From positions 1 to 64,000 of the forward strand of contig CAMHTW010000005.1 in NCBI GenBank assembly GCA_946188165.1: DNA of 64,000 bases. The letters run 5' to 3'. The stretch comes from an uncultured Prevotella sp. Lineage in GTDB: Bacteria; Bacteroidota; Bacteroidia; Bacteroidales; Bacteroidaceae. How positions within the stretch are numbered: position 1 is the stretch's first letter; each line of letters begins with the position of its first letter. The notes under the pieces were generated by a model. It was not told the DNA's origin. It did not search any database and was given only the letters and a program-made list of their open reading frames with translations. Both the position numbers and the translations under genes were made by a program. Below, piece by piece: positions 1-64,000 of this stretch.

Positions 1-187
1 TTTTACCGCAGATTACGTTCTTTATTTACCGCAGATTACGCAGATTATACAGATTTTTTATCTATCGGTGCAGAGTGTAGGCGCAGCTATAATCTGTGAA
101 ATCTGCGTAATCTGCGGTTAATTATTAGGTGCAGAGTGTGGCGCAGCTATAATCTGTATAATCTGCGGAATCTGCGGTAAATTCAAT
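1..187. repeat. Inverted/tandem repeat cluster: ACCGCAGATTACGCAGATT (28-46) inverted at 100-118; two tandem ~61-bp units starting GGTGCAGAGTGTrGGCGCAGC
   Basis: 19-bp perfect inverted repeat read directly; units at ~67-127 and ~129-187 nearly identical. Confidence 0.9.
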
Positions 188-789
188 CAGTTTTCATTAG
201 GAATGTCGTCGCCGCCGCCGTTGTTACCTCCGCCGTTACCATTCCCCTCACCTGTAGGAGAGGGGTCGGGGGTGAGGCCGTTAGGGGTGAGGCCTCCACT
301 TGGTGCATTCGTGCTTCCACCCTTTGCTGCAGCAATCTGGTCGGCAGCCTTGTCAGTCCAGCTCAGACGACCATCCTTGTTCAGTTCTTCACGAGTATAG
401 TCACCAGTAGCCTGTGCCAGCAACTTCAGCGACTCCACAGCAGGACCTGTCTTGTCGGTCTTCTTCATCACACCGATGCTGGCCGAGATGGTCTTGTCTG
501 CGTCGGCATCGTAGAGTTTGGTACAACCATTGCCGATACAGCTTACCTTGAAGATGGCCAGGTTGTCAACCTTCACAGTGTTGCCCATCAGAGTCTGCTC
601 ACGGGTACATTTCACGAAGTCACGCAGGATACCTTCGATGGTGCCTTCTGAGAACGGCGTGTTGTGCTCCGCCATGTGGACGGCCATGTCGTGGATGTTC
701 AGCGTCTCCTTGTAGCTGACACGGGGATAGTACTTGCCGAAAGTAGGACTGTTCGGCACATTGTTCTGAGTCAAATACAGTTCAATCAT
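187..789 (-). CDS. HU-like (DNABII family) DNA-binding protein with a Gly/Asn-rich tail
   Basis: MIELYLTQNNVPNSPTFGKYYPRV... resembles the Bacteroidetes HU-related family; start moved from the longest ORF to MIELYL. Confidence 0.75.
   Translation of the reverse strand: MIELYLTQNNVPNSPTFGKYYPRVSYKETLNIHDMAVHMAEHNTPFSEGTIEGILRDFVKCTREQTLMGNTVKVDNLAIFKVSCIGNGCTKLYDADADKTISASIGVMKKTDKTGPAVESLKLLAQATGDYTREELNKDGRLSWTDKAADQIAAAKGGSTNAPSGGLTPNGLTPDPSPTGEGNGNGGGNNGGGDDIPNEN
244..290. repeat. GC-rich palindromic element P1, coding in frame (LTPDPSPTGEG)
   Basis: cccctcacctgtaggagaggggtcgggggtgag. Confidence 0.8.
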
Positions 790-1056
790 AATTGTTTTGT
801 TGTTTCTTTGTAAACTAAAATACTTTTCACATTTGTCGCCATTCAACATCGGCCTGCGCACTGCCGTCGTTTCCTTTTAACAATACAAAGGTACAATATT
901 TTAAGGCGTTTTACAAGTGTTTTCAAAGAGTCATGTCACTTGCAAAAACTCCTGATTTGTTAATGTCACTTATGGTAACATTTTTCATGCAAAAGACTTG
1001 TGTTTCTCATCTTTTTTTCGTACCTTTGTGTCTATAAAACCAATATTTATAGCACA

Positions 1057-1269
1057 ATGGATGAACTGAACCCTACTTATGGTCGTATGGAGCTGGCACA
1101 GCTCTACTTCCCGCATATCTGCGGACGTGCAGCGTGGCGAAAACTAAAAGACGTCATGATTGACGATCCTGCATTGAGCCCGTTGCTTACCACTGGTCGA
1201 CGCACATTCCTCCCTATCGAGGTAAGTCGCATATTCAAAGTCTGTGGCCGTCCCGCCTCACTGCGCTGA
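1057..1269 (+). CDS. DUF4248 family protein
   Basis: MELAQLYFPHICGRAAWRKLK motif; TACCTTTG promoter-like box upstream. Confidence 0.75.
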   Translation: MDELNPTYGRMELAQLYFPHICGRAAWRKLKDVMIDDPALSPLLTTGRRTFLPIEVSRIFKVCGRPASLR

Positions 1270-1303
1270 GACCGCTTGCTGTCAACAAGTGGTACTTATC
1301 CGT

Positions 1304-1362
1304 AAATAAGCGTGGAGTATTAAAAAATAAGCGTGCTTTATTTTGCAATAAGGCACGCTTAT
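1304..1362. repeat. Hairpin AATAAGCGTGC...GCACGCTTATT plus a direct AATAAGCGTG copy upstream
   Basis: Inverted arms read directly; possible terminator. Confidence 0.6.
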
Positions 1363-1389
1363 TTAATGGGTGAAAAATTAGATATCAAT

Positions 1390-1495
1390 TAGAGTGTTTC
1401 GATCTCGTCTCGGTTCAGCCCTGTAATTTTGCAAATCTCATTAATATCGTAGCCATGTTGCTTCATGCGACTGGCGGTCTCTAACAGGCTCTCTC
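1390..1495 (-). pseudogene. C-terminal remnant resembling an Rpn-type PD-(D/E)XK transposase/nuclease
   Basis: Minus-strand frame reads ESLLETASRMKQHGYDINEICKITGLNRDEIETL* with no upstream body. Confidence 0.45.
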
Positions 1496-1777
1496 ATATA
1501 TCAGTTTCTTATCTTGATCAATACTTTCTCTTACTCTCGGACGTAATGTCTTTTCTGGTACGATGTCAACGGGGCGGTCGAGAATCTTCTCTAGATCGCA
1601 AATCATGGCAGCGTGTTTCAGCAAACTCACACCATCCTCATCGAACTGCACGAGGATGTCAACGTCGCTGATGGGAGTCTCCTCGCCACGAGCAAAAGAG
1701 CCGAAGAGCCATGCCTTCACGACGGGCTGCGTCTTGAAGTAATCAGCAATAACTTGGTTCATTGTTTGCGTGCTCAT
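1481..1777 (-). CDS. MNT-type nucleotidyltransferase domain protein
   Basis: GSFARGEETPISDVDILVQF nucleotidyltransferase signature. Confidence 0.85.
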   Translation of the reverse strand: MSTQTMNQVIADYFKTQPVVKAWLFGSFARGEETPISDVDILVQFDEDGVSLLKHAAMICDLEKILDRPVDIVPEKTLRPRVRESIDQDKKLIYERAC

Positions 1778-1863
1778 AAGCGGAATCATTTTGTTTTCTG
1801 CTGCAAAGATAGCAATAATTTCTTATAATAATCGAAAAAACAATTTTTTTTTAATGATTAATG

Positions 1864-1976
1864 ACACAGATAACAGATGTAACAGTAGAAAATGATAATC
1901 TCTTCGCGTACCGCATATGCGCGCACGGTACGCGAGGCTTCTTAGAAAACATCTGTTCCATCTGTGTCATCTGTGT
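1864..1976. repeat. Nested inverted repeat: ACACAGATAACAGATG arms around a CGCGTACCG/CGGTACGCG hairpin, overlapping the vapE 3' end
   Basis: Inner 9-bp stem perfect (1905-1913/1926-1934); outer arms imperfect. Confidence 0.85.
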
Positions 1977-3342
1977 TTGTCTGACTCTGTTTCATTGCAT
2001 CGTAGGCCAGCGCTACGGCACGCTGCTTGCGCTCCTCAGGCGGAATGCGCACCACATAGTAGCCGCGATTGTGATTGATGGTGGCTGCCTTAAACCCCAG
2101 ATGCGTAAAGGCACGGCCCAAGGCGACGGTAGTGAGATGCATGCCTGGCGAACTCAACAGTTGCTTGGCAACCGCCGTTCGCATAAACTCACCTGTCTCG
2201 GCACCACGGGGCTGACGGAAGTACTCTGCCACCAGGTCCTCTTCGTCATTCGATGTAGTATACGCCTCATTATGCTGTTGCAGCCGTTCTATCTCGGACC
2301 TGTCGAACCAGTACTGGAAGCCCTGCTGGTACAGCGTGTAGGCTTGCGCGTAGATGCCGTCGTAGTCGAAGGGCGACGTCAGGGGCGACTCGATGCTTTT
2401 CACCTCGAAGGGCAGCCAGCGGCGCGTGCCCGTCGTGTCCGACAGGAACTGCACGTTGTTGCCCGTGCCGCAGAACGACGCCAGGTGCGGCAGCGACTCG
2501 TGGTAGCGGCCGTAGGCCTTGCGCTCGTTGATGGACGGCATGGTCATCGTACCCTTCATCTTGTTCAGCTCCTTGGGCAGCATCGAGTCCAGCTCCTCCC
2601 AGCACATCAGACCGTATTGCGCCAGCACCAGCCGGTCGTCCTTCGTCAGCATGGCGGAGTCGGTCTTCGTGTAGAAGTAGTCGCGCAGCTGGGGCGGCAG
2701 CAGGTTGGCGAACCATGTCGTCTTGTACGTGCCCTGCTCGCCTATCAGGATGAGCATCACGTTGTTCACTACCTTCGCATCGACCCACGACGCCACCATA
2801 CCCACCAGCCATTTCTTCAGGTACTGGTAGAACAGGATCTGCTCGTCAGCGTCGCCCTTGACGATCACCGTCAGCGAGAGTCTAAGGATATGGTCGCCCT
2901 GTTTGGGCGTCCATGGTGACAAATGCTCCAGATAGTCGCGGAACGGATGATACTTCGGCACATAGTCCGACTCGACGACATTCAAGAGGTGCTGCTTGAT
3001 GACGGCCTTCTCCTGACACAGCTCCATCCAGAGCGTGTTGATGTCGCGGTCGGTGAGGTTCGTGTAGCCGTCCGTAGCACACTCGTCGCCGCCGAAGATG
3101 GTCAGCAGGCCTCGCTCGTCGGCCCTGATGACGGGACCCTTCGACAGCCAGTGAATCTCCGGACGCCCTCTGACCTCATTATACCGCAGCCACACGCGAC
3201 TGTCCAGCATCGCCTTAATCTCCTCTGGCGTGGCATACGTCTCCTGCCACGACTTCTTGTGGGCCCCATTCTGGGCCCCTCCCTGGGACCCACCCCGGCC
3301 CTCCCTGCTCAGGGAGGGGGTATTATTATTCTTTTTCATATA
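1942..3342 (-). CDS. VapE/VirE-family P-loop ATPase
   Basis: Walker A GEQGTYKTTW, VapE-like EELDSM and TGTRRWLPFEV segments. Confidence 0.85.
   Translation of the reverse strand, partial: YMKKNNNTPSLSREGRGGSQGGAQNGAHKKSWQETYATPEEIKAMLDSRVWLRYNEVRGRPEIHWLSKGPVIRADERGLLTIFGGDECATDGYTNLTDRDINTLWMELCQEKAVIKQHLLNVVESDYVPKYHPFRDYLEHLSPWTPKQGDHILRLSLTVIVKGDADEQILFYQYLKKWLVGMVASWVDAKVVNNVMLILIGEQGTYKTTWFANLLPPQLRDYFYTKTDSAMLTKDDRLVLAQYGLMCWEELDSMLPKELNKMKGTMTMPSINERKAYGRYHESLPHLASFCGTGNNVQFLSDTTGTRRWLPFEVKSIESPLTSPFDYDGIYAQAYTLYQQGFQYWFDRSEIERLQQHNEAYTTSNDEEDLVAEYFRQPRGAETGEFMRTAVAKQLLSSPGMHLTTVALGRAFTHLGFKAATINHNRGYYVVRIPPEERKQRAVALAYDAMKQSQTNTDDTDGTDVF
3268..3321. repeat. GC-rich palindromic element P2, encoding the VapE N-terminus (TPSLSREGRGGSQGG)
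   Basis: ccctccctgctcagggaggg and flanks. Confidence 0.8.
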
Positions 3343-3444
3343 CCAAAATTTGCTTTTGGCTGCAAAGGTACGAAAAACCAAAAACAATTACCCCCAATAT
3401 GGTGGGTACATATTGGGGGTATATTGGTTGTAGAAAAAGTTCCT

Positions 3445-3852
3445 TTAAATGCAGATACTCTGGAGTTCAGATGCTATGTTAGATATCTCGTTCATTATCA
3501 TGCGTTCCCTTTCCTTGGAAGGCTTCTTGGTGCCATTAATATATTGCGCCATCAAGCTTTGACTGATACCTAACCGTCGCCCAACGGCAGCAGCATTAAG
3601 TTCCGGATGGGATAGGAACACTAAAGAAACACCCGTCGGCTCGGGATTATCGTATTCAAAACTCTCAAAAGAGACATCTTCATCAAGTTTATACCAGTGT
3701 ATTCCCTCGTCGTCCATTTCATAGTCTTCGCGTTGTTCGGGCGTAGCGTGTTGCAGCCGTCTGTAATAAAGCAACGACTGCCACAATGTGCGTCCGTCAT
3801 CAGTCAGACCATAAATGCGGTTGTTGTCGAACCAAATCTTAGAAATCTTCAT
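3445..3852 (-). CDS. DUF2442 domain protein with C-terminal HTH
   Basis: IWFDNNRIYGLTDDGRTLWQSLLYYRRL plus NAAAVGRRLGISQSLMAQYINGTKKPS. Confidence 0.75.
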   Translation of the reverse strand: MKISKIWFDNNRIYGLTDDGRTLWQSLLYYRRLQHATPEQREDYEMDDEGIHWYKLDEDVSFESFEYDNPEPTGVSLVFLSHPELNAAAVGRRLGISQSLMAQYINGTKKPSKERERMIMNEISNIASELQSICI

Positions 3853-3948
3853 CTTTCACACTGTATCTCTGGCATAATTGTTTTTTGAATTACGTTGCAA
3901 AGATAGGTAATTTTTTCATTACCTCCAAACTTTTTTACTGAAAAACTA

Positions 3949-4449
3949 TCAACGGAATAGTTTTTTTATTTCATCTTGGAATTCCAATGACTTCTTTTGA
4001 TTAAGTGCTTCATAATAATCACGGTACATATTCTTCCTGTTCCACAACGTCTCAAACACCTTCCACTTCTCCTTGATACCTAATCGCTCGGCCATCGCAT
4101 CAGCCAACAGTGCCGCCTGCGTCCGCGAGAGCAGGGGCTGGTAGTTGTCATCAATCCACCCTGCTGCCTGCACCTTCTGCCAGAGCGCTATGGCTGCTTC
4201 GGTAGCGAGAACTTCGGACAAGATACCCGATTCTTTCTCCCTCCCTACACAGGGAGGGTCGGGGTGGGTCTCCGGGTCCAGGTGGGTCTTCTCCGTTCCA
4301 CCGAATACCTGGGTATCGATATGGTTAACATACTGTGCCCCTGGGGCGACGAATACTACATTTTCTATTTTGCCGATGCCTGCCTGATGAACTTGTTCAA
4401 GCAGGCGATTTAGTAAGCCGAGGGCTTCCTCCTCGTTGTTAATGTTCAT
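3949..4449 (-). CDS. Hypothetical protein of accessory island
   Basis: ORF from MNINNEEE; longer ORF start would run through the leader hairpin. Confidence 0.55.
   Translation of the reverse strand: MNINNEEEALGLLNRLLEQVHQAGIGKIENVVFVAPGAQYVNHIDTQVFGGTEKTHLDPETHPDPPCVGREKESGILSEVLATEAAIALWQKVQAAGWIDDNYQPLLSRTQAALLADAMAERLGIKEKWKVFETLWNRKNMYRDYYEALNQKKSLEFQDEIKKLFR
4239..4272. repeat. GC-rich palindromic element P3, coding in frame (THPDPPCVGREK)
   Basis: ctccctacacagggagggtcggggtgggtc. Confidence 0.8.
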
Positions 4450-4526
4450 TTCTTCGTTTTCTAATAAAAAAATTATAAAGTGGTGGAAAACGGAGACGTG
4501 GGGAATCGGGTAAGTAATACAACAAT

Positions 4527-4656
4527 GTCTCTCGGGTTTAGCTACGACCCATGAACGATTTGCTGATACTGCCAATGCCCACGCCTCCGTATGGGGGACG
4601 TGAGCAGGCAGCCGTATTGCTTCGTTCATGTCTTTTGAGTAGCTAATTCGAGAGAC
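4527..4656 (-). ncRNA. Large imperfect hairpin (structured leader RNA or palindromic repeat), unnamed
   Basis: GTCTCTCG/CGAGAGAC, TAGCTAC/GTAGCTA, CATGAACGA/TCGTTCATG and terminal CACGCCTCC..GGGGGACGTG stems nest in order. Confidence 0.7.
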
Positions 4657-4780
4657 TAACAAAAAGCTGCGGTTGCTTCGTCTTCTTATATGTCTTCGGG
4701 TGCAAAATTACTTGAATTTTATCACACTCCCAAACTTTTCGTGATTTATTTTATGGACTCATACCAATTTCAGGAATTAC

Positions 4781-5656
4781 TTATTCAGACAGTTCGTCTA
4801 TTTCCTGCTTCAGTTCCTGGATGGAGCGGATGACAAGGGGCACCATCTCAAGATAGTTCACGGATAGATAGCCGTCCTGCCCCTCCAGTACCAGGTCAGG
4901 ATAGACCTTCTGTAGTTCGTGGGCATCCACACCGAAATGGCGACGGGAGGTCTTCTCTTGTTCTTCCTTCTTCAGGAACTCCAGTTCTCTTCTGAGTTTC
5001 TCGGCCTTTTCTGGATCGACATTCTCGGATACCTCTTCTAATTGCCGCTCCTTCAGATTGTATTCCACAATATTCATGTTCAGCAGGTTTTCCAATGTTG
5101 TTGTTCCGCTTCTCTTGCTTTGGCTCAAGGAAACGATGTTGTCGCAGAGTCTGCGATCCGCAATCGTATACTGACTGTGAACTATGAGACTGTCTGAAAC
5201 ATGCACGTTCCCAACAAAATAGCCAGCGTATGCACCTCCTAAACTATGCGGAAAAGTATAGCAATAATCACAATCAACGGCATAGATACCCGCACCGCCG
5301 GAAGATGTAGAGGGGTCAATCATGCCGCAAAGACCATAATTCCTGCCATGATTTGCATTCGATTCCACAATACCAAGTACACCAAAATTACTGTCTTGGG
5401 AATAATTAGGATTAAGCCAAAAGCCTCCAAACACTCCAATGTTTTTTCCATTAAGCGCATAAGGAGCACTACCGGTTCCGATACATGTATCTTCACCTTC
5501 TATGAAAAACCAATCATTGTTAACCATTAGTAAAGGTACAAAGGCTCCCGTTTCGGGACCAATAAAGAACTTTTTGTTCCAGTTCATAGTTAATTGGGCA
5601 TTGACAGAAATACTTATGAACAACAACAGACTGGATATATAAATAAACTTCTTCAT
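4781..5656 (-). CDS. Secreted protein with C-terminal S74/tail-fibre chaperone-like domain
   Basis: Signal peptide; RRHFGVDAHELQKVYPDLVLEGQDGYLSVNYLEMVPLVIRSIQELKQEI. Confidence 0.8.
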   Translation of the reverse strand: MKKFIYISSLLLFISISVNAQLTMNWNKKFFIGPETGAFVPLLMVNNDWFFIEGEDTCIGTGSAPYALNGKNIGVFGGFWLNPNYSQDSNFGVLGIVESNANHGRNYGLCGMIDPSTSSGGAGIYAVDCDYCYTFPHSLGGAYAGYFVGNVHVSDSLIVHSQYTIADRRLCDNIVSLSQSKRSGTTTLENLLNMNIVEYNLKERQLEEVSENVDPEKAEKLRRELEFLKKEEQEKTSRRHFGVDAHELQKVYPDLVLEGQDGYLSVNYLEMVPLVIRSIQELKQEIDELSE

Positions 5657-5676
5657 GATTCTTGTCTTATAGTGTT

Positions 5677-6429
5677 TTATCGTGATTCAACGAATTTCTT
5701 CTTTCCTTGTTGAATGTATATGCCCTTTGCAGGCTTTGAGGTTAGTTTGCGGCCTTGCAGATCGTAAATCTCTGAGGATGTCTCTGTTGGTGAAGAGGTT
5801 ATACTCGGAATATCAATCGAATCATAACCTCCCCAGCGGGGTAGACCAGTGTCTGGATATGAATATTTGAAATTTCCACTTTCGAAAATTTCATTTGCAC
5901 ATTCAATCGTGCCTATTTCACTATCCATAGTGAGGCGCAGAATATATGAAACAGTGTTGTCCCATGGCCATTCAAATATCCTATCAATTATAAGATTATA
6001 TTTTTCTATATACGAAGTCAGCAAGTCTATGTCCGCTGCTTTATATAATGTTACCAGTATTCGAGGGTAAAATATTATTTCAGTACTATCGCCCTCTTTA
6101 AAAAGGCCAGGAGTCACTATGACAGACTTTGCGTCTTCTTCCCAGAAATTCAGTGAAGTCAGTTTCTCGTAATCTTTCCGAGAAATATAAACCGAGAAGA
6201 GATCTTGCTCAGAAGCTTTGAACAGAGGTTGGACATTTGCAAGAATCCTCTTGGTTATTTCCTGCCAATTATCAGAATCTGTTAAAACATTGACAAGAAA
6301 TCTGTCTTCATTGAGGGTTATATTAATTTTTTTAGCATAACTGTCATAATAATAAGTTTGTGCTGTCGCATGTGTTGAACACATGATGAAAAGCAATAAC
6401 GATAAAAACAATTCTTTTTTCATAATCAT
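5677..6429 (-). CDS. Secreted protein with T9SS-type C-terminal segment
   Basis: Signal peptide; SSEIYDLQGRKLTSKPAKGIYIQQGKKKFVESR. Confidence 0.7.
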   Translation of the reverse strand: MIMKKELFLSLLLFIMCSTHATAQTYYYDSYAKKINITLNEDRFLVNVLTDSDNWQEITKRILANVQPLFKASEQDLFSVYISRKDYEKLTSLNFWEEDAKSVIVTPGLFKEGDSTEIIFYPRILVTLYKAADIDLLTSYIEKYNLIIDRIFEWPWDNTVSYILRLTMDSEIGTIECANEIFESGNFKYSYPDTGLPRWGGYDSIDIPSITSSPTETSSEIYDLQGRKLTSKPAKGIYIQQGKKKFVESR

Positions 6430-6481
6430 AGTAATTTAATAGATGATAAATTATAGCTTAGCTACTTAAAAATATTCTCCG

Positions 6482-7774
6482 TCACTCTTCTATTGTTAGT
6501 GTTGTGCCTAACGGCACTGTAGTCGAATTCTTAATTTTAACATATCGTCCCTGTAACATAATATTACCTTGACCAAGAACCACACTTCCGTATGGTTTAT
6601 CGTTGGTTACATTCTTTCCGATATATATTTTTTCTCCGGAAATGACCCTTGATCCTGTGATAGTATCATTTTGGATATATACATTTTCTGGAGTATAATA
6701 AACTGATTTATATGCGTCAACAAGGCCGTATCCATATTCGTTATTCCATGTTCCATAAGGCTTTATTTCAAAATTATAATTATTGCTGGTAATTCTTTTT
6801 GCATTTCTGCAAATAATATCATGAACTTGACTTACTGTCAATTCTGAATTACGTTGCAGGATTAATGCCGCGACTCCGGCAACATGAGGACAAGCCATGG
6901 ATGTACCACTTTTAGAGGCTGTTGTGTCATTAGGGATTGTTGAAATAATGCCAACTCCAGGGGCGACTAAATCAAGCTGTTCTCCATAGTTTGAATTCGG
7001 CCATCTTTTTCCATCATTTTTGATTGCGCCTACTGTAAGAATCATGTCATTGCAATTTGCAGGATATGACACATAGCTATTACCTTCATTCCCTGCAGCA
7101 AAGACAATAACACATCCTTTTCCATGACGCCCATTTGTGAGTGCATATTGTATGGCTGTATCTAAATTATTATTGATAACAGCACCCCAGGAACATGAAA
7201 TAACGTCAACGCCATGGTCGCAAGCCCATCTGATACCTTTTGCCAATTTCCAAGAGTTGATCTCATCCAGAGTCAATGAATTACTTATCGAAACGATTTT
7301 TGCATTAGGTGCAACCCCCGCAATATGAATGCCATTGTCCTTCACAGCTGCTGCAATCCCAGCACAATGTGTACCATGGGCATAATTATCATCAAAATAG
7401 TTGATGCAGCTAGGCTGTCCTGTTCTTGTATCATAACTGATACTATCAATATTAGCTGACAAATCTATATGATTCATATCTACGCCAGTATCAATAATTG
7501 CAATTTTTATATTTTTCCCTGTGAAATAATTCCATCTATTAGAATTCCATATAGGGCTCATATTAATGTCTTTTCCTGGATAAAGACTATTATAAAGTCC
7601 CCATTGCTGATAAAATAATGGGTCCGATGGGACAGAACGTGTTAAGTTGTTAACGCACAAGTCAGATTCTGATGCTATAACTTTTCCACAATAGTTAAAA
7701 TCCTTTTGCGCTATCGTATGTATTGAACATGAGATGATAAACAATATCATCAAATAATATTTCTTGCTCATCAT
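6482..7774 (-). CDS. S8 family serine peptidase (subtilase)
   Basis: AIIDTGVD, HGTHCAGIAAA, GTSMACPHVAGVAAL catalytic motifs. Confidence 0.95.
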   Translation of the reverse strand: MMSKKYYLMILFIISCSIHTIAQKDFNYCGKVIASESDLCVNNLTRSVPSDPLFYQQWGLYNSLYPGKDINMSPIWNSNRWNYFTGKNIKIAIIDTGVDMNHIDLSANIDSISYDTRTGQPSCINYFDDNYAHGTHCAGIAAAVKDNGIHIAGVAPNAKIVSISNSLTLDEINSWKLAKGIRWACDHGVDVISCSWGAVINNNLDTAIQYALTNGRHGKGCVIVFAAGNEGNSYVSYPANCNDMILTVGAIKNDGKRWPNSNYGEQLDLVAPGVGIISTIPNDTTASKSGTSMACPHVAGVAALILQRNSELTVSQVHDIICRNAKRITSNNYNFEIKPYGTWNNEYGYGLVDAYKSVYYTPENVYIQNDTITGSRVISGEKIYIGKNVTNDKPYGSVVLGQGNIMLQGRYVKIKNSTTVPLGTTLTIEE

Positions 7775-8937
7775 TGTATCACCATTTTCTTTGTATCAAT
7801 TTCCTGACCGTTGACAATCAGAGAATAGAGGAACATACCCTCACCAAGTTCATATCCGCCTATGGAAACGCTTTCCATTCCCGCAGAAATGGAAAACTTC
7901 TTTAAGAGCTTACCTGTCATATTGAAAATACAGATAGAAGCATCCTTTACATCTTCTGCAAGTTTAAACCTTATAATGGTTTGTTCCTTGAACGGATTGG
8001 GAGTATTCTGATAGAGAATATTCCCATTGCTTGTTACAGATGAATCAATTTTTGTTGAGGCTCTACGTGCATTTGACTTCGATTTGACTTCGTCCAGTTC
8101 CTGTTTCAAGACTTGGATGGAACGAATGAGAAGAGGCACCAACTCGGAATAGTTCACTGAAAGATAACCATCCTGACCCTCCATCACCAAATCGGGATAA
8201 AGCTTTTGCAATTCTTCAGCATCCACTCCAAAGTGGCGTCTGGAAGCCATCTTTTCCTCTTGATTTTTCAGGTATTCATAGGACTTTCTTACTCTCTCTG
8301 CCTTCTCAGGCGCAATGTCTGTTGGCATTTCACCTAACCTGCTTTTCAGGTTGTACTCCACGACATTCAAGTTGAGCACGTTTTCCAGAGTTGCTTTCCC
8401 GCTATTGTCCCTCTCACCCAGCGATGTGAGGTTGTCACTGAATCTGGTATCAGAAAATGTAAAATAATTAGGAGCAGTCAAAGTTCCAGTTACGCACACA
8501 GGTCCATCAAAATAGCCGGCATACAAACCTTGAATATTGGTCGGATATGAATCATAATACGAGGAATTGGCACCATAAACCCCTGCACCATTACAAGTAT
8601 TAGTATAGCCGAGTCCAAGCATGCCGCTAACACCATAGTTCCTGCCATGAGAATTATTCTGCAAAGTAATAATTCCTAATACGCCATAGTTCGTGCCTGT
8701 TGTAGTAATTGTATCAGACACCGCTCCAACAACGCCAATATTGTGAGTGTTTAAAACTTTGGGGGAACTGTATATTCCAACACTGGCATTTCCTACATTA
8801 TTAGACCCAACATTCAAATAGCTATTGCTACTTGGTTGGGTTCCGATACCAACATTTCCACTGGCGCTCACCCGTAACTGTGCACTTGCAGAGATTGCTA
8901 TGAGCAAATATAATGATAATAATATGTTCCTTCTCAT
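7771..8937 (-). CDS. S74/tail-fibre chaperone-like protein with T9SS C-terminal sorting domain
   Basis: RRHFGVDAEELQKLYPDLVMEGQDGYLSVNY; NTPNPFKEQTIIRF...; overlaps the subtilase start. Confidence 0.85.
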   Translation of the reverse strand: MRRNILLSLYLLIAISASAQLRVSASGNVGIGTQPSSNSYLNVGSNNVGNASVGIYSSPKVLNTHNIGVVGAVSDTITTTGTNYGVLGIITLQNNSHGRNYGVSGMLGLGYTNTCNGAGVYGANSSYYDSYPTNIQGLYAGYFDGPVCVTGTLTAPNYFTFSDTRFSDNLTSLGERDNSGKATLENVLNLNVVEYNLKSRLGEMPTDIAPEKAERVRKSYEYLKNQEEKMASRRHFGVDAEELQKLYPDLVMEGQDGYLSVNYSELVPLLIRSIQVLKQELDEVKSKSNARRASTKIDSSVTSNGNILYQNTPNPFKEQTIIRFKLAEDVKDASICIFNMTGKLLKKFSISAGMESVSIGGYELGEGMFLYSLIVNGQEIDTKKMVIQ

Positions 8938-8973
8938 AATAAATACTATTTTGTATCTCTATAATTATAAGGT

Positions 8974-9112
8974 AATGTGCTCACACGGGGACAGATCTGT
9001 AAGTAGGCCCTCTATATGAATGCAAAAATAGTGAATAATAATGGTTTCTCCAAATAAATACAAGAAATTATAATAATAACCGATAAATTTACAGACTAAT
9101 CCATCCCGTAAA
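8974..9112. repeat. Copy A of a ~140-bp duplicated segment (upstream region plus 3' end of the DUF3244 gene)
   Basis: Near-identical to 29033-29171. Confidence 0.9.
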
Positions 9113-9442
9113 CAGCCAGTTACCCATAACGAGGTTGACCTCATAGTCGCCAGAGAGAGTAGATGGCAGGATGACCTCGATGTCCGTGGAGAATACAGTA
9201 GTGGTGTAGACTACTGTGCCATCCTCAGCCTTAATAATAAGGGTGTAGTCGGGATGGTAGAACTCGAACGAGAGTGTGTAGTCCTCAATGTAGACTAATG
9301 GCACCTCTATTGGTGATCTGGGATTACCATTAGTTCCAGGTTGTTCATCTTCATAATGGACTGTGAAGGGGATAACTTCCTTCGCAAACAAACTTGTGCT
9401 TAATACAAAAGCACCAGCAATCATTAATAATAGTTTCTTCAT
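9089..9442 (-). CDS. DUF3244 family secreted protein
   Basis: Signal peptide; IEVPLVYIEDYTLSFEFYHPDYTLIIKAEDGTVVYTT. Confidence 0.7.
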   Translation of the reverse strand: MKKLLLMIAGAFVLSTSLFAKEVIPFTVHYEDEQPGTNGNPRSPIEVPLVYIEDYTLSFEFYHPDYTLIIKAEDGTVVYTTTVFSTDIEVILPSTLSGDYEVNLVMGNWLFTGWISL

Positions 9443-9595
9443 AATTCTGCTTTGTTTTAAAGTTTTCAAATGCAAAATTATGAAGAGTTCAAATGCTGAC
9501 AATGAAAAATGACGAATAAGACTTTAGCTAAATTTTAGTTTTTGCTAAAAGTCCCTCATAATAAATGGATTACAAAAAAGTTTCAAAAACGTGCT

Positions 9596-11224
9596 TTAGT
9601 ACAATTCGTAAAGAATTTCTGTTAATTCTGCTACTCCGCCCTTGTCTTTCTTGAAGACATCATGAAGGAGTTTGGAGCAGATTTGTGATACCCTGCCTTG
9701 GGTTATGTCCAGCATATTGCTTACTTCCTTTGATTTAAAACCCAAACGGAACAACATACAAACGTTGAAGTCCTTCACGCTGATTTTGTATTGTTTGGAT
9801 ATGAGCAAATTATTAAACTCTGGCAGAGCCTCAAGTACTAACTTTCGACAATCTTGTAGTTCTTGAACAGTTAGCTTCTGCCCAAACTGTTTTTTCTGCA
9901 GACACTGATAAATTGCTGATTCCTTGATATGTTTCTCTTTAGCTGCATGGTCTTGCAGTGATTTCTTTTGCTGTTCTTGAAGTTTCAAACTCTGTTCTTT
10001 AAGAAGACTTTCTTTTTTAGCTATTAATTCTTCGTATTCTTCGGCATGAACTCTAAGTTGAAGGACTTCGGTCTGTGTTTGTTCCAATTCCTCAAGGTTT
10101 TGGAGATACTGTGCTTGCTTCTTTTTCTTTTCCTCGTACATGGTGTAAATAATACGGGAAGCTACTATTACAATCAGAACCAGCAATGCTATGGTAAACT
10201 GGCGCTTTGACTTCTCGTCAGAAGCTCTTTCTTTTTCCTGTTGGGCGATTTTCTGATGACGTGTGTAGTCATACATCGCCTGCATACGCTCCACTTCTTT
10301 TGTTGTCCTTTGGGCATAGAGAGAATCAAGCATAGTATAAGCATAAAGGGCATATTTGGCGGAAGAATCAGGCAGATTGAGATGTTGGTAGAACTCTGAC
10401 AATCCTGTTGCAGCAGCATTTTGATTGTTATAGTCCTTACCATCATGCAACTCTTTACGGAAATAGTATTCTGCAGTGTCCAATACGTTTGTATGTAGAA
10501 AATATAGTCCTTTTATTTTATAATAGATTTCACGCCCTTTTTGTATGTTCCCAAGAGAATCAAAGTATCCGGATTCAGATTCATAGATTTGCATATTTTG
10601 TTTTGCCTTGCCAAATTCCTGGCGATGAATAAGAGTACTAAGAGTACTATATAGTGCAATAGCTGCATAGTGGGGATAGCCGTAATTGCGATAAAGTTGG
10701 GAAACATGTTCACATATATATAATAATGAGTCTGGCATATTAAGGTTACGGTATGCCTGACTTTCCTGTTCATAGCTCATCAATGCCGCAAGTGTATCCT
10801 TACCTATCCACGCATATTTTGAGGATAATCGTTGGTAAACCAATTGTTCTCTATAAAGTCCTTGTTCGTAGAAAACCTGTGCCATTTGGGCAAATACTCG
10901 ACAAAGTTGGGCATAGTTGCAGTCGGCGGCGGTGGTGTCTGCACAGTCGGCGGCATCCTGATAGCACTGGAGGGCCATAGGTGCCTCGCCGTGGTCGTAG
11001 TAGGCAAGGCCAAGGAGGTAGTGGGCCAGCAGGCGGTCGTTGGGCGTGCCGTGCTCATCGAAGAACTCGACATAAGGCTGTACGTCTTTGACGGTGAAGG
11101 GCTGCCCCGATTGGTTGCGCCCGTTGATGCTGTCGAGAGCAGCACGCATACGGTTGCGGTCAGCCTCGGTAGTGCAACAGGTAAGCGCCAACAGAAGGAC
11201 GAAGATGGTCAGCAGATGTTTCAT
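9596..11224 (-). CDS. TPR-containing transmembrane regulator with C-terminal HTH
   Basis: TPR-like N-terminus, TM helix, coiled coil, LuxR-like FRLGFKSKEVSNMLDITQGRVSQICSKL. Confidence 0.75.
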   Translation of the reverse strand: MKHLLTIFVLLLALTCCTTEADRNRMRAALDSINGRNQSGQPFTVKDVQPYVEFFDEHGTPNDRLLAHYLLGLAYYDHGEAPMALQCYQDAADCADTTAADCNYAQLCRVFAQMAQVFYEQGLYREQLVYQRLSSKYAWIGKDTLAALMSYEQESQAYRNLNMPDSLLYICEHVSQLYRNYGYPHYAAIALYSTLSTLIHRQEFGKAKQNMQIYESESGYFDSLGNIQKGREIYYKIKGLYFLHTNVLDTAEYYFRKELHDGKDYNNQNAAATGLSEFYQHLNLPDSSAKYALYAYTMLDSLYAQRTTKEVERMQAMYDYTRHQKIAQQEKERASDEKSKRQFTIALLVLIVIVASRIIYTMYEEKKKKQAQYLQNLEELEQTQTEVLQLRVHAEEYEELIAKKESLLKEQSLKLQEQQKKSLQDHAAKEKHIKESAIYQCLQKKQFGQKLTVQELQDCRKLVLEALPEFNNLLISKQYKISVKDFNVCMLFRLGFKSKEVSNMLDITQGRVSQICSKLLHDVFKKDKGGVAELTEILYELY

Positions 11225-11285
11225 AGCAAGTGCAAAGATACAAAATTAATTAAGAATTAAGAGTTAAGAATTAAGAATTATTTCG

Positions 11286-11293
11286 TATCTTTG
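11286..11293 (+). promoter_or_regulatory. Bacteroidetes -7 box (TATCTTTG)
   Basis: TAnnTTTG, 8 nt before the 11302 start codon. Confidence 0.6.
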
Positions 11294-11301
11294 CAATAGT
11301 T

Positions 11302-11832
11302 ATGAAGATATGTGTATTTTGCTCTGCCAACGAGCAGATTGACCCCGACTTCTTCCGTGAGACGGAAGCCTTGGGGACGTGGGCTGCAAAAAACGGCCAT
11401 TCCATCGTGTATGGAGGTGTGAATTGCGGACTGATGGAGTGTGTGGCTAAAGCTGCTTATCAGGCTGGTGGACATACGGTTGGTGTCATTCCACGGATTA
11501 TTGAGAAGAACGGGCGCATCTCTGAGTATGTCAGCGAAAAAATCATGTGCGACAACCTGAGTGAGCGTAAGCAACTCATGCAAGACGAGAGCGACGTGTT
11601 TATCGCTCTACCCGGAGGCATCGGTACCATTGACGAGGTGTTTACCATCGCTGCCTCAGCCACCATCGGCTATCACCACAAGCGTGTCATCTTGTATAAC
11701 ATGAAGGGCTTCTGGAACAGTATGATTGCCATGTTAGACGACCTGCAGGCGCGTGGCGTCATTCGCCGGCAATGGCAGGACTGGATAGCTGTAGCCAATT
11801 CGTTGGAAGATATCGAGCGCCTATTGGCCTAA
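11302..11832 (+). CDS. LOG family (TIGR00730) Rossmann-fold protein
   Basis: MKICVFCSAN, LPGGIGTIDEVFT. Confidence 0.9.
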   Translation: MKICVFCSANEQIDPDFFRETEALGTWAAKNGHSIVYGGVNCGLMECVAKAAYQAGGHTVGVIPRIIEKNGRISEYVSEKIMCDNLSERKQLMQDESDVFIALPGGIGTIDEVFTIAASATIGYHHKRVILYNMKGFWNSMIAMLDDLQARGVIRRQWQDWIAVANSLEDIERLLA

Positions 11833-11835
11833 AAA

Positions 11836-12618
11836 CTACGATTTCATCATAATAGCCGTAAAGATACGACCAGAATTGATGCCAAGACGACGGGCCGAGA
11901 AAAAGGTGTCGTGCGCCTTGTAGGTACAGACACCTGACATGCGGACGTTTTCTGGTTTGACCCCCGTCGCTAACAACTGTAACTTGTTGCAGGCTGGCAA
12001 GTCGATGTGCCACTTTGAGCGACGTTCGCTGATGGATGCCATCTCGAAGCCTGCCTCGGCAAATGCGTCATAGACCTCGTCGCCCACCTCGAAGCTGTCG
12101 AGACCGATGCCTGGTCCAATCTGTGCCACAATATCAGAAGGAACGGTGCCGTATGTCTCTGTCATTGTCCTCACGGCTTTCTCAACAATACGCTGCTGGG
12201 TGCCTCGCCAACCGGCATGGATGGCACAGACGGCACGACGGACGCTGTCGTACAGCAAGACCGGAATACAGTCAGCCGTCGAAACGCCGATGCACACCCT
12301 TATTCTATCAGTCATGATGGCATCAACGCCCTCAAGACATTGCCGTCGCTCACTATCATCAAGACGTAAAAAGGCATTGTCAATTACAGCAACCTCCGTC
12401 AGATGCACTTGATGGGGCATCAGCAGGCAGCGGTCATCAATCTGTAGCAATTGGCACAATGCCTGGCGGTTCTGTGTGATAGCCTCAGCACTGTCCCCAC
12501 AATAACGGTTGATATTAAACTGTCCATAGTTACCTTCGCTATAGCCACCTTGTCGCGTTGTGCTGAAAGCAATCACATTCTGGCCGAAATCATAAGAATG
12601 GAGTACCGGTTTTATCAT
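11836..12618 (-). CDS. pgeF: Peptidoglycan editing factor PgeF / YfiH family
   Basis: STTRQGG, TADCIPVLLYD, CAIHAGWRGT motifs. Confidence 0.9.
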   Translation of the reverse strand: MIKPVLHSYDFGQNVIAFSTTRQGGYSEGNYGQFNINRYCGDSAEAITQNRQALCQLLQIDDRCLLMPHQVHLTEVAVIDNAFLRLDDSERRQCLEGVDAIMTDRIRVCIGVSTADCIPVLLYDSVRRAVCAIHAGWRGTQQRIVEKAVRTMTETYGTVPSDIVAQIGPGIGLDSFEVGDEVYDAFAEAGFEMASISERRSKWHIDLPACNKLQLLATGVKPENVRMSGVCTYKAHDTFFSARRLGINSGRIFTAIMMKS

Positions 12619-12741
12619 GTTCTTACTATTTTTGTACAAAGATACAAAAAAAACGAGAATTGAGAATTCTTTTTTAAAAAAAGTGTGGCGTAGCATTGAG
12701 AATTGAGAATTATTTCTTATTTTTGCAGCAAATATACTATT

Positions 12742-13893
12742 ATGGAAGAGATTCAGATTTGGATTGAACAACTGGTAGAGACATGTGGCGTGACTGGCGA
12801 CACTGTCAACTTTGTAACCCATACCATTTTGGTATTATTAGCCTTTGCATTGGCCTTCCTGGCTGGTTGGCTATGCAGTAAACTGCTGATTCCCATTGTA
12901 CTGAGACTGACCAAGAAAACAGAAACCAAGTGGGACGATGTGATGTTCAACGAACGCGTGTTGAAGTCGGCTTGTAGCATCGTGCCCGCCATTGTTATAT
13001 GGCAGTTGCTGCCTTGGACGTTCTTCGACTTCCCTACTGTTCGTGAGGTGTTGACGCGTCTGACAGGCATCTACATTACCATCATGTCGGCACGTACCCT
13101 CATTGTATTCAGCGACTCCATGAAGCAGTTGGAGTCTAATACACAACGGTCTGCCCGTCAACAATATATGCACTCACTATGTGGGGTACTGAAGATTATC
13201 ATCATCTTCATTGCTGTCATCGTGGTGGTAGCCATCATCATCGACAAGAATCCTGCTACGCTCTTTGCTGGACTGGGTGCAGCGTCAGCCATCTTGATGC
13301 TGGCCTTTCAAGACACCATCAAAGGACTGGTGGCTGGCATTCGTCTGACATCCAACGACATGCTGCATGTAGGCGACTGGATTACCGTTGCCTCGGCTGG
13401 TGCCAATGGTCGTGTAGAGGATATCACGCTGACAACTGTCAAGGTACGCAACTTCGACAACACCATCGTCACAGTATCCCCCCAAACTTTGGTTGACGGT
13501 TCATTCCAAAACTGGATTGGCATGGAACAGAACGAGGGACGTAAGCAATCGCGCCGTATCTTCTTTGACTTCCGCTCTATCCATCTGGATGACGACGGTG
13601 TGGCCAATATTACCAAATTCCGCACGCATCTGGAACAATGGCTGCGTGAGAATCCTAAGGTTATGGGCGACAAAAATCCGTTGGTACGACATGCTGAGGC
13701 CTCGCAAGGTGGCTGTTGTATGGAGCTGACCTTCTGGCTGCATGCGCAGGCATGGAATGACTTCGAACACGACACGGCAGACATCATGGAATATGTTTTT
13801 GCTGCTGCCAACGAATATGGTCTGCGTATCTACCAGCAGTTCCCTGATCAAAAGCCCACCCTCTGCCCCTCCCGAGCGGGAGGGGAGTTATAA
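12742..13893 (+). CDS. MscS family mechanosensitive ion channel
   Basis: AGLGAASAILMLAFQDTIKGLVAGIRLTSNDMLHVGDWITV. Confidence 0.92.
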   Translation: MEEIQIWIEQLVETCGVTGDTVNFVTHTILVLLAFALAFLAGWLCSKLLIPIVLRLTKKTETKWDDVMFNERVLKSACSIVPAIVIWQLLPWTFFDFPTVREVLTRLTGIYITIMSARTLIVFSDSMKQLESNTQRSARQQYMHSLCGVLKIIIIFIAVIVVVAIIIDKNPATLFAGLGAASAILMLAFQDTIKGLVAGIRLTSNDMLHVGDWITVASAGANGRVEDITLTTVKVRNFDNTIVTVSPQTLVDGSFQNWIGMEQNEGRKQSRRIFFDFRSIHLDDDGVANITKFRTHLEQWLRENPKVMGDKNPLVRHAEASQGGCCMELTFWLHAQAWNDFEHDTADIMEYVFAAANEYGLRIYQQFPDQKPTLCPSRAGGEL

Positions 13894-13978
13894 GGGAAAA
13901 GTGAAAAATGTAAAAAAACCCACCCCCTGCCCCTCCCGAGCGGGAGGGGAGTTATAAGGGAAAAGTGAAAAATGTAAA
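13856..13978. repeat. Tandem duplicate (~61 bp x2) containing GC-rich palindrome P4; first copy encodes the mscS C-terminus and stop
   Basis: ccctcccgagcgggaggggagttataagggaaaagtgaaaaatgtaaaa twice. Confidence 0.95.
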
Positions 13979-13990
13979 ATTGTGAATAAT

Positions 13991-15010
13991 ATGACAAACC
14001 GAAAACTATTCTTTACAGCATGGCTGCTCGCAATGACAGCAACGGGTTGGGCTCAGGGTCCCAACGATTCAGGCACATACTATCAGGCTGCCGACGGCAA
14101 GAAAGGGGCAGAACTGAAAACGGCACTGTGTGGTGTGGTTTATAACCGTGAAGAGGGTGGTGACCTCAATACTGCCTATAAAGCGCTCTGGACGCACTTC
14201 CGTACTACTGACGCTAAGCCTAATGGCAAGGTATGGGACATGTACTCGAACAAAGTAGAATTTGAATTTGGTACCAACCAGGATACTGGCAGCGGCAACC
14301 AGGAGGGACAATATTACAATCGTGAGCACTCAATGCCCAACAGTTGGTTTGGCGGCAAGGTGATGCCCATGTACACCGACCTGCATCACATGTACCCTAC
14401 CGACAAGATTGTCAACAACAAACGCTCCAACTTCCCGTTTGGAGAGACCAATGGTGAGAGCTATAAGTCGGCTAACGACTTCAGCAAGTTGGGCAAATGT
14501 ACCTTCGAGGGTTATAACGGCACCGTCTTTGAACCCAACGACGAGTACAAGGGAGACTTCGCCCGCACCTATTTTTATATGGTGACCTGCTATGAAGAAC
14601 AGATTCCGACCTGGTACACCAGTTTCGCCGACGCTCAGCCCACCCTCGACGGTAACAAGTATCCTGGCCTGAGTGCGTGGCAGCTGAAGATGCTGATGAA
14701 ATGGGCAAAAAACGACCCTGTCAGCGAGAAGGAAATCAATCGCAACAATGCCGTCTATAATATTCAGAAGAACCGTAACCCCTTCATTGACTATCCTGGT
14801 CTGGAGGAATACATCTGGGGCGACAAGAAAGACGTGGCTTTCAGCTATGACAACTATGCAACAAGTATTCAAGACATCACGACCTCAGGTGTGCAGGACG
14901 TTAAACAGGACATCTATGGTGCAGATGGTCAGCTGCGTCGCACGTATCAGCGCGGTTTGAATATCGTGAAACAGGAAAATGGTCGCACGTACAAGATAAT
15001 CCGCCGATGA
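13991..15010 (+). CDS. Endonuclease I family secreted nuclease
   Basis: YNREHSMPNSWFGG, MYTDLHHMYPTDKIVNNKRSNFPFGE. Confidence 0.88.
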   Translation: MTNRKLFFTAWLLAMTATGWAQGPNDSGTYYQAADGKKGAELKTALCGVVYNREEGGDLNTAYKALWTHFRTTDAKPNGKVWDMYSNKVEFEFGTNQDTGSGNQEGQYYNREHSMPNSWFGGKVMPMYTDLHHMYPTDKIVNNKRSNFPFGETNGESYKSANDFSKLGKCTFEGYNGTVFEPNDEYKGDFARTYFYMVTCYEEQIPTWYTSFADAQPTLDGNKYPGLSAWQLKMLMKWAKNDPVSEKEINRNNAVYNIQKNRNPFIDYPGLEEYIWGDKKDVAFSYDNYATSIQDITTSGVQDVKQDIYGADGQLRRTYQRGLNIVKQENGRTYKIIRR

Positions 15011-16812
15011 AACGAGCGTTTTTACTACTGTCCGTCCTCTTTACAGTCCTCGCTGCAAGAGCTGTTCAGCTGTTACCACAATGGGGTGACTCGTTCTGGC
15101 GCGACTCCATACCCGAGACCATGCGCCAAAGCTATATCGCCTTTGGCGAACAATATCTTAAAAAAGACTGGTACAGCCTGCCTGCCAGTGCCTTTGCTGA
15201 ATTTAAGAAGACGGGCAACCGCACACATTACGAAAGCCTGATGTTCGAAAAGCGCCGCCAGTTGGCTGCCCTCGTGATGGCTGAACTGATGGAAGGCCAA
15301 TACCGCTTCACGCCCGATATCGTCAACGGACTACAGAGTACATTAGAAGAGACCTGGTGGGGACTGCCTGCCCACTACAAGACAGAAGTGCCTCGAACTG
15401 AAGACCAGACCGTCGATTTGTTTAATGCAGAGACGGCGGCACTCGTAGCCTACACACGATACGTATTATCCGATGAAATCGGACATTTTTCGTCCTTACT
15501 GGTTCAACGCATCGATCAGGAAATCGGTCGCCGCATACTGCAGCCTGCCCTGACAACCAAATACTGGTGGAAGACTGCTGGCATGAACTGGAATCCTTGG
15601 ATATGCTCGAACTGGCTGGCCTGCGTCCTGTTCTGTGAACATGACGACCAGCGTCGCCAAGCATCACTCGACCAAATAGTAAAGGCCTGCGAAGCCTTTA
15701 TGGCGGCCTACCCTGCTGATGGTGGTTGCGATGAAGGACCACACTATTGGGACCGTGCCGCTGCCTCACTCTTCGAGACGTTGTATTTGTTGCAAGCCAA
15801 CACCCAACATCCGGCACCAAGCACCCAACATCCCAAGCTCCTCGCCATGGAGTCGTACATCTACAAGATGTATATAGGCAATGGCTATGCCGTCAACTTT
15901 GCCGATGCCCACGGCAACCGCGCCATGCTTAACATCAACATTGGCTATCCTTTTGGACTGATGACAAGCGACAAGACTATGTGTCAATACGCAGCATGGG
16001 TGGGACAACAAGAAGATGTCCTGCATCAGGCTGCGCAACTCTACAACAAGAGTGGTAACTGGCCTTCGCTGGGGCGTGAGCTCATCTTCCTCAAACATAT
16101 CCAGGCCTTCTTACGTGAAGAACCTCGCGAACCGCACCTCAACGAGGTTTGGTTGCCCGACTTGCAGATTATGACCACACGCGAACCCTTCGTGGCTGTG
16201 AAGGGTGGCCATAACGGCGAGAGTCATAACCACAACGATGTAGGTTCCTTTATTGTCTATCCAAATGGCACACCGCTGCTGATAGACCCCGGTGTAGGCG
16301 AATATACGTCAAAGACTTTTTCTGGGCAGCGTTACGACATCTGGACCATGCAGTCCGACTATCATAATCTGCCACGTATCAATGGCTACAGCCAGCATGA
16401 CGGCAAGCAGTATAAGGCACATGTCATCAGTCACAAGACTGGCCAGCTGACGCTCGATATCAGCAGCGCCTATCCTGCTGAAGCCCAGATACAACAATGG
16501 CTGCGTACCGTTAAAGTGCAAAAAGGCAAAAGCGTAGAAATAACTGAAGACTTTGCCTTAAAGGCCTATCAAGCCCCCACCCAACTGATGCTTATCACCA
16601 CCATTGAGCCCCAACTAACCAAGGCTGGCATCATGACGCTGGGTAGCCATACCATCAACTACAATGCCAAACAACTTACACCTGAGGTAGAAGACCTAAC
16701 CCCTCTTCTTGACCCTACTCTCCGTCAAATGTGGGGCACGCATCTCTACCGTATCAAGATGACACTCTGCTCCCACAATCTGAAGCAAAGCATCCGATAT
16801 GTCATTAAATGA
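15007..16812 (+). CDS. Heparinase II/III family protein
   Basis: GGHNGESHNHNDVGSFIVYPNGTPLLIDPGVGEY. Confidence 0.9.
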   Translation: MKRAFLLLSVLFTVLAARAVQLLPQWGDSFWRDSIPETMRQSYIAFGEQYLKKDWYSLPASAFAEFKKTGNRTHYESLMFEKRRQLAALVMAELMEGQYRFTPDIVNGLQSTLEETWWGLPAHYKTEVPRTEDQTVDLFNAETAALVAYTRYVLSDEIGHFSSLLVQRIDQEIGRRILQPALTTKYWWKTAGMNWNPWICSNWLACVLFCEHDDQRRQASLDQIVKACEAFMAAYPADGGCDEGPHYWDRAAASLFETLYLLQANTQHPAPSTQHPKLLAMESYIYKMYIGNGYAVNFADAHGNRAMLNINIGYPFGLMTSDKTMCQYAAWVGQQEDVLHQAAQLYNKSGNWPSLGRELIFLKHIQAFLREEPREPHLNEVWLPDLQIMTTREPFVAVKGGHNGESHNHNDVGSFIVYPNGTPLLIDPGVGEYTSKTFSGQRYDIWTMQSDYHNLPRINGYSQHDGKQYKAHVISHKTGQLTLDISSAYPAEAQIQQWLRTVKVQKGKSVEITEDFALKAYQAPTQLMLITTIEPQLTKAGIMTLGSHTINYNAKQLTPEVEDLTPLLDPTLRQMWGTHLYRIKMTLCSHNLKQSIRYVIK

Positions 16813-16821
16813 GAGGATATC

Positions 16822-16861
16822 GAACGGGCTGCCTCCGTCTCATCGGATAGGCAGCCCGTTC
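16822..16861. terminator. Hairpin terminator GAACGGGCTGCC...GGCAGCCCGTTC
   Basis: Perfect 12-bp stem just after the heparinase-like stop. Confidence 0.75.
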
Positions 16862-17009
16862 ACCGTTAGTATGTTATGAAAAATTTGAGAGAAATCGACC
16901 GCTTCTATTATCATTTGTCTGGGTCGAGTTTTGAGGTAATTGGCTTCACAGCTAAAACCCCCCGTGTTTTACTAAACATGATGTTAATATAGAGAAAGCA
17001 TAGAAAAAT

Positions 17010-17477
17010 CTAATCCTTGGGCTGAGCAGCCTGCATCACGCCAGTACTGTCGGATGCCGTTGCGCTGATGTTTTCAGCCTGCACAGGGATGACATTCATC
17101 GTGTCAACCTGCTGGATGGCGGCATAGTCTTCAGGCGTATTCCATGTACTATCCCAGGGAGCCTGCAGGGCACCACCCAATGTAAGGATGATGGCAACAA
17201 CAGCAGCAGCCTTGAAGAGTGGCATCAGACGCTGGGTAAGTGACACCTCACGAGCCTTAACGACCTGCTCAGTACCAATGGCCTGCATGATGCGTGCATC
17301 AAAGTCATCATCCAACGTCTCACCAACGGCCTCGTCGATAAACAAGGGGCGCAGATGCTCCATCTCAGCCGGAATATCCTTCTGACTGAAGAAGGTACGC
17401 AGGATGCTTTCCTCTTCAAGAGAGGTTTCAGCGTTCCAATAGCGCTCCAAGAGTTGTTCGATGTACTTGTAATCCAT
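17010..17477 (-). CDS. Putative anti-sigma factor (one TM helix)
   Basis: MDYKYIEQLLERYWNAETSLEEESILRTFF; downstream of ECF sigma. Confidence 0.65.
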   Translation of the reverse strand: MDYKYIEQLLERYWNAETSLEEESILRTFFSQKDIPAEMEHLRPLFIDEAVGETLDDDFDARIMQAIGTEQVVKAREVSLTQRLMPLFKAAAVVAIILTLGGALQAPWDSTWNTPEDYAAIQQVDTMNVIPVQAENISATASDSTGVMQAAQPKD

Positions 17478-17584
17478 ACCTAATTTTTTGTTGTCTCTAT
17501 ACCGAAGACGTTTGTAAAACAAGAAAGTTACAGGAAAAACCAAAAAAATCTCTCATTTTCTCATTATCTCAATTTCTCATTGTC

Positions 17585-18100
17585 TCAATTTCTCAATTTC
17601 TCAATCTTCAAATATTGTTCCCTGACAGCTTGACGGGCACGGAAAATATTAACCTTAACCTGCTGTTCAGTAATGTCGAGAATGGTGGCAATGTCGCGAT
17701 AACTCTTGCCCTCTATATCACGTAACTGCATACAAGTGCGCAGGCGCTCAGGCAGTTTACTAATCAATTGCCGTACCATCTGTGTACGCTCGTTTTGGAT
17801 CGTTACCTGTTCAGGATTGGAGCCATGACTATGGTCGGTAGGGTCAATATCGTCTCCCAGGCTCTGCACTTGATTATCCATACGTCGCAACTTGTCGAGT
17901 GCCAGATTACGGCAGATGGTTAGACAAAAAGCCTCTATCGATTCCAACTGTGCCCACTGTTCACGTCGGTTCCAGACTTTAATCATCGTTTCCTGTACGA
18001 CGTCCTCAGCCTCCTCGCGATTCTGCGTGATGCGAAGGGCCATGCGGAAGAGTTCATTCTTCAGCGGCAGGATGTCGGATTGGAAACTGATGGTCTTCAT
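17585..18100 (-). CDS. ECF RNA polymerase sigma-70 factor
   Basis: REEAEDVVQETMIKVW; sigma4 LRDIEGKSYRDIATILDITEQQVKVNIFRAR. Confidence 0.9.
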   Translation of the reverse strand: MKTISFQSDILPLKNELFRMALRITQNREEAEDVVQETMIKVWNRREQWAQLESIEAFCLTICRNLALDKLRRMDNQVQSLGDDIDPTDHSHGSNPEQVTIQNERTQMVRQLISKLPERLRTCMQLRDIEGKSYRDIATILDITEQQVKVNIFRARQAVREQYLKIEKLRN

Positions 18101-18214
18101 CTTTTTAAATTACGAATTGAGAATTGAGAATTGAAAATTATGATTACTAAAGAACTATGAACACTGAACTTTGACCTTCGATCTCATAACCTCTTAAACT
18201 TTTAAACTCTTAAA

Positions 18215-18997
18215 CTATAAACTATGAACTATCGTGGTGCCGTGTTGTCCGTCAATGGCCGTAGCCAACGTGATAATCACTCGACTAACGCCTGCCTCTA
18301 CAGCAGCTAACGCATTCTCAATCTTCGGTAGCATACCACCAGAAATGGTGCCGTCAGCCTTATACTTATTAAATAATGTGCGCGTGATAGTAGGGATCAC
18401 ACTCTCGTCATCGTCAGGATTCGACAGCACCCCTTTCTTCTCGAACGAGAAAATCAGCGTCACGTCGTATATCGCAGCAAGAGCCTTGGCTGTCTCAGAA
18501 GCAATGGTATCGGCATTGGTGTTCAGGATGTTTCCCTCGCCATCGTGAGTCAGCGGAGCCATCACGGGTGTAATGCCAGCCTCAATAAGCCGACTCAGCA
18601 TGTTACCATCAGCAGCGTCCACGTCGCCCACCCAGCCATAGTCAATACCGTCCTTTAGGGGACGCTTGTGACTACGGATAGCATTGGCGTCGGCTCCCGT
18701 CAGTCCAAGGGCATTGACACCATTGGCTTGCAGGCGAGCCACCAAATTTTTGTTGACCAGTCCACCATACACCATCGTCACCACCTCCAGCATATCACTA
18801 TCGGTAATACGACGACCATTTACCATCTGCGTCTCAATACCCAGACGTTCCGCCATCTTCGTAGCCTTACGGCCACCACCATGCACTAATACCTTACGAC
18901 CTTCAATAGCAGAAAAGTCGCGTAACAACTGAGAGAGCTGCAGTTCGTCCTCGACCACAGCTCCTCCCACCTTTACTATCGTTAGTTTTTCTTTCAT
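18215..18997 (-). CDS. argB: Acetylglutamate kinase
   Basis: VKVGGAVVED, LVHGGGRKATKMAERLG, ALGLTGADAN. Confidence 0.9.
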   Translation of the reverse strand: MKEKLTIVKVGGAVVEDELQLSQLLRDFSAIEGRKVLVHGGGRKATKMAERLGIETQMVNGRRITDSDMLEVVTMVYGGLVNKNLVARLQANGVNALGLTGADANAIRSHKRPLKDGIDYGWVGDVDAADGNMLSRLIEAGITPVMAPLTHDGEGNILNTNADTIASETAKALAAIYDVTLIFSFEKKGVLSNPDDDESVIPTITRTLFNKYKADGTISGGMLPKIENALAAVEAGVSRVIITLATAIDGQHGTTIVHSL

Positions 18998-19031
18998 ACC
19001 ATTTTCGTTATAACGTTATATCGTAATGACG

Positions 19032-20924
19032 TTATTCGAGATAAGTGTAACCATAGAGCCCTGAGCGGTAGTTGGAGAGGAATTCCTTACCCTCTTCCAA
19101 GGTAATCTTGCCTTGCTTGACACTCTTGGCCACCCAGATTTCCAGCTGGCGAACCAGTTTCTTAGGATTATACTGCACATATTCCAGCACTTCTTCCACC
19201 GTCTCACCATCGAATATCTGGTCGATATGATACTGACCATCCTTCACAGAGATGTGGACAGCAGTAGTGTCGCCAAACAGGTTGTGCATATCGCCTAAGA
19301 TTTCCTGATAGGCACCTACCAGGAATACACCCAGATAATAGTTCTCATTCTTCTTCAACGTGTGAACGGGCAATGAGTGGGAGTTATGACGATTGGTAGC
19401 GAAGTTTGCTATCTTACCGTCCGAGTCACAGGTAATGTCCTGAATGGTGGCATTACGGGTAGGACGCTCATTGAGTCGCTGGATGGGCATAATCGGGAAT
19501 ATCTGGTCGATGGCCCATGAGTCGGGCAACGACTGGAACAGCGAGAAGTTGCAGAAATACTTATCAGCCAACAGTTTGTCGATGTTCATCAGTTCCTCAG
19601 GCACATGCTTCAGGTTCTTTGACAAGGCATGAATCTCATGACATACACTCCAATACATAGCCTCAATCTCAGCACGTGTCTTCAAATCGACGATACCATG
19701 AGCAAACAAGTCGAGCACCTCTTCACGAATCTGCTCGGCATCGTGCCAGTCTTCCAACACATTACGAGGCGACAGGTTATCCCATATCTCATAGAGATCC
19801 TTTACCAGCTGATGTGAGTTCTCATCCGGCTCGAATTCCTCTGGCATCTCAGGCAACGAAGCTGTTTCCAGCACGTCAATTACCAAGACGGAATGGTGAG
19901 CAGCCAGCGAACGACCACTCTCCGTTATCAGGTTGGGATGGGGAATCTCGTTACGATTGGCAGCATCGACGAAGGTATAGATACAGTCGTTGACATACTC
20001 CTGAATAGAATAGTTGACACTACTCTCACTCGAAGGAGAACGGGTTCCGTCGTAGTCAACACCCAGTCCACCACCGCAATCCACAAAGTCAACATTATAA
20101 CCCATCTTATGCAGCTGCACATAGAACTGAGAAGCCTCGCGCAGAGCCGTCTGAATGCGACGAATCTTCGTTATCTGGCTACCAATATGGAAATGAATCA
20201 GGCGCAGGCAGTCGCGCATATCCTTCTTATCCAACATGTCCAATGCTTCCAACAATTCGGCACTGGTCAGTCCGAATTTCGAGGCATCGCCACCACTTTC
20301 TTCCCATTTGCCACTTCCGCTGGAAGCCAACTTGATACGAATACCGATATTGGGCTTAACACCCAACTTCTTAGCTTCCTTGGCAATGATTTCCAGTTCG
20401 TTCAGCTTCTCCACTACAATGAAGATACGCTTACCCATCTTCTGTGCCAACAGGGCCAGCTCAATATATGACTGGTCCTTATAGCCATTACAGATGATGA
20501 TGGAATCGCTCTGGCACTGTACGGCTATCACGGCATGCAACTCAGGTTTAGAACCAGCCTCGATGCCAAGATTAAACTTAGCGCCGTGTGAGATAATCTC
20601 TTCGACCACGGGCTGCATCTGGTTGACCTTAATGGGGAACACCACATAGTTCTCAGCCTTATATTCATACTCCTCAGCAGCCTTCTTAAAGCAGCTCCAC
20701 GTCTTCTCGATACGATTGTCGAGGATATCGGGGAAGCGCAGCAGCACAGGCGACTGTACATCGCGCAATGCCAACTCATCCATCACATCACGGATATCAA
20801 TCTGCGTGTTGTCCTTACAGGGCGTCACATAGACATTTCCTTGTTCGTTGATGCCAAAGTAGCTGGTACCCCAGCCGTTGATGTTGTACAACTCCTTAGA
20901 GTCATCGATGGTCCATTTCTTCAT
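19032..20924 (-). CDS. speA: Biosynthetic arginine decarboxylase
   Basis: FPIKVNQMQPVVEEI, FHIGSQITKI, VDCGGGLGVDYDGT. Confidence 0.95.
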   Translation of the reverse strand: MKKWTIDDSKELYNINGWGTSYFGINEQGNVYVTPCKDNTQIDIRDVMDELALRDVQSPVLLRFPDILDNRIEKTWSCFKKAAEEYEYKAENYVVFPIKVNQMQPVVEEIISHGAKFNLGIEAGSKPELHAVIAVQCQSDSIIICNGYKDQSYIELALLAQKMGKRIFIVVEKLNELEIIAKEAKKLGVKPNIGIRIKLASSGSGKWEESGGDASKFGLTSAELLEALDMLDKKDMRDCLRLIHFHIGSQITKIRRIQTALREASQFYVQLHKMGYNVDFVDCGGGLGVDYDGTRSPSSESSVNYSIQEYVNDCIYTFVDAANRNEIPHPNLITESGRSLAAHHSVLVIDVLETASLPEMPEEFEPDENSHQLVKDLYEIWDNLSPRNVLEDWHDAEQIREEVLDLFAHGIVDLKTRAEIEAMYWSVCHEIHALSKNLKHVPEELMNIDKLLADKYFCNFSLFQSLPDSWAIDQIFPIMPIQRLNERPTRNATIQDITCDSDGKIANFATNRHNSHSLPVHTLKKNENYYLGVFLVGAYQEILGDMHNLFGDTTAVHISVKDGQYHIDQIFDGETVEEVLEYVQYNPKKLVRQLEIWVAKSVKQGKITLEEGKEFLSNYRSGLYGYTYLE

Positions 20925-20941
20925 TTTATTTTCTGTTTTTT

Positions 20942-20995
20942 TATGGGGCCTATAGGGCCTATGGGGCTTATAGGACTTATGAGACTTATGGGTTA
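20942..20995. repeat. Degenerate 9-bp tandem repeat (TATGGGGCC-type, ~6 units)
   Basis: tatggggcctatagggcctatggggcttataggacttatgagacttatggg. Confidence 0.9.
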
Positions 20996-21520
20996 TATTG
21001 ATAACATTTCGCGCAGGGATGCTACGCTGCCTTGGATTTTATCGTATTCGTCCAGCACGTTGACATCTAAGATATGACGAGCTTTCTCATAGAACGGAGA
21101 GCGCTCCTTCAGGTGTTCTGTGATATAGGCTATCAGCTCCTCAGCACTCTTGCCTTTCAACAACGGACGTTCAATCTTAGCCATCAGCAGATGCTTGTAA
21201 AGTGTCTCAGGTGTTGCCTTCAGATAGATTACATCACCCTGCTGGTTCAAATAGTCCATATTGTCGAAGAAGCAGGGCGTGCCACCGCCACAACTGATGA
21301 TGACATCCTCGAATTCAGCCACCTCGTGCAACATGTTATATTCTATCTTTCGAAAGCCTTCCTCGCCACGTTCAGCAAAAATCTGCGACACTGATTTGCG
21401 CATACGGCTTTCAATATACCAGTCGAGGTCGTAGAACATCATGCCCGTCTCCTTGGAGAGAGCCTTGCCCACAGTGGTCTTCCCTGAGCCCATGTAACCA
21501 ACAAGGATGATACGCCTCAT
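20993..21520 (-). CDS. aroK: Shikimate kinase
   Basis: LVGYMGSGKTTVGKAL; overlaps topA stop. Confidence 0.92.
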   Translation of the reverse strand: MRRIILVGYMGSGKTTVGKALSKETGMMFYDLDWYIESRMRKSVSQIFAERGEEGFRKIEYNMLHEVAEFEDVIISCGGGTPCFFDNMDYLNQQGDVIYLKATPETLYKHLLMAKIERPLLKGKSAEELIAYITEHLKERSPFYEKARHILDVNVLDEYDKIQGSVASLREMLSI

Positions 21521-23820
21521 TTCTTCTGCTTTTCGATGATAGCCATACACTCGTCGTAGGTCAGGTCGGCAGCCTTAGCCTGCTGTGACTTAAGCAGACG
21601 ATAGTTTTTGCCGTCGTATGCCAGATAAGGGCCATAACGACCATTCAGCACCTCCAGCTTCGAATCCTCTTCGAATGTCTTCATGTGCTTCTGACTTTCC
21701 TGCAGGCGCTTCTCCAGAATCAGGCGGATAGACTCGTCGAGTGTAATAGTCATAGGATCAGCATCCTTAGGCATTGAGGTATATTTCCTCTGATGCAGAA
21801 TGTAGGGACCAAAACGGCCTGCGCCTATCACGACAGCTGAACCCTCAAAGTCGCCCAGTGTACGAGGCAGTTTAAAGAGTTCCAAAGCCTCATCGATGGT
21901 AATGGTTTCCATGCTCTTGTCAGCAGGCAGCTGGGCAAACTGAGGCTTTTCGGCATCTTCGGCAGAACCAATCTGCACAACAGGTCCAAAACGGCCTATC
22001 TTAACATATACCGGCTTGCCAGTCTTAGGATCCTTGCCCAACAGACGCTCACCAGCCTTACGTTCCTGACGATCATTCATCGTATTCTCCACCGTAGGTT
22101 CAAAGTCACGATAAAAGGTCTTCATCATCTGAGTCCACTGCTCATCGCCCTCAGCAATCTTATCGAAATCCTGCTCGACTTTGGCAGTGAAGTTATAGTC
22201 CATTATCTCCGTGAAGTGCTTCATCAGGAAATCGTTGACCACCACACCGACATCCGTTGGCAACAGCTTACCCTTATCAGAGCCAACCATCTCCTTACGT
22301 TCCTTTTGGGTAATGACCTTACCCTTCAGAATGTCTACCGTATAGCTGCGCTCTTCGCCCTTCTGGTCGCCCTTGTGAACATATTCACGCTGCTGGATGG
22401 TAGAGATAGTGGGAGCATAAGTTGACGGACGGCCGATACCCAGTTCCTCAAGCTTGTGAACCAGCGAAGCTTCCGTATAGCGCTGGGGAGCCTGACTGAA
22501 ACGCTCGGTAGCCTGAATCTCACGACGCGTCAGTTCCATACCTTTCTTCAATGGGGGCAGCAAGTGGCTTTCTTCCTCCTGCTGGTCTTCGTCATCATAA
22601 CTCTCACGATAGACTTTGATGAAACCGTCAAACTTCACAACCTCGCCCTGAGCCACAAACTGCTCTTCTGCACCACTGATGGAAATATTCACAGTGGTAC
22701 GCTCCATAACGGCATCAGCCATCTGACTGGCAATGGTACGCTTCCAAATCAGCTCATAGAGTTTGCGCTCCTGGACAGTTCCCTCAATGGTCTGCTTGTC
22801 CATATAGGTCGGGCGGATGGCTTCGTGAGCCTCTTGGGCGCCCTTTGAACTGGTGTGATATTTGCGAACCTTTGAATATTCTTCGCCATAGAGTTTGTTG
22901 ATTTCCTCCTTGGCAGCATTGATACACAGACTTGAAAGGTTCACAGAGTCAGTACGCATATAGGTAATCTGTCCATGCTCGTACAAGTGTTGAGCCACCA
23001 TCATGGTCTGCGACACCGTAAAGCCCAACTTACGGGCGGCCTCCTGCTGTAAGGTGGAAGTCGTGAAAGGAGGTGCTGGCATACGCTTCATGGGTTTCTT
23101 GCTGACGTTGTCAACTGTATATTTAGCATCTATGCACTTCTTCAAGAACTGCTCCACCTCTTCATGGGTCTTCAGGCGCTGCGCCAAAGTCGCTCTGACC
23201 TCTGTCTGAGAACCATCAGCATTGGTAATGGCAAAAATACCCGTCACGCTATAGAACGGCTCACTCTGGAACGACTGTATTTCACGTTCGCGCTCGACTA
23301 TCAGACGAACGGCCACGCTTTGAACACGACCAGCAGAGAGAGCGGGCTTTACCTTGCGCCACAAAACGGGTGACAACTTAAAGCCTACCAAACGGTCGAG
23401 CACACGACGGGCCTGCTGGGCATTGACCAGATTCATGTCCAAATGACGAGGATGCTCGATAGCTTCAAGGATGGCGGGTTTTGTAATTTCGTGGAATACG
23501 ATACGATTGGTCTTCTTCTCGTCCAATCCCAACACCTCACACAGATGCCATGAGATGGCTTCTCCCTCACGGTCCTCATCGGATGCGAGCCATACCTTAT
23601 CGGCCTTCTCAGCATTCTGCTTCAGTTCCTTTACCAACTTCATCTTCTCCTCAGGAATCTCATATTCTGGTTGAAGCGTATTGGTATCGATACTCATCTC
23701 TTTCTTCTTTAAGTCGCGAATATGTCCATAGCTCGACATGACCTTATAGTCCTTGCCAAGAAATTTTTCAATGGTCTTTGCCTTTGCAGGCGACTCTACA
23801 ATCACTAAGTTCTTTTGCAT
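21517..23820 (-). CDS. topA: DNA topoisomerase I
   Basis: LVIVESPAKAKTIEKFLG, ASDEDREGEAISWHL, ITYMRTDSVNLS. Confidence 0.97.
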   Translation of the reverse strand: MQKNLVIVESPAKAKTIEKFLGKDYKVMSSYGHIRDLKKKEMSIDTNTLQPEYEIPEEKMKLVKELKQNAEKADKVWLASDEDREGEAISWHLCEVLGLDEKKTNRIVFHEITKPAILEAIEHPRHLDMNLVNAQQARRVLDRLVGFKLSPVLWRKVKPALSAGRVQSVAVRLIVEREREIQSFQSEPFYSVTGIFAITNADGSQTEVRATLAQRLKTHEEVEQFLKKCIDAKYTVDNVSKKPMKRMPAPPFTTSTLQQEAARKLGFTVSQTMMVAQHLYEHGQITYMRTDSVNLSSLCINAAKEEINKLYGEEYSKVRKYHTSSKGAQEAHEAIRPTYMDKQTIEGTVQERKLYELIWKRTIASQMADAVMERTTVNISISGAEEQFVAQGEVVKFDGFIKVYRESYDDEDQQEEESHLLPPLKKGMELTRREIQATERFSQAPQRYTEASLVHKLEELGIGRPSTYAPTISTIQQREYVHKGDQKGEERSYTVDILKGKVITQKERKEMVGSDKGKLLPTDVGVVVNDFLMKHFTEIMDYNFTAKVEQDFDKIAEGDEQWTQMMKTFYRDFEPTVENTMNDRQERKAGERLLGKDPKTGKPVYVKIGRFGPVVQIGSAEDAEKPQFAQLPADKSMETITIDEALELFKLPRTLGDFEGSAVVIGAGRFGPYILHQRKYTSMPKDADPMTITLDESIRLILEKRLQESQKHMKTFEEDSKLEVLNGRYGPYLAYDGKNYRLLKSQQAKAADLTYDECMAIIEKQKK

Positions 23821-24001
23821 ATTTATATTGTTTCTTTTTTACTTCCACTCTAACGAAAAGAAGACTCAAGTCAACTTACGGGCTGCAAAAGTATGCAAAA
23901 GTTTTGGTTACACCTTATATATATAGCAGTTTTTTTATTTTCTTAACGTTTCGGAGCAAAAACTCTTCACTTTTCACTCTTCACTTTTCACTTTTTATTC
24001 G

Positions 24002-24009
24002 TACCTTTG
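24002..24009 (+). promoter_or_regulatory. Bacteroidetes -7 box (TACCTTTG)
   Basis: Upstream of GH3 start at 24033. Confidence 0.55.
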
Positions 24010-24032
24010 CAGAAATTCTAACTAATTATTCT

Positions 24033-26432
24033 ATGAAGAAATTAATGACTACTGCCCTACTGGCAATGTTGACAATGACAACAATGAATGGACAAATTAA
24101 ACTGAAGGCCAATAATATCGATGATGTGATAAAGGCCATGACCCTGGAAGAGAAGGCGAAACTTCTTGTGGGAGGTGCTAACAATTTCTTTAATGCTGGC
24201 GCAGTAGTCGGTGGCGAGGCCGATTTGGTTGCAGGTGCTGCTGGTACCTCTCCTGCTATTCCCCGTTTGGGAATTCCTGCTACCGTACTGACGGACGGCC
24301 CTGCCGGTGTACGTATCGACCCCACTCGCAAAGGTACTGACAAAACCTATTATGCTACTGCTTTCCCTATTGGCTCTTGCTTGGCATCAACATGGAATAC
24401 AGAGTTGGTAAGTCAGGTTGGTCAGGCCATTGGTAATGAGACCAAGGAATACCGTTGCGACGTCATTCTGGGTCCTGGCATGAACCTGCATCGCAATCCC
24501 CTCTGTGGTCGTAATTTCGAGTACTACTCTGAGGACCCTCTGCTGACGGGTAAGATTGCTGCTGCCTATATTCGGGGTGTGCAGCAGGAGGGCGTTGGCG
24601 TATCTGCCAAGCACTTTGCCGTCAACTCGCAGGAGACCGATCGTACCAGCGTCGACGAACGTGTCAGCCAGCGTGCAGCACGTGAGATATACCTGCGTGG
24701 CTTTGAGATTGCCGTCCGCGAGAGTGACCCTTGGACCATTATGGCTTCGTACAATAAGATTAATGGCCAGTTCTCGATGGGCAACCACGACCTGCTGACC
24801 AAGATACTACGCGACGACTGGGGCTTTAAGGGTATCGTGATGACTGACTGGATTGGTATTCGCGATGGGCTGCCAACAATTACTGAGGTACACGCTGGCA
24901 ACGACCTCATGGAGCCAGGTCAACCTGCTCAGGTTCAGGAGATTATTGCTGGTGTCAAGAATGGCAAACTCAGCATAGCCGATGTGGACCGCAACGTACG
25001 CCGTATGCTGGAATACATTGTCAAGACACCCAGCTTCCGTCAGTATCCCGCTTCTAACAATCCTGACTTCAAGGCCCATGCTGCCATTACCCGCCAGAGT
25101 GCTGCCGAGGGTATCGTCCTGCTGAAGAACAATGGATGCCTCCCCCTAACCCCCTCCAATAAGAGGGGGGATTCCGAGGCTACCTCTCTACTTGGAGAGG
25201 GCGGGGGGAGAGGCTATACCGTCGCCCTCTTTGGCGAAAACTCCTACGACTTCCTCAGCGGTGGTACGGGTTCTGGTTGTGTGCATCCACCCTACGTGGT
25301 CGACATGCTCGAAGGCCTGAAAAATGCTGGTATCAAATCTTCGCCTACGCTGACCAATATCTATCGCAAGTATATCGAATATGCTAAGGTAAAGTTCCAG
25401 GCTGAGCGCCATCCTGCCAAGTGGTACCAGATGGAGCAGTTCGGACAGCAGAAATATCCTGAGATTGCCATTGACCCCATCTGCATCAATAATGAGGTAA
25501 AGGGTGCCGATGCAGCCATCATTACCATCGGCCGTCAGGCTGGTGAGGGTGTCGATCGCGATATCGCTACTGAGTTCAACCTCGTTCCCGAGGAACAGGC
25601 CCTTATCAAGGATGTCTGCAATGCTTTCCACGCTGTTGGTAAACCCGTCATCGTCATCATCAACTCCGGAAGTGTCATCGAGACGGCCTCTTGGAGCGGC
25701 TACCCCGATGCCATTCTCTGCGCTTGGCAGCCAGGTATGGAAGGCGGTAATTCAATTGCCGACCTGCTCACTGGCAAGGTCAATCCTTCTGGCAAACTGA
25801 CCATGACTTGGCCCATTGCCGCTACCGATCATGCCTCAACGAAGAACTTCCCAGGCAATCTCGACAACTACTCGCTGATGCAGATGGTGGGCAGCAACCG
25901 TCCTATTCCTGGTCATGCCTACACCAACCACGAGGAGGACATCTACGTGGGCTATCGCTTCTTCGACACCTTCAACCGCGAGGTGGCCTACCCCTTCGGC
26001 TATGGTCTCAGCTATACCACCTTCGAGATGTCGAAACCCGTCGTTAAGGCTAAGGGTAAGGACGCTGTCGAGGTAAGCATCACTGTTAAGAATACAGGTG
26101 CTGTCAGTGGTAAGGAGGTGGCTCAGGTCTATGTCCAGGCACCCAAGGGTAAATTGGAGAAACCTGCACAGGAACTGAAAGCCTTCGCCAAGACACGCGA
26201 GTTGAAACCCGGTGAGAGCCAGACGCTCACGATGACTATTCCAGTACGCGACCTGGCCAGCTTCGACGAGGCTGGGTCACAGTGGCTGACAGAGGCAGGT
26301 GTCTATACTTTCCACATCGGCGCCTCAAGTCGTGACATCAAGGCTTCTGCCCAACTGAAAATTGCGGAATACACAGAGAAGACTACCAACGCCCTTGCTC
26401 CCAAGCAGAAACTGAACCTCTTGAAACAATAA
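24033..26432 (+). CDS. Glycoside hydrolase family 3 (beta-glucosidase-like)
   Basis: GRNFEYYSEDPLLTGKIAAAYIRGVQQEGV, KHFAVNSQE, VMTDWIGI. Confidence 0.93.
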   Translation: MKKLMTTALLAMLTMTTMNGQIKLKANNIDDVIKAMTLEEKAKLLVGGANNFFNAGAVVGGEADLVAGAAGTSPAIPRLGIPATVLTDGPAGVRIDPTRKGTDKTYYATAFPIGSCLASTWNTELVSQVGQAIGNETKEYRCDVILGPGMNLHRNPLCGRNFEYYSEDPLLTGKIAAAYIRGVQQEGVGVSAKHFAVNSQETDRTSVDERVSQRAAREIYLRGFEIAVRESDPWTIMASYNKINGQFSMGNHDLLTKILRDDWGFKGIVMTDWIGIRDGLPTITEVHAGNDLMEPGQPAQVQEIIAGVKNGKLSIADVDRNVRRMLEYIVKTPSFRQYPASNNPDFKAHAAITRQSAAEGIVLLKNNGCLPLTPSNKRGDSEATSLLGEGGGRGYTVALFGENSYDFLSGGTGSGCVHPPYVVDMLEGLKNAGIKSSPTLTNIYRKYIEYAKVKFQAERHPAKWYQMEQFGQQKYPEIAIDPICINNEVKGADAAIITIGRQAGEGVDRDIATEFNLVPEEQALIKDVCNAFHAVGKPVIVIINSGSVIETASWSGYPDAILCAWQPGMEGGNSIADLLTGKVNPSGKLTMTWPIAATDHASTKNFPGNLDNYSLMQMVGSNRPIPGHAYTNHEEDIYVGYRFFDTFNREVAYPFGYGLSYTTFEMSKPVVKAKGKDAVEVSITVKNTGAVSGKEVAQVYVQAPKGKLEKPAQELKAFAKTRELKPGESQTLTMTIPVRDLASFDEAGSQWLTEAGVYTFHIGASSRDIKASAQLKIAEYTEKTTNALAPKQKLNLLKQ
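25139..25214. repeat. GC-rich palindromic element P5 inside the GH3 coding sequence
   Basis: cctccccctaaccccctccaataagaggggggattccgaggctacctctctacttggagagggcggggggagaggc. Confidence 0.9.
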
Positions 26433-26469
26433 TAGGGTTTGCATTTGGCTGCAAGAAACGCTAACCCCA

Positions 26470-26798
26470 TCACCCTACACTCAATGTGGCTGAAAGACCG
26501 ATGCACAAAGGGCTTGAGGTCAGTGTAGGGTGCTCTTGACCCTACACTGACCCTTACCTCACCCTACACTCAGACATCATTACTACAGGTAAGCCGAATA
26601 CTGAAAGGAAGCTAACGGACAGGGAAACTACAGCTAGCTGTTTTTCCGTAGGGAGCAAACTCTGATTCCGTAGGCTGCGAACTGGCAGTCCGTCGGGACG
26701 GACTAATCTCTTTTGCTAAACATCGTTTCTCTTGGAGAGAAAGGCCATTTCTCTGGTAGTAAAACAATGTTTCTCTGGTAGTAAAACGCCGTTTTACT
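26470..26798. repeat. Intergenic mosaic: CACCCTACACTSA in both orientations, TTCCGTAGG-type repeats, TTTCTCTGGTAGTAAAAC repeats, AGTCCGTCGGGACGGACT hairpin
   Basis: Repeated words read directly. Confidence 0.85.
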
Positions 26799-26941
26799 CA
26801 TGCGATACCCACACAGCCGACGAGCGATAAGCAGCACTCCTTAGTTTCGAGTTGCAACTTCACAAGGATTGTGAAATCTATATTTTTTGAAATTTCTTTC
26901 TCAAAAATTTGGAATCTTCAGAATAAGTTTGTATCTTTGCA

Positions 26942-27058
26942 CCGTCAGAATGTCGTCAGAGGGCGCGAAACAATTGTTTTCATAGCAATATTCAAGCTGG
27001 ACCTTTCTGACCGCTATACGAGGACATAGCCCACAAGGTTATGTCCTCAGCTTTTCTA
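26942..27058 (+). ncRNA. Candidate ~110-nt small RNA
   Basis: TATCTTTG box at 26932 and GAGGACATAGCC/GGTTATGTCCTC hairpin at 27020-27048; no convincing ORF. Confidence 0.3.
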
Positions 27059-27239
27059 TCACGTCGTTGATGATCTGTTTGATGGATTCCTTGATAATTA
27101 TGAACATCTCGTCAAAGCAACTTAGCAGTACATGTGCCACACGGATATTATCGTTCAGCTCTGTTTGGTCTGCCCTTTTGCTGATAAGCAGGCGCTGACC
27201 GTATATTTCGTCTATAAGAAAATCGTTGTTCTCAATCAT
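27039..27239 (-). CDS. Small hypothetical protein
   Basis: 66-aa ORF, convergent on the hairpin. Confidence 0.4.
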   Translation of the reverse strand: MIENNDFLIDEIYGQRLLISKRADQTELNDNIRVAHVLLSCFDEMFIIIKESIKQIINDVIEKLRT

Positions 27240-27342
27240 AGTGCAAAGGTAATGAAATTATGCATAATAACAAAGAAAAAACAACCTAAAAGTTGTGTAA
27301 TTCGAATAAATTGTTTAACTTTGCCCCCAAAAGGAAGTGATT

Positions 27343-27894
27343 ATGACTTATGATAGCATAACTGAGGACGGAAGGCTTTGGGCAGTCAAATACGATGATT
27401 GTCCTGATAATGCGCTCTACATGCTCTTTGAACAGTGGAATGATGTGGCATGGCTCTACCAATTCTTTAAGGAGAATATGGCAGACTTAATGTCGTATTT
27501 TAAGATCACAGATGTCAACGAGGCTATTTACGATACTATAGAGGACAGTGAACGACTGCAATGTCTGATTATGGACATCTCGCCAGAGGCGGACTTGGAC
27601 AAACTATTCAGGCCCTTAGAGAATAGTCGTTTTGCTGATATGCTGCTTGGCAAGGAAAAAGCTCGGTTGAAGGATGTTTCTAAGCATGCCTCATGGCTAA
27701 GAATATACGCTATCAAGCTGGAACCAGGAATCTATGTCATTACGGGTGGAGCCATTAAGCTTACCCGTACCATGCAGGAACGAGAACATACGCTTCGTGA
27801 GTTGGCTAAGATGGAGAAAGTGCGCTCCCATCTATTGACTAATAATATAGTTGATAAGGATTCCTTTGATGATTACATGAGTGAATTAATTTGA
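27343..27894 (+). CDS. Putative toxin of a HigBA-like pair
   Basis: HASWLRIYAIKLEPGIYVITGGAIKLTRTMQERE pattern; followed by XRE-type gene. Confidence 0.6.
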   Translation: MTYDSITEDGRLWAVKYDDCPDNALYMLFEQWNDVAWLYQFFKENMADLMSYFKITDVNEAIYDTIEDSERLQCLIMDISPEADLDKLFRPLENSRFADMLLGKEKARLKDVSKHASWLRIYAIKLEPGIYVITGGAIKLTRTMQEREHTLRELAKMEKVRSHLLTNNIVDKDSFDDYMSELI

Positions 27895-27913
27895 TATAGA
27901 AAAGGAGGTTAAT

Positions 27914-28222
27914 ATGAAAGAAGTAATCGCACGACTGAAAGAACATCAGTCACCGACTCCTTCAAAATGGAGGGAAAGGGCAGAGTGGAGGCAGCAGAAC
28001 AAATCGTGGTTGCGGCACTCCCAGCGTATTGCAGTGAAAATGCTTGAGAAGATGGATGAACTGGGATTAACTCAGAAACAATTGGCAGAACTGATGGGAT
28101 GTAGCCAGCAATACGTTTCAAAGGTTCTGAAAGGTCAGGAGAATCTTTCTCTCGAAACCATGTCGAAGATAGAAGACTGTCTGCACATTTCTATTCTCAA
28201 AGAAGAGTTGGAGATGGCATAA
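27914..28222 (+). CDS. XRE-family HTH protein, putative antitoxin
   Basis: MDELGLTQKQLAELMGCSQQYVSKVLKGQENLSLETMSKIEDCL. Confidence 0.8.
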   Translation: MKEVIARLKEHQSPTPSKWRERAEWRQQNKSWLRHSQRIAVKMLEKMDELGLTQKQLAELMGCSQQYVSKVLKGQENLSLETMSKIEDCLHISILKEELEMA

Positions 28223-28344
28223 GTAACCATAACCTTAAGGGAAAGGAATATGATTATGAACATTCGGAACCATAAAGCCTCGTAATGTTTAACCGAGACG
28301 GCATGAGACATCAATCCGTGTCGCCTCATAACATTTACGAGACA

Positions 28345-28458
28345 ATGAGCAGAAGTAGAAAGCGAATGCCAGGCAGCACATGGTGTTGCTGCAAGTCGCA
28401 AAAAAAAGAAACGGGGTCGGTTCCGAATGATCTGGAACATTATACACTCTTAGTAATG
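28345..28458 (+). pseudogene. Possible frameshifted small basic protein (MSRSRKRMPGSTWCCCKSQKK...)
   Basis: A8 run at 28400-28407; alternate frame reads KKRGRFRMIWNIIHS*. Confidence 0.3.
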
Positions 28459-28504
28459 AGAAGTATTTATTTCTTAAACTATCTTTCTGCTCTTTTAATC
28501 TGTT

Positions 28505-28783
28505 TTATTTTGCTACATATTCACCAATACCGTGGTTAGAACCTTTTCGATAAGAATATATCCATAAATGATTATAAAAACAAAAAACAATATAACCAGA
28601 CTTCTCCTGATTCTTGTATATGAAAGGCCATTTTAATACAAAGTAGTTGGTATCGTTAAAATGTACAAAATCTGAAATACGCCCTCCACCATTGCTTTTC
28701 CAATAATATTGCTTTATGTGTATTGGGGTATTGAAATACAAAATTAGGATAATCGGTATGATTGCTAAATATTTTTTTTTCAT
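28505..28783 (-). CDS. Small hypothetical protein with N-terminal TM/signal segment
   Basis: MKKKYLAIIPIILILYFNTPIHIKQYYW; A9 run right after ATG. Confidence 0.45.
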   Translation of the reverse strand: MKKKYLAIIPIILILYFNTPIHIKQYYWKSNGGGRISDFVHFNDTNYFVLKWPFIYKNQEKSGYIVFCFYNHLWIYSYRKGSNHGIGEYVAK

Positions 28784-28784
28784 T

Positions 28785-29006
28785 TTAGTATCTTTTCCCG
28801 GGTTGATAATAGTTTCCAAGATATCCACGTCCATTATAGCTTCTTCTCATTGAAGGAGTGGGAATTCCATGATAGAATGCTTGCAATCCTTCTCCTTTAT
28901 TACCTCCGACCATATTTCCATTATAGTAATAATAATAAGTTTGTGCTGTCGCATGTATTGAACACATGATGAAAAACATCAACGATAAAAACAATTCTTT
29001 TTTCAT
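28785..29006 (-). CDS. Short secreted Gly/Tyr-rich protein sharing its signal peptide with the 5677-6429 gene
   Basis: MKKELFLSLMFFIMCSIHATAQTYYYYY vs MKKELFLSLLLFIMCSTHATAQTYYYDS. Confidence 0.5.
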   Translation of the reverse strand: MKKELFLSLMFFIMCSIHATAQTYYYYYNGNMVGGNKGEGLQAFYHGIPTPSMRRSYNGRGYLGNYYQPGKRY

Positions 29007-29032
29007 AATCATAGTAATTTAATAGATGATAA

Positions 29033-29171
29033 ATGTGCTCACACGTGGACAGATCTGTAAGTAGGCCCTCTATATGAATGCAAAATTAGTGAATAATAAT
29101 GGTTTCTCCAAATAAATAAAAGAAATTATAATAATAACCGATAAATTTATAGATTAATCCATCCCGAAAAA
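29033..29171. repeat. Copy B of the duplicated upstream segment, including remnant of the DUF3244 3' end
   Basis: gtgctcacacgtggacagatctgtaagtaggccctctatatgaatgcaaaattagtgaataataatgg... matches 8974-9112. Confidence 0.9.
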
Positions 29172-29249
29172 ACGCGGGACTCCGGTGATCCGCTTTTTAA
29201 GTTCACTATCCTCGTAAACGACAGGTAGAAGATACCTATTAGGTTCTTA

Positions 29250-29546
29250 TGGAAAGTGACGTTGATACGAGTGAAAGGTGACGATGATACAGGGGGAAAG
29301 TGACTCGCTTACAGGGAGTAAGTGACGTTTGGGCAGGGAGAGAGTCAATCTCTTGCGCGAAAGCAGCGAGCGTGTCTTTAATCAGCAGCGGGCGCTGCTG
29401 ATATCGGCGGCGGGCGTGTCTAAAGTCGGCAGCGTTCGCTGCGTACCAGTTTTTATGTGAGAGTTACTTTCAACATGGCGAACTCATGGCTTTGGAGATA
29501 GGGCTCGCCTAGAGAGGTCTATGAGAAGTCCATGAGAGGTCCATAA
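29250..29546. repeat. Three consecutive degenerate tandem-repeat families (~22-bp GGAAAGTGACG type; CAGCGGGCG type; 11-bp GAGAGGTCCAT type)
   Basis: Periodicity read by eye. Confidence 0.75.
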
Positions 29547-29600
29547 GCAAGGTTTGAGGAATTATTTCGTAATTTACACGCTAAATTAATAAAAAATGTG

Positions 29601-29608
29601 TATCTTTG
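29601..29608 (+). promoter_or_regulatory. Bacteroidetes -7 box (TATCTTTG)
   Basis: Upstream of GH67 start at 29631. Confidence 0.55.
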
Positions 29609-29630
29609 CGCCATAGAACTTATAAACGTT

Positions 29631-31526
29631 ATGAAGAAACTGATATTATCATTGTTTGTTGCCTGCCTCGCACTGACAGCCAGTGCTGAGGACGGACACC
29701 AGTTATGGCTGCGTTTTCAGCCTGTGAACAAAGCCAAGGTTACCACACCCAAGCAGACGCCCGTCATCAATACGGCTCAGAAGGAGTTGGAGACATACTA
29801 TCAAGGCGGGAGTGTTACCTTGAAGTTGGATACCTCGCTGCCTGACGGTGACGGTTTCAGCATTGAAATCAAAGGGGGCAATACCACTATTACGGCTTAT
29901 CAGGAAAGTGGTTTGCTATATGGGGCATACACCCTGTTGCGCCAACAAGCCATAAACCCTGTGGCCAACTATAAAGTCCATAGCGACCCTGCCTTTGCCC
30001 TGCGCCTGTTGAACCATTGGGACAACCCAGATGGCAGTATTGAACGAGGCTATGCCGGCAAGAGCATCTTCGAGTGGTTTAACCTGGACGAGCAACTGAT
30101 TAAGGAATATGCCCGTGCCAATGCGTCGATAGGCATCAACGGCTCTGTGCTGAACAATGTGAATGCTTCGCCTAAGATGCTGACGACGGAATACCTGAAA
30201 GAGGTAAAGAAGATTGCCGACATCCTGCGTCCATATAATATCAAGGTGTACCTGAGTATCAACTTCGCCTCGCCAATGGCGCTTAAAGAGACAAAGACTG
30301 CCGACCCGCTGGACAAGAGCGTCGTGAAATGGTGGCAGAAGAAAGCCAAGGAAATCTATAAGCTCATTCCTGACTTTGGCGGATTCCTGGTCAAAGCCAA
30401 CAGCGAGGGACAGCCTGGTCCTGGCGACTATCATCGTACACATGCTGAGGGTGCCAACATGCTGGCTGACGCTTTGAAGCCCTACAAGGGTATCGTTATG
30501 TGGCGCTGCTTTGTATATGGTGCCAACCATAAGGGCGAGGATCGTGTGAAGCAGGCCGTATCGGAATTCAAGCCCCTCGACGGACAGTTCCGCGACAATG
30601 TCATTCTGCAAACCAAGAACGGTCCGCTCGACTTCCAGCCTCGCGAGCCATACAGCCCTATCTTCGACCAAATCAAGCAGACGCCTAACATGGTGGAACT
30701 GCAAATCACACAAGAGTATTTAGGACAGAGCCGCCATCTGGTATATCTCGCTCCGATGTGGCAGGAATTCTTCTCGTTTGTAAATCCCTCATCCCTAAAA
30801 GGTATCGCTGGTGTAGCAAACATTGGATTGGACCGTAACTGGTGCGGACACCATTTCTCGCAGGCCAACTGGTATGCCTTCGGTCGTCTGGCGTGGAACC
30901 CGCATCTGCTATCGTTAGACATCGCCAAAGAGTGGCTGGCACAGACCTTCAGCACCGATAAGACATTCATCAACGACATGGCTACCTGGATGGAAACCAG
31001 CCGCGAAGCCTGCGTCAACTACATGATGCCGCTGGGTCTGCACCACATCTTCAAGTTCGACCACCACTACGGTCCAGAACCCGACGGCTTCAAGGCCTCG
31101 TATCCGCTGGAGTGGTGCCCCGTCTATTACCACAAAGCCGATAAGAACGGCGTAGGCTTCGACCGCTCGAGCAAGGGCACCGATGCCGTCAGCCAGTACC
31201 GGGGACACCTCGCACGCACCTATAACAATATAGAGACCTGCCCCGAGGAACTGTTGCTGTGGTTCCATCATGTGCCTTGGGACTATAAGATGAAGGATGG
31301 CTCCACGTTGTGGGAGTCGTTGCAGTATCACTATAACAACGGCGTCATTTGGACGGAGTCGTTGCAGAACGACTGGCACAACAAGATGCGCCACTACATC
31401 GACGAGCAGCGTTGGCGTGAAGTTGACGAGCGCCTACAGCACCAGGTAGAGAACGCCCGCGAATGGCGCGACGTCTGCCTGAAGTACTTCGGAAGTTTTG
31501 CTGAAAAGAGTACAACGACCAAATAA
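29631..31526 (+). CDS. GH67 alpha-glucuronidase
   Basis: ESGLLYGAYTLLRQQ, RLLNHWDNPDGSIERGYAGKSIF, GFLVKANSEGQPGPGDY. Confidence 0.95.
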   Translation: MKKLILSLFVACLALTASAEDGHQLWLRFQPVNKAKVTTPKQTPVINTAQKELETYYQGGSVTLKLDTSLPDGDGFSIEIKGGNTTITAYQESGLLYGAYTLLRQQAINPVANYKVHSDPAFALRLLNHWDNPDGSIERGYAGKSIFEWFNLDEQLIKEYARANASIGINGSVLNNVNASPKMLTTEYLKEVKKIADILRPYNIKVYLSINFASPMALKETKTADPLDKSVVKWWQKKAKEIYKLIPDFGGFLVKANSEGQPGPGDYHRTHAEGANMLADALKPYKGIVMWRCFVYGANHKGEDRVKQAVSEFKPLDGQFRDNVILQTKNGPLDFQPREPYSPIFDQIKQTPNMVELQITQEYLGQSRHLVYLAPMWQEFFSFVNPSSLKGIAGVANIGLDRNWCGHHFSQANWYAFGRLAWNPHLLSLDIAKEWLAQTFSTDKTFINDMATWMETSREACVNYMMPLGLHHIFKFDHHYGPEPDGFKASYPLEWCPVYYHKADKNGVGFDRSSKGTDAVSQYRGHLARTYNNIETCPEELLLWFHHVPWDYKMKDGSTLWESLQYHYNNGVIWTESLQNDWHNKMRHYIDEQRWREVDERLQHQVENAREWRDVCLKYFGSFAEKSTTTK

Positions 31527-31555
31527 GACGTATGATACTTTCTGACAAGAGATAA

Positions 31556-34162
31556 TTATTGGATACCAAAGTCTGCCTGCTGAGCCTCTACCTCTTGTAG
31601 CAGCTTGGCTTTTTCTTCGTCAGAAAGGGTGGATGATGGCTGATGCCCAATGGATGATGTATGATGACGGACAGCTGTCTCACTAACGTTGTAACACATG
31701 GGCAGGTCGTAGGGAATGCTTTCTATCTCCAATTCAGCAGGTGTGGGAGCATGAGTACCAGGGAACTGCACCTCAGCCTTAATCTTGATTTTACCTGCCT
31801 GACGGGTGCTACGAACGAGTATAGGCGCACTACCCCACTCTACGGCACGGGGATTGGCATTGATGCTGGCATCACCAATGATTTCGCCTTCACCCTCGAC
31901 AGTAAAGCGAATCTGGTCTTTCGCTAAACGACGGACGTGGCCCAAATCATCTGTCACCTCACAGACGACGACAACGAAGTCAGATCCGTCAGCCACGAGT
32001 TGCTTGCCCATCTCATCAACATAAAGACGGAGCTTGGTGCTACGACGTGAAGGCATCTTTTCTTCCTTGCACACGACCTTGCCATCAATAATACCTTCGG
32101 CCACCATCTTAACACTTTGCCACGACTTCTGCGTATAGCTATGATTACGAGCTTCGAAAAAATCCCAGGCATCCCTGAAGACCACAAGCCCCTTCTCTAC
32201 CGGTTGCACCCAACAATGCTCGCCATCGTACATGGTCAGGCGAACACTGTCGCAATTCGAGAAGATGGTAATGTCCTTCTCTGAGAACTGCGTCATCTCA
32301 TGGGCAATCGCTACGATAGCTTGTTCAGTAGGTTGCTGTAGCACAGCAGCAAACATATCAAAGGCTGTCTTTTTCTGGCGGAAGGCATCATAAATGCCAC
32401 CCCAATAGGGGTCAGGATGATAACCTCGCTGGTGGTCGAAGGGGTGCCACTGACAGCCACCTATGAACTGACCTGTTGTATGGAAGAGCTCTTGCGTAGA
32501 ACGATAGAGGCTCATAGCCTGCGTCAGCATGGGACGCTCGCCCCACGAACGCGAGGCACGATTCAAGTTGTTGTGGGCATACCAGTCGTCAACCAGTTCG
32601 CCAAACTCGCGTGTGAAAATGCACTGCTGGGGTGAACCATTGACCGCTGACCATTGACCATTGCGTATTTTGAAGTCGTCACCTGGCCACCCATAGACGA
32701 CATCGTAATGTTCAGCCACACCAGCACTATGTACATCAGCAGCAGCTACAGGACGATAAGGGTAAGGATATTCGTCTTTTGTTATTTGTAGTGCCTGCAA
32801 GGCAAACTCCTCAGGATAACGCGTCTCGTTCAAGATGGGTTCCCACATCAGCACGCAAGGATGATTGCGGTCGCGACGAATGATGTTACGCGTGTTCTCG
32901 TGAACCTTCTCATCCCAACCTTTGTCTTTGTTCCAATACTGCCAACCTGGTGTTGCCACAATGATAAACAAGCCTAATTCGTCGCAGGCATCCATGAACG
33001 AAGGGTCTTGTGGATAGTGAGCCGTACGGATAATGGTAAAGCCTGCATCACGCAGTCGTTTGGCATCACGCCACTGCTGACTATTGGGCAAGGCATTGCC
33101 TACGTAGGCGAAGTCCTGATGACGATTGGCACCCACCAACTGGTGGTAACGCTTGCCATTGAGCCAAAAGCCTTCCTTGCCCTTGAACTCGAAGGAACGG
33201 ATGCCAATGCGAGTGACACCACCGTCAAGCGACGACTTACCATCCTTGATGCGGGTGGTAATATGATATAGATAAGGTGTTTCTGGACTCCATAGTTTAG
33301 GGCTCTTGACTATAAAACGCTGGGTAATGGTGCGTGCTTCGCCAGGCTGGAGCTTCAGTTTGGTTTGTTGCGACTGAATCGCAACACACTCTGAAAGGGT
33401 GTTTTCAACGGTAATGGTGCGAGGGCGAGTGTCGCTGTTGCGCACTTCCGTATTGACATAGACCTCAGCGCTTTTTTCGCTGATGTTGGCATAATGTACG
33501 AAGATGCCACCACCAGCAACTTTGTTTTCTTCAAGGGCATCCGTGATGGCCACCTTGTTTTTGGCAATAAGCCATACGTCGCGATAGATGCCGCCATGAT
33601 AGGCAAAGTCGAGCTGCGCCTGTTTTTTGCCTGGGGGGTAGGTCTTGTCGTCGCTGTTATCGGCTTTGATAGCGACGACCATGTCGTCGCCCACAGTTGT
33701 AGGCAGGGTGATGGTAATAGGTAGATAGCCACCCTCGTGCTCTTTTACCTTCTGACCATTCATGTAGATGGTCTGTTTACCCATAATGGCCTCGAAATGC
33801 AGGGTAACGTCGCGTCCTGCACACTCCTTGGGCAACTTAAAATGTTTACGATACCATGCAACACCTTGATAATTGCGACAACCACTGGCCTCAGCAGGCA
33901 TCAGTTGGACAGTATGAGGCGTCGACACCACTTCCCACGACTTATCATTATAATCTTTGACCTCAGCACCTGCCACATCGCCCAAATGGAAGCGCCATCC
34001 TGCATTGAAGTTCCATACCAAGCGACCACTATTCTCCAATGGGAATAGGCCTGCAACGGAAGTGTGCGCTTGTAAAGGTAAAAGGGTAAAAAGGTAAAAA
34101 GGTAAAAAAAATAATACCGCCCTATATACCAACTTATTATTCATTATTATTGTTCTCTTCAT
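31556..34162 (-). CDS. Glycoside hydrolase family 2 (beta-galactosidase-like)
   Basis: GWRFHLGD, GVAWYRKHF, RTAHYPQDPSFMDACDELGLFI. Confidence 0.9.
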   Translation of the reverse strand: MKRTIIMNNKLVYRAVLFFLPFYLFTLLPLQAHTSVAGLFPLENSGRLVWNFNAGWRFHLGDVAGAEVKDYNDKSWEVVSTPHTVQLMPAEASGCRNYQGVAWYRKHFKLPKECAGRDVTLHFEAIMGKQTIYMNGQKVKEHEGGYLPITITLPTTVGDDMVVAIKADNSDDKTYPPGKKQAQLDFAYHGGIYRDVWLIAKNKVAITDALEENKVAGGGIFVHYANISEKSAEVYVNTEVRNSDTRPRTITVENTLSECVAIQSQQTKLKLQPGEARTITQRFIVKSPKLWSPETPYLYHITTRIKDGKSSLDGGVTRIGIRSFEFKGKEGFWLNGKRYHQLVGANRHQDFAYVGNALPNSQQWRDAKRLRDAGFTIIRTAHYPQDPSFMDACDELGLFIIVATPGWQYWNKDKGWDEKVHENTRNIIRRDRNHPCVLMWEPILNETRYPEEFALQALQITKDEYPYPYRPVAAADVHSAGVAEHYDVVYGWPGDDFKIRNGQWSAVNGSPQQCIFTREFGELVDDWYAHNNLNRASRSWGERPMLTQAMSLYRSTQELFHTTGQFIGGCQWHPFDHQRGYHPDPYWGGIYDAFRQKKTAFDMFAAVLQQPTEQAIVAIAHEMTQFSEKDITIFSNCDSVRLTMYDGEHCWVQPVEKGLVVFRDAWDFFEARNHSYTQKSWQSVKMVAEGIIDGKVVCKEEKMPSRRSTKLRLYVDEMGKQLVADGSDFVVVVCEVTDDLGHVRRLAKDQIRFTVEGEGEIIGDASINANPRAVEWGSAPILVRSTRQAGKIKIKAEVQFPGTHAPTPAELEIESIPYDLPMCYNVSETAVRHHTSSIGHQPSSTLSDEEKAKLLQEVEAQQADFGIQ

Positions 34163-34187
34163 TTACTTTCTTACCTTTTCATTTTTC
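34061..34187. repeat. Core-plus-microsatellite element with inverted arms flanking the GH2 start codon
   Basis: agtgtgcgcttg + (ggtaaaaa)n at 34073-34112; opposing ttaccttttcattttt at ~34170-34187. Confidence 0.7.
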
Positions 34188-35603
34188 CCAGTTGTCTGTC
34201 CTGAAAGAAGAAACAGGCAATCCATCGTGCATCAGGTCGCCTACCGCCCAATCCTTAAAGGCATAACGGACGGCATAAGGCTGCTTGACATCGTCGCAAA
34301 CGACATAGACACGATTGCGATTGACCCATACCTTCGTGGCAGGATGAAACACGCGATCAGAGCCTGCAACCTCAAAGTTTTTCGACGTTGTTCCATGCTC
34401 GAAATAGACCCACTCCTTCGAGCGGTCGAAACTGACGACAGCCGTATCGTTCTGGAAGGTTACCTCCTTATATTTGGCAAAGTCGGGCAGATTCTTGACG
34501 CCATAGGTATTGCTGAGTGCCAAGAGTGCCAAGCGCTCGCCTGCCAAGTATTTCTTACGAGGATGGATGCAGTCCTTGAGACCTGAATCCATCAGTACAG
34601 CCATGCGACAGTTGGGAACCATCGATTCCACCTTCTCCTGTTGTTCACGCAGCAAGGCACTATTATAGAGCGCCCAATCTGTCTCGTCGTATGCAAAGGG
34701 AGCTATCTGACAGTAGTAGAAGGGGAAATCGCCCTGGTGCCACTCCTCGCGCCACCCCTGAATCATACGGGCAAACAAGGGCGCATAGAAGTCATAGCGT
34801 GGCACATTGTCTTCGCCTTGATACCAGATGGCACCACGAATACCATAATGTACTCCATCGTAGATAAGTGGCTTGAGTTGTCCGTTATAGAGCGCTGTAG
34901 GACAACGCTGCTCCAGTTTCTTGACATCTGCTTCCGTTATCGTCTGCTGTACCTTGGGGAAGGCTCTCAACCAGTCAGCCTTCATCCATGCCTCACAGGC
35001 AGAACCGCCATAGGCCGTACATATCAGCCCCACAGGCACTCCCAGCATCTTCCGCAGTGCCTTACCAAAGTAATAGGCTGTGGCAGAGAACTCGCGAACG
35101 CTGCCCAAATTCGCAGGCTGCCATGAACCTGCAAGGTCTTGCTGGGGCTCTAAGGATGCGAATCGCTTGCCATAGAACAATCGCAGTCCGTCATCGTTAC
35201 AGGAGAACAGTTCATCAGCAGCCACCTCTACTGGCTGTGCCTTATAACCCTTCATGGGCATCTCCATGTTCGACTGTCCGCTGCATATCCACACCTCGCC
35301 AATCATTATGTTATTCAAAATAACAGGGTCGCCATCCTTGAAGGTGACAGAATAAGGTCCGCCTGCTTGGGGCGTTTTCACCGTCACGTCAAAGCGTCCA
35401 TCCTTACGGGCTGTCACTCTGTAAGACTTCTTATCCCATGAGGTCGTTACCTGGACCTTTTTGCCTGGCTCCGTCCATCCCCAAAGGTTACACTCTGCCT
35501 GTTGTTGCAGCACCATATTATCGCTGAAGAACTGAGGCAACCTGACCTTAGCACTGGCAGTGATGCCCATCAGCGCAACGATGACACAAATAAGTTTTCT
35601 CAT
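34179..35603 (-). CDS. Sialate O-acetylesterase-like carbohydrate esterase
   Basis: LPQFFSDNMVLQQQAECNLWGWTEPGKKV, ICSGQSNMEMP, IWYQGEDN. Confidence 0.9.
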   Translation of the reverse strand: MRKLICVIVALMGITASAKVRLPQFFSDNMVLQQQAECNLWGWTEPGKKVQVTTSWDKKSYRVTARKDGRFDVTVKTPQAGGPYSVTFKDGDPVILNNIMIGEVWICSGQSNMEMPMKGYKAQPVEVAADELFSCNDDGLRLFYGKRFASLEPQQDLAGSWQPANLGSVREFSATAYYFGKALRKMLGVPVGLICTAYGGSACEAWMKADWLRAFPKVQQTITEADVKKLEQRCPTALYNGQLKPLIYDGVHYGIRGAIWYQGEDNVPRYDFYAPLFARMIQGWREEWHQGDFPFYYCQIAPFAYDETDWALYNSALLREQQEKVESMVPNCRMAVLMDSGLKDCIHPRKKYLAGERLALLALSNTYGVKNLPDFAKYKEVTFQNDTAVVSFDRSKEWVYFEHGTTSKNFEVAGSDRVFHPATKVWVNRNRVYVVCDDVKQPYAVRYAFKDWAVGDLMHDGLPVSSFRTDNWEK

Positions 35604-35604
35604 A

Positions 35605-38600
35605 TTATTGTTCTATTTTAAGTATTGGCGCTTCTATCAGGCCTGCAGGCAACAAACCATCGCCTGTAGTGCGATATTTGGCGTTGGTCCAGATGCCATT
35701 GTAAGGTGCCTTGCCTTTATCAGCTCCACGCAGGGCATTGTGCCACGTGTTTACCACTTCGATTTCTATCGTGTTCTTACCTTTCTTCAAGGCGCCTGTT
35801 ATCTCCACCTCGTAGGGTGCTGTCCAGGCAATACCACAATCCTTACCATTAATCCATACGTGGACGATATCCTTCACATTGGGGAACGAAAGCCATACAC
35901 GACCCATGGGTACCTCCTTCTTCTTCAGTTTCCACATTGCCGAATAACGAGCATGACCACTGAAGTAGCGAATCTTCTCATTCTCATGCTTGCTCCAGTC
36001 GAAGAACTGCTGGACATCCATCGTCAAACCAGACTCACGGAAGGAGACGGTCCAAGGCTTCTTCATGAATCCCTCTGGGTGAATCGTTGTTTCTCTCTGA
36101 GCGAAACGGCTTTTCTCTACCTGAGAAACGGCGTTTTGCCCAAAGCAGACAAACAGCGAGCCATAAGGTGGTAACGTGATGGTGTCGTCATACGCTGTCC
36201 ACTGGTCCTTAACAGGATTGTATATCAGTGCCGATTCTTTCTTCTGACGGAAGATAGGTGTAAATGTCTGCTCCTTGTCCGTCTGGTTCGAGAGGAAATA
36301 GATGTCGAAGTCGTCGCCAGTACGATGGGTAAAGGCGATACCTTCTGGCAGGACGGCATCAGGGGCTATCGTGTTGAAAACGGTTCCTGTATAGGGCTTC
36401 TCTATAACCTCTACGCCTTGGCTACGCAACTGATCTATACGCTGTATGGCTGTTGAGTAAGGCAATTCCGGATCGTCAGGAACCACCAATACCTTATAAT
36501 TTCCAAACTGAGTCAGCAGGGCATCCTTGTTCATTGAGTCGTAGTGATAGCCATGCAGGGGATTAATCCAGTCCTTCATGTCGATGATGCCAGCAGAGTG
36601 ATTGACACCAACGGGCGATTCAACCATAGGCTGTCCGACGTTAGCCAAACGCTTCTGTTCTGAGGCCACACGCTCAGTTCCAAACAGGCCTGGCAGCCAT
36701 TTTACCAATTTATCAGGCGTCAAGGCTCGACGTGGCAGATCCTCGCCAGTGTACACAGCGATGTCCACAACGGGCTTACCTTTTTGCAAAAGTGTCTGAC
36801 AACGTGTGATATAGTCGACGAAACCCTTTGCCTCAGGGAACCACGTCTGGTCGCGCTGGAAGAAAAGGCCGATACCATCAAGCGTCATGCCAGGTTTCTT
36901 GTCGAGCCAAGGGTTGTGGGTGTTCACGTGGAAGAAGAGACGATTCATGCCCAAGGCAAAGTTACGGTCCAGAAGAGGCTTGATACTGGCGGGTGTCTCG
37001 TCCCATACGCCACGAACCTCTGTGAATCCCTCAGCCTGTACGATGTTCTTGCCATATACGTGAGCAGCACTAATGGCATCCAGCATGTCGTTAGGCTTGT
37101 CGTGGGTGGGGGAGTTCAACCAGAATTCTCCCATCGGTATGTCGACATACTTATAATGTCCCATTCCATCGGAAGTCATCGTGGGTGCTACGCTCTCTGC
37201 CGACACCTGTATGCCACAATCTCTGGCACACTGGCTGACAGTACGGAAGAATACCTCGTTTTTCAGTTCCTCGATGGTCTGGCGAACATCCCTCAGCACT
37301 TGTTCACTCTTGTCAAGGCTTCTCATGGGAATACCTGCCATTATAGGCAACCAAGGCAGGAGGTCATAGCCCCTGCGCCTCTGGAACTCTGCTGGGAAGT
37401 TCTTGGTCCAGTTCTGTGAGCCACACTCCCACGAGTCTACATGCAGATATTTCACCACATTGGCATGAGGACGCTTCAGGAATTGGCCAAACCAGTTATT
37501 GACCTGCTTGGCCACTGCTGCTTCTGAGAACTTGTCACATTCCAAGCCCTTACCTCCGCCTGCTGTAGCGTTGGTCTGGCCTGTTGACGTATAACCCATA
37601 CGCAGAATACGATAGGTACCACCAATCAGGTCGATATTCACCATATCACCCTTCATCGTGCTTTGCACCATGTCTGGGACGTAGGCACAATTCGGCTTGC
37701 TCAAGTCTTCAGCTGGGGTGCTGGGAGCGCAGCGCCAGACATAGCCAGCCTTGCCTTCCCAATTGTCAAGAGCAGGCAAAGTGCAGATTCGCAGGTCTTT
37801 CATTCGGAACACAGGCTTCCACTTGGCAGCATCAAGGTCTTCTGCACCAGGCTCAGAACCTTCTGGCGTCCACTCGAAACGGAAAATCTTGGCTTTTGTC
37901 GGTGGGAAACTGAAAGTGGTATTGAAACCTGTATTCTGCCAACCCTGACGTGGTGGTGTCAGCTGCTTCAACGTTTTGAAGGTAACCCCATCGTCTGAAG
38001 CCTTTATAAGCAGTCGCTGACACTGGATATTGGTGCCAGATGGCTCTATCTCAACATTGAACACCAACGTTGGCTCCTTGAATTCGTACTGGAACCAACA
38101 GGGACTGTCTGCACAATAAACCCCTTTGTCGTTAATCGTTATGCCAGACGAAAGAGTTGTTGCGTTCCCATCTTTTATAGAGTATGACTCTTTAATATCT
38201 GCATACCTGAATCCGAATTTCTCCACATTCAGGTCACCTACAGAAATAGCATAAACGGCAATATCCTCATAATAGTCACCGTAGTGCTTGGGCTTGGGCA
38301 TCAGGAACTCGTGATGACCTCCACGGACGATGGTATCACAGAAGACTATCTTCTTCATCGACTCTTCTGGCGTAATCCAAGGACCGCCTGCCAAGGCAAA
38401 GCCGTCGCAAACGTGAATGCCCATCTCCAACCCAAGAGAGTCTGCTTGTGCCAGCGCTATATCAACCATCTTCCAGAAATTCGGTGTCAAGGCATCAGCC
38501 TGTCCCTTGAAGTCCGGTTGTTCTTTTGACCCACGAATGGGCATCAGATAACAACCGCCAAGTCCCACATCTTTCATGGCTTTAAGGTCTGCCTTGATAC

Positions 38601-38718
38601 CTTCCTCAGATACGGCACCATACATCCAATACCAGAACGTCCAAGGCTTAGTGGTGTCAGCCAAACTGACACTCATCGAAAAACAAGCAATAAGTAATGA
38701 ACAATAAAGTCTCTTCAT
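35605..38718 (-). CDS. Glycosyl hydrolase, GH106 (alpha-L-rhamnosidase)-like
   Basis: WTFWYWMYGAVSEEGIKADLKAMKDVGLGGCYLMPI; C-terminal sugar-binding-like domain. Confidence 0.75.
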   Translation of the reverse strand: MKRLYCSLLIACFSMSVSLADTTKPWTFWYWMYGAVSEEGIKADLKAMKDVGLGGCYLMPIRGSKEQPDFKGQADALTPNFWKMVDIALAQADSLGLEMGIHVCDGFALAGGPWITPEESMKKIVFCDTIVRGGHHEFLMPKPKHYGDYYEDIAVYAISVGDLNVEKFGFRYADIKESYSIKDGNATTLSSGITINDKGVYCADSPCWFQYEFKEPTLVFNVEIEPSGTNIQCQRLLIKASDDGVTFKTLKQLTPPRQGWQNTGFNTTFSFPPTKAKIFRFEWTPEGSEPGAEDLDAAKWKPVFRMKDLRICTLPALDNWEGKAGYVWRCAPSTPAEDLSKPNCAYVPDMVQSTMKGDMVNIDLIGGTYRILRMGYTSTGQTNATAGGGKGLECDKFSEAAVAKQVNNWFGQFLKRPHANVVKYLHVDSWECGSQNWTKNFPAEFQRRRGYDLLPWLPIMAGIPMRSLDKSEQVLRDVRQTIEELKNEVFFRTVSQCARDCGIQVSAESVAPTMTSDGMGHYKYVDIPMGEFWLNSPTHDKPNDMLDAISAAHVYGKNIVQAEGFTEVRGVWDETPASIKPLLDRNFALGMNRLFFHVNTHNPWLDKKPGMTLDGIGLFFQRDQTWFPEAKGFVDYITRCQTLLQKGKPVVDIAVYTGEDLPRRALTPDKLVKWLPGLFGTERVASEQKRLANVGQPMVESPVGVNHSAGIIDMKDWINPLHGYHYDSMNKDALLTQFGNYKVLVVPDDPELPYSTAIQRIDQLRSQGVEVIEKPYTGTVFNTIAPDAVLPEGIAFTHRTGDDFDIYFLSNQTDKEQTFTPIFRQKKESALIYNPVKDQWTAYDDTITLPPYGSLFVCFGQNAVSQVEKSRFAQRETTIHPEGFMKKPWTVSFRESGLTMDVQQFFDWSKHENEKIRYFSGHARYSAMWKLKKKEVPMGRVWLSFPNVKDIVHVWINGKDCGIAWTAPYEVEITGALKKGKNTIEIEVVNTWHNALRGADKGKAPYNGIWTNAKYRTTGDGLLPAGLIEAPILKIEQ

Positions 38719-38758
38719 AACATTTGTCATCATATAATATAATTTGTTATATTTATCA

Positions 38759-41590
38759 TCATTCAAAATGTAGGATGGCATTGATACGACCTTGCCCCTT
38801 TGACCAATAGGGCTGAGCGGAAGGGCCATTGAGATCTGTCGTATTTACCTTGTTGCGAACGGCAGGAATAGCCTTCAGGATAGAAATACCTGTCTCTGGC
38901 AAGGTGTAGAGAATGTGGTCACGTCCATCACGAGGCGTATAAACACCCACTTTACCACTGATTAGTTCTATGCCGAACTTACCTTCGGTTGTTTGTAATT
39001 GCATCCATGAAACATTAGCGAAATAGCCCTTGAATTCCGGATACTCGAATGTCTCGCCAGGAATGGGGTCGTTATAGTCGTTCTGCCACAATCCATACTG
39101 AGGACCCTCCATACGATTCTGCCAGACACGATAGGGGCCCTTGCCTACCCACTGCTTCGACTTGACCAACTTCTCAGGATAGTCGAAACTGATGCCCATC
39201 AAGTCAACGACACCGTTAAAGTAGTAATCAACGTTCATATATACACCACCGTCAGCAAGGAAACGCCAAGTAACCTTCTCTATCGAGCCATGCTGATAGG
39301 TGGCAACTAACGTACTGTCACTAAACGTAAAGCCTGCAAACTTGCCTTGATCAGCATACTCAGTATATTGCGTCTTCTTCTGGAAAGCCTGCTTGTCGTC
39401 GTGGTTATAGAATCCATCCTGCGAACGGTCAGCACGCTTGGCAGCAATGAAACGAGGACCATTGCCAAACGATATCTTTCTGCCATCTATGGTAACACCC
39501 TCTAACCGGCCTGTCTTCTTGCTGAAAGAAAATTGGCGACTGCCATTCTGGACCAGCACTTGGTTGGCATCATCTGTATACGAAAACTTCAGAACTTTAT
39601 CAAGCAGACGTTTTCCCTGTATGTTATTGACTGTCCGTAACTTGTAGCTCCATGTAATTATCTCATGCCCGTATGGGTCTATGGCTGTCACTTCTACCAC
39701 GTCAGCATCCAACTTTTTATTATTTAGGTCAATGTTCAACTTACCGGTTTGGCCTGGTGCAACATCAGGCGAAGCGAGCTTGCCTTTCCTGACAACTTTG
39801 ACATCCTTCTCGCCATAAGCAGGCATATCCAACAGTTTGTAGCTGAACTGACAGTCCCTAAGATTGATGAAGTCATAACAATTCCTGACACTTATACCTG
39901 TCAGGCTTCGTGAAAACTGCACAGGACTCCACACCTCACGGATGGTATAGAACGAGCCTTCCTTCTCCATGTGAGGCCCAACGATACCATCGCTGCCGAA
40001 GTTGCCCATACAGTCAATGACATTATTCTTATCTGTACGTACAACGCCCTGATCCATCAAGTCCCACAGGAAGCCACCCGCACAACGCGGATTCGACATC
40101 ATCAACTTCCAATAGTCCTTCAAGCCAGCTCCGTGTCCTCCGTCATATAATCCATGCAGGAATTCCGTAGGCATAAAGATTTCCTTCTGGCGCATATAGT
40201 CAGCCGTCTCGCCCCATGAACGATAGTGCTTGGTCTCGAAACCATTACGGTTTGCCCAAGGATAAAGCACCACACGCTGCTGGGGGTCCAGTTTCTTGAA
40301 GACAGGCTCCAATTCGTAGTTAAAGCCTCCCTCGTTACCATTGCTCCAAAAAATGATACTGGGATGGTTGACGTCGCGCGTTACCATCTCCTCTACAATC
40401 TGTGACCCCACGATAGTCTCATGGGCATTGTGCCAACCAGGCTGTTCACACTCCACATAAAGACCCAGCGAGTCGCAGGCATCCAAGAACTCCGGGTCTG
40501 CAGGATAGTGACTGAGGCGGACAGCATTCATATTCATGCTCTTGATGAGCAACACATCCTCAATATTCTTCTGCTTTGATAGCGTGCGACCAGTCTCAGG
40601 ACGGAAAGAATGACGATTCACACCCTTAAAGATGACCTTCTGACCATTGATGAATACACCATCTTCCTTGTCGCCAGCGTATGTGTGACGATACTCGATG
40701 GTGCGGAAGCCAAACTTCTGACGCTCTATGTGGAGCGTGTTGCCCTCTGCATCCTTCAACGTAAAGACAGCTGTATAGAGGTTGGGCTGTTCTGCATTCC
40801 AAGCCTTTATATTCTTGGTACTGAAATCGACTTTGACTTGGTCACTGAAAATGGAGAAGGACGGGCTGGTTGCCACCTTCTTGCCTTTAGTGTCAATGAC
40901 ATCGACACTTACACTATAACCTGGCACCGCCTGATTCAAATAGACATCAGCCATAAAACGACCATCTGCCTTAGCGTCAATCGCTACACGCTGAATATTA
41001 TGTACAGGCTTGGCAATGATAAATACTGGACGCCAGATGCCTCCAAAGTTCCAGTAGTCAGCCCTGCGCTCAGCGAGGTTCACTTGCGGATTCGTGCTTT
41101 CTTTTAACACCTCGACTTCCAGACGATTTTTCTTTGAGCCAAAGAATACGCGATCGCTAACATCAATGGTATGACGGGTAAAACCACCCTGATAAATGCC
41201 GTTGCCTGCTTTACGTCCATTAATCTGGACATTAATCTCCGTAAAAGCAGCCTCGAACACAAGTTGTATCTGACGGCCAGCCCACTCTTTAGGCAAGCTA
41301 AACTCCGTCTTATATTGGCCCTTCTCGTCAGCTATGCCCTCTGGTGTGGCCTTGCCATAAAAGCGCATACCATATTGATAAGTGCCAAAGCCCTGTAGTT
41401 CCCAGCATGAGGGAACGCCTATCTTCGTCCAACTACCACTATTACGACCATCTGAGCATAAAAAGTCCCACTGCACCATATCGTCACAACCATGACCACT
41501 TAGATATTGCCGCTGGGTTTCATACCATGACTGGGCTTGCACTGCCGAAAAAGCAAGTCCAAGCAATGCCAAAAGAAAAGTTCGTCTCAT
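38759..41590 (-). CDS. Glycoside hydrolase family 2 beta-galactosidase
   Basis: FKGVNRHSFRPETGRTLSKQKNIEDVLLIKSMNMNAVRLSHYPADPEFLDACDSLGLYV. Confidence 0.92.
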   Translation of the reverse strand: MRRTFLLALLGLAFSAVQAQSWYETQRQYLSGHGCDDMVQWDFLCSDGRNSGSWTKIGVPSCWELQGFGTYQYGMRFYGKATPEGIADEKGQYKTEFSLPKEWAGRQIQLVFEAAFTEINVQINGRKAGNGIYQGGFTRHTIDVSDRVFFGSKKNRLEVEVLKESTNPQVNLAERRADYWNFGGIWRPVFIIAKPVHNIQRVAIDAKADGRFMADVYLNQAVPGYSVSVDVIDTKGKKVATSPSFSIFSDQVKVDFSTKNIKAWNAEQPNLYTAVFTLKDAEGNTLHIERQKFGFRTIEYRHTYAGDKEDGVFINGQKVIFKGVNRHSFRPETGRTLSKQKNIEDVLLIKSMNMNAVRLSHYPADPEFLDACDSLGLYVECEQPGWHNAHETIVGSQIVEEMVTRDVNHPSIIFWSNGNEGGFNYELEPVFKKLDPQQRVVLYPWANRNGFETKHYRSWGETADYMRQKEIFMPTEFLHGLYDGGHGAGLKDYWKLMMSNPRCAGGFLWDLMDQGVVRTDKNNVIDCMGNFGSDGIVGPHMEKEGSFYTIREVWSPVQFSRSLTGISVRNCYDFINLRDCQFSYKLLDMPAYGEKDVKVVRKGKLASPDVAPGQTGKLNIDLNNKKLDADVVEVTAIDPYGHEIITWSYKLRTVNNIQGKRLLDKVLKFSYTDDANQVLVQNGSRQFSFSKKTGRLEGVTIDGRKISFGNGPRFIAAKRADRSQDGFYNHDDKQAFQKKTQYTEYADQGKFAGFTFSDSTLVATYQHGSIEKVTWRFLADGGVYMNVDYYFNGVVDLMGISFDYPEKLVKSKQWVGKGPYRVWQNRMEGPQYGLWQNDYNDPIPGETFEYPEFKGYFANVSWMQLQTTEGKFGIELISGKVGVYTPRDGRDHILYTLPETGISILKAIPAVRNKVNTTDLNGPSAQPYWSKGQGRINAILHFE

Positions 41591-41641
41591 ATACGTATAT
41601 TTATATATAAGACGAACTTTTCAAAGAATTGTCACTAAATA

Positions 41642-43918
41642 CTACTTGCCGTATTGTGTATCAATGACCAACTTAGCAGGATCTGTTTCCAACGGGTCGT
41701 AACGACCATCACCGCCATGAGAATAATCTTCCCAACCGATAGTTTGTATCAATGCTGCATCATTATACATGGCAGAATAGCAGAGTCCAAGGAAGTAATA
41801 GAATGGTTGGAAGGTCGGCACCTTATCAGTATTGTTATCTTCCAAACGATCTTTACGTTCAAGATTATTGGTATAGAAGTCTATCAATGCCTGCTCACCA
41901 TCAGCACGCTTCGACAGGTCGAGAGGAGACGGACGATTGATGCCTGCTGCCAATATCGGGTCTGAACCATTATCCTCATCCTTTGCAGCGAGTTCCTTTG
42001 CATACATCTCAATGATATGGTTTTTGCCATACTTATTTGGTCTGTCAGCATCTTTATAGCCAAGGAATGTCCACGTATCACCACCATAGCCTTTTACTTC
42101 CCATGTTGGACTGAGAGCTGCCTGACCAACACCACCATCAAAAAGCAACCAGCGACGCATGTCTTCGAAACGTTTTCCTTCATAAGCCAACTCTATCTGA
42201 CGTTCATAAAGCACCTGTTCAATATTCTCTGCACGACTGCCGTTAATCAAGCCATAGTCTGCATCTACGGTTGTTGGATCATAGACGCGAGAACGAATTC
42301 GCTTGAGCAAATCAAGAGCCTCCTGACCGCGATTAGTGGCAGCAGCACATTCTGCCAAGTTCAGCAACACTTCTGCAAAGCGCATCTCCATATAAGGAGC
42401 ACCTGACTGGCTAAAGCTGCACTTTCCATTGTTGTCTACATAAATATACATAGGACTACCTGCGTTAAGCTGTGAATCATCACTGCGTTTACGAACATAT
42501 ACAGAACGACGTGAGTCAGCCAAAGCATCGGCATACCAGCCAGAACTCGTCTCACTGTCCTGCTTAGTAGCATCCTTATACCAAGCATAACTCCACAACA
42601 CATAATCAGCACCATTGTAAGGGTAACCATCCTTAAGAGTTATGTTGGGATAGACCAAATCATTCAACTGTGCCGTTAACAGATCTTTGGGATTACCATC
42701 GAACGTCCATTTCACGCCAGGGAAGGCAAACGTACGATAGAAACGTGGGTCACGATTCGCAAAGAATGCCTTCTTGTCGTAGTTATATGTTGTTGAAGCA
42801 CCTGGTCTTTTACCATCAGCCATCGGGAAGAGGTCTACAATCTCAGCCGTTGCACTCTTACCGCCACCACCAGACGCAGTCTTAGGACGAATACCATGCT
42901 CCCAACCATTGTTCTTCTCTGAATTGTCGCTCTGCTTGCTCAAGTTGTTATAGAGGGTTACAAAGACTGCTTCGTTGACATTACCATCAGAACCCTGTAC
43001 GTTGAGGAACATTTTTCCCCAGTTGGCAGCACTCTCAGTGGCAGCACCAGGGTTGTTCTCATAAGCCAAACCATAGCCGCTTTCCTCCAATACCTTGCGA
43101 GCAGTTTCATTAGCCTGATAGGCGGCCTCCCAACGTGCTGGTTCATCACTACGATTGAACAAGGGACTTGCCCATAACAGTAATACACGACCTTTCAGTG
43201 CCAAAGCTGTACCCTTGGTAACACGACCCCAATTGCTGGCAACACGGCCCCATTGTGCCGGTAGCAACTCAGCTGCCTTGTCCAAGTCTTCGCAAATGAA
43301 GTCAATACACTCCTTTGTCGTAGAGCGATGAACGATGAGGCTACCATCCATGCTCTTGCTATAGAGAGCATTCTGTACCTCTTTGATGATAGGCACACCG
43401 CCATACCATCGGACCATTGTGAAGTAACGCCAAGCACGGAAGAAGTAAGCCTGACCCAACAACTCGTTTTTCTCATTTTCCGACAGCGTAGAATGGTTCT
43501 GGAGTCCATCGATAGCATCATTGATATTGCGTATCTGTCCATAAGGACTATTCTCCTTGAATTCTACATAAAGATGATCCCACTTCTTGCTGTTCAGAAT
43601 TTGATAGTCCAAAATGTTAGTATTGTCCTCCCAAGCTGAGACACCAGCATATTCTTCAGTACTGCAAGCATCATCATCATTTGAACCCGTGCTGACAATA
43701 TCTGCATACATGCCATCGCCTTCTTTCTGACCAGGCAACAATTGATAATAGAAATTATCGATACGATTTTGAGCTGTCTCATAATTATTGTAGACTGTCG
43801 CATCGCTATACTTGCCATACAGTTTTTTCTCCTCCAGGAATTTATCGGAGCAAGCTGCTAGACCGACGACTGTCACTGCTAATGCAAGTTTTCCTGCCTT
43901 GATTATATATTTGTTCAT
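41642..43918 (-). CDS. SusD/RagB family outer-membrane lipoprotein
   Basis: LGQAYFFRAWRYFTMVRWYGGVPII; follows SusC gene. Confidence 0.95.
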   Translation of the reverse strand: MNKYIIKAGKLALAVTVVGLAACSDKFLEEKKLYGKYSDATVYNNYETAQNRIDNFYYQLLPGQKEGDGMYADIVSTGSNDDDACSTEEYAGVSAWEDNTNILDYQILNSKKWDHLYVEFKENSPYGQIRNINDAIDGLQNHSTLSENEKNELLGQAYFFRAWRYFTMVRWYGGVPIIKEVQNALYSKSMDGSLIVHRSTTKECIDFICEDLDKAAELLPAQWGRVASNWGRVTKGTALALKGRVLLLWASPLFNRSDEPARWEAAYQANETARKVLEESGYGLAYENNPGAATESAANWGKMFLNVQGSDGNVNEAVFVTLYNNLSKQSDNSEKNNGWEHGIRPKTASGGGGKSATAEIVDLFPMADGKRPGASTTYNYDKKAFFANRDPRFYRTFAFPGVKWTFDGNPKDLLTAQLNDLVYPNITLKDGYPYNGADYVLWSYAWYKDATKQDSETSSGWYADALADSRRSVYVRKRSDDSQLNAGSPMYIYVDNNGKCSFSQSGAPYMEMRFAEVLLNLAECAAATNRGQEALDLLKRIRSRVYDPTTVDADYGLINGSRAENIEQVLYERQIELAYEGKRFEDMRRWLLFDGGVGQAALSPTWEVKGYGGDTWTFLGYKDADRPNKYGKNHIIEMYAKELAAKDEDNGSDPILAAGINRPSPLDLSKRADGEQALIDFYTNNLERKDRLEDNNTDKVPTFQPFYYFLGLCYSAMYNDAALIQTIGWEDYSHGGDGRYDPLETDPAKLVIDTQYGK

Positions 43919-43930
43919 AGTGTTTTTGAT

Positions 43931-46900
43931 TTAGAATGAAACGTTTACACCTACTGTAAATTTACGCAGTTGTGGATAGTAGCCATAGTTGCCGCCCCAG
44001 CTGTCCCAAGCGTCACCATAGTTTGGTGAAAGGAAGTTCATCGCATTCTGGCAAGTTACGTTTATACGTGCACTACTTACTCCCAATGGATTAATCCATT
44101 TCTTTGGGAATTCATAGGCAACAGCTATCTGTGTCAGTGATATTGTAGCCATATTGACACGCCAGAAAGTTGAAGGCTGAGCATTCACACTGTTGTAACG
44201 CATATTGGGCACAGAGCCGTCACGATTGGCAGATGCAATGACCTTGCCAGTAGCATCCAATACGTCTTCATAAACATACATATCCTTCCAGAATGAAGGA
44301 ATATTATAGTACTCCATATTGGCAGCAGACTTCTGTACTGTACCAGGAACAAAACCATAGGCACCCCAGCTAGCCCCAAGCTGTGCAGAGAACGAGAAGC
44401 TCTTATAAGCACCGCCAAAGTTCAGTGTCATACCATAGGGATTCTGACTGAACTCGGAAATTTGAACCATATCACATTCATCAACCTTATAATCGGGCTC
44501 AGGGTTATAGGCCTGCTTTTCAGTATCCCATGCACCATTGATATCGCGATAGATGAGCATACCAGGATGTACACCGTCTTTAGTCAGTCCAAGATAAGTA
44601 CCGTAAGAACCGTCAGGCTTCTTCAGGTAACGGTCAAAATACTCCTCAACATCTTGATAGCTACGGAACATGCCGATGCAGGAATATCCCCATTGGCCCA
44701 TATCTTTGCGATGGCCTACACGAATATCATCGCGATCGGGATTAGCAATATTTGCTGCTTTTTTTACCTCGTTATCGGTATAGCCCGTAGACAGCTTTGC
44801 CCAATATGAGAAATTCTTACCTATACGATCCTTCCAACCCAAAGAGAGTTCGAAGCCCCAAGTATCTAATTCGGCAAAGTTCTCAGGAACAGGCTTCACA
44901 CCAACAGTGAACGGATAACCGGCCTCACCCTGATAGGTAGAGAAGATTTCACGGCCACGGTCCTTATATAAATCGAAGTTAATGGACAACTTGTTCTGGA
45001 TGATACGCATATCAATACCGACATTGGTCTTATAGGTTTTATCCCAATGTGCCTCACGGTTAGCACCCCCCTGCTCGATAGTCATACCATAGCTTTCATG
45101 GTTGCCGATACTTGTACCAAACACTGCACCTCGAGCAGCATCACGACCATAACGGGTCTGCCAGATAAAAGCATTGATGTTGTCACGACCCATAAGACCC
45201 CAGCTGGCACGCAGTTTCAGATAACCAATACCTGTCTTCTCCTTTGGGAACCAGGGCTCTTCAGAGATGACCCAACCAGCAGAAACAGAGGGAAAGGTGC
45301 CCCAATAGTTATCGGGATGGAATTTTGTAGATGCATCTGAACGAATTAAGAACTGGAAAAGATAGCGATCATCGTAAGCATAATTCAGACGACCGATATA
45401 TGACATACGTCCAGACTCAGAACGACTCCATTCCGAATCAGTCATGTCACCATTCTCGTCCCCAGTCATCGAATTACTTTGTCCATCAGTAAAGGGTAAC
45501 GGGTTCTTACCAGTACCGACAAGGTCTCGACTTTCGCTCTCACCTTTCTCAATAGAGAAAAGTGCGCTAATGTCATGCTTGCCAAATTTACGGGCATAGT
45601 TCAGAATGAAGTTCATCTGATAGCTCTCACTACGAGTCATCGTACGACGCACCTGATTGCCATTGTCCATTGTCAGTTCTGGAAAATTTTCTTCAGCCAA
45701 GCTAATATCCTCACCAGTATATAGGTGTCCTGCAGAGCCGCCACGAGCCTTCATACGATAGACATTCATCTTGGTCGCAATCATATCACTCTCGCTATTA
45801 GAGAAACTCTTCGAATAAGTGAACTTTGCAGAAAGACCTTTCAAAGGTTTAATCCAGCTAAAGTCATATTCCAATGCTGCCTGGGCCTGAAAACTGTTGC
45901 TGGTATTCTGAGTATAGTCAGGAGAGTTTTGAATAGCTGAATAGTTGTACATATTGGTGTACGTCGTCGCATCAGCGTTTTGCATGCCAGAGTGTATAAT
46001 AGGCAGGCCATTAATGGTCTCAGGGATGAAGGGCAGATGCTGCAACAACAAAGCATAGTCACCATCGTCGGTATTACCCAAATTACCCGTATAGCGGTTG
46101 CGTGGGGTTGTTTTGTCGCTATAGTTACCTGATACTTGTAATGATGCTTTCAGCCATTTGCTGATGTTGGCATTTACACCAGCACGATAGTTCCAACGCT
46201 TATAGTCCAACTTACCCAAATTACCATCTTGTGTATTGTAGGTAATACCTGCAAAATAGGTCGCTTTCTCAGTACCTCCATTCACATTGACACTATGACG
46301 ATAGGTGCCTGCTATCTTCCAATAGTCATCCAACAAATCGTAGTTGACATTCTTGAGCGCTTCCAATTCGTCATACTGGAAATAATCACGCATACGGGTC
46401 TCGTCCTGAGCATCGGTAGCTGTACCCATATAGGCATTCCAAGTACGTGCATAGTCATAAGAACTCATCATTTTGGGCTTAAACAAACGACCTGTAAAAC
46501 CATACTGTCCGCTATAGCTTACTTTTGGTGTACCTTGTTTACCACGCTTTGTCTTTACCAGCACAACACCATAGGCACCCTGTGCACCATAAATGGCAGC
46601 AGCAGCATCCTTCAGGACAGAGATGCTCTCTACCTCACTCATATCAAGGTTGTTGAAAGCACTCTCTGAAGAGATAAAGTCATCGATAACATAAAGAGGT
46701 GTATCGTCCTGTTCAGAGAACTTAGCATTAATGCTACCCCAATTCTTAGCCAACTGTGAACTTTGACGGATTGTCAGGTGTGCAGCAGAACCTGGTGTAC
46801 TGGACGAGGTACTTACATGCAGTCCATTCACCATACCGCGAAGGGCTTCACCAAGACTGGTGACATTAAGGTCTTTCAATTCTTCAGCATTGATACTCTC

Positions 46901-47251
46901 AATGGCACCTGTAACGTTCTTCATTTTCTGAGAACCGTAACCCGTTACCACTACCTCTTCCAGTGACTGACGGTCTTCAAGCAGTTTGACATTAGAGCCT
47001 GCCACAACCGTCTGGGGAAGGTATCCAATATAGGTAATAGTCACTTTGGTGTTCTTGGGAACCATAATGGTATAGTTTCCATCCAGGTCGGTAATAACAC
47101 CTTTCGACTTATCGCCTGCAGGTGCAACGGTGGCTCCAATGATAGGTTCGCCCTGTTCGTCGACCACCTGTCCCTTATATGTCTGGTTCTGTGCGATAGC
47201 TGTCACTGCAAACAGGAAGCCAAGGCACAAGATCATAATCGATTTTTTCAT
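43931..47251 (-). CDS. SusC/RagA family TonB-linked outer-membrane protein
   Basis: GQVVDEQGEPIIGATV, EEVVVTGYGSQKMKNVTGAI. Confidence 0.97.
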   Translation of the reverse strand: MKKSIMILCLGFLFAVTAIAQNQTYKGQVVDEQGEPIIGATVAPAGDKSKGVITDLDGNYTIMVPKNTKVTITYIGYLPQTVVAGSNVKLLEDRQSLEEVVVTGYGSQKMKNVTGAIESINAEELKDLNVTSLGEALRGMVNGLHVSTSSSTPGSAAHLTIRQSSQLAKNWGSINAKFSEQDDTPLYVIDDFISSESAFNNLDMSEVESISVLKDAAAAIYGAQGAYGVVLVKTKRGKQGTPKVSYSGQYGFTGRLFKPKMMSSYDYARTWNAYMGTATDAQDETRMRDYFQYDELEALKNVNYDLLDDYWKIAGTYRHSVNVNGGTEKATYFAGITYNTQDGNLGKLDYKRWNYRAGVNANISKWLKASLQVSGNYSDKTTPRNRYTGNLGNTDDGDYALLLQHLPFIPETINGLPIIHSGMQNADATTYTNMYNYSAIQNSPDYTQNTSNSFQAQAALEYDFSWIKPLKGLSAKFTYSKSFSNSESDMIATKMNVYRMKARGGSAGHLYTGEDISLAEENFPELTMDNGNQVRRTMTRSESYQMNFILNYARKFGKHDISALFSIEKGESESRDLVGTGKNPLPFTDGQSNSMTGDENGDMTDSEWSRSESGRMSYIGRLNYAYDDRYLFQFLIRSDASTKFHPDNYWGTFPSVSAGWVISEEPWFPKEKTGIGYLKLRASWGLMGRDNINAFIWQTRYGRDAARGAVFGTSIGNHESYGMTIEQGGANREAHWDKTYKTNVGIDMRIIQNKLSINFDLYKDRGREIFSTYQGEAGYPFTVGVKPVPENFAELDTWGFELSLGWKDRIGKNFSYWAKLSTGYTDNEVKKAANIANPDRDDIRVGHRKDMGQWGYSCIGMFRSYQDVEEYFDRYLKKPDGSYGTYLGLTKDGVHPGMLIYRDINGAWDTEKQAYNPEPDYKVDECDMVQISEFSQNPYGMTLNFGGAYKSFSFSAQLGASWGAYGFVPGTVQKSAANMEYYNIPSFWKDMYVYEDVLDATGKVIASANRDGSVPNMRYNSVNAQPSTFWRVNMATISLTQIAVAYEFPKKWINPLGVSSARINVTCQNAMNFLSPNYGDAWDSWGGNYGYYPQLRKFTVGVNVSF

Positions 47252-47278
47252 ACTTTAATTTGTTTGGGGTTCCGTAAT

Positions 47279-48745
47279 TTATTTATCTGCATTGTACCAG
47301 CGTGGATCACCTGTCTGGTTGAGAATCTGGTCTTCACCTTGCGGAGTAAGGTCATCATCAGCGGGATCCAAGAAAGCCGGATCTGTATCAAGAGCTGTTC
47401 CTGAGCGGTCGCCACCATCACAGACCTGTGAGTCCTTGACATTCTCGCCATTCCACCAATAAGTGTTCTTATAATAGCTTACTGTGGGGTTTGTTGACAA
47501 CTGACGGATAAAACTATTAATAAAGTTCTTCTTACCGCAGTCTACGATGATACACTTCTCGACTGTGAAATAGTTGGACTTCTGTCCCTGAGTACGCGTA
47601 TCACCACGGAAATTAGTGCCGTAAGAGAGGTTATATAGCGTTGAGCTAACAAAGGAAATCTTCTGCAACTCTGATTCATCGTTCAATTCCTTCGGACGTC
47701 CATTGTAGGTCAGGAAGGGAGCGTTCGTGAGTCGTATTTTAGAGTAGATGGTAGAATTCTTCACCAAGAAGTCAGTAACATAAGATGACTTCTTCAGATT
47801 AATGATTGGATTGGCCCAGTTTGGAGTACTACTGTCGCGAACGATTTGCACAATACAATCATTCAGCGTCAGTGCACGAACGACATATTTTGCTGCATCA
47901 GAAATAACATACGACTCAAGATTCTGGATATTGCACGATTGGAAGACAATAGGATCTTCAATAAAGAAGTAATCTGAAGTTCCTACATGATTCTTAAGAG
48001 AATCGTCTGGAGTTTCGCTAAGTTCTACTATTGCTTTTGACGTATTGCTACAGTCTATATCCATATACTTCATATAGAACGAACCGAAGGTAACAAACTT
48101 AGCTCCAGCAGCAAGTTTAAGCTTGGCATGTGAGTTTTTATTGTTACCACGGATGGTAATGTAACGTCCACCAAAATCAATATCGCCAGACAAGGTGTAC
48201 TCTTTGCCACCTTCCAAATCGATGCATAGCATACCTGTAGTATCAGTACGCAACGGATTCTCATCAAAGTATGTCTTCAAGTCAGTATATTTATCGTGTT
48301 CGATGGTACAGTAGGTAGGCGAGAAGGTGGAAAACTTCTTTTCTGCGGCTTCAGCCTTTTCAACATTGCCTAATTTCGGGTTATTCAATCCACGCACCGT
48401 CACCATGTAGTTGGTGTCGTCCTCACGTGGCATATCCACATGACAAGCATCCACCGTGTCGGCTTTTACAAGAACAGGATTGTCTGGGTCGCTGACGTTA
48501 AAGAGCTTCACCTCATATCCTCCTGCCCCATGGATCACTGGCCATTCAAAGGTAAATTTTGAGCCATCAGTGCTCGACTTACAAGTGATGTCGTCAGGCG
48601 ACAAGGTCGAGAGTGTGGAACTTTGGACAAGCGACTCAAAGCCCGGATCCAAATCGTAGCCTTTCGTACATGCTGTCACCAACACGCCCACAACCATCAG
48701 CCAAGCTATCTGCCTGTGAGCTCTTGTTAATTGTTTCATCTTCAT
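47279..48745 (-). CDS. DUF5123/DUF4957-like surface lipoprotein
   Basis: Lipobox VTACTKG, FnIII-like domain then beta-helix-like region; between SusC and epimerase genes. Confidence 0.75.
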   Translation of the reverse strand: MKMKQLTRAHRQIAWLMVVGVLVTACTKGYDLDPGFESLVQSSTLSTLSPDDITCKSSTDGSKFTFEWPVIHGAGGYEVKLFNVSDPDNPVLVKADTVDACHVDMPREDDTNYMVTVRGLNNPKLGNVEKAEAAEKKFSTFSPTYCTIEHDKYTDLKTYFDENPLRTDTTGMLCIDLEGGKEYTLSGDIDFGGRYITIRGNNKNSHAKLKLAAGAKFVTFGSFYMKYMDIDCSNTSKAIVELSETPDDSLKNHVGTSDYFFIEDPIVFQSCNIQNLESYVISDAAKYVVRALTLNDCIVQIVRDSSTPNWANPIINLKKSSYVTDFLVKNSTIYSKIRLTNAPFLTYNGRPKELNDESELQKISFVSSTLYNLSYGTNFRGDTRTQGQKSNYFTVEKCIIVDCGKKNFINSFIRQLSTNPTVSYYKNTYWWNGENVKDSQVCDGGDRSGTALDTDPAFLDPADDDLTPQGEDQILNQTGDPRWYNADK

Positions 48746-48813
48746 AAGCTATTAGTTTTTAATTGATATTATATTCACTATTCACTTTTTCACTATTCAC
48801 TATTCACTATTCA

Positions 48814-49701
48814 TTAGGGCCTCCCCGCCTGAAATATCTTTTTCAGATAGGCAACGTTGCGGCCATAGTTGCCTTTCACGTTCTTGACATCCTTGGCATT
48901 GCGCGAACGCTCAATCACAAGCCAGCCGCTCCAGTTCATATCATCGAGTGTCTTCTTCACGCGATACATATCTATACGTGGGTCTTCGTCAAGGGTGACA
49001 CTGTCTGTCAGCGAGGCATGAATCTGGGCTACTCGCTTTGCTCCTAACTTCTTCAGTTCCTTGGCAGGGTCGCGTCCGTTGTCTACGGCATCTTGTAGAT
49101 TATAGTATATCTTGATGCCTTCACTATCGATTTCCTTCAACAGCTTCTTGTCGCCCTTGGCATCCAACTGCGTACGGATAGCGATAATTTTGCCAGCAAG
49201 ACGGGCCATCTCGCCCACTTCATGCAGACGACGCACCAACTCTGTACGAGCTATGCCATTTTCTTTCCATTCGTGTCCGCTGCCACCTAAGGGCAGGAAG
49301 GCTATCTTCGAGCCCATCACATCCATCGACTGTAAGCAGTCGTTAATCAAGTCACGATAGTTGTCGCGCTTCAAAAAGTTCTGTGCAAAGAAACCTGACA
49401 TAGCCAGTGACGGTACTTTGACCCCTATGGAGTCGGCCGTATGGCGGAACAACTGTTGGAAATGCTCATCACGCAGTTTGTTCTCGAACAGGACGCGCTG
49501 TCCCAGCGGTCCCATATCCATCTCAATGCCGTCGGCACCTATCTCTCTGGCCAACTTGAATTCGCCAATCTTCTGGCGTTTCAGCATCATCCAGTCACAG
49601 GCAGCCACACGATAGCGCTGTGCCATTAAATCTATTGGCCATGCGGCGAGCATCGCTATCACCCCTATTGCGAGGCTTTTTCGGCATGTCATCCAGTTCA
49701 T
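48814..49701 (-). CDS. Secreted sugar phosphate isomerase/epimerase-like TIM barrel
   Basis: FKLAREIGADGIEMDMG, YNLQDAV. Confidence 0.8.
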   Translation of the reverse strand: MNWMTCRKSLAIGVIAMLAAWPIDLMAQRYRVAACDWMMLKRQKIGEFKLAREIGADGIEMDMGPLGQRVLFENKLRDEHFQQLFRHTADSIGVKVPSLAMSGFFAQNFLKRDNYRDLINDCLQSMDVMGSKIAFLPLGGSGHEWKENGIARTELVRRLHEVGEMARLAGKIIAIRTQLDAKGDKKLLKEIDSEGIKIYYNLQDAVDNGRDPAKELKKLGAKRVAQIHASLTDSVTLDEDPRIDMYRVKKTLDDMNWSGWLVIERSRNAKDVKNVKGNYGRNVAYLKKIFQAGRP

Positions 49702-49812
49702 TTTTGTTTTGTAGACTACATAGTTTTACATCATTTAAGACGATTTAGCATTCAATATGTCATCAATACGCCTGGAAAGTTTTTTCTGGCCTCACAGTAG
49801 GTTATAATATAA

Positions 49813-49844
49813 TAAGGTGACCCCGCATCATTGCGAGGTCACCT
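49813..49844 (-). terminator. Hairpin terminator AAGGTGACC...GGTCACCTT
   Basis: Stem just downstream of the 49868 stop on the minus strand. Confidence 0.7.
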
Positions 49845-49867
49845 TAAAAGATTATCAATTACTTCTC

Positions 49868-50443
49868 TTACTTTTCAACAACCATGCTGGTAACAGTGGT
49901 GTTTGCCCAGTTAGCACCCTTAATAGCATGCAGGTGAGCATAACCTTTCTCTTTAACCATGAGAGCCAAATCAACAGTCCATATTACTGAACCGTCAATT
50001 TCATTCTTCTCAGAAGAGAAATACCTTTCAGACCAACCACCCTTGTTGGGGTAATCAATTAAATGAGAACCTGCTTCATCAACAGGATCCTGCTGACCTT
50101 CAGCCACATCACGGTTAAAGCAGAAACGTGGCTGTCCCGCAGTTGCTACAACTATCAGCTTGCTGTACTCAGAAAGATCGGAAAAATTATTAACGCTTCC
50201 GTCACCATAAGGCTGACCTGTTGATTCGTTAACAACCCATGCAAAACCAGCGGTTTTCTCCTTTTTAGCGTCTTTTCCGAAAGTTCCCTCACAATCATAG
50301 AAAGGAATGTCCTGCAAAGAAACCTGTTCGACAACGTACTGTAGAGGATCAGGATTGGGGTTGTCTTCTACTGAACACGATGTCATACCGAAAGTGCTTA
50401 CCAAGGCAATGGCAGCAGCATAAAAGAAATTAGTTTTCTTCAT
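49868..50443 (-). CDS. Hypothetical secreted lipoprotein
   Basis: MKKTNFFYAAAIALVSTFGMTSCSVEDNPNPDP lipobox. Confidence 0.6.
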   Translation of the reverse strand: MKKTNFFYAAAIALVSTFGMTSCSVEDNPNPDPLQYVVEQVSLQDIPFYDCEGTFGKDAKKEKTAGFAWVVNESTGQPYGDGSVNNFSDLSEYSKLIVVATAGQPRFCFNRDVAEGQQDPVDEAGSHLIDYPNKGGWSERYFSSEKNEIDGSVIWTVDLALMVKEKGYAHLHAIKGANWANTTVTSMVVEK

Positions 50444-50569
50444 AATCATTTTTGTTTTTTTAGTTAATAATGTTACTAAGTTATTCGAATTATGGTGCAA
50501 ATATACAACTTATTTCTTTAATAACGAAAGAAAAACGTCTATTTTTTTTGCCATTTCGGAAAATACGCA

Positions 50570-50577
50570 TACCTTTG
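50570..50577 (+). promoter_or_regulatory. Bacteroidetes -7 box (TACCTTTG) 4 nt before the start codon
   Basis: tacctttgcaacatg. Confidence 0.6.
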
Positions 50578-50581
50578 CAAC

Positions 50582-51028
50582 ATGATAAAAGCATTAAGAT
50601 ACATATTCATACTGACTTCCATTACCTTCATGGCAAGTTTATTAACAGGATGTGACAAGTTAAGTGATGATGACGATGCTGTAGCAGAATTACTACCAGG
50701 CACCTGGACCTTCAGCTACGAATTACAAAGTGAAGAGGAGACAGGCCTTAGTTTCAACTACGACCATGTGATATTCCGAACGGATAGTACTGTCACTATA
50801 ACTTATCCTGGTGGACAACTGGACGGCAAATATCGTGCGGGTAGTGCTGAGATACGTATTGAGGGTAAGTTAGCAGATGGTCAGGACCGCTTGATGCACT
50901 GGGTCATCCAGACATTCTCTAACAAACAAATCAAGGCTGAATACAAATTCGAATATAACGAGCAGTCCGTAACAGCTTTAGTTACACTCGACCGTACAGA
51001 CGACATGGAAGTGAAGAGTGAAAAGTGA
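50582..51028 (+). CDS. Lipocalin-like lipoprotein
   Basis: MASLLTGCDKL lipobox; LPGTWTFSYELQ... Confidence 0.6.
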   Translation: MIKALRYIFILTSITFMASLLTGCDKLSDDDDAVAELLPGTWTFSYELQSEEETGLSFNYDHVIFRTDSTVTITYPGGQLDGKYRAGSAEIRIEGKLADGQDRLMHWVIQTFSNKQIKAEYKFEYNEQSVTALVTLDRTDDMEVKSEK

Positions 51029-51032
51029 AGAG

Positions 51033-51884
51033 TTATTCCGTCTCGACGTCAGCACGACGGAACGTGGTGTCGTAAGTGACGATGTTACAAGCAGAGAAAT
51101 AACCCAAGCAACCACCCGTGAAGTTCTGGACAGGATTGGTGCCAGAATTCTGCATTACCTGCATAGAATAGAAATAGTCATACGTACGACGATCTATTGA
51201 ACGTATCTCCAGGTGTATCTTGTCACCATCCTTGAGAGCGTTGTCATCGTTCTTGTCGAGATTGCGCTCTGTGGTGCAGCTGAACAATTGTTGCAATTCA
51301 CCACCAGGATTGTGTGAGTCGTCCATCACAGCCCAACGATATCCTATCCCATTGCGATAGATATGCATAAAGTAATAGTTGTTCTGCCCACTGATGTCAT
51401 CTATCTTCAAATCGCCAAACAAGAGACGCTCAGAGAGCACATCCTTCCACACAAAACGGAAGGACGCGAACTGTGGTTCTGCCTGCATCACTGATGATGA
51501 CTGGAAATGGTTGCCATCGAGATAGATGTCAATAGTATATTGACTACCCTCATATCCCTGACAATCGGAGATATAATAGCCATTGCGCCAATAACGCAGC
51601 GTATCAAGCACATAGCCGTCTTCAGACAATACAACGGTAGCGCCTGTCAGATTGTGACTGTTCGAGACATTGTCTGTCATATCCTGTGTGGTGGTCAGGC
51701 GGACATAAGTGGGCTTGTTGGTACGATTCGTCGAACCACTCTGCGTCACAAGACCTTCAGCCACATAGAGCTGATCTACCTGATGGTAGTCGATATCTAT
51801 CTCTTTCTCACAAGAAGTAAGAAGTAAGAGGTAAGAGGTAAGAGGTAAGAGGTAAGAAAATACCTTATATATATTCTGTTTCAT
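51033..51884 (-). CDS. DUF4249 family lipoprotein
   Basis: YVAEGLVTQSG...; paired with TonB receptor gene. Confidence 0.8.
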   Translation of the reverse strand: MKQNIYKVFSYLLPLTSYLLLLTSCEKEIDIDYHQVDQLYVAEGLVTQSGSTNRTNKPTYVRLTTTQDMTDNVSNSHNLTGATVVLSEDGYVLDTLRYWRNGYYISDCQGYEGSQYTIDIYLDGNHFQSSSVMQAEPQFASFRFVWKDVLSERLLFGDLKIDDISGQNNYYFMHIYRNGIGYRWAVMDDSHNPGGELQQLFSCTTERNLDKNDDNALKDGDKIHLEIRSIDRRTYDYFYSMQVMQNSGTNPVQNFTGGCLGYFSACNIVTYDTTFRRADVETE

Positions 51885-51889
51885 AACAC

Positions 51890-53965
51890 TCAGAATTTAA
51901 TGTTGAATGATACTGAAGGTACTATACCAAAGAGACTGTACTGCTTGGCTTTAGTACGATGTCCGCTCTTCGAGTCCTCGAAATTAATCAAGTAGGGATT
52001 GTAGCGATTGTAGAGGTTATAGATGCCAAACACCCACTCACGCGTCATTCGTCCACCTTTGATTTTCTTGGTCCACGTGGCACTGACGTCCAGGTGATGA
52101 TAGTCAGGCGCACGATAGCCATTGCGCTCTGCATAATAATAGATGTAGTTGTCGATAATCTCGTATTTTGCACTGGGTGCCGTAAAGGCTTGACCAGAAT
52201 TATACACCCAGACTGCACTCAGCAACCAACGAGGCGACAACTGATAGCTGGCCACGATATTAATATCATGCCGACGGTCGTTATTGGCATCGTACCAACG
52301 ACCTTGGTTAATACCTTCAATCTGCGTCTGACTCCACGACAGCGTATAGCTGAGCCAACCCGTCAGCCGACCTTTATTCTTTCTGGCACACAACTCAGCA
52401 CCATAGCCTCGTCCCTTACCAGCCAACACCAGTCGCTCAATCTCGATAGCAGACGAAAAGCTGATACCGTCGCGATAATCGAGCACATTGTCTACATGGC
52501 GATAATAACCCTCAAGCGAGAAATCATAGTCTTGTGACGGTGTCATCGCAAAGAAACCCAAGCTGACCTGATCGGCTATCTCTGGCTTCACGATATTTGA
52601 ACTCATCGTATAGCGGTCAAAAGGTGTTGATGTGCTCTGATTGCGCAGGGCATGCAAATTCTGACTGGTACGGCTATAGCCTGCCTTGATGCTAAGAATT
52701 GGCGAGGCCTTCCACACCATACTGAGACGGGGCTCCAGCGTGACATGTGTCTTGACGGGGCGATTCTCCTTACGACGGTACATCCACGTTATCTGTCCTG
52801 CCTCGTTAATATCATAATAGAACGGACCGCCTAAGGCAGAGAAAGCTGTCAGTCGCAGACCTGCAGAGAAAGCAAGACGTTCTGACACCTCGTATTGCCA
52901 GTTGGCCCACAAGGCATTGTCCCAAGCCTTACGTTGCTCCTTCTCATGATTGGTAACACGTTGCCACTCGGCAGACTTCACATCAGTCAACATAGTCTGC
53001 AAACCAGCATTGATTTCGTGACGACCCGTCAGAATACGGAAGTTCTGGCGCAGCCCGACGTGACGGATATGACCTAAATAAGCAATATTGGTACCCAATA
53101 GCCAGATACCGTTATCTGTATCATACGATGATGCCAACAACGTCGTCTGACTGGTAGAATGCTGTCCTAAGTAACTCAACCACGACAGCGACCCTGCAAT
53201 ATTAGTCCAACGGATGTCCACCATATCCTCGATAGCTGTACGGTCGTGACTGGCAAAGAAGGAGAGGAATAACTGGTTGCGGTCGTTTACCTGATAGTCG
53301 AGTTTCAGATTGGTATCGTAGAAATACAAAGTGTTGCCCCTAAAGTCGTCACTCAGTTTCAGGAACATATCGGCATACGAACGACGGACATTAAACAATA
53401 CACCTAATTTATTTTTTACGATTGGACCCTCAACAGAAGCCTTTGCAGCCAATAATCCCACTGTTGCAGAACCATGCCACTGCTGACGATTACCTGTACG
53501 GGTAGCAATATCGAAAACGGCTGATGAAGCACCACCGTACTGGGCAGGAATCAGTCCCTTATAGAGTGTGGCTGTTGCCAAAGCATCGTCATTGAAAGCA
53601 GAAAAGAGTCCTGCCAAATGGCCGACATTATAGACGGGAGCGTCATCATAAAGAATTGTGTTCTGTGCTGATGTACCGCCTCGCACCTGGAAACTGCTGG
53701 AGGCATCGCTCTCTGCTTTCACGCCTGGCAGCAACTGCACAGAACGCATAATATCTGCCTCGCCAAACAATACGGGTTTGCTGGTAAGTTCCTTGACCTG
53801 AATCTGCTCGGCGCCAATCTGCACAGTACTCAGACGACGTTGTGCATTGTTGGCATTGACAACAATCTCCTCCAGTTGCTCGCCTTTCACCGTCGTAGTA
53901 TCGGTTTGGGCGACAGCAAATGTTGTCGTCAGCAAGGCCACCAATAGCATGTTTAGTCTATTCAT
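51890..53965 (-). CDS. TonB-dependent receptor with plug domain
   Basis: SVQLLPGVKAESDASSSFQVRGGTSAQNTILYDDAPVYNVGHLAGLFSAFN. Confidence 0.92.
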   Translation of the reverse strand: MNRLNMLLVALLTTTFAVAQTDTTTVKGEQLEEIVVNANNAQRRLSTVQIGAEQIQVKELTSKPVLFGEADIMRSVQLLPGVKAESDASSSFQVRGGTSAQNTILYDDAPVYNVGHLAGLFSAFNDDALATATLYKGLIPAQYGGASSAVFDIATRTGNRQQWHGSATVGLLAAKASVEGPIVKNKLGVLFNVRRSYADMFLKLSDDFRGNTLYFYDTNLKLDYQVNDRNQLFLSFFASHDRTAIEDMVDIRWTNIAGSLSWLSYLGQHSTSQTTLLASSYDTDNGIWLLGTNIAYLGHIRHVGLRQNFRILTGRHEINAGLQTMLTDVKSAEWQRVTNHEKEQRKAWDNALWANWQYEVSERLAFSAGLRLTAFSALGGPFYYDINEAGQITWMYRRKENRPVKTHVTLEPRLSMVWKASPILSIKAGYSRTSQNLHALRNQSTSTPFDRYTMSSNIVKPEIADQVSLGFFAMTPSQDYDFSLEGYYRHVDNVLDYRDGISFSSAIEIERLVLAGKGRGYGAELCARKNKGRLTGWLSYTLSWSQTQIEGINQGRWYDANNDRRHDINIVASYQLSPRWLLSAVWVYNSGQAFTAPSAKYEIIDNYIYYYAERNGYRAPDYHHLDVSATWTKKIKGGRMTREWVFGIYNLYNRYNPYLINFEDSKSGHRTKAKQYSLFGIVPSVSFNIKF

Positions 53966-54084
53966 GCCTGCAAAGGTAGTGCAAATCGAGCGAAACACCA
54001 AATTTATTTGGATTTTTCCGAGGTATAGCCTATCCCCTATCCTCTCCTTACCTTCTCCAACATTTTAAAATGTCATTTTTGGGG

Positions 54085-54144
54085 TTCAATATCATTATCT
54101 CTGTAAACTACTGAACAGCTGTTTGTTACAAGAATGATATTGAA
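54085..54144. promoter_or_regulatory. 60-bp inverted repeat TTCAATATCATT...AATGATATTGAA in the divergent intergenic region
   Basis: 12-bp perfect arms, CAGCTG near the centre. Confidence 0.5.
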
Positions 54145-54267
54145 AGATTTAATATCATAGCTATTTCATACAGTACTGTCTATTGTGCTAAAAAAGCAAG
54201 CTTTTTTGTGCATTCGCTGCTCAAAAATTTGGTTTTTCGTTTGCTTTGCACTATCTTTGCTGCAGTT

Positions 54268-55146
54268 ATGAATAATATGAAGAATTATATTGGGATATGT
54301 GCCTTGGCGATTGCGGTGTTATCATGCAAGGGCAAGGCGAATGATACACAGACGGAACAAGTAAATGGTCTGTATAGTGCCGTTTTGGCAAATAGTCAGC
54401 AGGCGGAAGCCAGACAGCAAGGAAAGAAAGCGCAGGTTGTCAGGTTGTTTGAGATTCCAGCACCACTCAAAGACCGGCCTGAACAGATACTGCATCGGAG
54501 AGGCTATACAACATCGTATAATCAGACGACGAAGACGCCCAACTGGGTGGCGTGGCACCTGACAGCTGCCCATACAAAGGGGCGCATCAATCGTGAACAG
54601 GAGGTATTCACGGAGGACGAGGATGTTGCAAAAGGACAGCGTGCCACTGACAACGACTACTATAACTCACGCTACGATAGAGGACACATGTGTCCTGCTG
54701 GCGACAACAAATGGGACCAGCAAGCCATGACGCAGTCGTTCCTCTTTACTAACATCTGTCCGCAGAATCATGGTCTGAACAAATACGAATGGAACGACCT
54801 GGAAATGCTTTGTCGTGAATGGGCACGAAAGTATGGTGCAGTGGACATTGTCTGTGGTCCACTATTTACCACCAGTGGCGAACAGAAGACCATCGGGCAA
54901 AACAAGGTCTGGGTGCCTGATGCATTCTTCAAGGTTGTGCTCTGTCGTCAGGGCTCGCCAAAAGCCATTGGCTTCGTCTATCAGAATGTAGGCAAGAAGC
55001 AGGCTATGGCAAATGCCGTTCGCAGCGTGGACGAGATAGAACGGTTGACAAAGATGGACTTCTTTCCAGAACTTGACGATAAGACTGAAACAAGGATAGA
55101 GGCCAAGGCCGAATTGTCTGATTGGTATATCCCTCGCAAACCATAG
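54268..55146 (+). CDS. DNA/RNA non-specific endonuclease (NucA type), lipoprotein
   Basis: YDRGHMCPAGDNKWDQQAMTQSFLFTNICPQ catalytic region. Confidence 0.93.
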   Translation: MNNMKNYIGICALAIAVLSCKGKANDTQTEQVNGLYSAVLANSQQAEARQQGKKAQVVRLFEIPAPLKDRPEQILHRRGYTTSYNQTTKTPNWVAWHLTAAHTKGRINREQEVFTEDEDVAKGQRATDNDYYNSRYDRGHMCPAGDNKWDQQAMTQSFLFTNICPQNHGLNKYEWNDLEMLCREWARKYGAVDIVCGPLFTTSGEQKTIGQNKVWVPDAFFKVVLCRQGSPKAIGFVYQNVGKKQAMANAVRSVDEIERLTKMDFFPELDDKTETRIEAKAELSDWYIPRKP

Positions 55147-55221
55147 GCATGATGACAAACTGCAAGTAAAAACGTCATATTATAAATTTAAAAAAACTAA
55201 GCAGAACTAAAACATTTCGAA

Positions 55222-56991
55222 ATGAAGAAAGTATTGTTGATGACAATGGCCGGCCTGATGAGTTTGAGTGCCAGCGCACAGTATCCTGACCTGACTGATG
55301 AGGCTAAGAAACTCATCGCCGAACAGAAAGAACAATGGAAGGCACATGCCGACTCCGCTTGGGAGGTGGCATTCCCCATAGTGGTTAAAGAAGCTAAAGA
55401 GGGGCGTCCCTACGTGCCCTGGGCCTTTCGCCCTTACGACCTGCGCCAAGCCAAGATACCCGCATTTCCTGGTGCCGAAGGTGGTGGCATGTTTACCTTT
55501 GGCGGACGTGGTGGCAAGGTGCTCACCGTTACCAACCTGAACGATGACGGCCCTGGCTCGTTCCGTTGGGCCTGTGAACAAGGTGGTGCACGTATTGTGG
55601 TGTTCAACGTCAGTGGTATCATCCGCCTGAAGTCGCCCATCTATGTGCGTGCTCCTTATATCACGATAGCCGGGCAGACGGCTCCTGGCGAGGGCGTGAT
55701 TATTGCTGGGGAGTCGTTCCAGGTAGATACGCACGACGTCATTGTTCGTCACATGCGCTTCCGTCGTGGCGAGACGCTGGTAACCAACCGTGAGGACTCG
55801 TTTGGTGGTAATCCTGTGGGTAACATCATGATTGACCACTGTTCGTGCGAGTGGGGTTTGGATGAAAATATCTCGTTCTATCGCCACATGTTCGATATGC
55901 ACGATGGCAAGCCCAATCGTAAGGAGCCTACCGTCAACGTAACGATTCAGAACACCATCAGTGCCAAAGCCCTCGATACTTGGAACCATGCCTTTGGCTC
56001 TACCATTGGTGGCGAGAACACCACGTTTATGCGTAACCTCTGGGCCGACAATACGGGTCGTAACCCAAGTATTGGCTGGGGTGGTGTGTTCAACTTCGTC
56101 AACAACATTGTTTATAACTGGGTACACCGTACTGCTGACGGCGGTGAGTTCTCAACGATGTCGAACTTCATCAACAACTACTATAAGCCAGGTCCCCTCA
56201 CACCTAAGGACACACCCGTCGGACACCGTATCGTCAAGTCTGAGAGCCGTTCGCAGGGACTGTTCCCCTACAAGCAGTTTGGTCGCGTCTATGCAGTCGG
56301 CAACATCATGGAGGGTTATCCTGAGATTACTAAAGACAACTGGAACGGTGGTATTCAGACAGCCGATAAGGATGGCGAGATGGATGCTACAGAATTGGCA
56401 CTGATGCGTTCGAACGAGCCATTTGAAATGCCCTACCTGAAGATTATGGGTACTGAGCAGGCTTTCGAATGGGTGCTCCAGAATGTTGGTGCCACCATTC
56501 CCTGTCGCGATATCGTTGACCAGCGCATCTGCGAAGAAGTTCGTACAGGTCAGGCTTACTACGTGAAGGACTACGAGAAAGAGTTGGCTAAGATAGAGAA
56601 GAAGACGGGTGTCAAGCAGAATCCTTATGGTGACATGTGGGGCCTGCACAAGAAGTCGCAGAACGAACAGGGCTTCTTTAAGTATCGTCGTCTGCCGCAG
56701 GACTCTTACAAGCAGGGCATCATCACCGACCCTCGTCAGATGGGCGGCTATCCTGAATACAAGGCCTGGGAGCCCTACGTGGATACAGATGGCGACGGTA
56801 TGCCTGACGAGTGGGAGAAGCAATATGGCCTGAATCCAAACGATGCCTCTGATGCTGTGAAGGATTGCAATGGTGACGGTTATACCAATATTGAGAAGTA
56901 TATCAACGGCATCAATCCGCAGTCCAAGACGGACTGGCGCAATCTGAACAACAACTACGATACGTTGGCTGCCAAAGGTAAACTAATGTAG
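55222..56991 (+). CDS. Pectate lyase (PL1-like)
   Basis: GSFRWACEQGGARIVVFNVSGIIRL, IMIDHCSCEWGLDENISFYR. Confidence 0.88.
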   Translation: MKKVLLMTMAGLMSLSASAQYPDLTDEAKKLIAEQKEQWKAHADSAWEVAFPIVVKEAKEGRPYVPWAFRPYDLRQAKIPAFPGAEGGGMFTFGGRGGKVLTVTNLNDDGPGSFRWACEQGGARIVVFNVSGIIRLKSPIYVRAPYITIAGQTAPGEGVIIAGESFQVDTHDVIVRHMRFRRGETLVTNREDSFGGNPVGNIMIDHCSCEWGLDENISFYRHMFDMHDGKPNRKEPTVNVTIQNTISAKALDTWNHAFGSTIGGENTTFMRNLWADNTGRNPSIGWGGVFNFVNNIVYNWVHRTADGGEFSTMSNFINNYYKPGPLTPKDTPVGHRIVKSESRSQGLFPYKQFGRVYAVGNIMEGYPEITKDNWNGGIQTADKDGEMDATELALMRSNEPFEMPYLKIMGTEQAFEWVLQNVGATIPCRDIVDQRICEEVRTGQAYYVKDYEKELAKIEKKTGVKQNPYGDMWGLHKKSQNEQGFFKYRRLPQDSYKQGIITDPRQMGGYPEYKAWEPYVDTDGDGMPDEWEKQYGLNPNDASDAVKDCNGDGYTNIEKYINGINPQSKTDWRNLNNNYDTLAAKGKLM

Positions 56992-57110
56992 TGCGGGCGA
57001 CACCCTAAATATAAAATAATAAATAAAAAAGTAGAGTATATGGAAACGAAAAAGGCACTTATATTTTTTCTTTTATATTTTATATTTAGCCCTGTAGGGG
57101 CGCAGACGGT
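56990..57110. repeat. Core + AT microsatellite inverted element enclosing the DUF3826 start codon
   Basis: TAAATATAAAATA at 57006-57018, inverted at ~57076-57088. Confidence 0.75.
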
Positions 57111-57651
57111 TGCCCTCAAGACTGAAGGGCAGGACCCTCAATACGTAGAAACCATCAAGGGACGTGCCCAGAAAATTGTTGACGGTCTGCAATTAACTGA
57201 TGCCAAGAAGGCAGAAAACGTGCGCAACATCATTGCCAACCGCTACTTTCTGCTCAACGACATCCATGCCAAGTATGATAAAAACCAACAGGATGCACGC
57301 GATGCCGAACTCTACAAGCATCACTTCGAATTGGCCTCGGCCTTGGCACTCTATCTGAATGAAGAGCAGATTGATGCTGTAAAGGATGGTATGACGTACG
57401 GACGACTGAAGCGCGACTATCAGGCTCAGCTGGAAATGATTCCAACATTGACAGACGAGGAAAAGGCGCAAATCCTTATCTGGCTCAAGGAAGCCCGCGA
57501 ATACGCCATGGATGCTGCCGACTCCAAAGGTAAACACTTCTGGTTCGACAAATATCGTGGACGCACTAATAACTGGCTTTCGGCTCGTGGCTATGACTTG
57601 AAGAAGGAGCGCGACGCTTGGATGAAACGTAGTGCGGCTTCGCCTAAATAA
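57040..57651 (+). CDS. DUF3826 family protein
   Basis: Signal peptide; AEKVRNI/NRYFLLNDIH-like segments; downstream of PL1. Confidence 0.75.
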   Translation: METKKALIFFLLYFIFSPVGAQTVALKTEGQDPQYVETIKGRAQKIVDGLQLTDAKKAENVRNIIANRYFLLNDIHAKYDKNQQDARDAELYKHHFELASALALYLNEEQIDAVKDGMTYGRLKRDYQAQLEMIPTLTDEEKAQILIWLKEAREYAMDAADSKGKHFWFDKYRGRTNNWLSARGYDLKKERDAWMKRSAASPK

Positions 57652-57780
57652 AAGATATAAAATAAATAATAAGAAAATCTTACTTGAAAGGACTATTATG
57701 AATTTACACCGAAATATAAGCCCAACGGTATTATTCTTCTTTATTTTTTATTTTATATTAAGTCCTGTAAAGGCGCAAAC
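57631..57780. repeat. Core + AT microsatellite inverted element enclosing the DUF4955 start codon
   Basis: agtgcggcttcgcc core; ATATAAAATAAA at ~57655-57666, inverted in 57730-57760. Confidence 0.75.
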
Positions 57781-60718
57781 GGTGCCAATGGATTATTCCT
57801 ATTGTGGCTACCATTGTTCTGAACAACCCATTCCTTCAACAAAGGTCGCTGCCTATATACAACCAACTGGTCAAGATGATGCAGCTTTGATACAGCAGGC
57901 TATAGACTGGGTAAGTCAGCAAAAGCCAGACAAGCAGACGGGCTTTCGTGGGGCCGTATTGTTGGGTGAAGGAACTTTTACGATTAACGAGTCCCTACGC
58001 ATTCGTACCAGTGGTGTTGTGCTGCGTGGCGCAGGACGTGGGAAAACTATTCTGCGCAAGACTGGGTATGATCGTGGTGCTGCTATATATATAGAAGGTA
58101 CGCGCGATGTTGTGACCAAGGGCACTTTTGACGTGGCTGACGTCAAACCTGGTGCACTTAGCATTTCTCTCACCGCTCATCTCTCACCGCTCATCGCTCA
58201 TGACAGAGTCATGATATGCCGTCCATCTACCCAAGAATGGATAGACTATTTAGATTGCGCCTCGTTTGGTGGTGGTAAGCGTATGGGCTATTGGGCATGG
58301 CATCCTGGCGATATCGACCTGCGTTGGAACCGTCAGATAACAGCAGTCAATGGCAACCAAATTACCCTGAACGCACCTATTACTTGTAGTATTGAACAAC
58401 GCTGGGGTGGTGCAAAGGCCATCGTCTATGAAAACAAAGGTCTGATTTCTGAATGTGGTATAGAGAATCTGTCGTTGGAATCTGATTACGACCATGCCCG
58501 GCCTTTGGACGAAGACCATTGTTGGGACGGTATCTACGTGGCTGAGGCAGAAAACTGCTGGGTACGTATGGTTAACTTCCAGCATTTCGCAGGCTCGGCA
58601 GTTGTTCTCCAAAAATCTGCCCAACAGATTACCGTAGAAGACTGTATTTCGCAGCATCCTGTCTCTGAGATTGGTGGTTACCGTCGCCGCACTTTTCTGA
58701 CATTTGGCGAGATGACACTCTTCCAACGTTGTTACTCTGCTTACGGTATTAACGACTTTGCCGTAGGTCATACGGCTGCTGGTCCTAATGCTTTCGTGCA
58801 GTGCGAGAGCTATGAGAGTTATGGTCCCAGTGGTGCCATCTCTTCATGGGCACCAGGTATCTTGTTTGATATCGTCAATATCGATGGTAATGACATCGTC
58901 TTCAAAAACTGGGAACTGGAAAAGTTTGGTGCTGGTTGGAGCACTGCCAATAGCACCATGTGGCAGAGTACGGCATCAGGACTGTTCTGCTATTCGCCCG
59001 ATTCGCTGAATCGCAATTATTCTCGTGGCTGTTGGGGACAAATACAAGGTAATGGCGAATATACTGAGATGAACGAGCATGTCAAGCCCTATTCGCTTTT
59101 CGCCTCACAACTGGAAAAGCGCCTTGGACATGATGTCTCGCAACAGTGTCGTGTGCTGGAACGTGACCTTAATGGTAGCAGTTCGCCTACCATTGATGAA
59201 GCAAGAATCATGGCTGAAGAGGCCTTGAAGCCTCGCCAGACCTTGCTGCAATGGATAGAGGTTGCCCGGCTGGATGTGGCCAGTGAAGCTGGGGGGGCTA
59301 GCAAAACTAGTGGAATTAGTGGAACTAGTAGAACTAGTAAAACTAGTCAGGCCCGCTATTCTGTCGCTAATGGCTGGCTCACGAAAGACGGTGTCTTGCT
59401 CGTTGGTGGCAAGCACCAAACGCCTTGGTGGAACGGAAAGGCCATCGATGCTTCAATGGCAAAAGCAAAACCAGCATTGACGCGTTTCGTTCCTGGTCAG
59501 GAAGGTACGGGTGGCACTGACCGTATTGATAGCGTGGTAGCAGATATGCAGCGCACTCATACCCTATTGTTCAGTCAGAACTACGGTCTCTGGACGGATC
59601 GTCGTCGTGACGACCATGAACGCATCCGTCGTAAGGATGGTGATGCCTGGGCACCTTTCTACGAACAGCCCTTCGCCCGTACGGGGGCTGTCACTGCTCA
59701 GAACAAAGCTTGGGACGGTATGTCAAAATACGACCTCACCACTCTCAACAAATGGTATTTCTGGCGCTTGCAGCAATTCGCCAAGAAAACGGAGCCTATT
59801 GGTATGATGCTGAAAAACCAGCATTATTTCCAGCATAATATCTTAGAGGCTGGTGCCCATTGGGTGGATTGCCCGTGGCGTACAGCTAACAACGTGAACA
59901 ACACACCATTCTTGGAGCCTGTCAACTTTACTGGCGACAAGCGTATCTTTACGGCTACGCTGTTCTATGATACCACTAATCCAACCCTGCGTGAACTACA
60001 CCGTCAGTACATTCGCCAGTCACTGGATGCTTTCAAGGGACTGCCTAACGTCATCCATTCCATAGGCGAAGAGTTCACGGGTCCTTTGCACTTCGTCCAG
60101 TTTTGGCTCGACGTGATTGCTGAATGGGAACAGGAAAACGGAAAAGTTTTAGTCGATTTGGCTGTTAACAAGGATGTGCAAGACGCTATTCTGAAAGACC
60201 CCAAGCGTTCAAAGGTCGTTGATATCATCGACATCGAGCAGTGGTTCTACCATAACAAAGGCGAGTATGCACCTCCTGGCGGCGTCAATATGGCCCAACG
60301 TCAGTATATGCGTAAGATACGCACAGGCAGTGCCCGCTTTGAGGATGTCTATCGTGCTGTGTCCGAATATCGCATACAGTATCCTGACAAGGCTGTTGTC
60401 TATTCTGCCCAGAAAGCACCCGAAATGGCTTGGGCCTCGCTGATGGCTGGTGGGTCGTGTACTGCTATCCCCGTTAAGGACGAAGCACTCCTGAAGGCCA
60501 TAGCCACTATGCAGGTTGATAACTCGCAGACCTCAAAAGGCATCTATCGCCTCTATGGTTCGCAGAACGAGCTTATCTATAATGATAGTGACAACACTTT
60601 ACCTGTCGACAAAAAGCTGAAAATAGTAAAAATCGACATGAGAAGCGGTAAGTTAAGTCCACAAAAACATCAAGGCAACTTATCCGAAAAGGGCTTATTC
60701 TGGCTCAGGCAGAAATAA
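57698..60718 (+). CDS. DUF4955 family secreted protein
   Basis: Beta-helix-like N-terminal half, large C-terminal domain; PUL context. Confidence 0.7.
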   Translation: MNLHRNISPTVLFFFIFYFILSPVKAQTVPMDYSYCGYHCSEQPIPSTKVAAYIQPTGQDDAALIQQAIDWVSQQKPDKQTGFRGAVLLGEGTFTINESLRIRTSGVVLRGAGRGKTILRKTGYDRGAAIYIEGTRDVVTKGTFDVADVKPGALSISLTAHLSPLIAHDRVMICRPSTQEWIDYLDCASFGGGKRMGYWAWHPGDIDLRWNRQITAVNGNQITLNAPITCSIEQRWGGAKAIVYENKGLISECGIENLSLESDYDHARPLDEDHCWDGIYVAEAENCWVRMVNFQHFAGSAVVLQKSAQQITVEDCISQHPVSEIGGYRRRTFLTFGEMTLFQRCYSAYGINDFAVGHTAAGPNAFVQCESYESYGPSGAISSWAPGILFDIVNIDGNDIVFKNWELEKFGAGWSTANSTMWQSTASGLFCYSPDSLNRNYSRGCWGQIQGNGEYTEMNEHVKPYSLFASQLEKRLGHDVSQQCRVLERDLNGSSSPTIDEARIMAEEALKPRQTLLQWIEVARLDVASEAGGASKTSGISGTSRTSKTSQARYSVANGWLTKDGVLLVGGKHQTPWWNGKAIDASMAKAKPALTRFVPGQEGTGGTDRIDSVVADMQRTHTLLFSQNYGLWTDRRRDDHERIRRKDGDAWAPFYEQPFARTGAVTAQNKAWDGMSKYDLTTLNKWYFWRLQQFAKKTEPIGMMLKNQHYFQHNILEAGAHWVDCPWRTANNVNNTPFLEPVNFTGDKRIFTATLFYDTTNPTLRELHRQYIRQSLDAFKGLPNVIHSIGEEFTGPLHFVQFWLDVIAEWEQENGKVLVDLAVNKDVQDAILKDPKRSKVVDIIDIEQWFYHNKGEYAPPGGVNMAQRQYMRKIRTGSARFEDVYRAVSEYRIQYPDKAVVYSAQKAPEMAWASLMAGGSCTAIPVKDEALLKAIATMQVDNSQTSKGIYRLYGSQNELIYNDSDNTLPVDKKLKIVKIDMRSGKLSPQKHQGNLSEKGLFWLRQK
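59303..59347. repeat. In-frame 9-bp tandem repeat (RRAAYTAGT x5) in the DUF4955 gene
   Basis: aaaactagt ggaattagt ggaactagt agaactagt aaaactagt. Confidence 0.95.
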
Positions 60719-60836
60719 TTAAGAAAAGGAAAAGCGACTATTTTGTTCGTTTTTCATTTTTTAATACTTTTTTTTGCTGCTATTTCTATTTTTTCCTTTA
60801 TCTTTGCAATCAAAACAAAACTACTACTTAATTTTG

Positions 60837-61433
60837 ATGATGGAAACTAATCGTCGGCAACAAGTTGCTTTGACCTCAGAACAAAAATGCCTGAGAGAAA
60901 GAGCCAAGCAGTTAGCAGCAGAATTTTGTGCTGGTAACGACCATGCTTTTTCAGAATTATATGACCTTTATGTGCAAAGTCTGTACAATTACGGCATGAA
61001 GCTAACCCAGAATCAGGAATTACTAAAAGACTGTATTCATGACGTGTTTGTCAAGGTATACACAAAAAGAAATGAAAAACATACCATCAATAATCTGAGT
61101 TCATATCTCCTCATCTCGCTAAAGAACCGACTACTTGACGAATTCCGTCGCAACACCTTTATGGACGATGGCGAAGTGGAGTGTTACGATTATCGACGCG
61201 CTTCGGAAGATGTGGAATACGATTATCTCAATACAGAGCGTGAACTGATGCAGACGGCTCAGGTTGCCCACCTGATGAACCATCTCACACGTCGCCAGCG
61301 CCAAGCCATTACGCTCTACTATCTGGAAGAGCGCAAATACGACGAGATTTGTGACATCATGAAAATGAACTATCATTCTGTACGTAATCTGATGCACCGA
61401 GGCATGCTGAAACTCAGAGAAGCGGCGATGTAG
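60837..61433 (+). CDS. ECF RNA polymerase sigma factor
   Basis: ELLKDCIHDVFVKVYTKR; RRQRQAITLYYLEERKYDEICDIMKMNYHSVRNLMHRGMLKL. Confidence 0.92.
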   Translation: MMETNRRQQVALTSEQKCLRERAKQLAAEFCAGNDHAFSELYDLYVQSLYNYGMKLTQNQELLKDCIHDVFVKVYTKRNEKHTINNLSSYLLISLKNRLLDEFRRNTFMDDGEVECYDYRRASEDVEYDYLNTERELMQTAQVAHLMNHLTRRQRQAITLYYLEERKYDEICDIMKMNYHSVRNLMHRGMLKLREAAM

Positions 61434-61524
61434 AGGTAAGAAGTAAGAGGAAAGAGGTGATGACATTTTAGCATGTGTTCCGTCTTTATAACAGCTATCA
61501 GTAAGCTATTTAACGACGAGGTAC

Positions 61525-61779
61525 ATGAAACAAACCATCTATACAAAGGTCGAGCAATTCTTGTGTGACGATGACTTCATCCGTTACGTGATGGATTGCG
61601 TACCAGATAAGGAATCCTACTGGACTTCCTATCTGTCTGCTGCACCTCAGATTCGCTCAGCTTATCTGAAAGCTTACGATATCCTCATGCATTTAGACGA
61701 CTGCGACATGCTGACACCCGAACAGGCAGAAAACCTGAAACGTCGTGTCTTCAATTCGTTGCGTGCCACTGTGAATTAA
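61525..61779 (+). CDS. Short protein resembling only the N-terminal domain of FecR-type anti-sigma factors
   Basis: FLCDDDFIRYVMDCVPDKESYWTSYLSAAPQIRSAYLKAYDILMHL; no TM or FecR domain follows. Confidence 0.6.
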   Translation: MKQTIYTKVEQFLCDDDFIRYVMDCVPDKESYWTSYLSAAPQIRSAYLKAYDILMHLDDCDMLTPEQAENLKRRVFNSLRATVN

Positions 61780-61815
61780 CCCTTCCCTCTTCCTTCTTAC
61801 ATCAGCCATCTTACA

Positions 61816-62424
61816 TCAGCCATCAAACTTCAGCGATAGCTGACCGTCTCCCAGCATATTAAACGTTTTACGATGATAAGGCGTGATGCCGTACTGACGG
61901 ATGGCTTCACGATGCTTCTTTGTCGGGTAGCCCTTATTTGACAGCCAGTCATACTGTGGATATTCCTCTGCCAAACGGTTCATATAATCGTCACGATAGG
62001 TCTTAGCCAGAATCGAAGCTGCAGCTATAGAAAGATATTTGCCGTCGCCCTTGACAATGGTGGTGTGGGGCAAATCCTTGTATTTCTTAAAACGGTTGCC
62101 GTCCACGATGACTGCCTCTGGGCGCACCTTCAGTTGATCCAAGGCACGATGCATAGCAAGAATGGAAGCATTCAGGATATTCATCTTATCGATTTCTTCT
62201 GGTGTGACAACACCCACAGCCCAAGCCACAGCGTCGCGTTCGATGATTTCCCGTAACTGATAGCGCTTTTTCTCTGTCAGTTGCTTTGAATCGTTCAACA
62301 ATTCGTTTTGATAATCCTCTGGCAATATCACAGCAGCAGCATACACACTACCAGCCAGACAGCCACGACCAGCCTCATCACAGCCTGCTTCTACCTTTCC
62401 TTTATAATAACAGCTTTCTAACAT
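61816..62424 (-). CDS. rnhB: Ribonuclease HII
   Basis: [37 protein letters not shown]. Confidence 0.96.
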
Positions 62425-62622
62425 TAGCAGATTTATTTAATGAGTTATTAGAATAACTGCGTACAAAGGTAATACTTTTTTTTCAAAACACAAATAAAAG
62501 GCGTTCATTACAGCAGATTTTCTGGTTGATATAGATTGTAAAAAATAGTTAAATATTTTGATTTCCATACAAGATTTTCAAGTTTCTGTGTTTTATTTGC
62601 AGAAACATTTATCAAATAAGCG

Positions 62623-63222
62623 ATGAAACGATTAAAAAAAACTATCATTTTGATGCTGGCTGTATGTCTCTTTTCGGCTTGCGACAGTGAAAATAGCGAT
62701 GATCTTTTTTGGGATATTACGCCCGTTGAGTTTTACATTATCATAACGGACAGCGAGGGCCACGACCTGCTCGACTCCACTTTTCAGAACAATCTTATCA
62801 AAGACATTACCGTCAGCTATCAAGGCAAAACGTATCCTGTAGTTACAGAATACGAATACTACGAGAGGCTGTATGGCAAGGCTCAGACTAGGTTATATAT
62901 GCCAAACTTCTATGGTCTGGTTCTGCGAAAATACTGTGAGGTTCACAAGAACTATGAGTTGGTGTTTGGAGAATTTGACGGTATGGAGAACATTGACAAG
63001 CGTGAAATCACCCTTAACTTGCCAGATGACCATCAAGCTGTACTTTCTTATAAGAATAGCTTTGAGTGGAAGTCCAATGGCGAACCAAATAAAAACACCG
63101 TCTTCTATCTTGATGGTCAGGAACTGAAGGACAATGCCGGCAAATGCGGCACTTACAATTTCCTGTATTCCGACAACGAAGGACTCAAATACATTCCAAG
63201 TAAACCCATATTATTAATGTAG
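62623..63222 (+). CDS. Hypothetical lipoprotein
   Basis: MLAVCLFSACDSEN lipobox. Confidence 0.6.
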   Translation: MKRLKKTIILMLAVCLFSACDSENSDDLFWDITPVEFYIIITDSEGHDLLDSTFQNNLIKDITVSYQGKTYPVVTEYEYYERLYGKAQTRLYMPNFYGLVLRKYCEVHKNYELVFGEFDGMENIDKREITLNLPDDHQAVLSYKNSFEWKSNGEPNKNTVFYLDGQELKDNAGKCGTYNFLYSDNEGLKYIPSKPILLM

Positions 63223-63237
63223 ACGCGAGGATTATAA

Positions 63238-63780
63238 ATGGTCGGACAACTCGTTGAACGCATACGAAAAAAAGACCAACGAGCGATGAACCAGCTCTAT
63301 CAGATGTATGTCGAGGAGCTTTCATCGGTCTGCTATCGTTATGTGCCTGACGAAAACGACGCAAAGGATGTGCTGCAGAATAGTTTTATCAAGATATTCA
63401 CATCAGTCACCACTATGGATTATCGAAGCGAAAAGGCCTTCAAGGGGTGGATGATGAAGATTGTGGCAAACGAGGCATTATCATTTCTAAAGAACAGAAA
63501 GAAAGTGCTTCTTGTTGAGCAGGACATAAGGGTGAATGAAGAAGAGCAGCAGGAGGATCCAGACCTAGAGCAGATTTCGCCTGATGAACTGCATCGGCTC
63601 ATCAGCGAACTGCCTATTGGCTATCGGATGGTGGTAAACCTCTATGTCTTCGAGGATTATTCGCATAGACAAATAGCAGAACTGCTCAGTATCAGCGAGC
63701 GCACATCTGCCTCGCAATTCTATTATGCCAAAAGGCTGTTAGCAAGGAAAATCAAGGAATTAACGAAGGACAAGCGATGA
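63238..63780 (+). CDS. ECF RNA polymerase sigma factor
   Basis: ENDAKDVLQNSFIKIFTSV; YSHRQIAELLSISERTSASQFYYAKRLLARKI. Confidence 0.92.
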   Translation: MVGQLVERIRKKDQRAMNQLYQMYVEELSSVCYRYVPDENDAKDVLQNSFIKIFTSVTTMDYRSEKAFKGWMMKIVANEALSFLKNRKKVLLVEQDIRVNEEEQQEDPDLEQISPDELHRLISELPIGYRMVVNLYVFEDYSHRQIAELLSISERTSASQFYYAKRLLARKIKELTKDKR

Positions 63781-64000
63781 AAGGAAACTGGACAAACAGC
63801 ATGAAGCAGAAACTGGAGGGGCATCAGATGACTCCACCTACAGGGCTGTGGGAAGGCATCAGCAGTGAGATGGGCTTCCAGAAAGAGTCTGTCACCAGAA
63901 CTGTCACTATCAAGCGGTGGTTAGGGGCTGTTGCCGCTATAGCCATAACCCTCGTAGGATTCTTTGCTTTATATCAGAATGACCAAAGCGAACCTCTCCC
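63777..64000 (+). CDS. Putative anti-sigma factor, truncated by window end
   Basis: MKGNWTNSMKQKLEGHQMTPPTGLWEGISSEM..., TM helix; ATGA overlap with sigma gene. Confidence 0.6.
   Translation, partial: MKGNWTNSMKQKLEGHQMTPPTGLWEGISSEMGFQKESVTRTVTIKRWLGAVAAIAITLVGFFALYQNDQSEPL

Follow-up and report, generated by a model that had tools for sequence, protein, structure and literature searches.

Organization of the two loci

The window analysed here is a 64,000-nucleotide stretch of the genome of an uncultured Prevotella sp. (GenBank assembly GCA_946188165.1, contig CAMHTW010000005.1, positions 1 to 64,000), in which two loci share short, closely similar segments (Table 1). Locus one, on the minus strand, comprises a regulator (9596-11224), a DUF3244 gene, an S74 gene with a T9SS sorting tail, a subtilase, a secreted protein with no Pfam assignment (5677-6423) and a second S74 gene. 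Locus two is compact, with a chimeric open reading frame (ORF) followed by an intact homologue of immunity proteins, and it is flanked by two genes at 27337-28222, the last of which encodes an HTH protein, and by a GH67 gene (29598-31526). Among the ORFs of the window that were read or scanned there was no recombinase.

Three further features of the surrounding DNA were recorded. The pair at 27337-28222 is a two-gene module whose small HTH protein comes last, resembling toxin-antitoxin pairs of the HigB/HigA type, and it adjoins locus two within a segment that varies between species. A tandem duplication of 66 bp (97% identical) occupies positions 13850-13979. The sequence at 11230-11296, located 5' of 11300 (agaattaagaattatttcgtatctttgca), matches about 50 places in the contigs of a close relative (G241), and is apparently a repeated promoter-like sequence.

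Table 1. Features of locus two and of their sources in locus one (window coordinates)
Feature	Coordinates	Strand	Remarks
Intact immunity-protein homologue	28505..28783	-	92 aa; membrane-anchor-like segment at the N-terminus; begins 1 nt past the stop codon of the chimeric ORF
Chimeric ORF	28785..29006	-	73 aa; signal peptide (MKKELFLSLMFFIMCSIHATAQT), then in frame ~48 residues from the C-terminus of a toxin domain of the Rhs type; from translation and toxin profile
Copy of 5' UTR, start codon and signal peptide from the stand-alone prodomain gene	28926..29034	-	source 6343-6451
Junction microhomology AAT	29032..29034	.	common to both source pieces
Duplicated segment from 5' of the S74 gene	29032..29170	-	last five DUF3244 codons, intergenic region with promoter, part of the 5' UTR; source 8974-9112
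Bacteroidetes-type promoter match, TTTG-N20-TAATTTTG	29081..29112	-	consensus match within the duplicated 139-bp segment; counterpart 9023-9054
Donor gene, stand-alone homologue of the N-terminal prodomain fused to subtilase in other species	5677..6423	-	C-terminal YDLQGR...GIYI tail
Source of 5' UTR and signal peptide, locus one	6343..6451	-	self-BLAST
Source of promoter segment, locus one	8974..9112	-	self-BLAST

Shared segments and their junction

A preliminary description of this DNA had claimed that two pieces of locus two nearly match two pieces of locus one, and a self-BLAST of the window reproduced both matches, with 95.7% identity over 139 bp (E = 1e-58) for the promoter segment and 95.4% over 109 bp (E = 1e-43) for the segment bearing the signal peptide; these are the top two non-trivial repeat pairs in the window. 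Also confirmed was that the source pieces, which are 2.5 kb apart in locus one, adjoin in locus two at GATAAAT/GTGCTCAC, and that the last codons of DUF3244 are retained (GWISL* in locus one, GWINL* in locus two). Inspection of the junction for microhomology, suggested in the same description, revealed on base-by-base comparison a 3-bp AAT overlap present in both sources. The two pieces have diverged alike from their sources (6/139 and 5/109 differences), which fits a single event. The preliminary description was right that a rearrangement of the duplication type brought a promoter region and a signal peptide together and joined them to another mature sequence. The shared part amounts to just 245 bp, with no other similarity in the window self-BLAST or the genome search, so the view of locus two as a second copy of the whole secreted-protein locus could not be maintained.

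A third copy of either piece was not found anywhere in the genome (G000, a single genome in 98 contigs, not closed and ~90% complete), in which the other matches to them are short, weak and 75-81% identical, one of them being the subtilase gene's paralogous signal peptide (7683-7743). Searches of viral contigs likewise found no locus-two junction, and it is not seen in a second strain.

The promoter pattern TTTG-N19-21-TAnnTTTG occurs ten times in the window, against about 0.65 occurrences expected from first-order Markov shuffles, and two of the ten are the copies of locus one and locus two. Judged by this consensus match, the promoter of locus two would be the one carried inside the 139-bp piece.

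Near the junction, both loci contain a palindrome, ACAGATCTGT with GGGGACAG arm, at 8988-9000 and 29046-29059. It recurs as CACGGGGACAGACCTGTCCCC 5' of a prodomain gene in another genome (G119:C67:6201-6216), and its core is rare in the genomes examined. A REP-like mobile element at the junction (GGGGACAGAYCTGTCCCC) was considered and rejected, since its core is rare in G000 and its relatives and thus does not represent a repeat family.

Locus one and its stand-alone prodomain gene

The protein encoded at 5677-6423 aligns over 174-193 aa, with 38-41% identity, to the N-terminal regions of pro-subtilases from three other genomes (G116, G119 and G198; E = 1.5e-36 to 2e-26). A synteny comparison with other species and with G241, as had been proposed, found the order of locus one (regulator, DUF3244, S74, pro-subtilase, stand-alone prodomain) in G116:C16, and part of it in G198:C121 (S74, pro-subtilase, prodomain) and G119:C82 (S74, pro-subtilase). 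This recurrence of the gene order indicates that locus two derives from locus one; on these comparisons locus one is an old module of patchy distribution, from which the shared pieces originate. In G241, a close relative by sequence whose flanking genes are 83-95% identical at the DNA level, homology ends at window position 29523 by locus two and at 11282 beside locus one. Both loci are therefore located in species-variable segments, and neither forms an ancestral part of that backbone.

Compared with its relatives, the subtilase of locus one (6482-7774) has lost ~130 prodomain residues in frame while keeping its signal peptide and the motifs of the catalytic triad, and the intact stand-alone prodomain homologue lies directly downstream of it. 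A separate gene has apparently taken over the prodomain, and the product of 5677-6423 may possibly act in trans on the subtilase. Neither PDB nor Pfam offered anything useful for the prodomain, and a fold search with a single-sequence structure model (pLDDT 47) found nothing convincing (no hit with E <= 0.001; TM about 0.2). No relatives of the prodomain or of the toxin described below were found in viral contigs.

A toxin remnant followed by an immunity gene

The only matches to the mature part of the chimeric ORF are the C-terminal ends of long ORFs in three other genomes (G119:C31, G236:C73 and G233:C27), the first two of which contain an Rhs-associated core domain (TIGR03696, E = 3.5e-16 and 3.7e-17), the third being a shortened toxin ORF. 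A profile built from five intact toxin domains (alignment A4) picked this ORF alone among 1771 six-frame segments of the window (E = 1.6e-9), with a match limited to profile positions 177-226 of 226. The tail, a single example from one genome, is 45-49% identical to its relatives and ends where they do, at YYQPG[KR].. and the stop codon. Its fusion to the signal peptide is in frame and falls at Tyr-rich codons, the position being known to within about 6 codons. The signal peptide itself is intact, with a plausible AXA-type cleavage site, and differs from the locus-one copy by mostly amino-acid-changing substitutions. No Rhs core motif (DPxGx) precedes the toxin part of the ORF, as the signal peptide runs straight into the tail.

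The invariant residues of the toxin domain, H80 and C125 in the numbering of A4, lie upstream of the retained tail and are both absent from the chimeric ORF. With the conserved His/Cys region gone, the product of 73 aa is expected to be inactive and hence non-toxic. Neither a full toxin of the tail's type, which could sit in the missing part, nor an Rhs core was found in the ~90% complete genome.

Homologues of the gene at 28505-28783 occur directly 3' of the toxin gene in G119:C31, G236:C73 (64% identity) and G233:C27, and it scores E = 1.9e-31 against an immunity profile from which the window protein had been left out. The order of the chimeric ORF tail and this gene is the classical one of toxin followed by immunity gene. 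In G070, G030 and two other Prevotellaceae records, too, an immunity homologue stands without a toxin. A first immunity alignment (A1) was too divergent for a contig scan, and the scan with a closer one (A2) returned four loci, at least two of them already seen. On the features examined, namely its homology and the failure to find a cognate toxin, the gene counts as an orphan polymorphic-toxin immunity gene.

The parent toxin family was also surveyed. In three genomes (G671, G613 and G561; loci L104-L106) the toxin domain is complete, carries its own signal peptide and a truncated Rhs motif, and is followed by an immunity gene. In these and in two further loci (L089, 6003-6680; L090, 1432-2127) the Rhs-borne domain shows the invariant motifs WSH..DGP and FYGC. 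It has no sequence match in Pfam or PDB, and its single-sequence model reached a pLDDT of 33; on comparison with clan CD, the motif WSH[SA]..DGP...FYGC recalls caspase-like peptidases of that clan, a resemblance that is only suggestive. In one contig (G119:C67), toxin, immunity gene and prodomain gene stand in a row.

Proposed capture of an expression leader and competing explanations

We consider it likely that locus two is an orphan immunity gene provided with an expression leader captured from a protease operon, the truncated toxin tail forming part of that leader as a translated sequence. In this view, the promoter region of the S74-subtilase-prodomain operon was copied along with the start and signal peptide of the operon's last gene, and the copy became attached to the 3' end of a toxin gene of the Rhs type, immediately before the immunity gene of that toxin. 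The captured promoter would then drive transcription through the 73-codon ORF. Since this ORF ends 1 nt before the immunity start codon, the toxin remnant may act as a translated leader coupled to the immunity gene. The immunity protein, presumably membrane-anchored and facing the periplasm, would protect the cell from toxin delivered by neighbours. A plausible history is that a locus-one segment was duplicated beside an Rhs array and then underwent two deletions or template switches at short matches (compare the row of three genes in G119:C67). The joints would have formed at the 3-bp AAT observed at the junction and at the Tyr-rich codons where signal peptide and toxin are fused.

The main rival is plain decay, according to which locus two is the debris of a collapsed toxin array with no selected function, and the immunity gene has just not yet been broken. 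The reduction of the toxin to its tail, the lack of any remaining Rhs core in the genome, the mostly amino-acid-changing differences between the signal peptides and the position in a species-variable region all agree with it, but the immunity ORF is intact and well conserved (as its identity to the G236 homologue indicates), signal peptide and tail share one reading frame and the rearrangement brought a promoter match along, so that we regard decay as a serious though rather unlikely explanation. It is considerably less probable that the chimeric ORF is a working secreted peptide, such as an antibacterial or a decoy binding the immunity protein or an incoming toxin: its signal peptide is intact and the cleavage site plausible, its ~48 open codons match the toxin consensus, and solo signal-peptide toxins with an intact domain exist in G671, G613 and G561, but only the extreme C-terminus was kept here, with no conserved catalytic residue, and a single example was found.

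Two other readings concern the direction of the rearrangement and the assembly. The preliminary description had offered three origins, among which insertion of the S74/S8 genes at locus one was rejected given the conservation of gene order in other species, which leaves a copy of locus one altered by deletion or template switching. In the form in which locus two is ancestral, with the S74 and subtilase genes inserted between promoter and prodomain gene, insertion could appeal to the palindrome ACAGAYCTGTCCCC found 5' of the prodomain start in both locus two and G119:C67; it is nevertheless disfavoured and very improbable, as the order of regulator, DUF3244, S74, pro-subtilase and prodomain recurs in G116 and partly in G198 and G119:C82, and the locus-two chimera ends in a foreign toxin tail. 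A chimera in the assembly of this metagenome-derived genome, with its 98 contigs, incomplete and not closed, seems just as improbable, because a misjoin would not create copies 4-5% different from their sources; moreover, the reading frame continues through the fusion, and the tail stops at the very point where its relatives stop, just before the matching immunity gene.

A broader reading, which appears improbable, is that the fusion reflects a selected way for orphan immunity genes to acquire the promoter and translation start of secreted-protein operons, with the toxin tail retained either as a coupling leader or as a secreted decoy. Captured leaders of this kind would then be a general means for Prevotellaceae to stay immune once the toxin is lost.

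Identification of the toxin tail and its immunity gene explains what had been a puzzling rearranged duplicate, and points to a Rhs-borne toxin family not listed in Pfam, together with its immunity family.

Comparison with known systems

Orphan immunity genes and arrays left by displaced effectors have been described for the type VI secretion system (T6SS) of Vibrio cholerae (PMC5361080), and orphan immunity (rAID) arrays for Bacteroidales (PMC12247911). Locus two resembles them in having an immunity gene without its toxin, presumably protecting from neighbours, and in its formation by recombination that removed most of the effector. It differs in being a single gene with no adjoining recombinase or array, whereas rAID arrays combine a tyrosine recombinase with several immunity genes, and in drawing its leader from an unrelated secreted-protease operon.

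Orphan rhs-CT modules are known from Salmonella LT2 (PMC3967940; PMC3150448), where recombination provides orphan Rhs fragments with the signals for translation initiation and export that they lack (PMC3967940). There too a displaced 3' Rhs fragment is followed by an immunity gene, and rearrangement supplies the start and export signals. At locus two, in contrast, only the last ~48 toxin residues are left, with no Rhs core motif, the start and export signals come from a non-Rhs gene, and it is the immunity gene, not the toxin, that would have been rescued. With neither an Rhs motif nor a complete toxin domain, locus two is not an orphan rhs-CT toxin. The solo signal-peptide Rhs-CT toxins of G671, G613 and G561 share with it the signal peptide, the toxin family and the order of toxin and immunity gene, but in them a truncated Rhs motif persists and the toxin domain is complete, while locus two has lost the domain.

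Orphan immunity genes are thus already known, and what is new, to a modest degree, is the architecture in which an expression leader has apparently been captured. Locus two illustrates how an immunity gene may outlive its toxin, by acquiring a promoter and a start from an operon unrelated to it.
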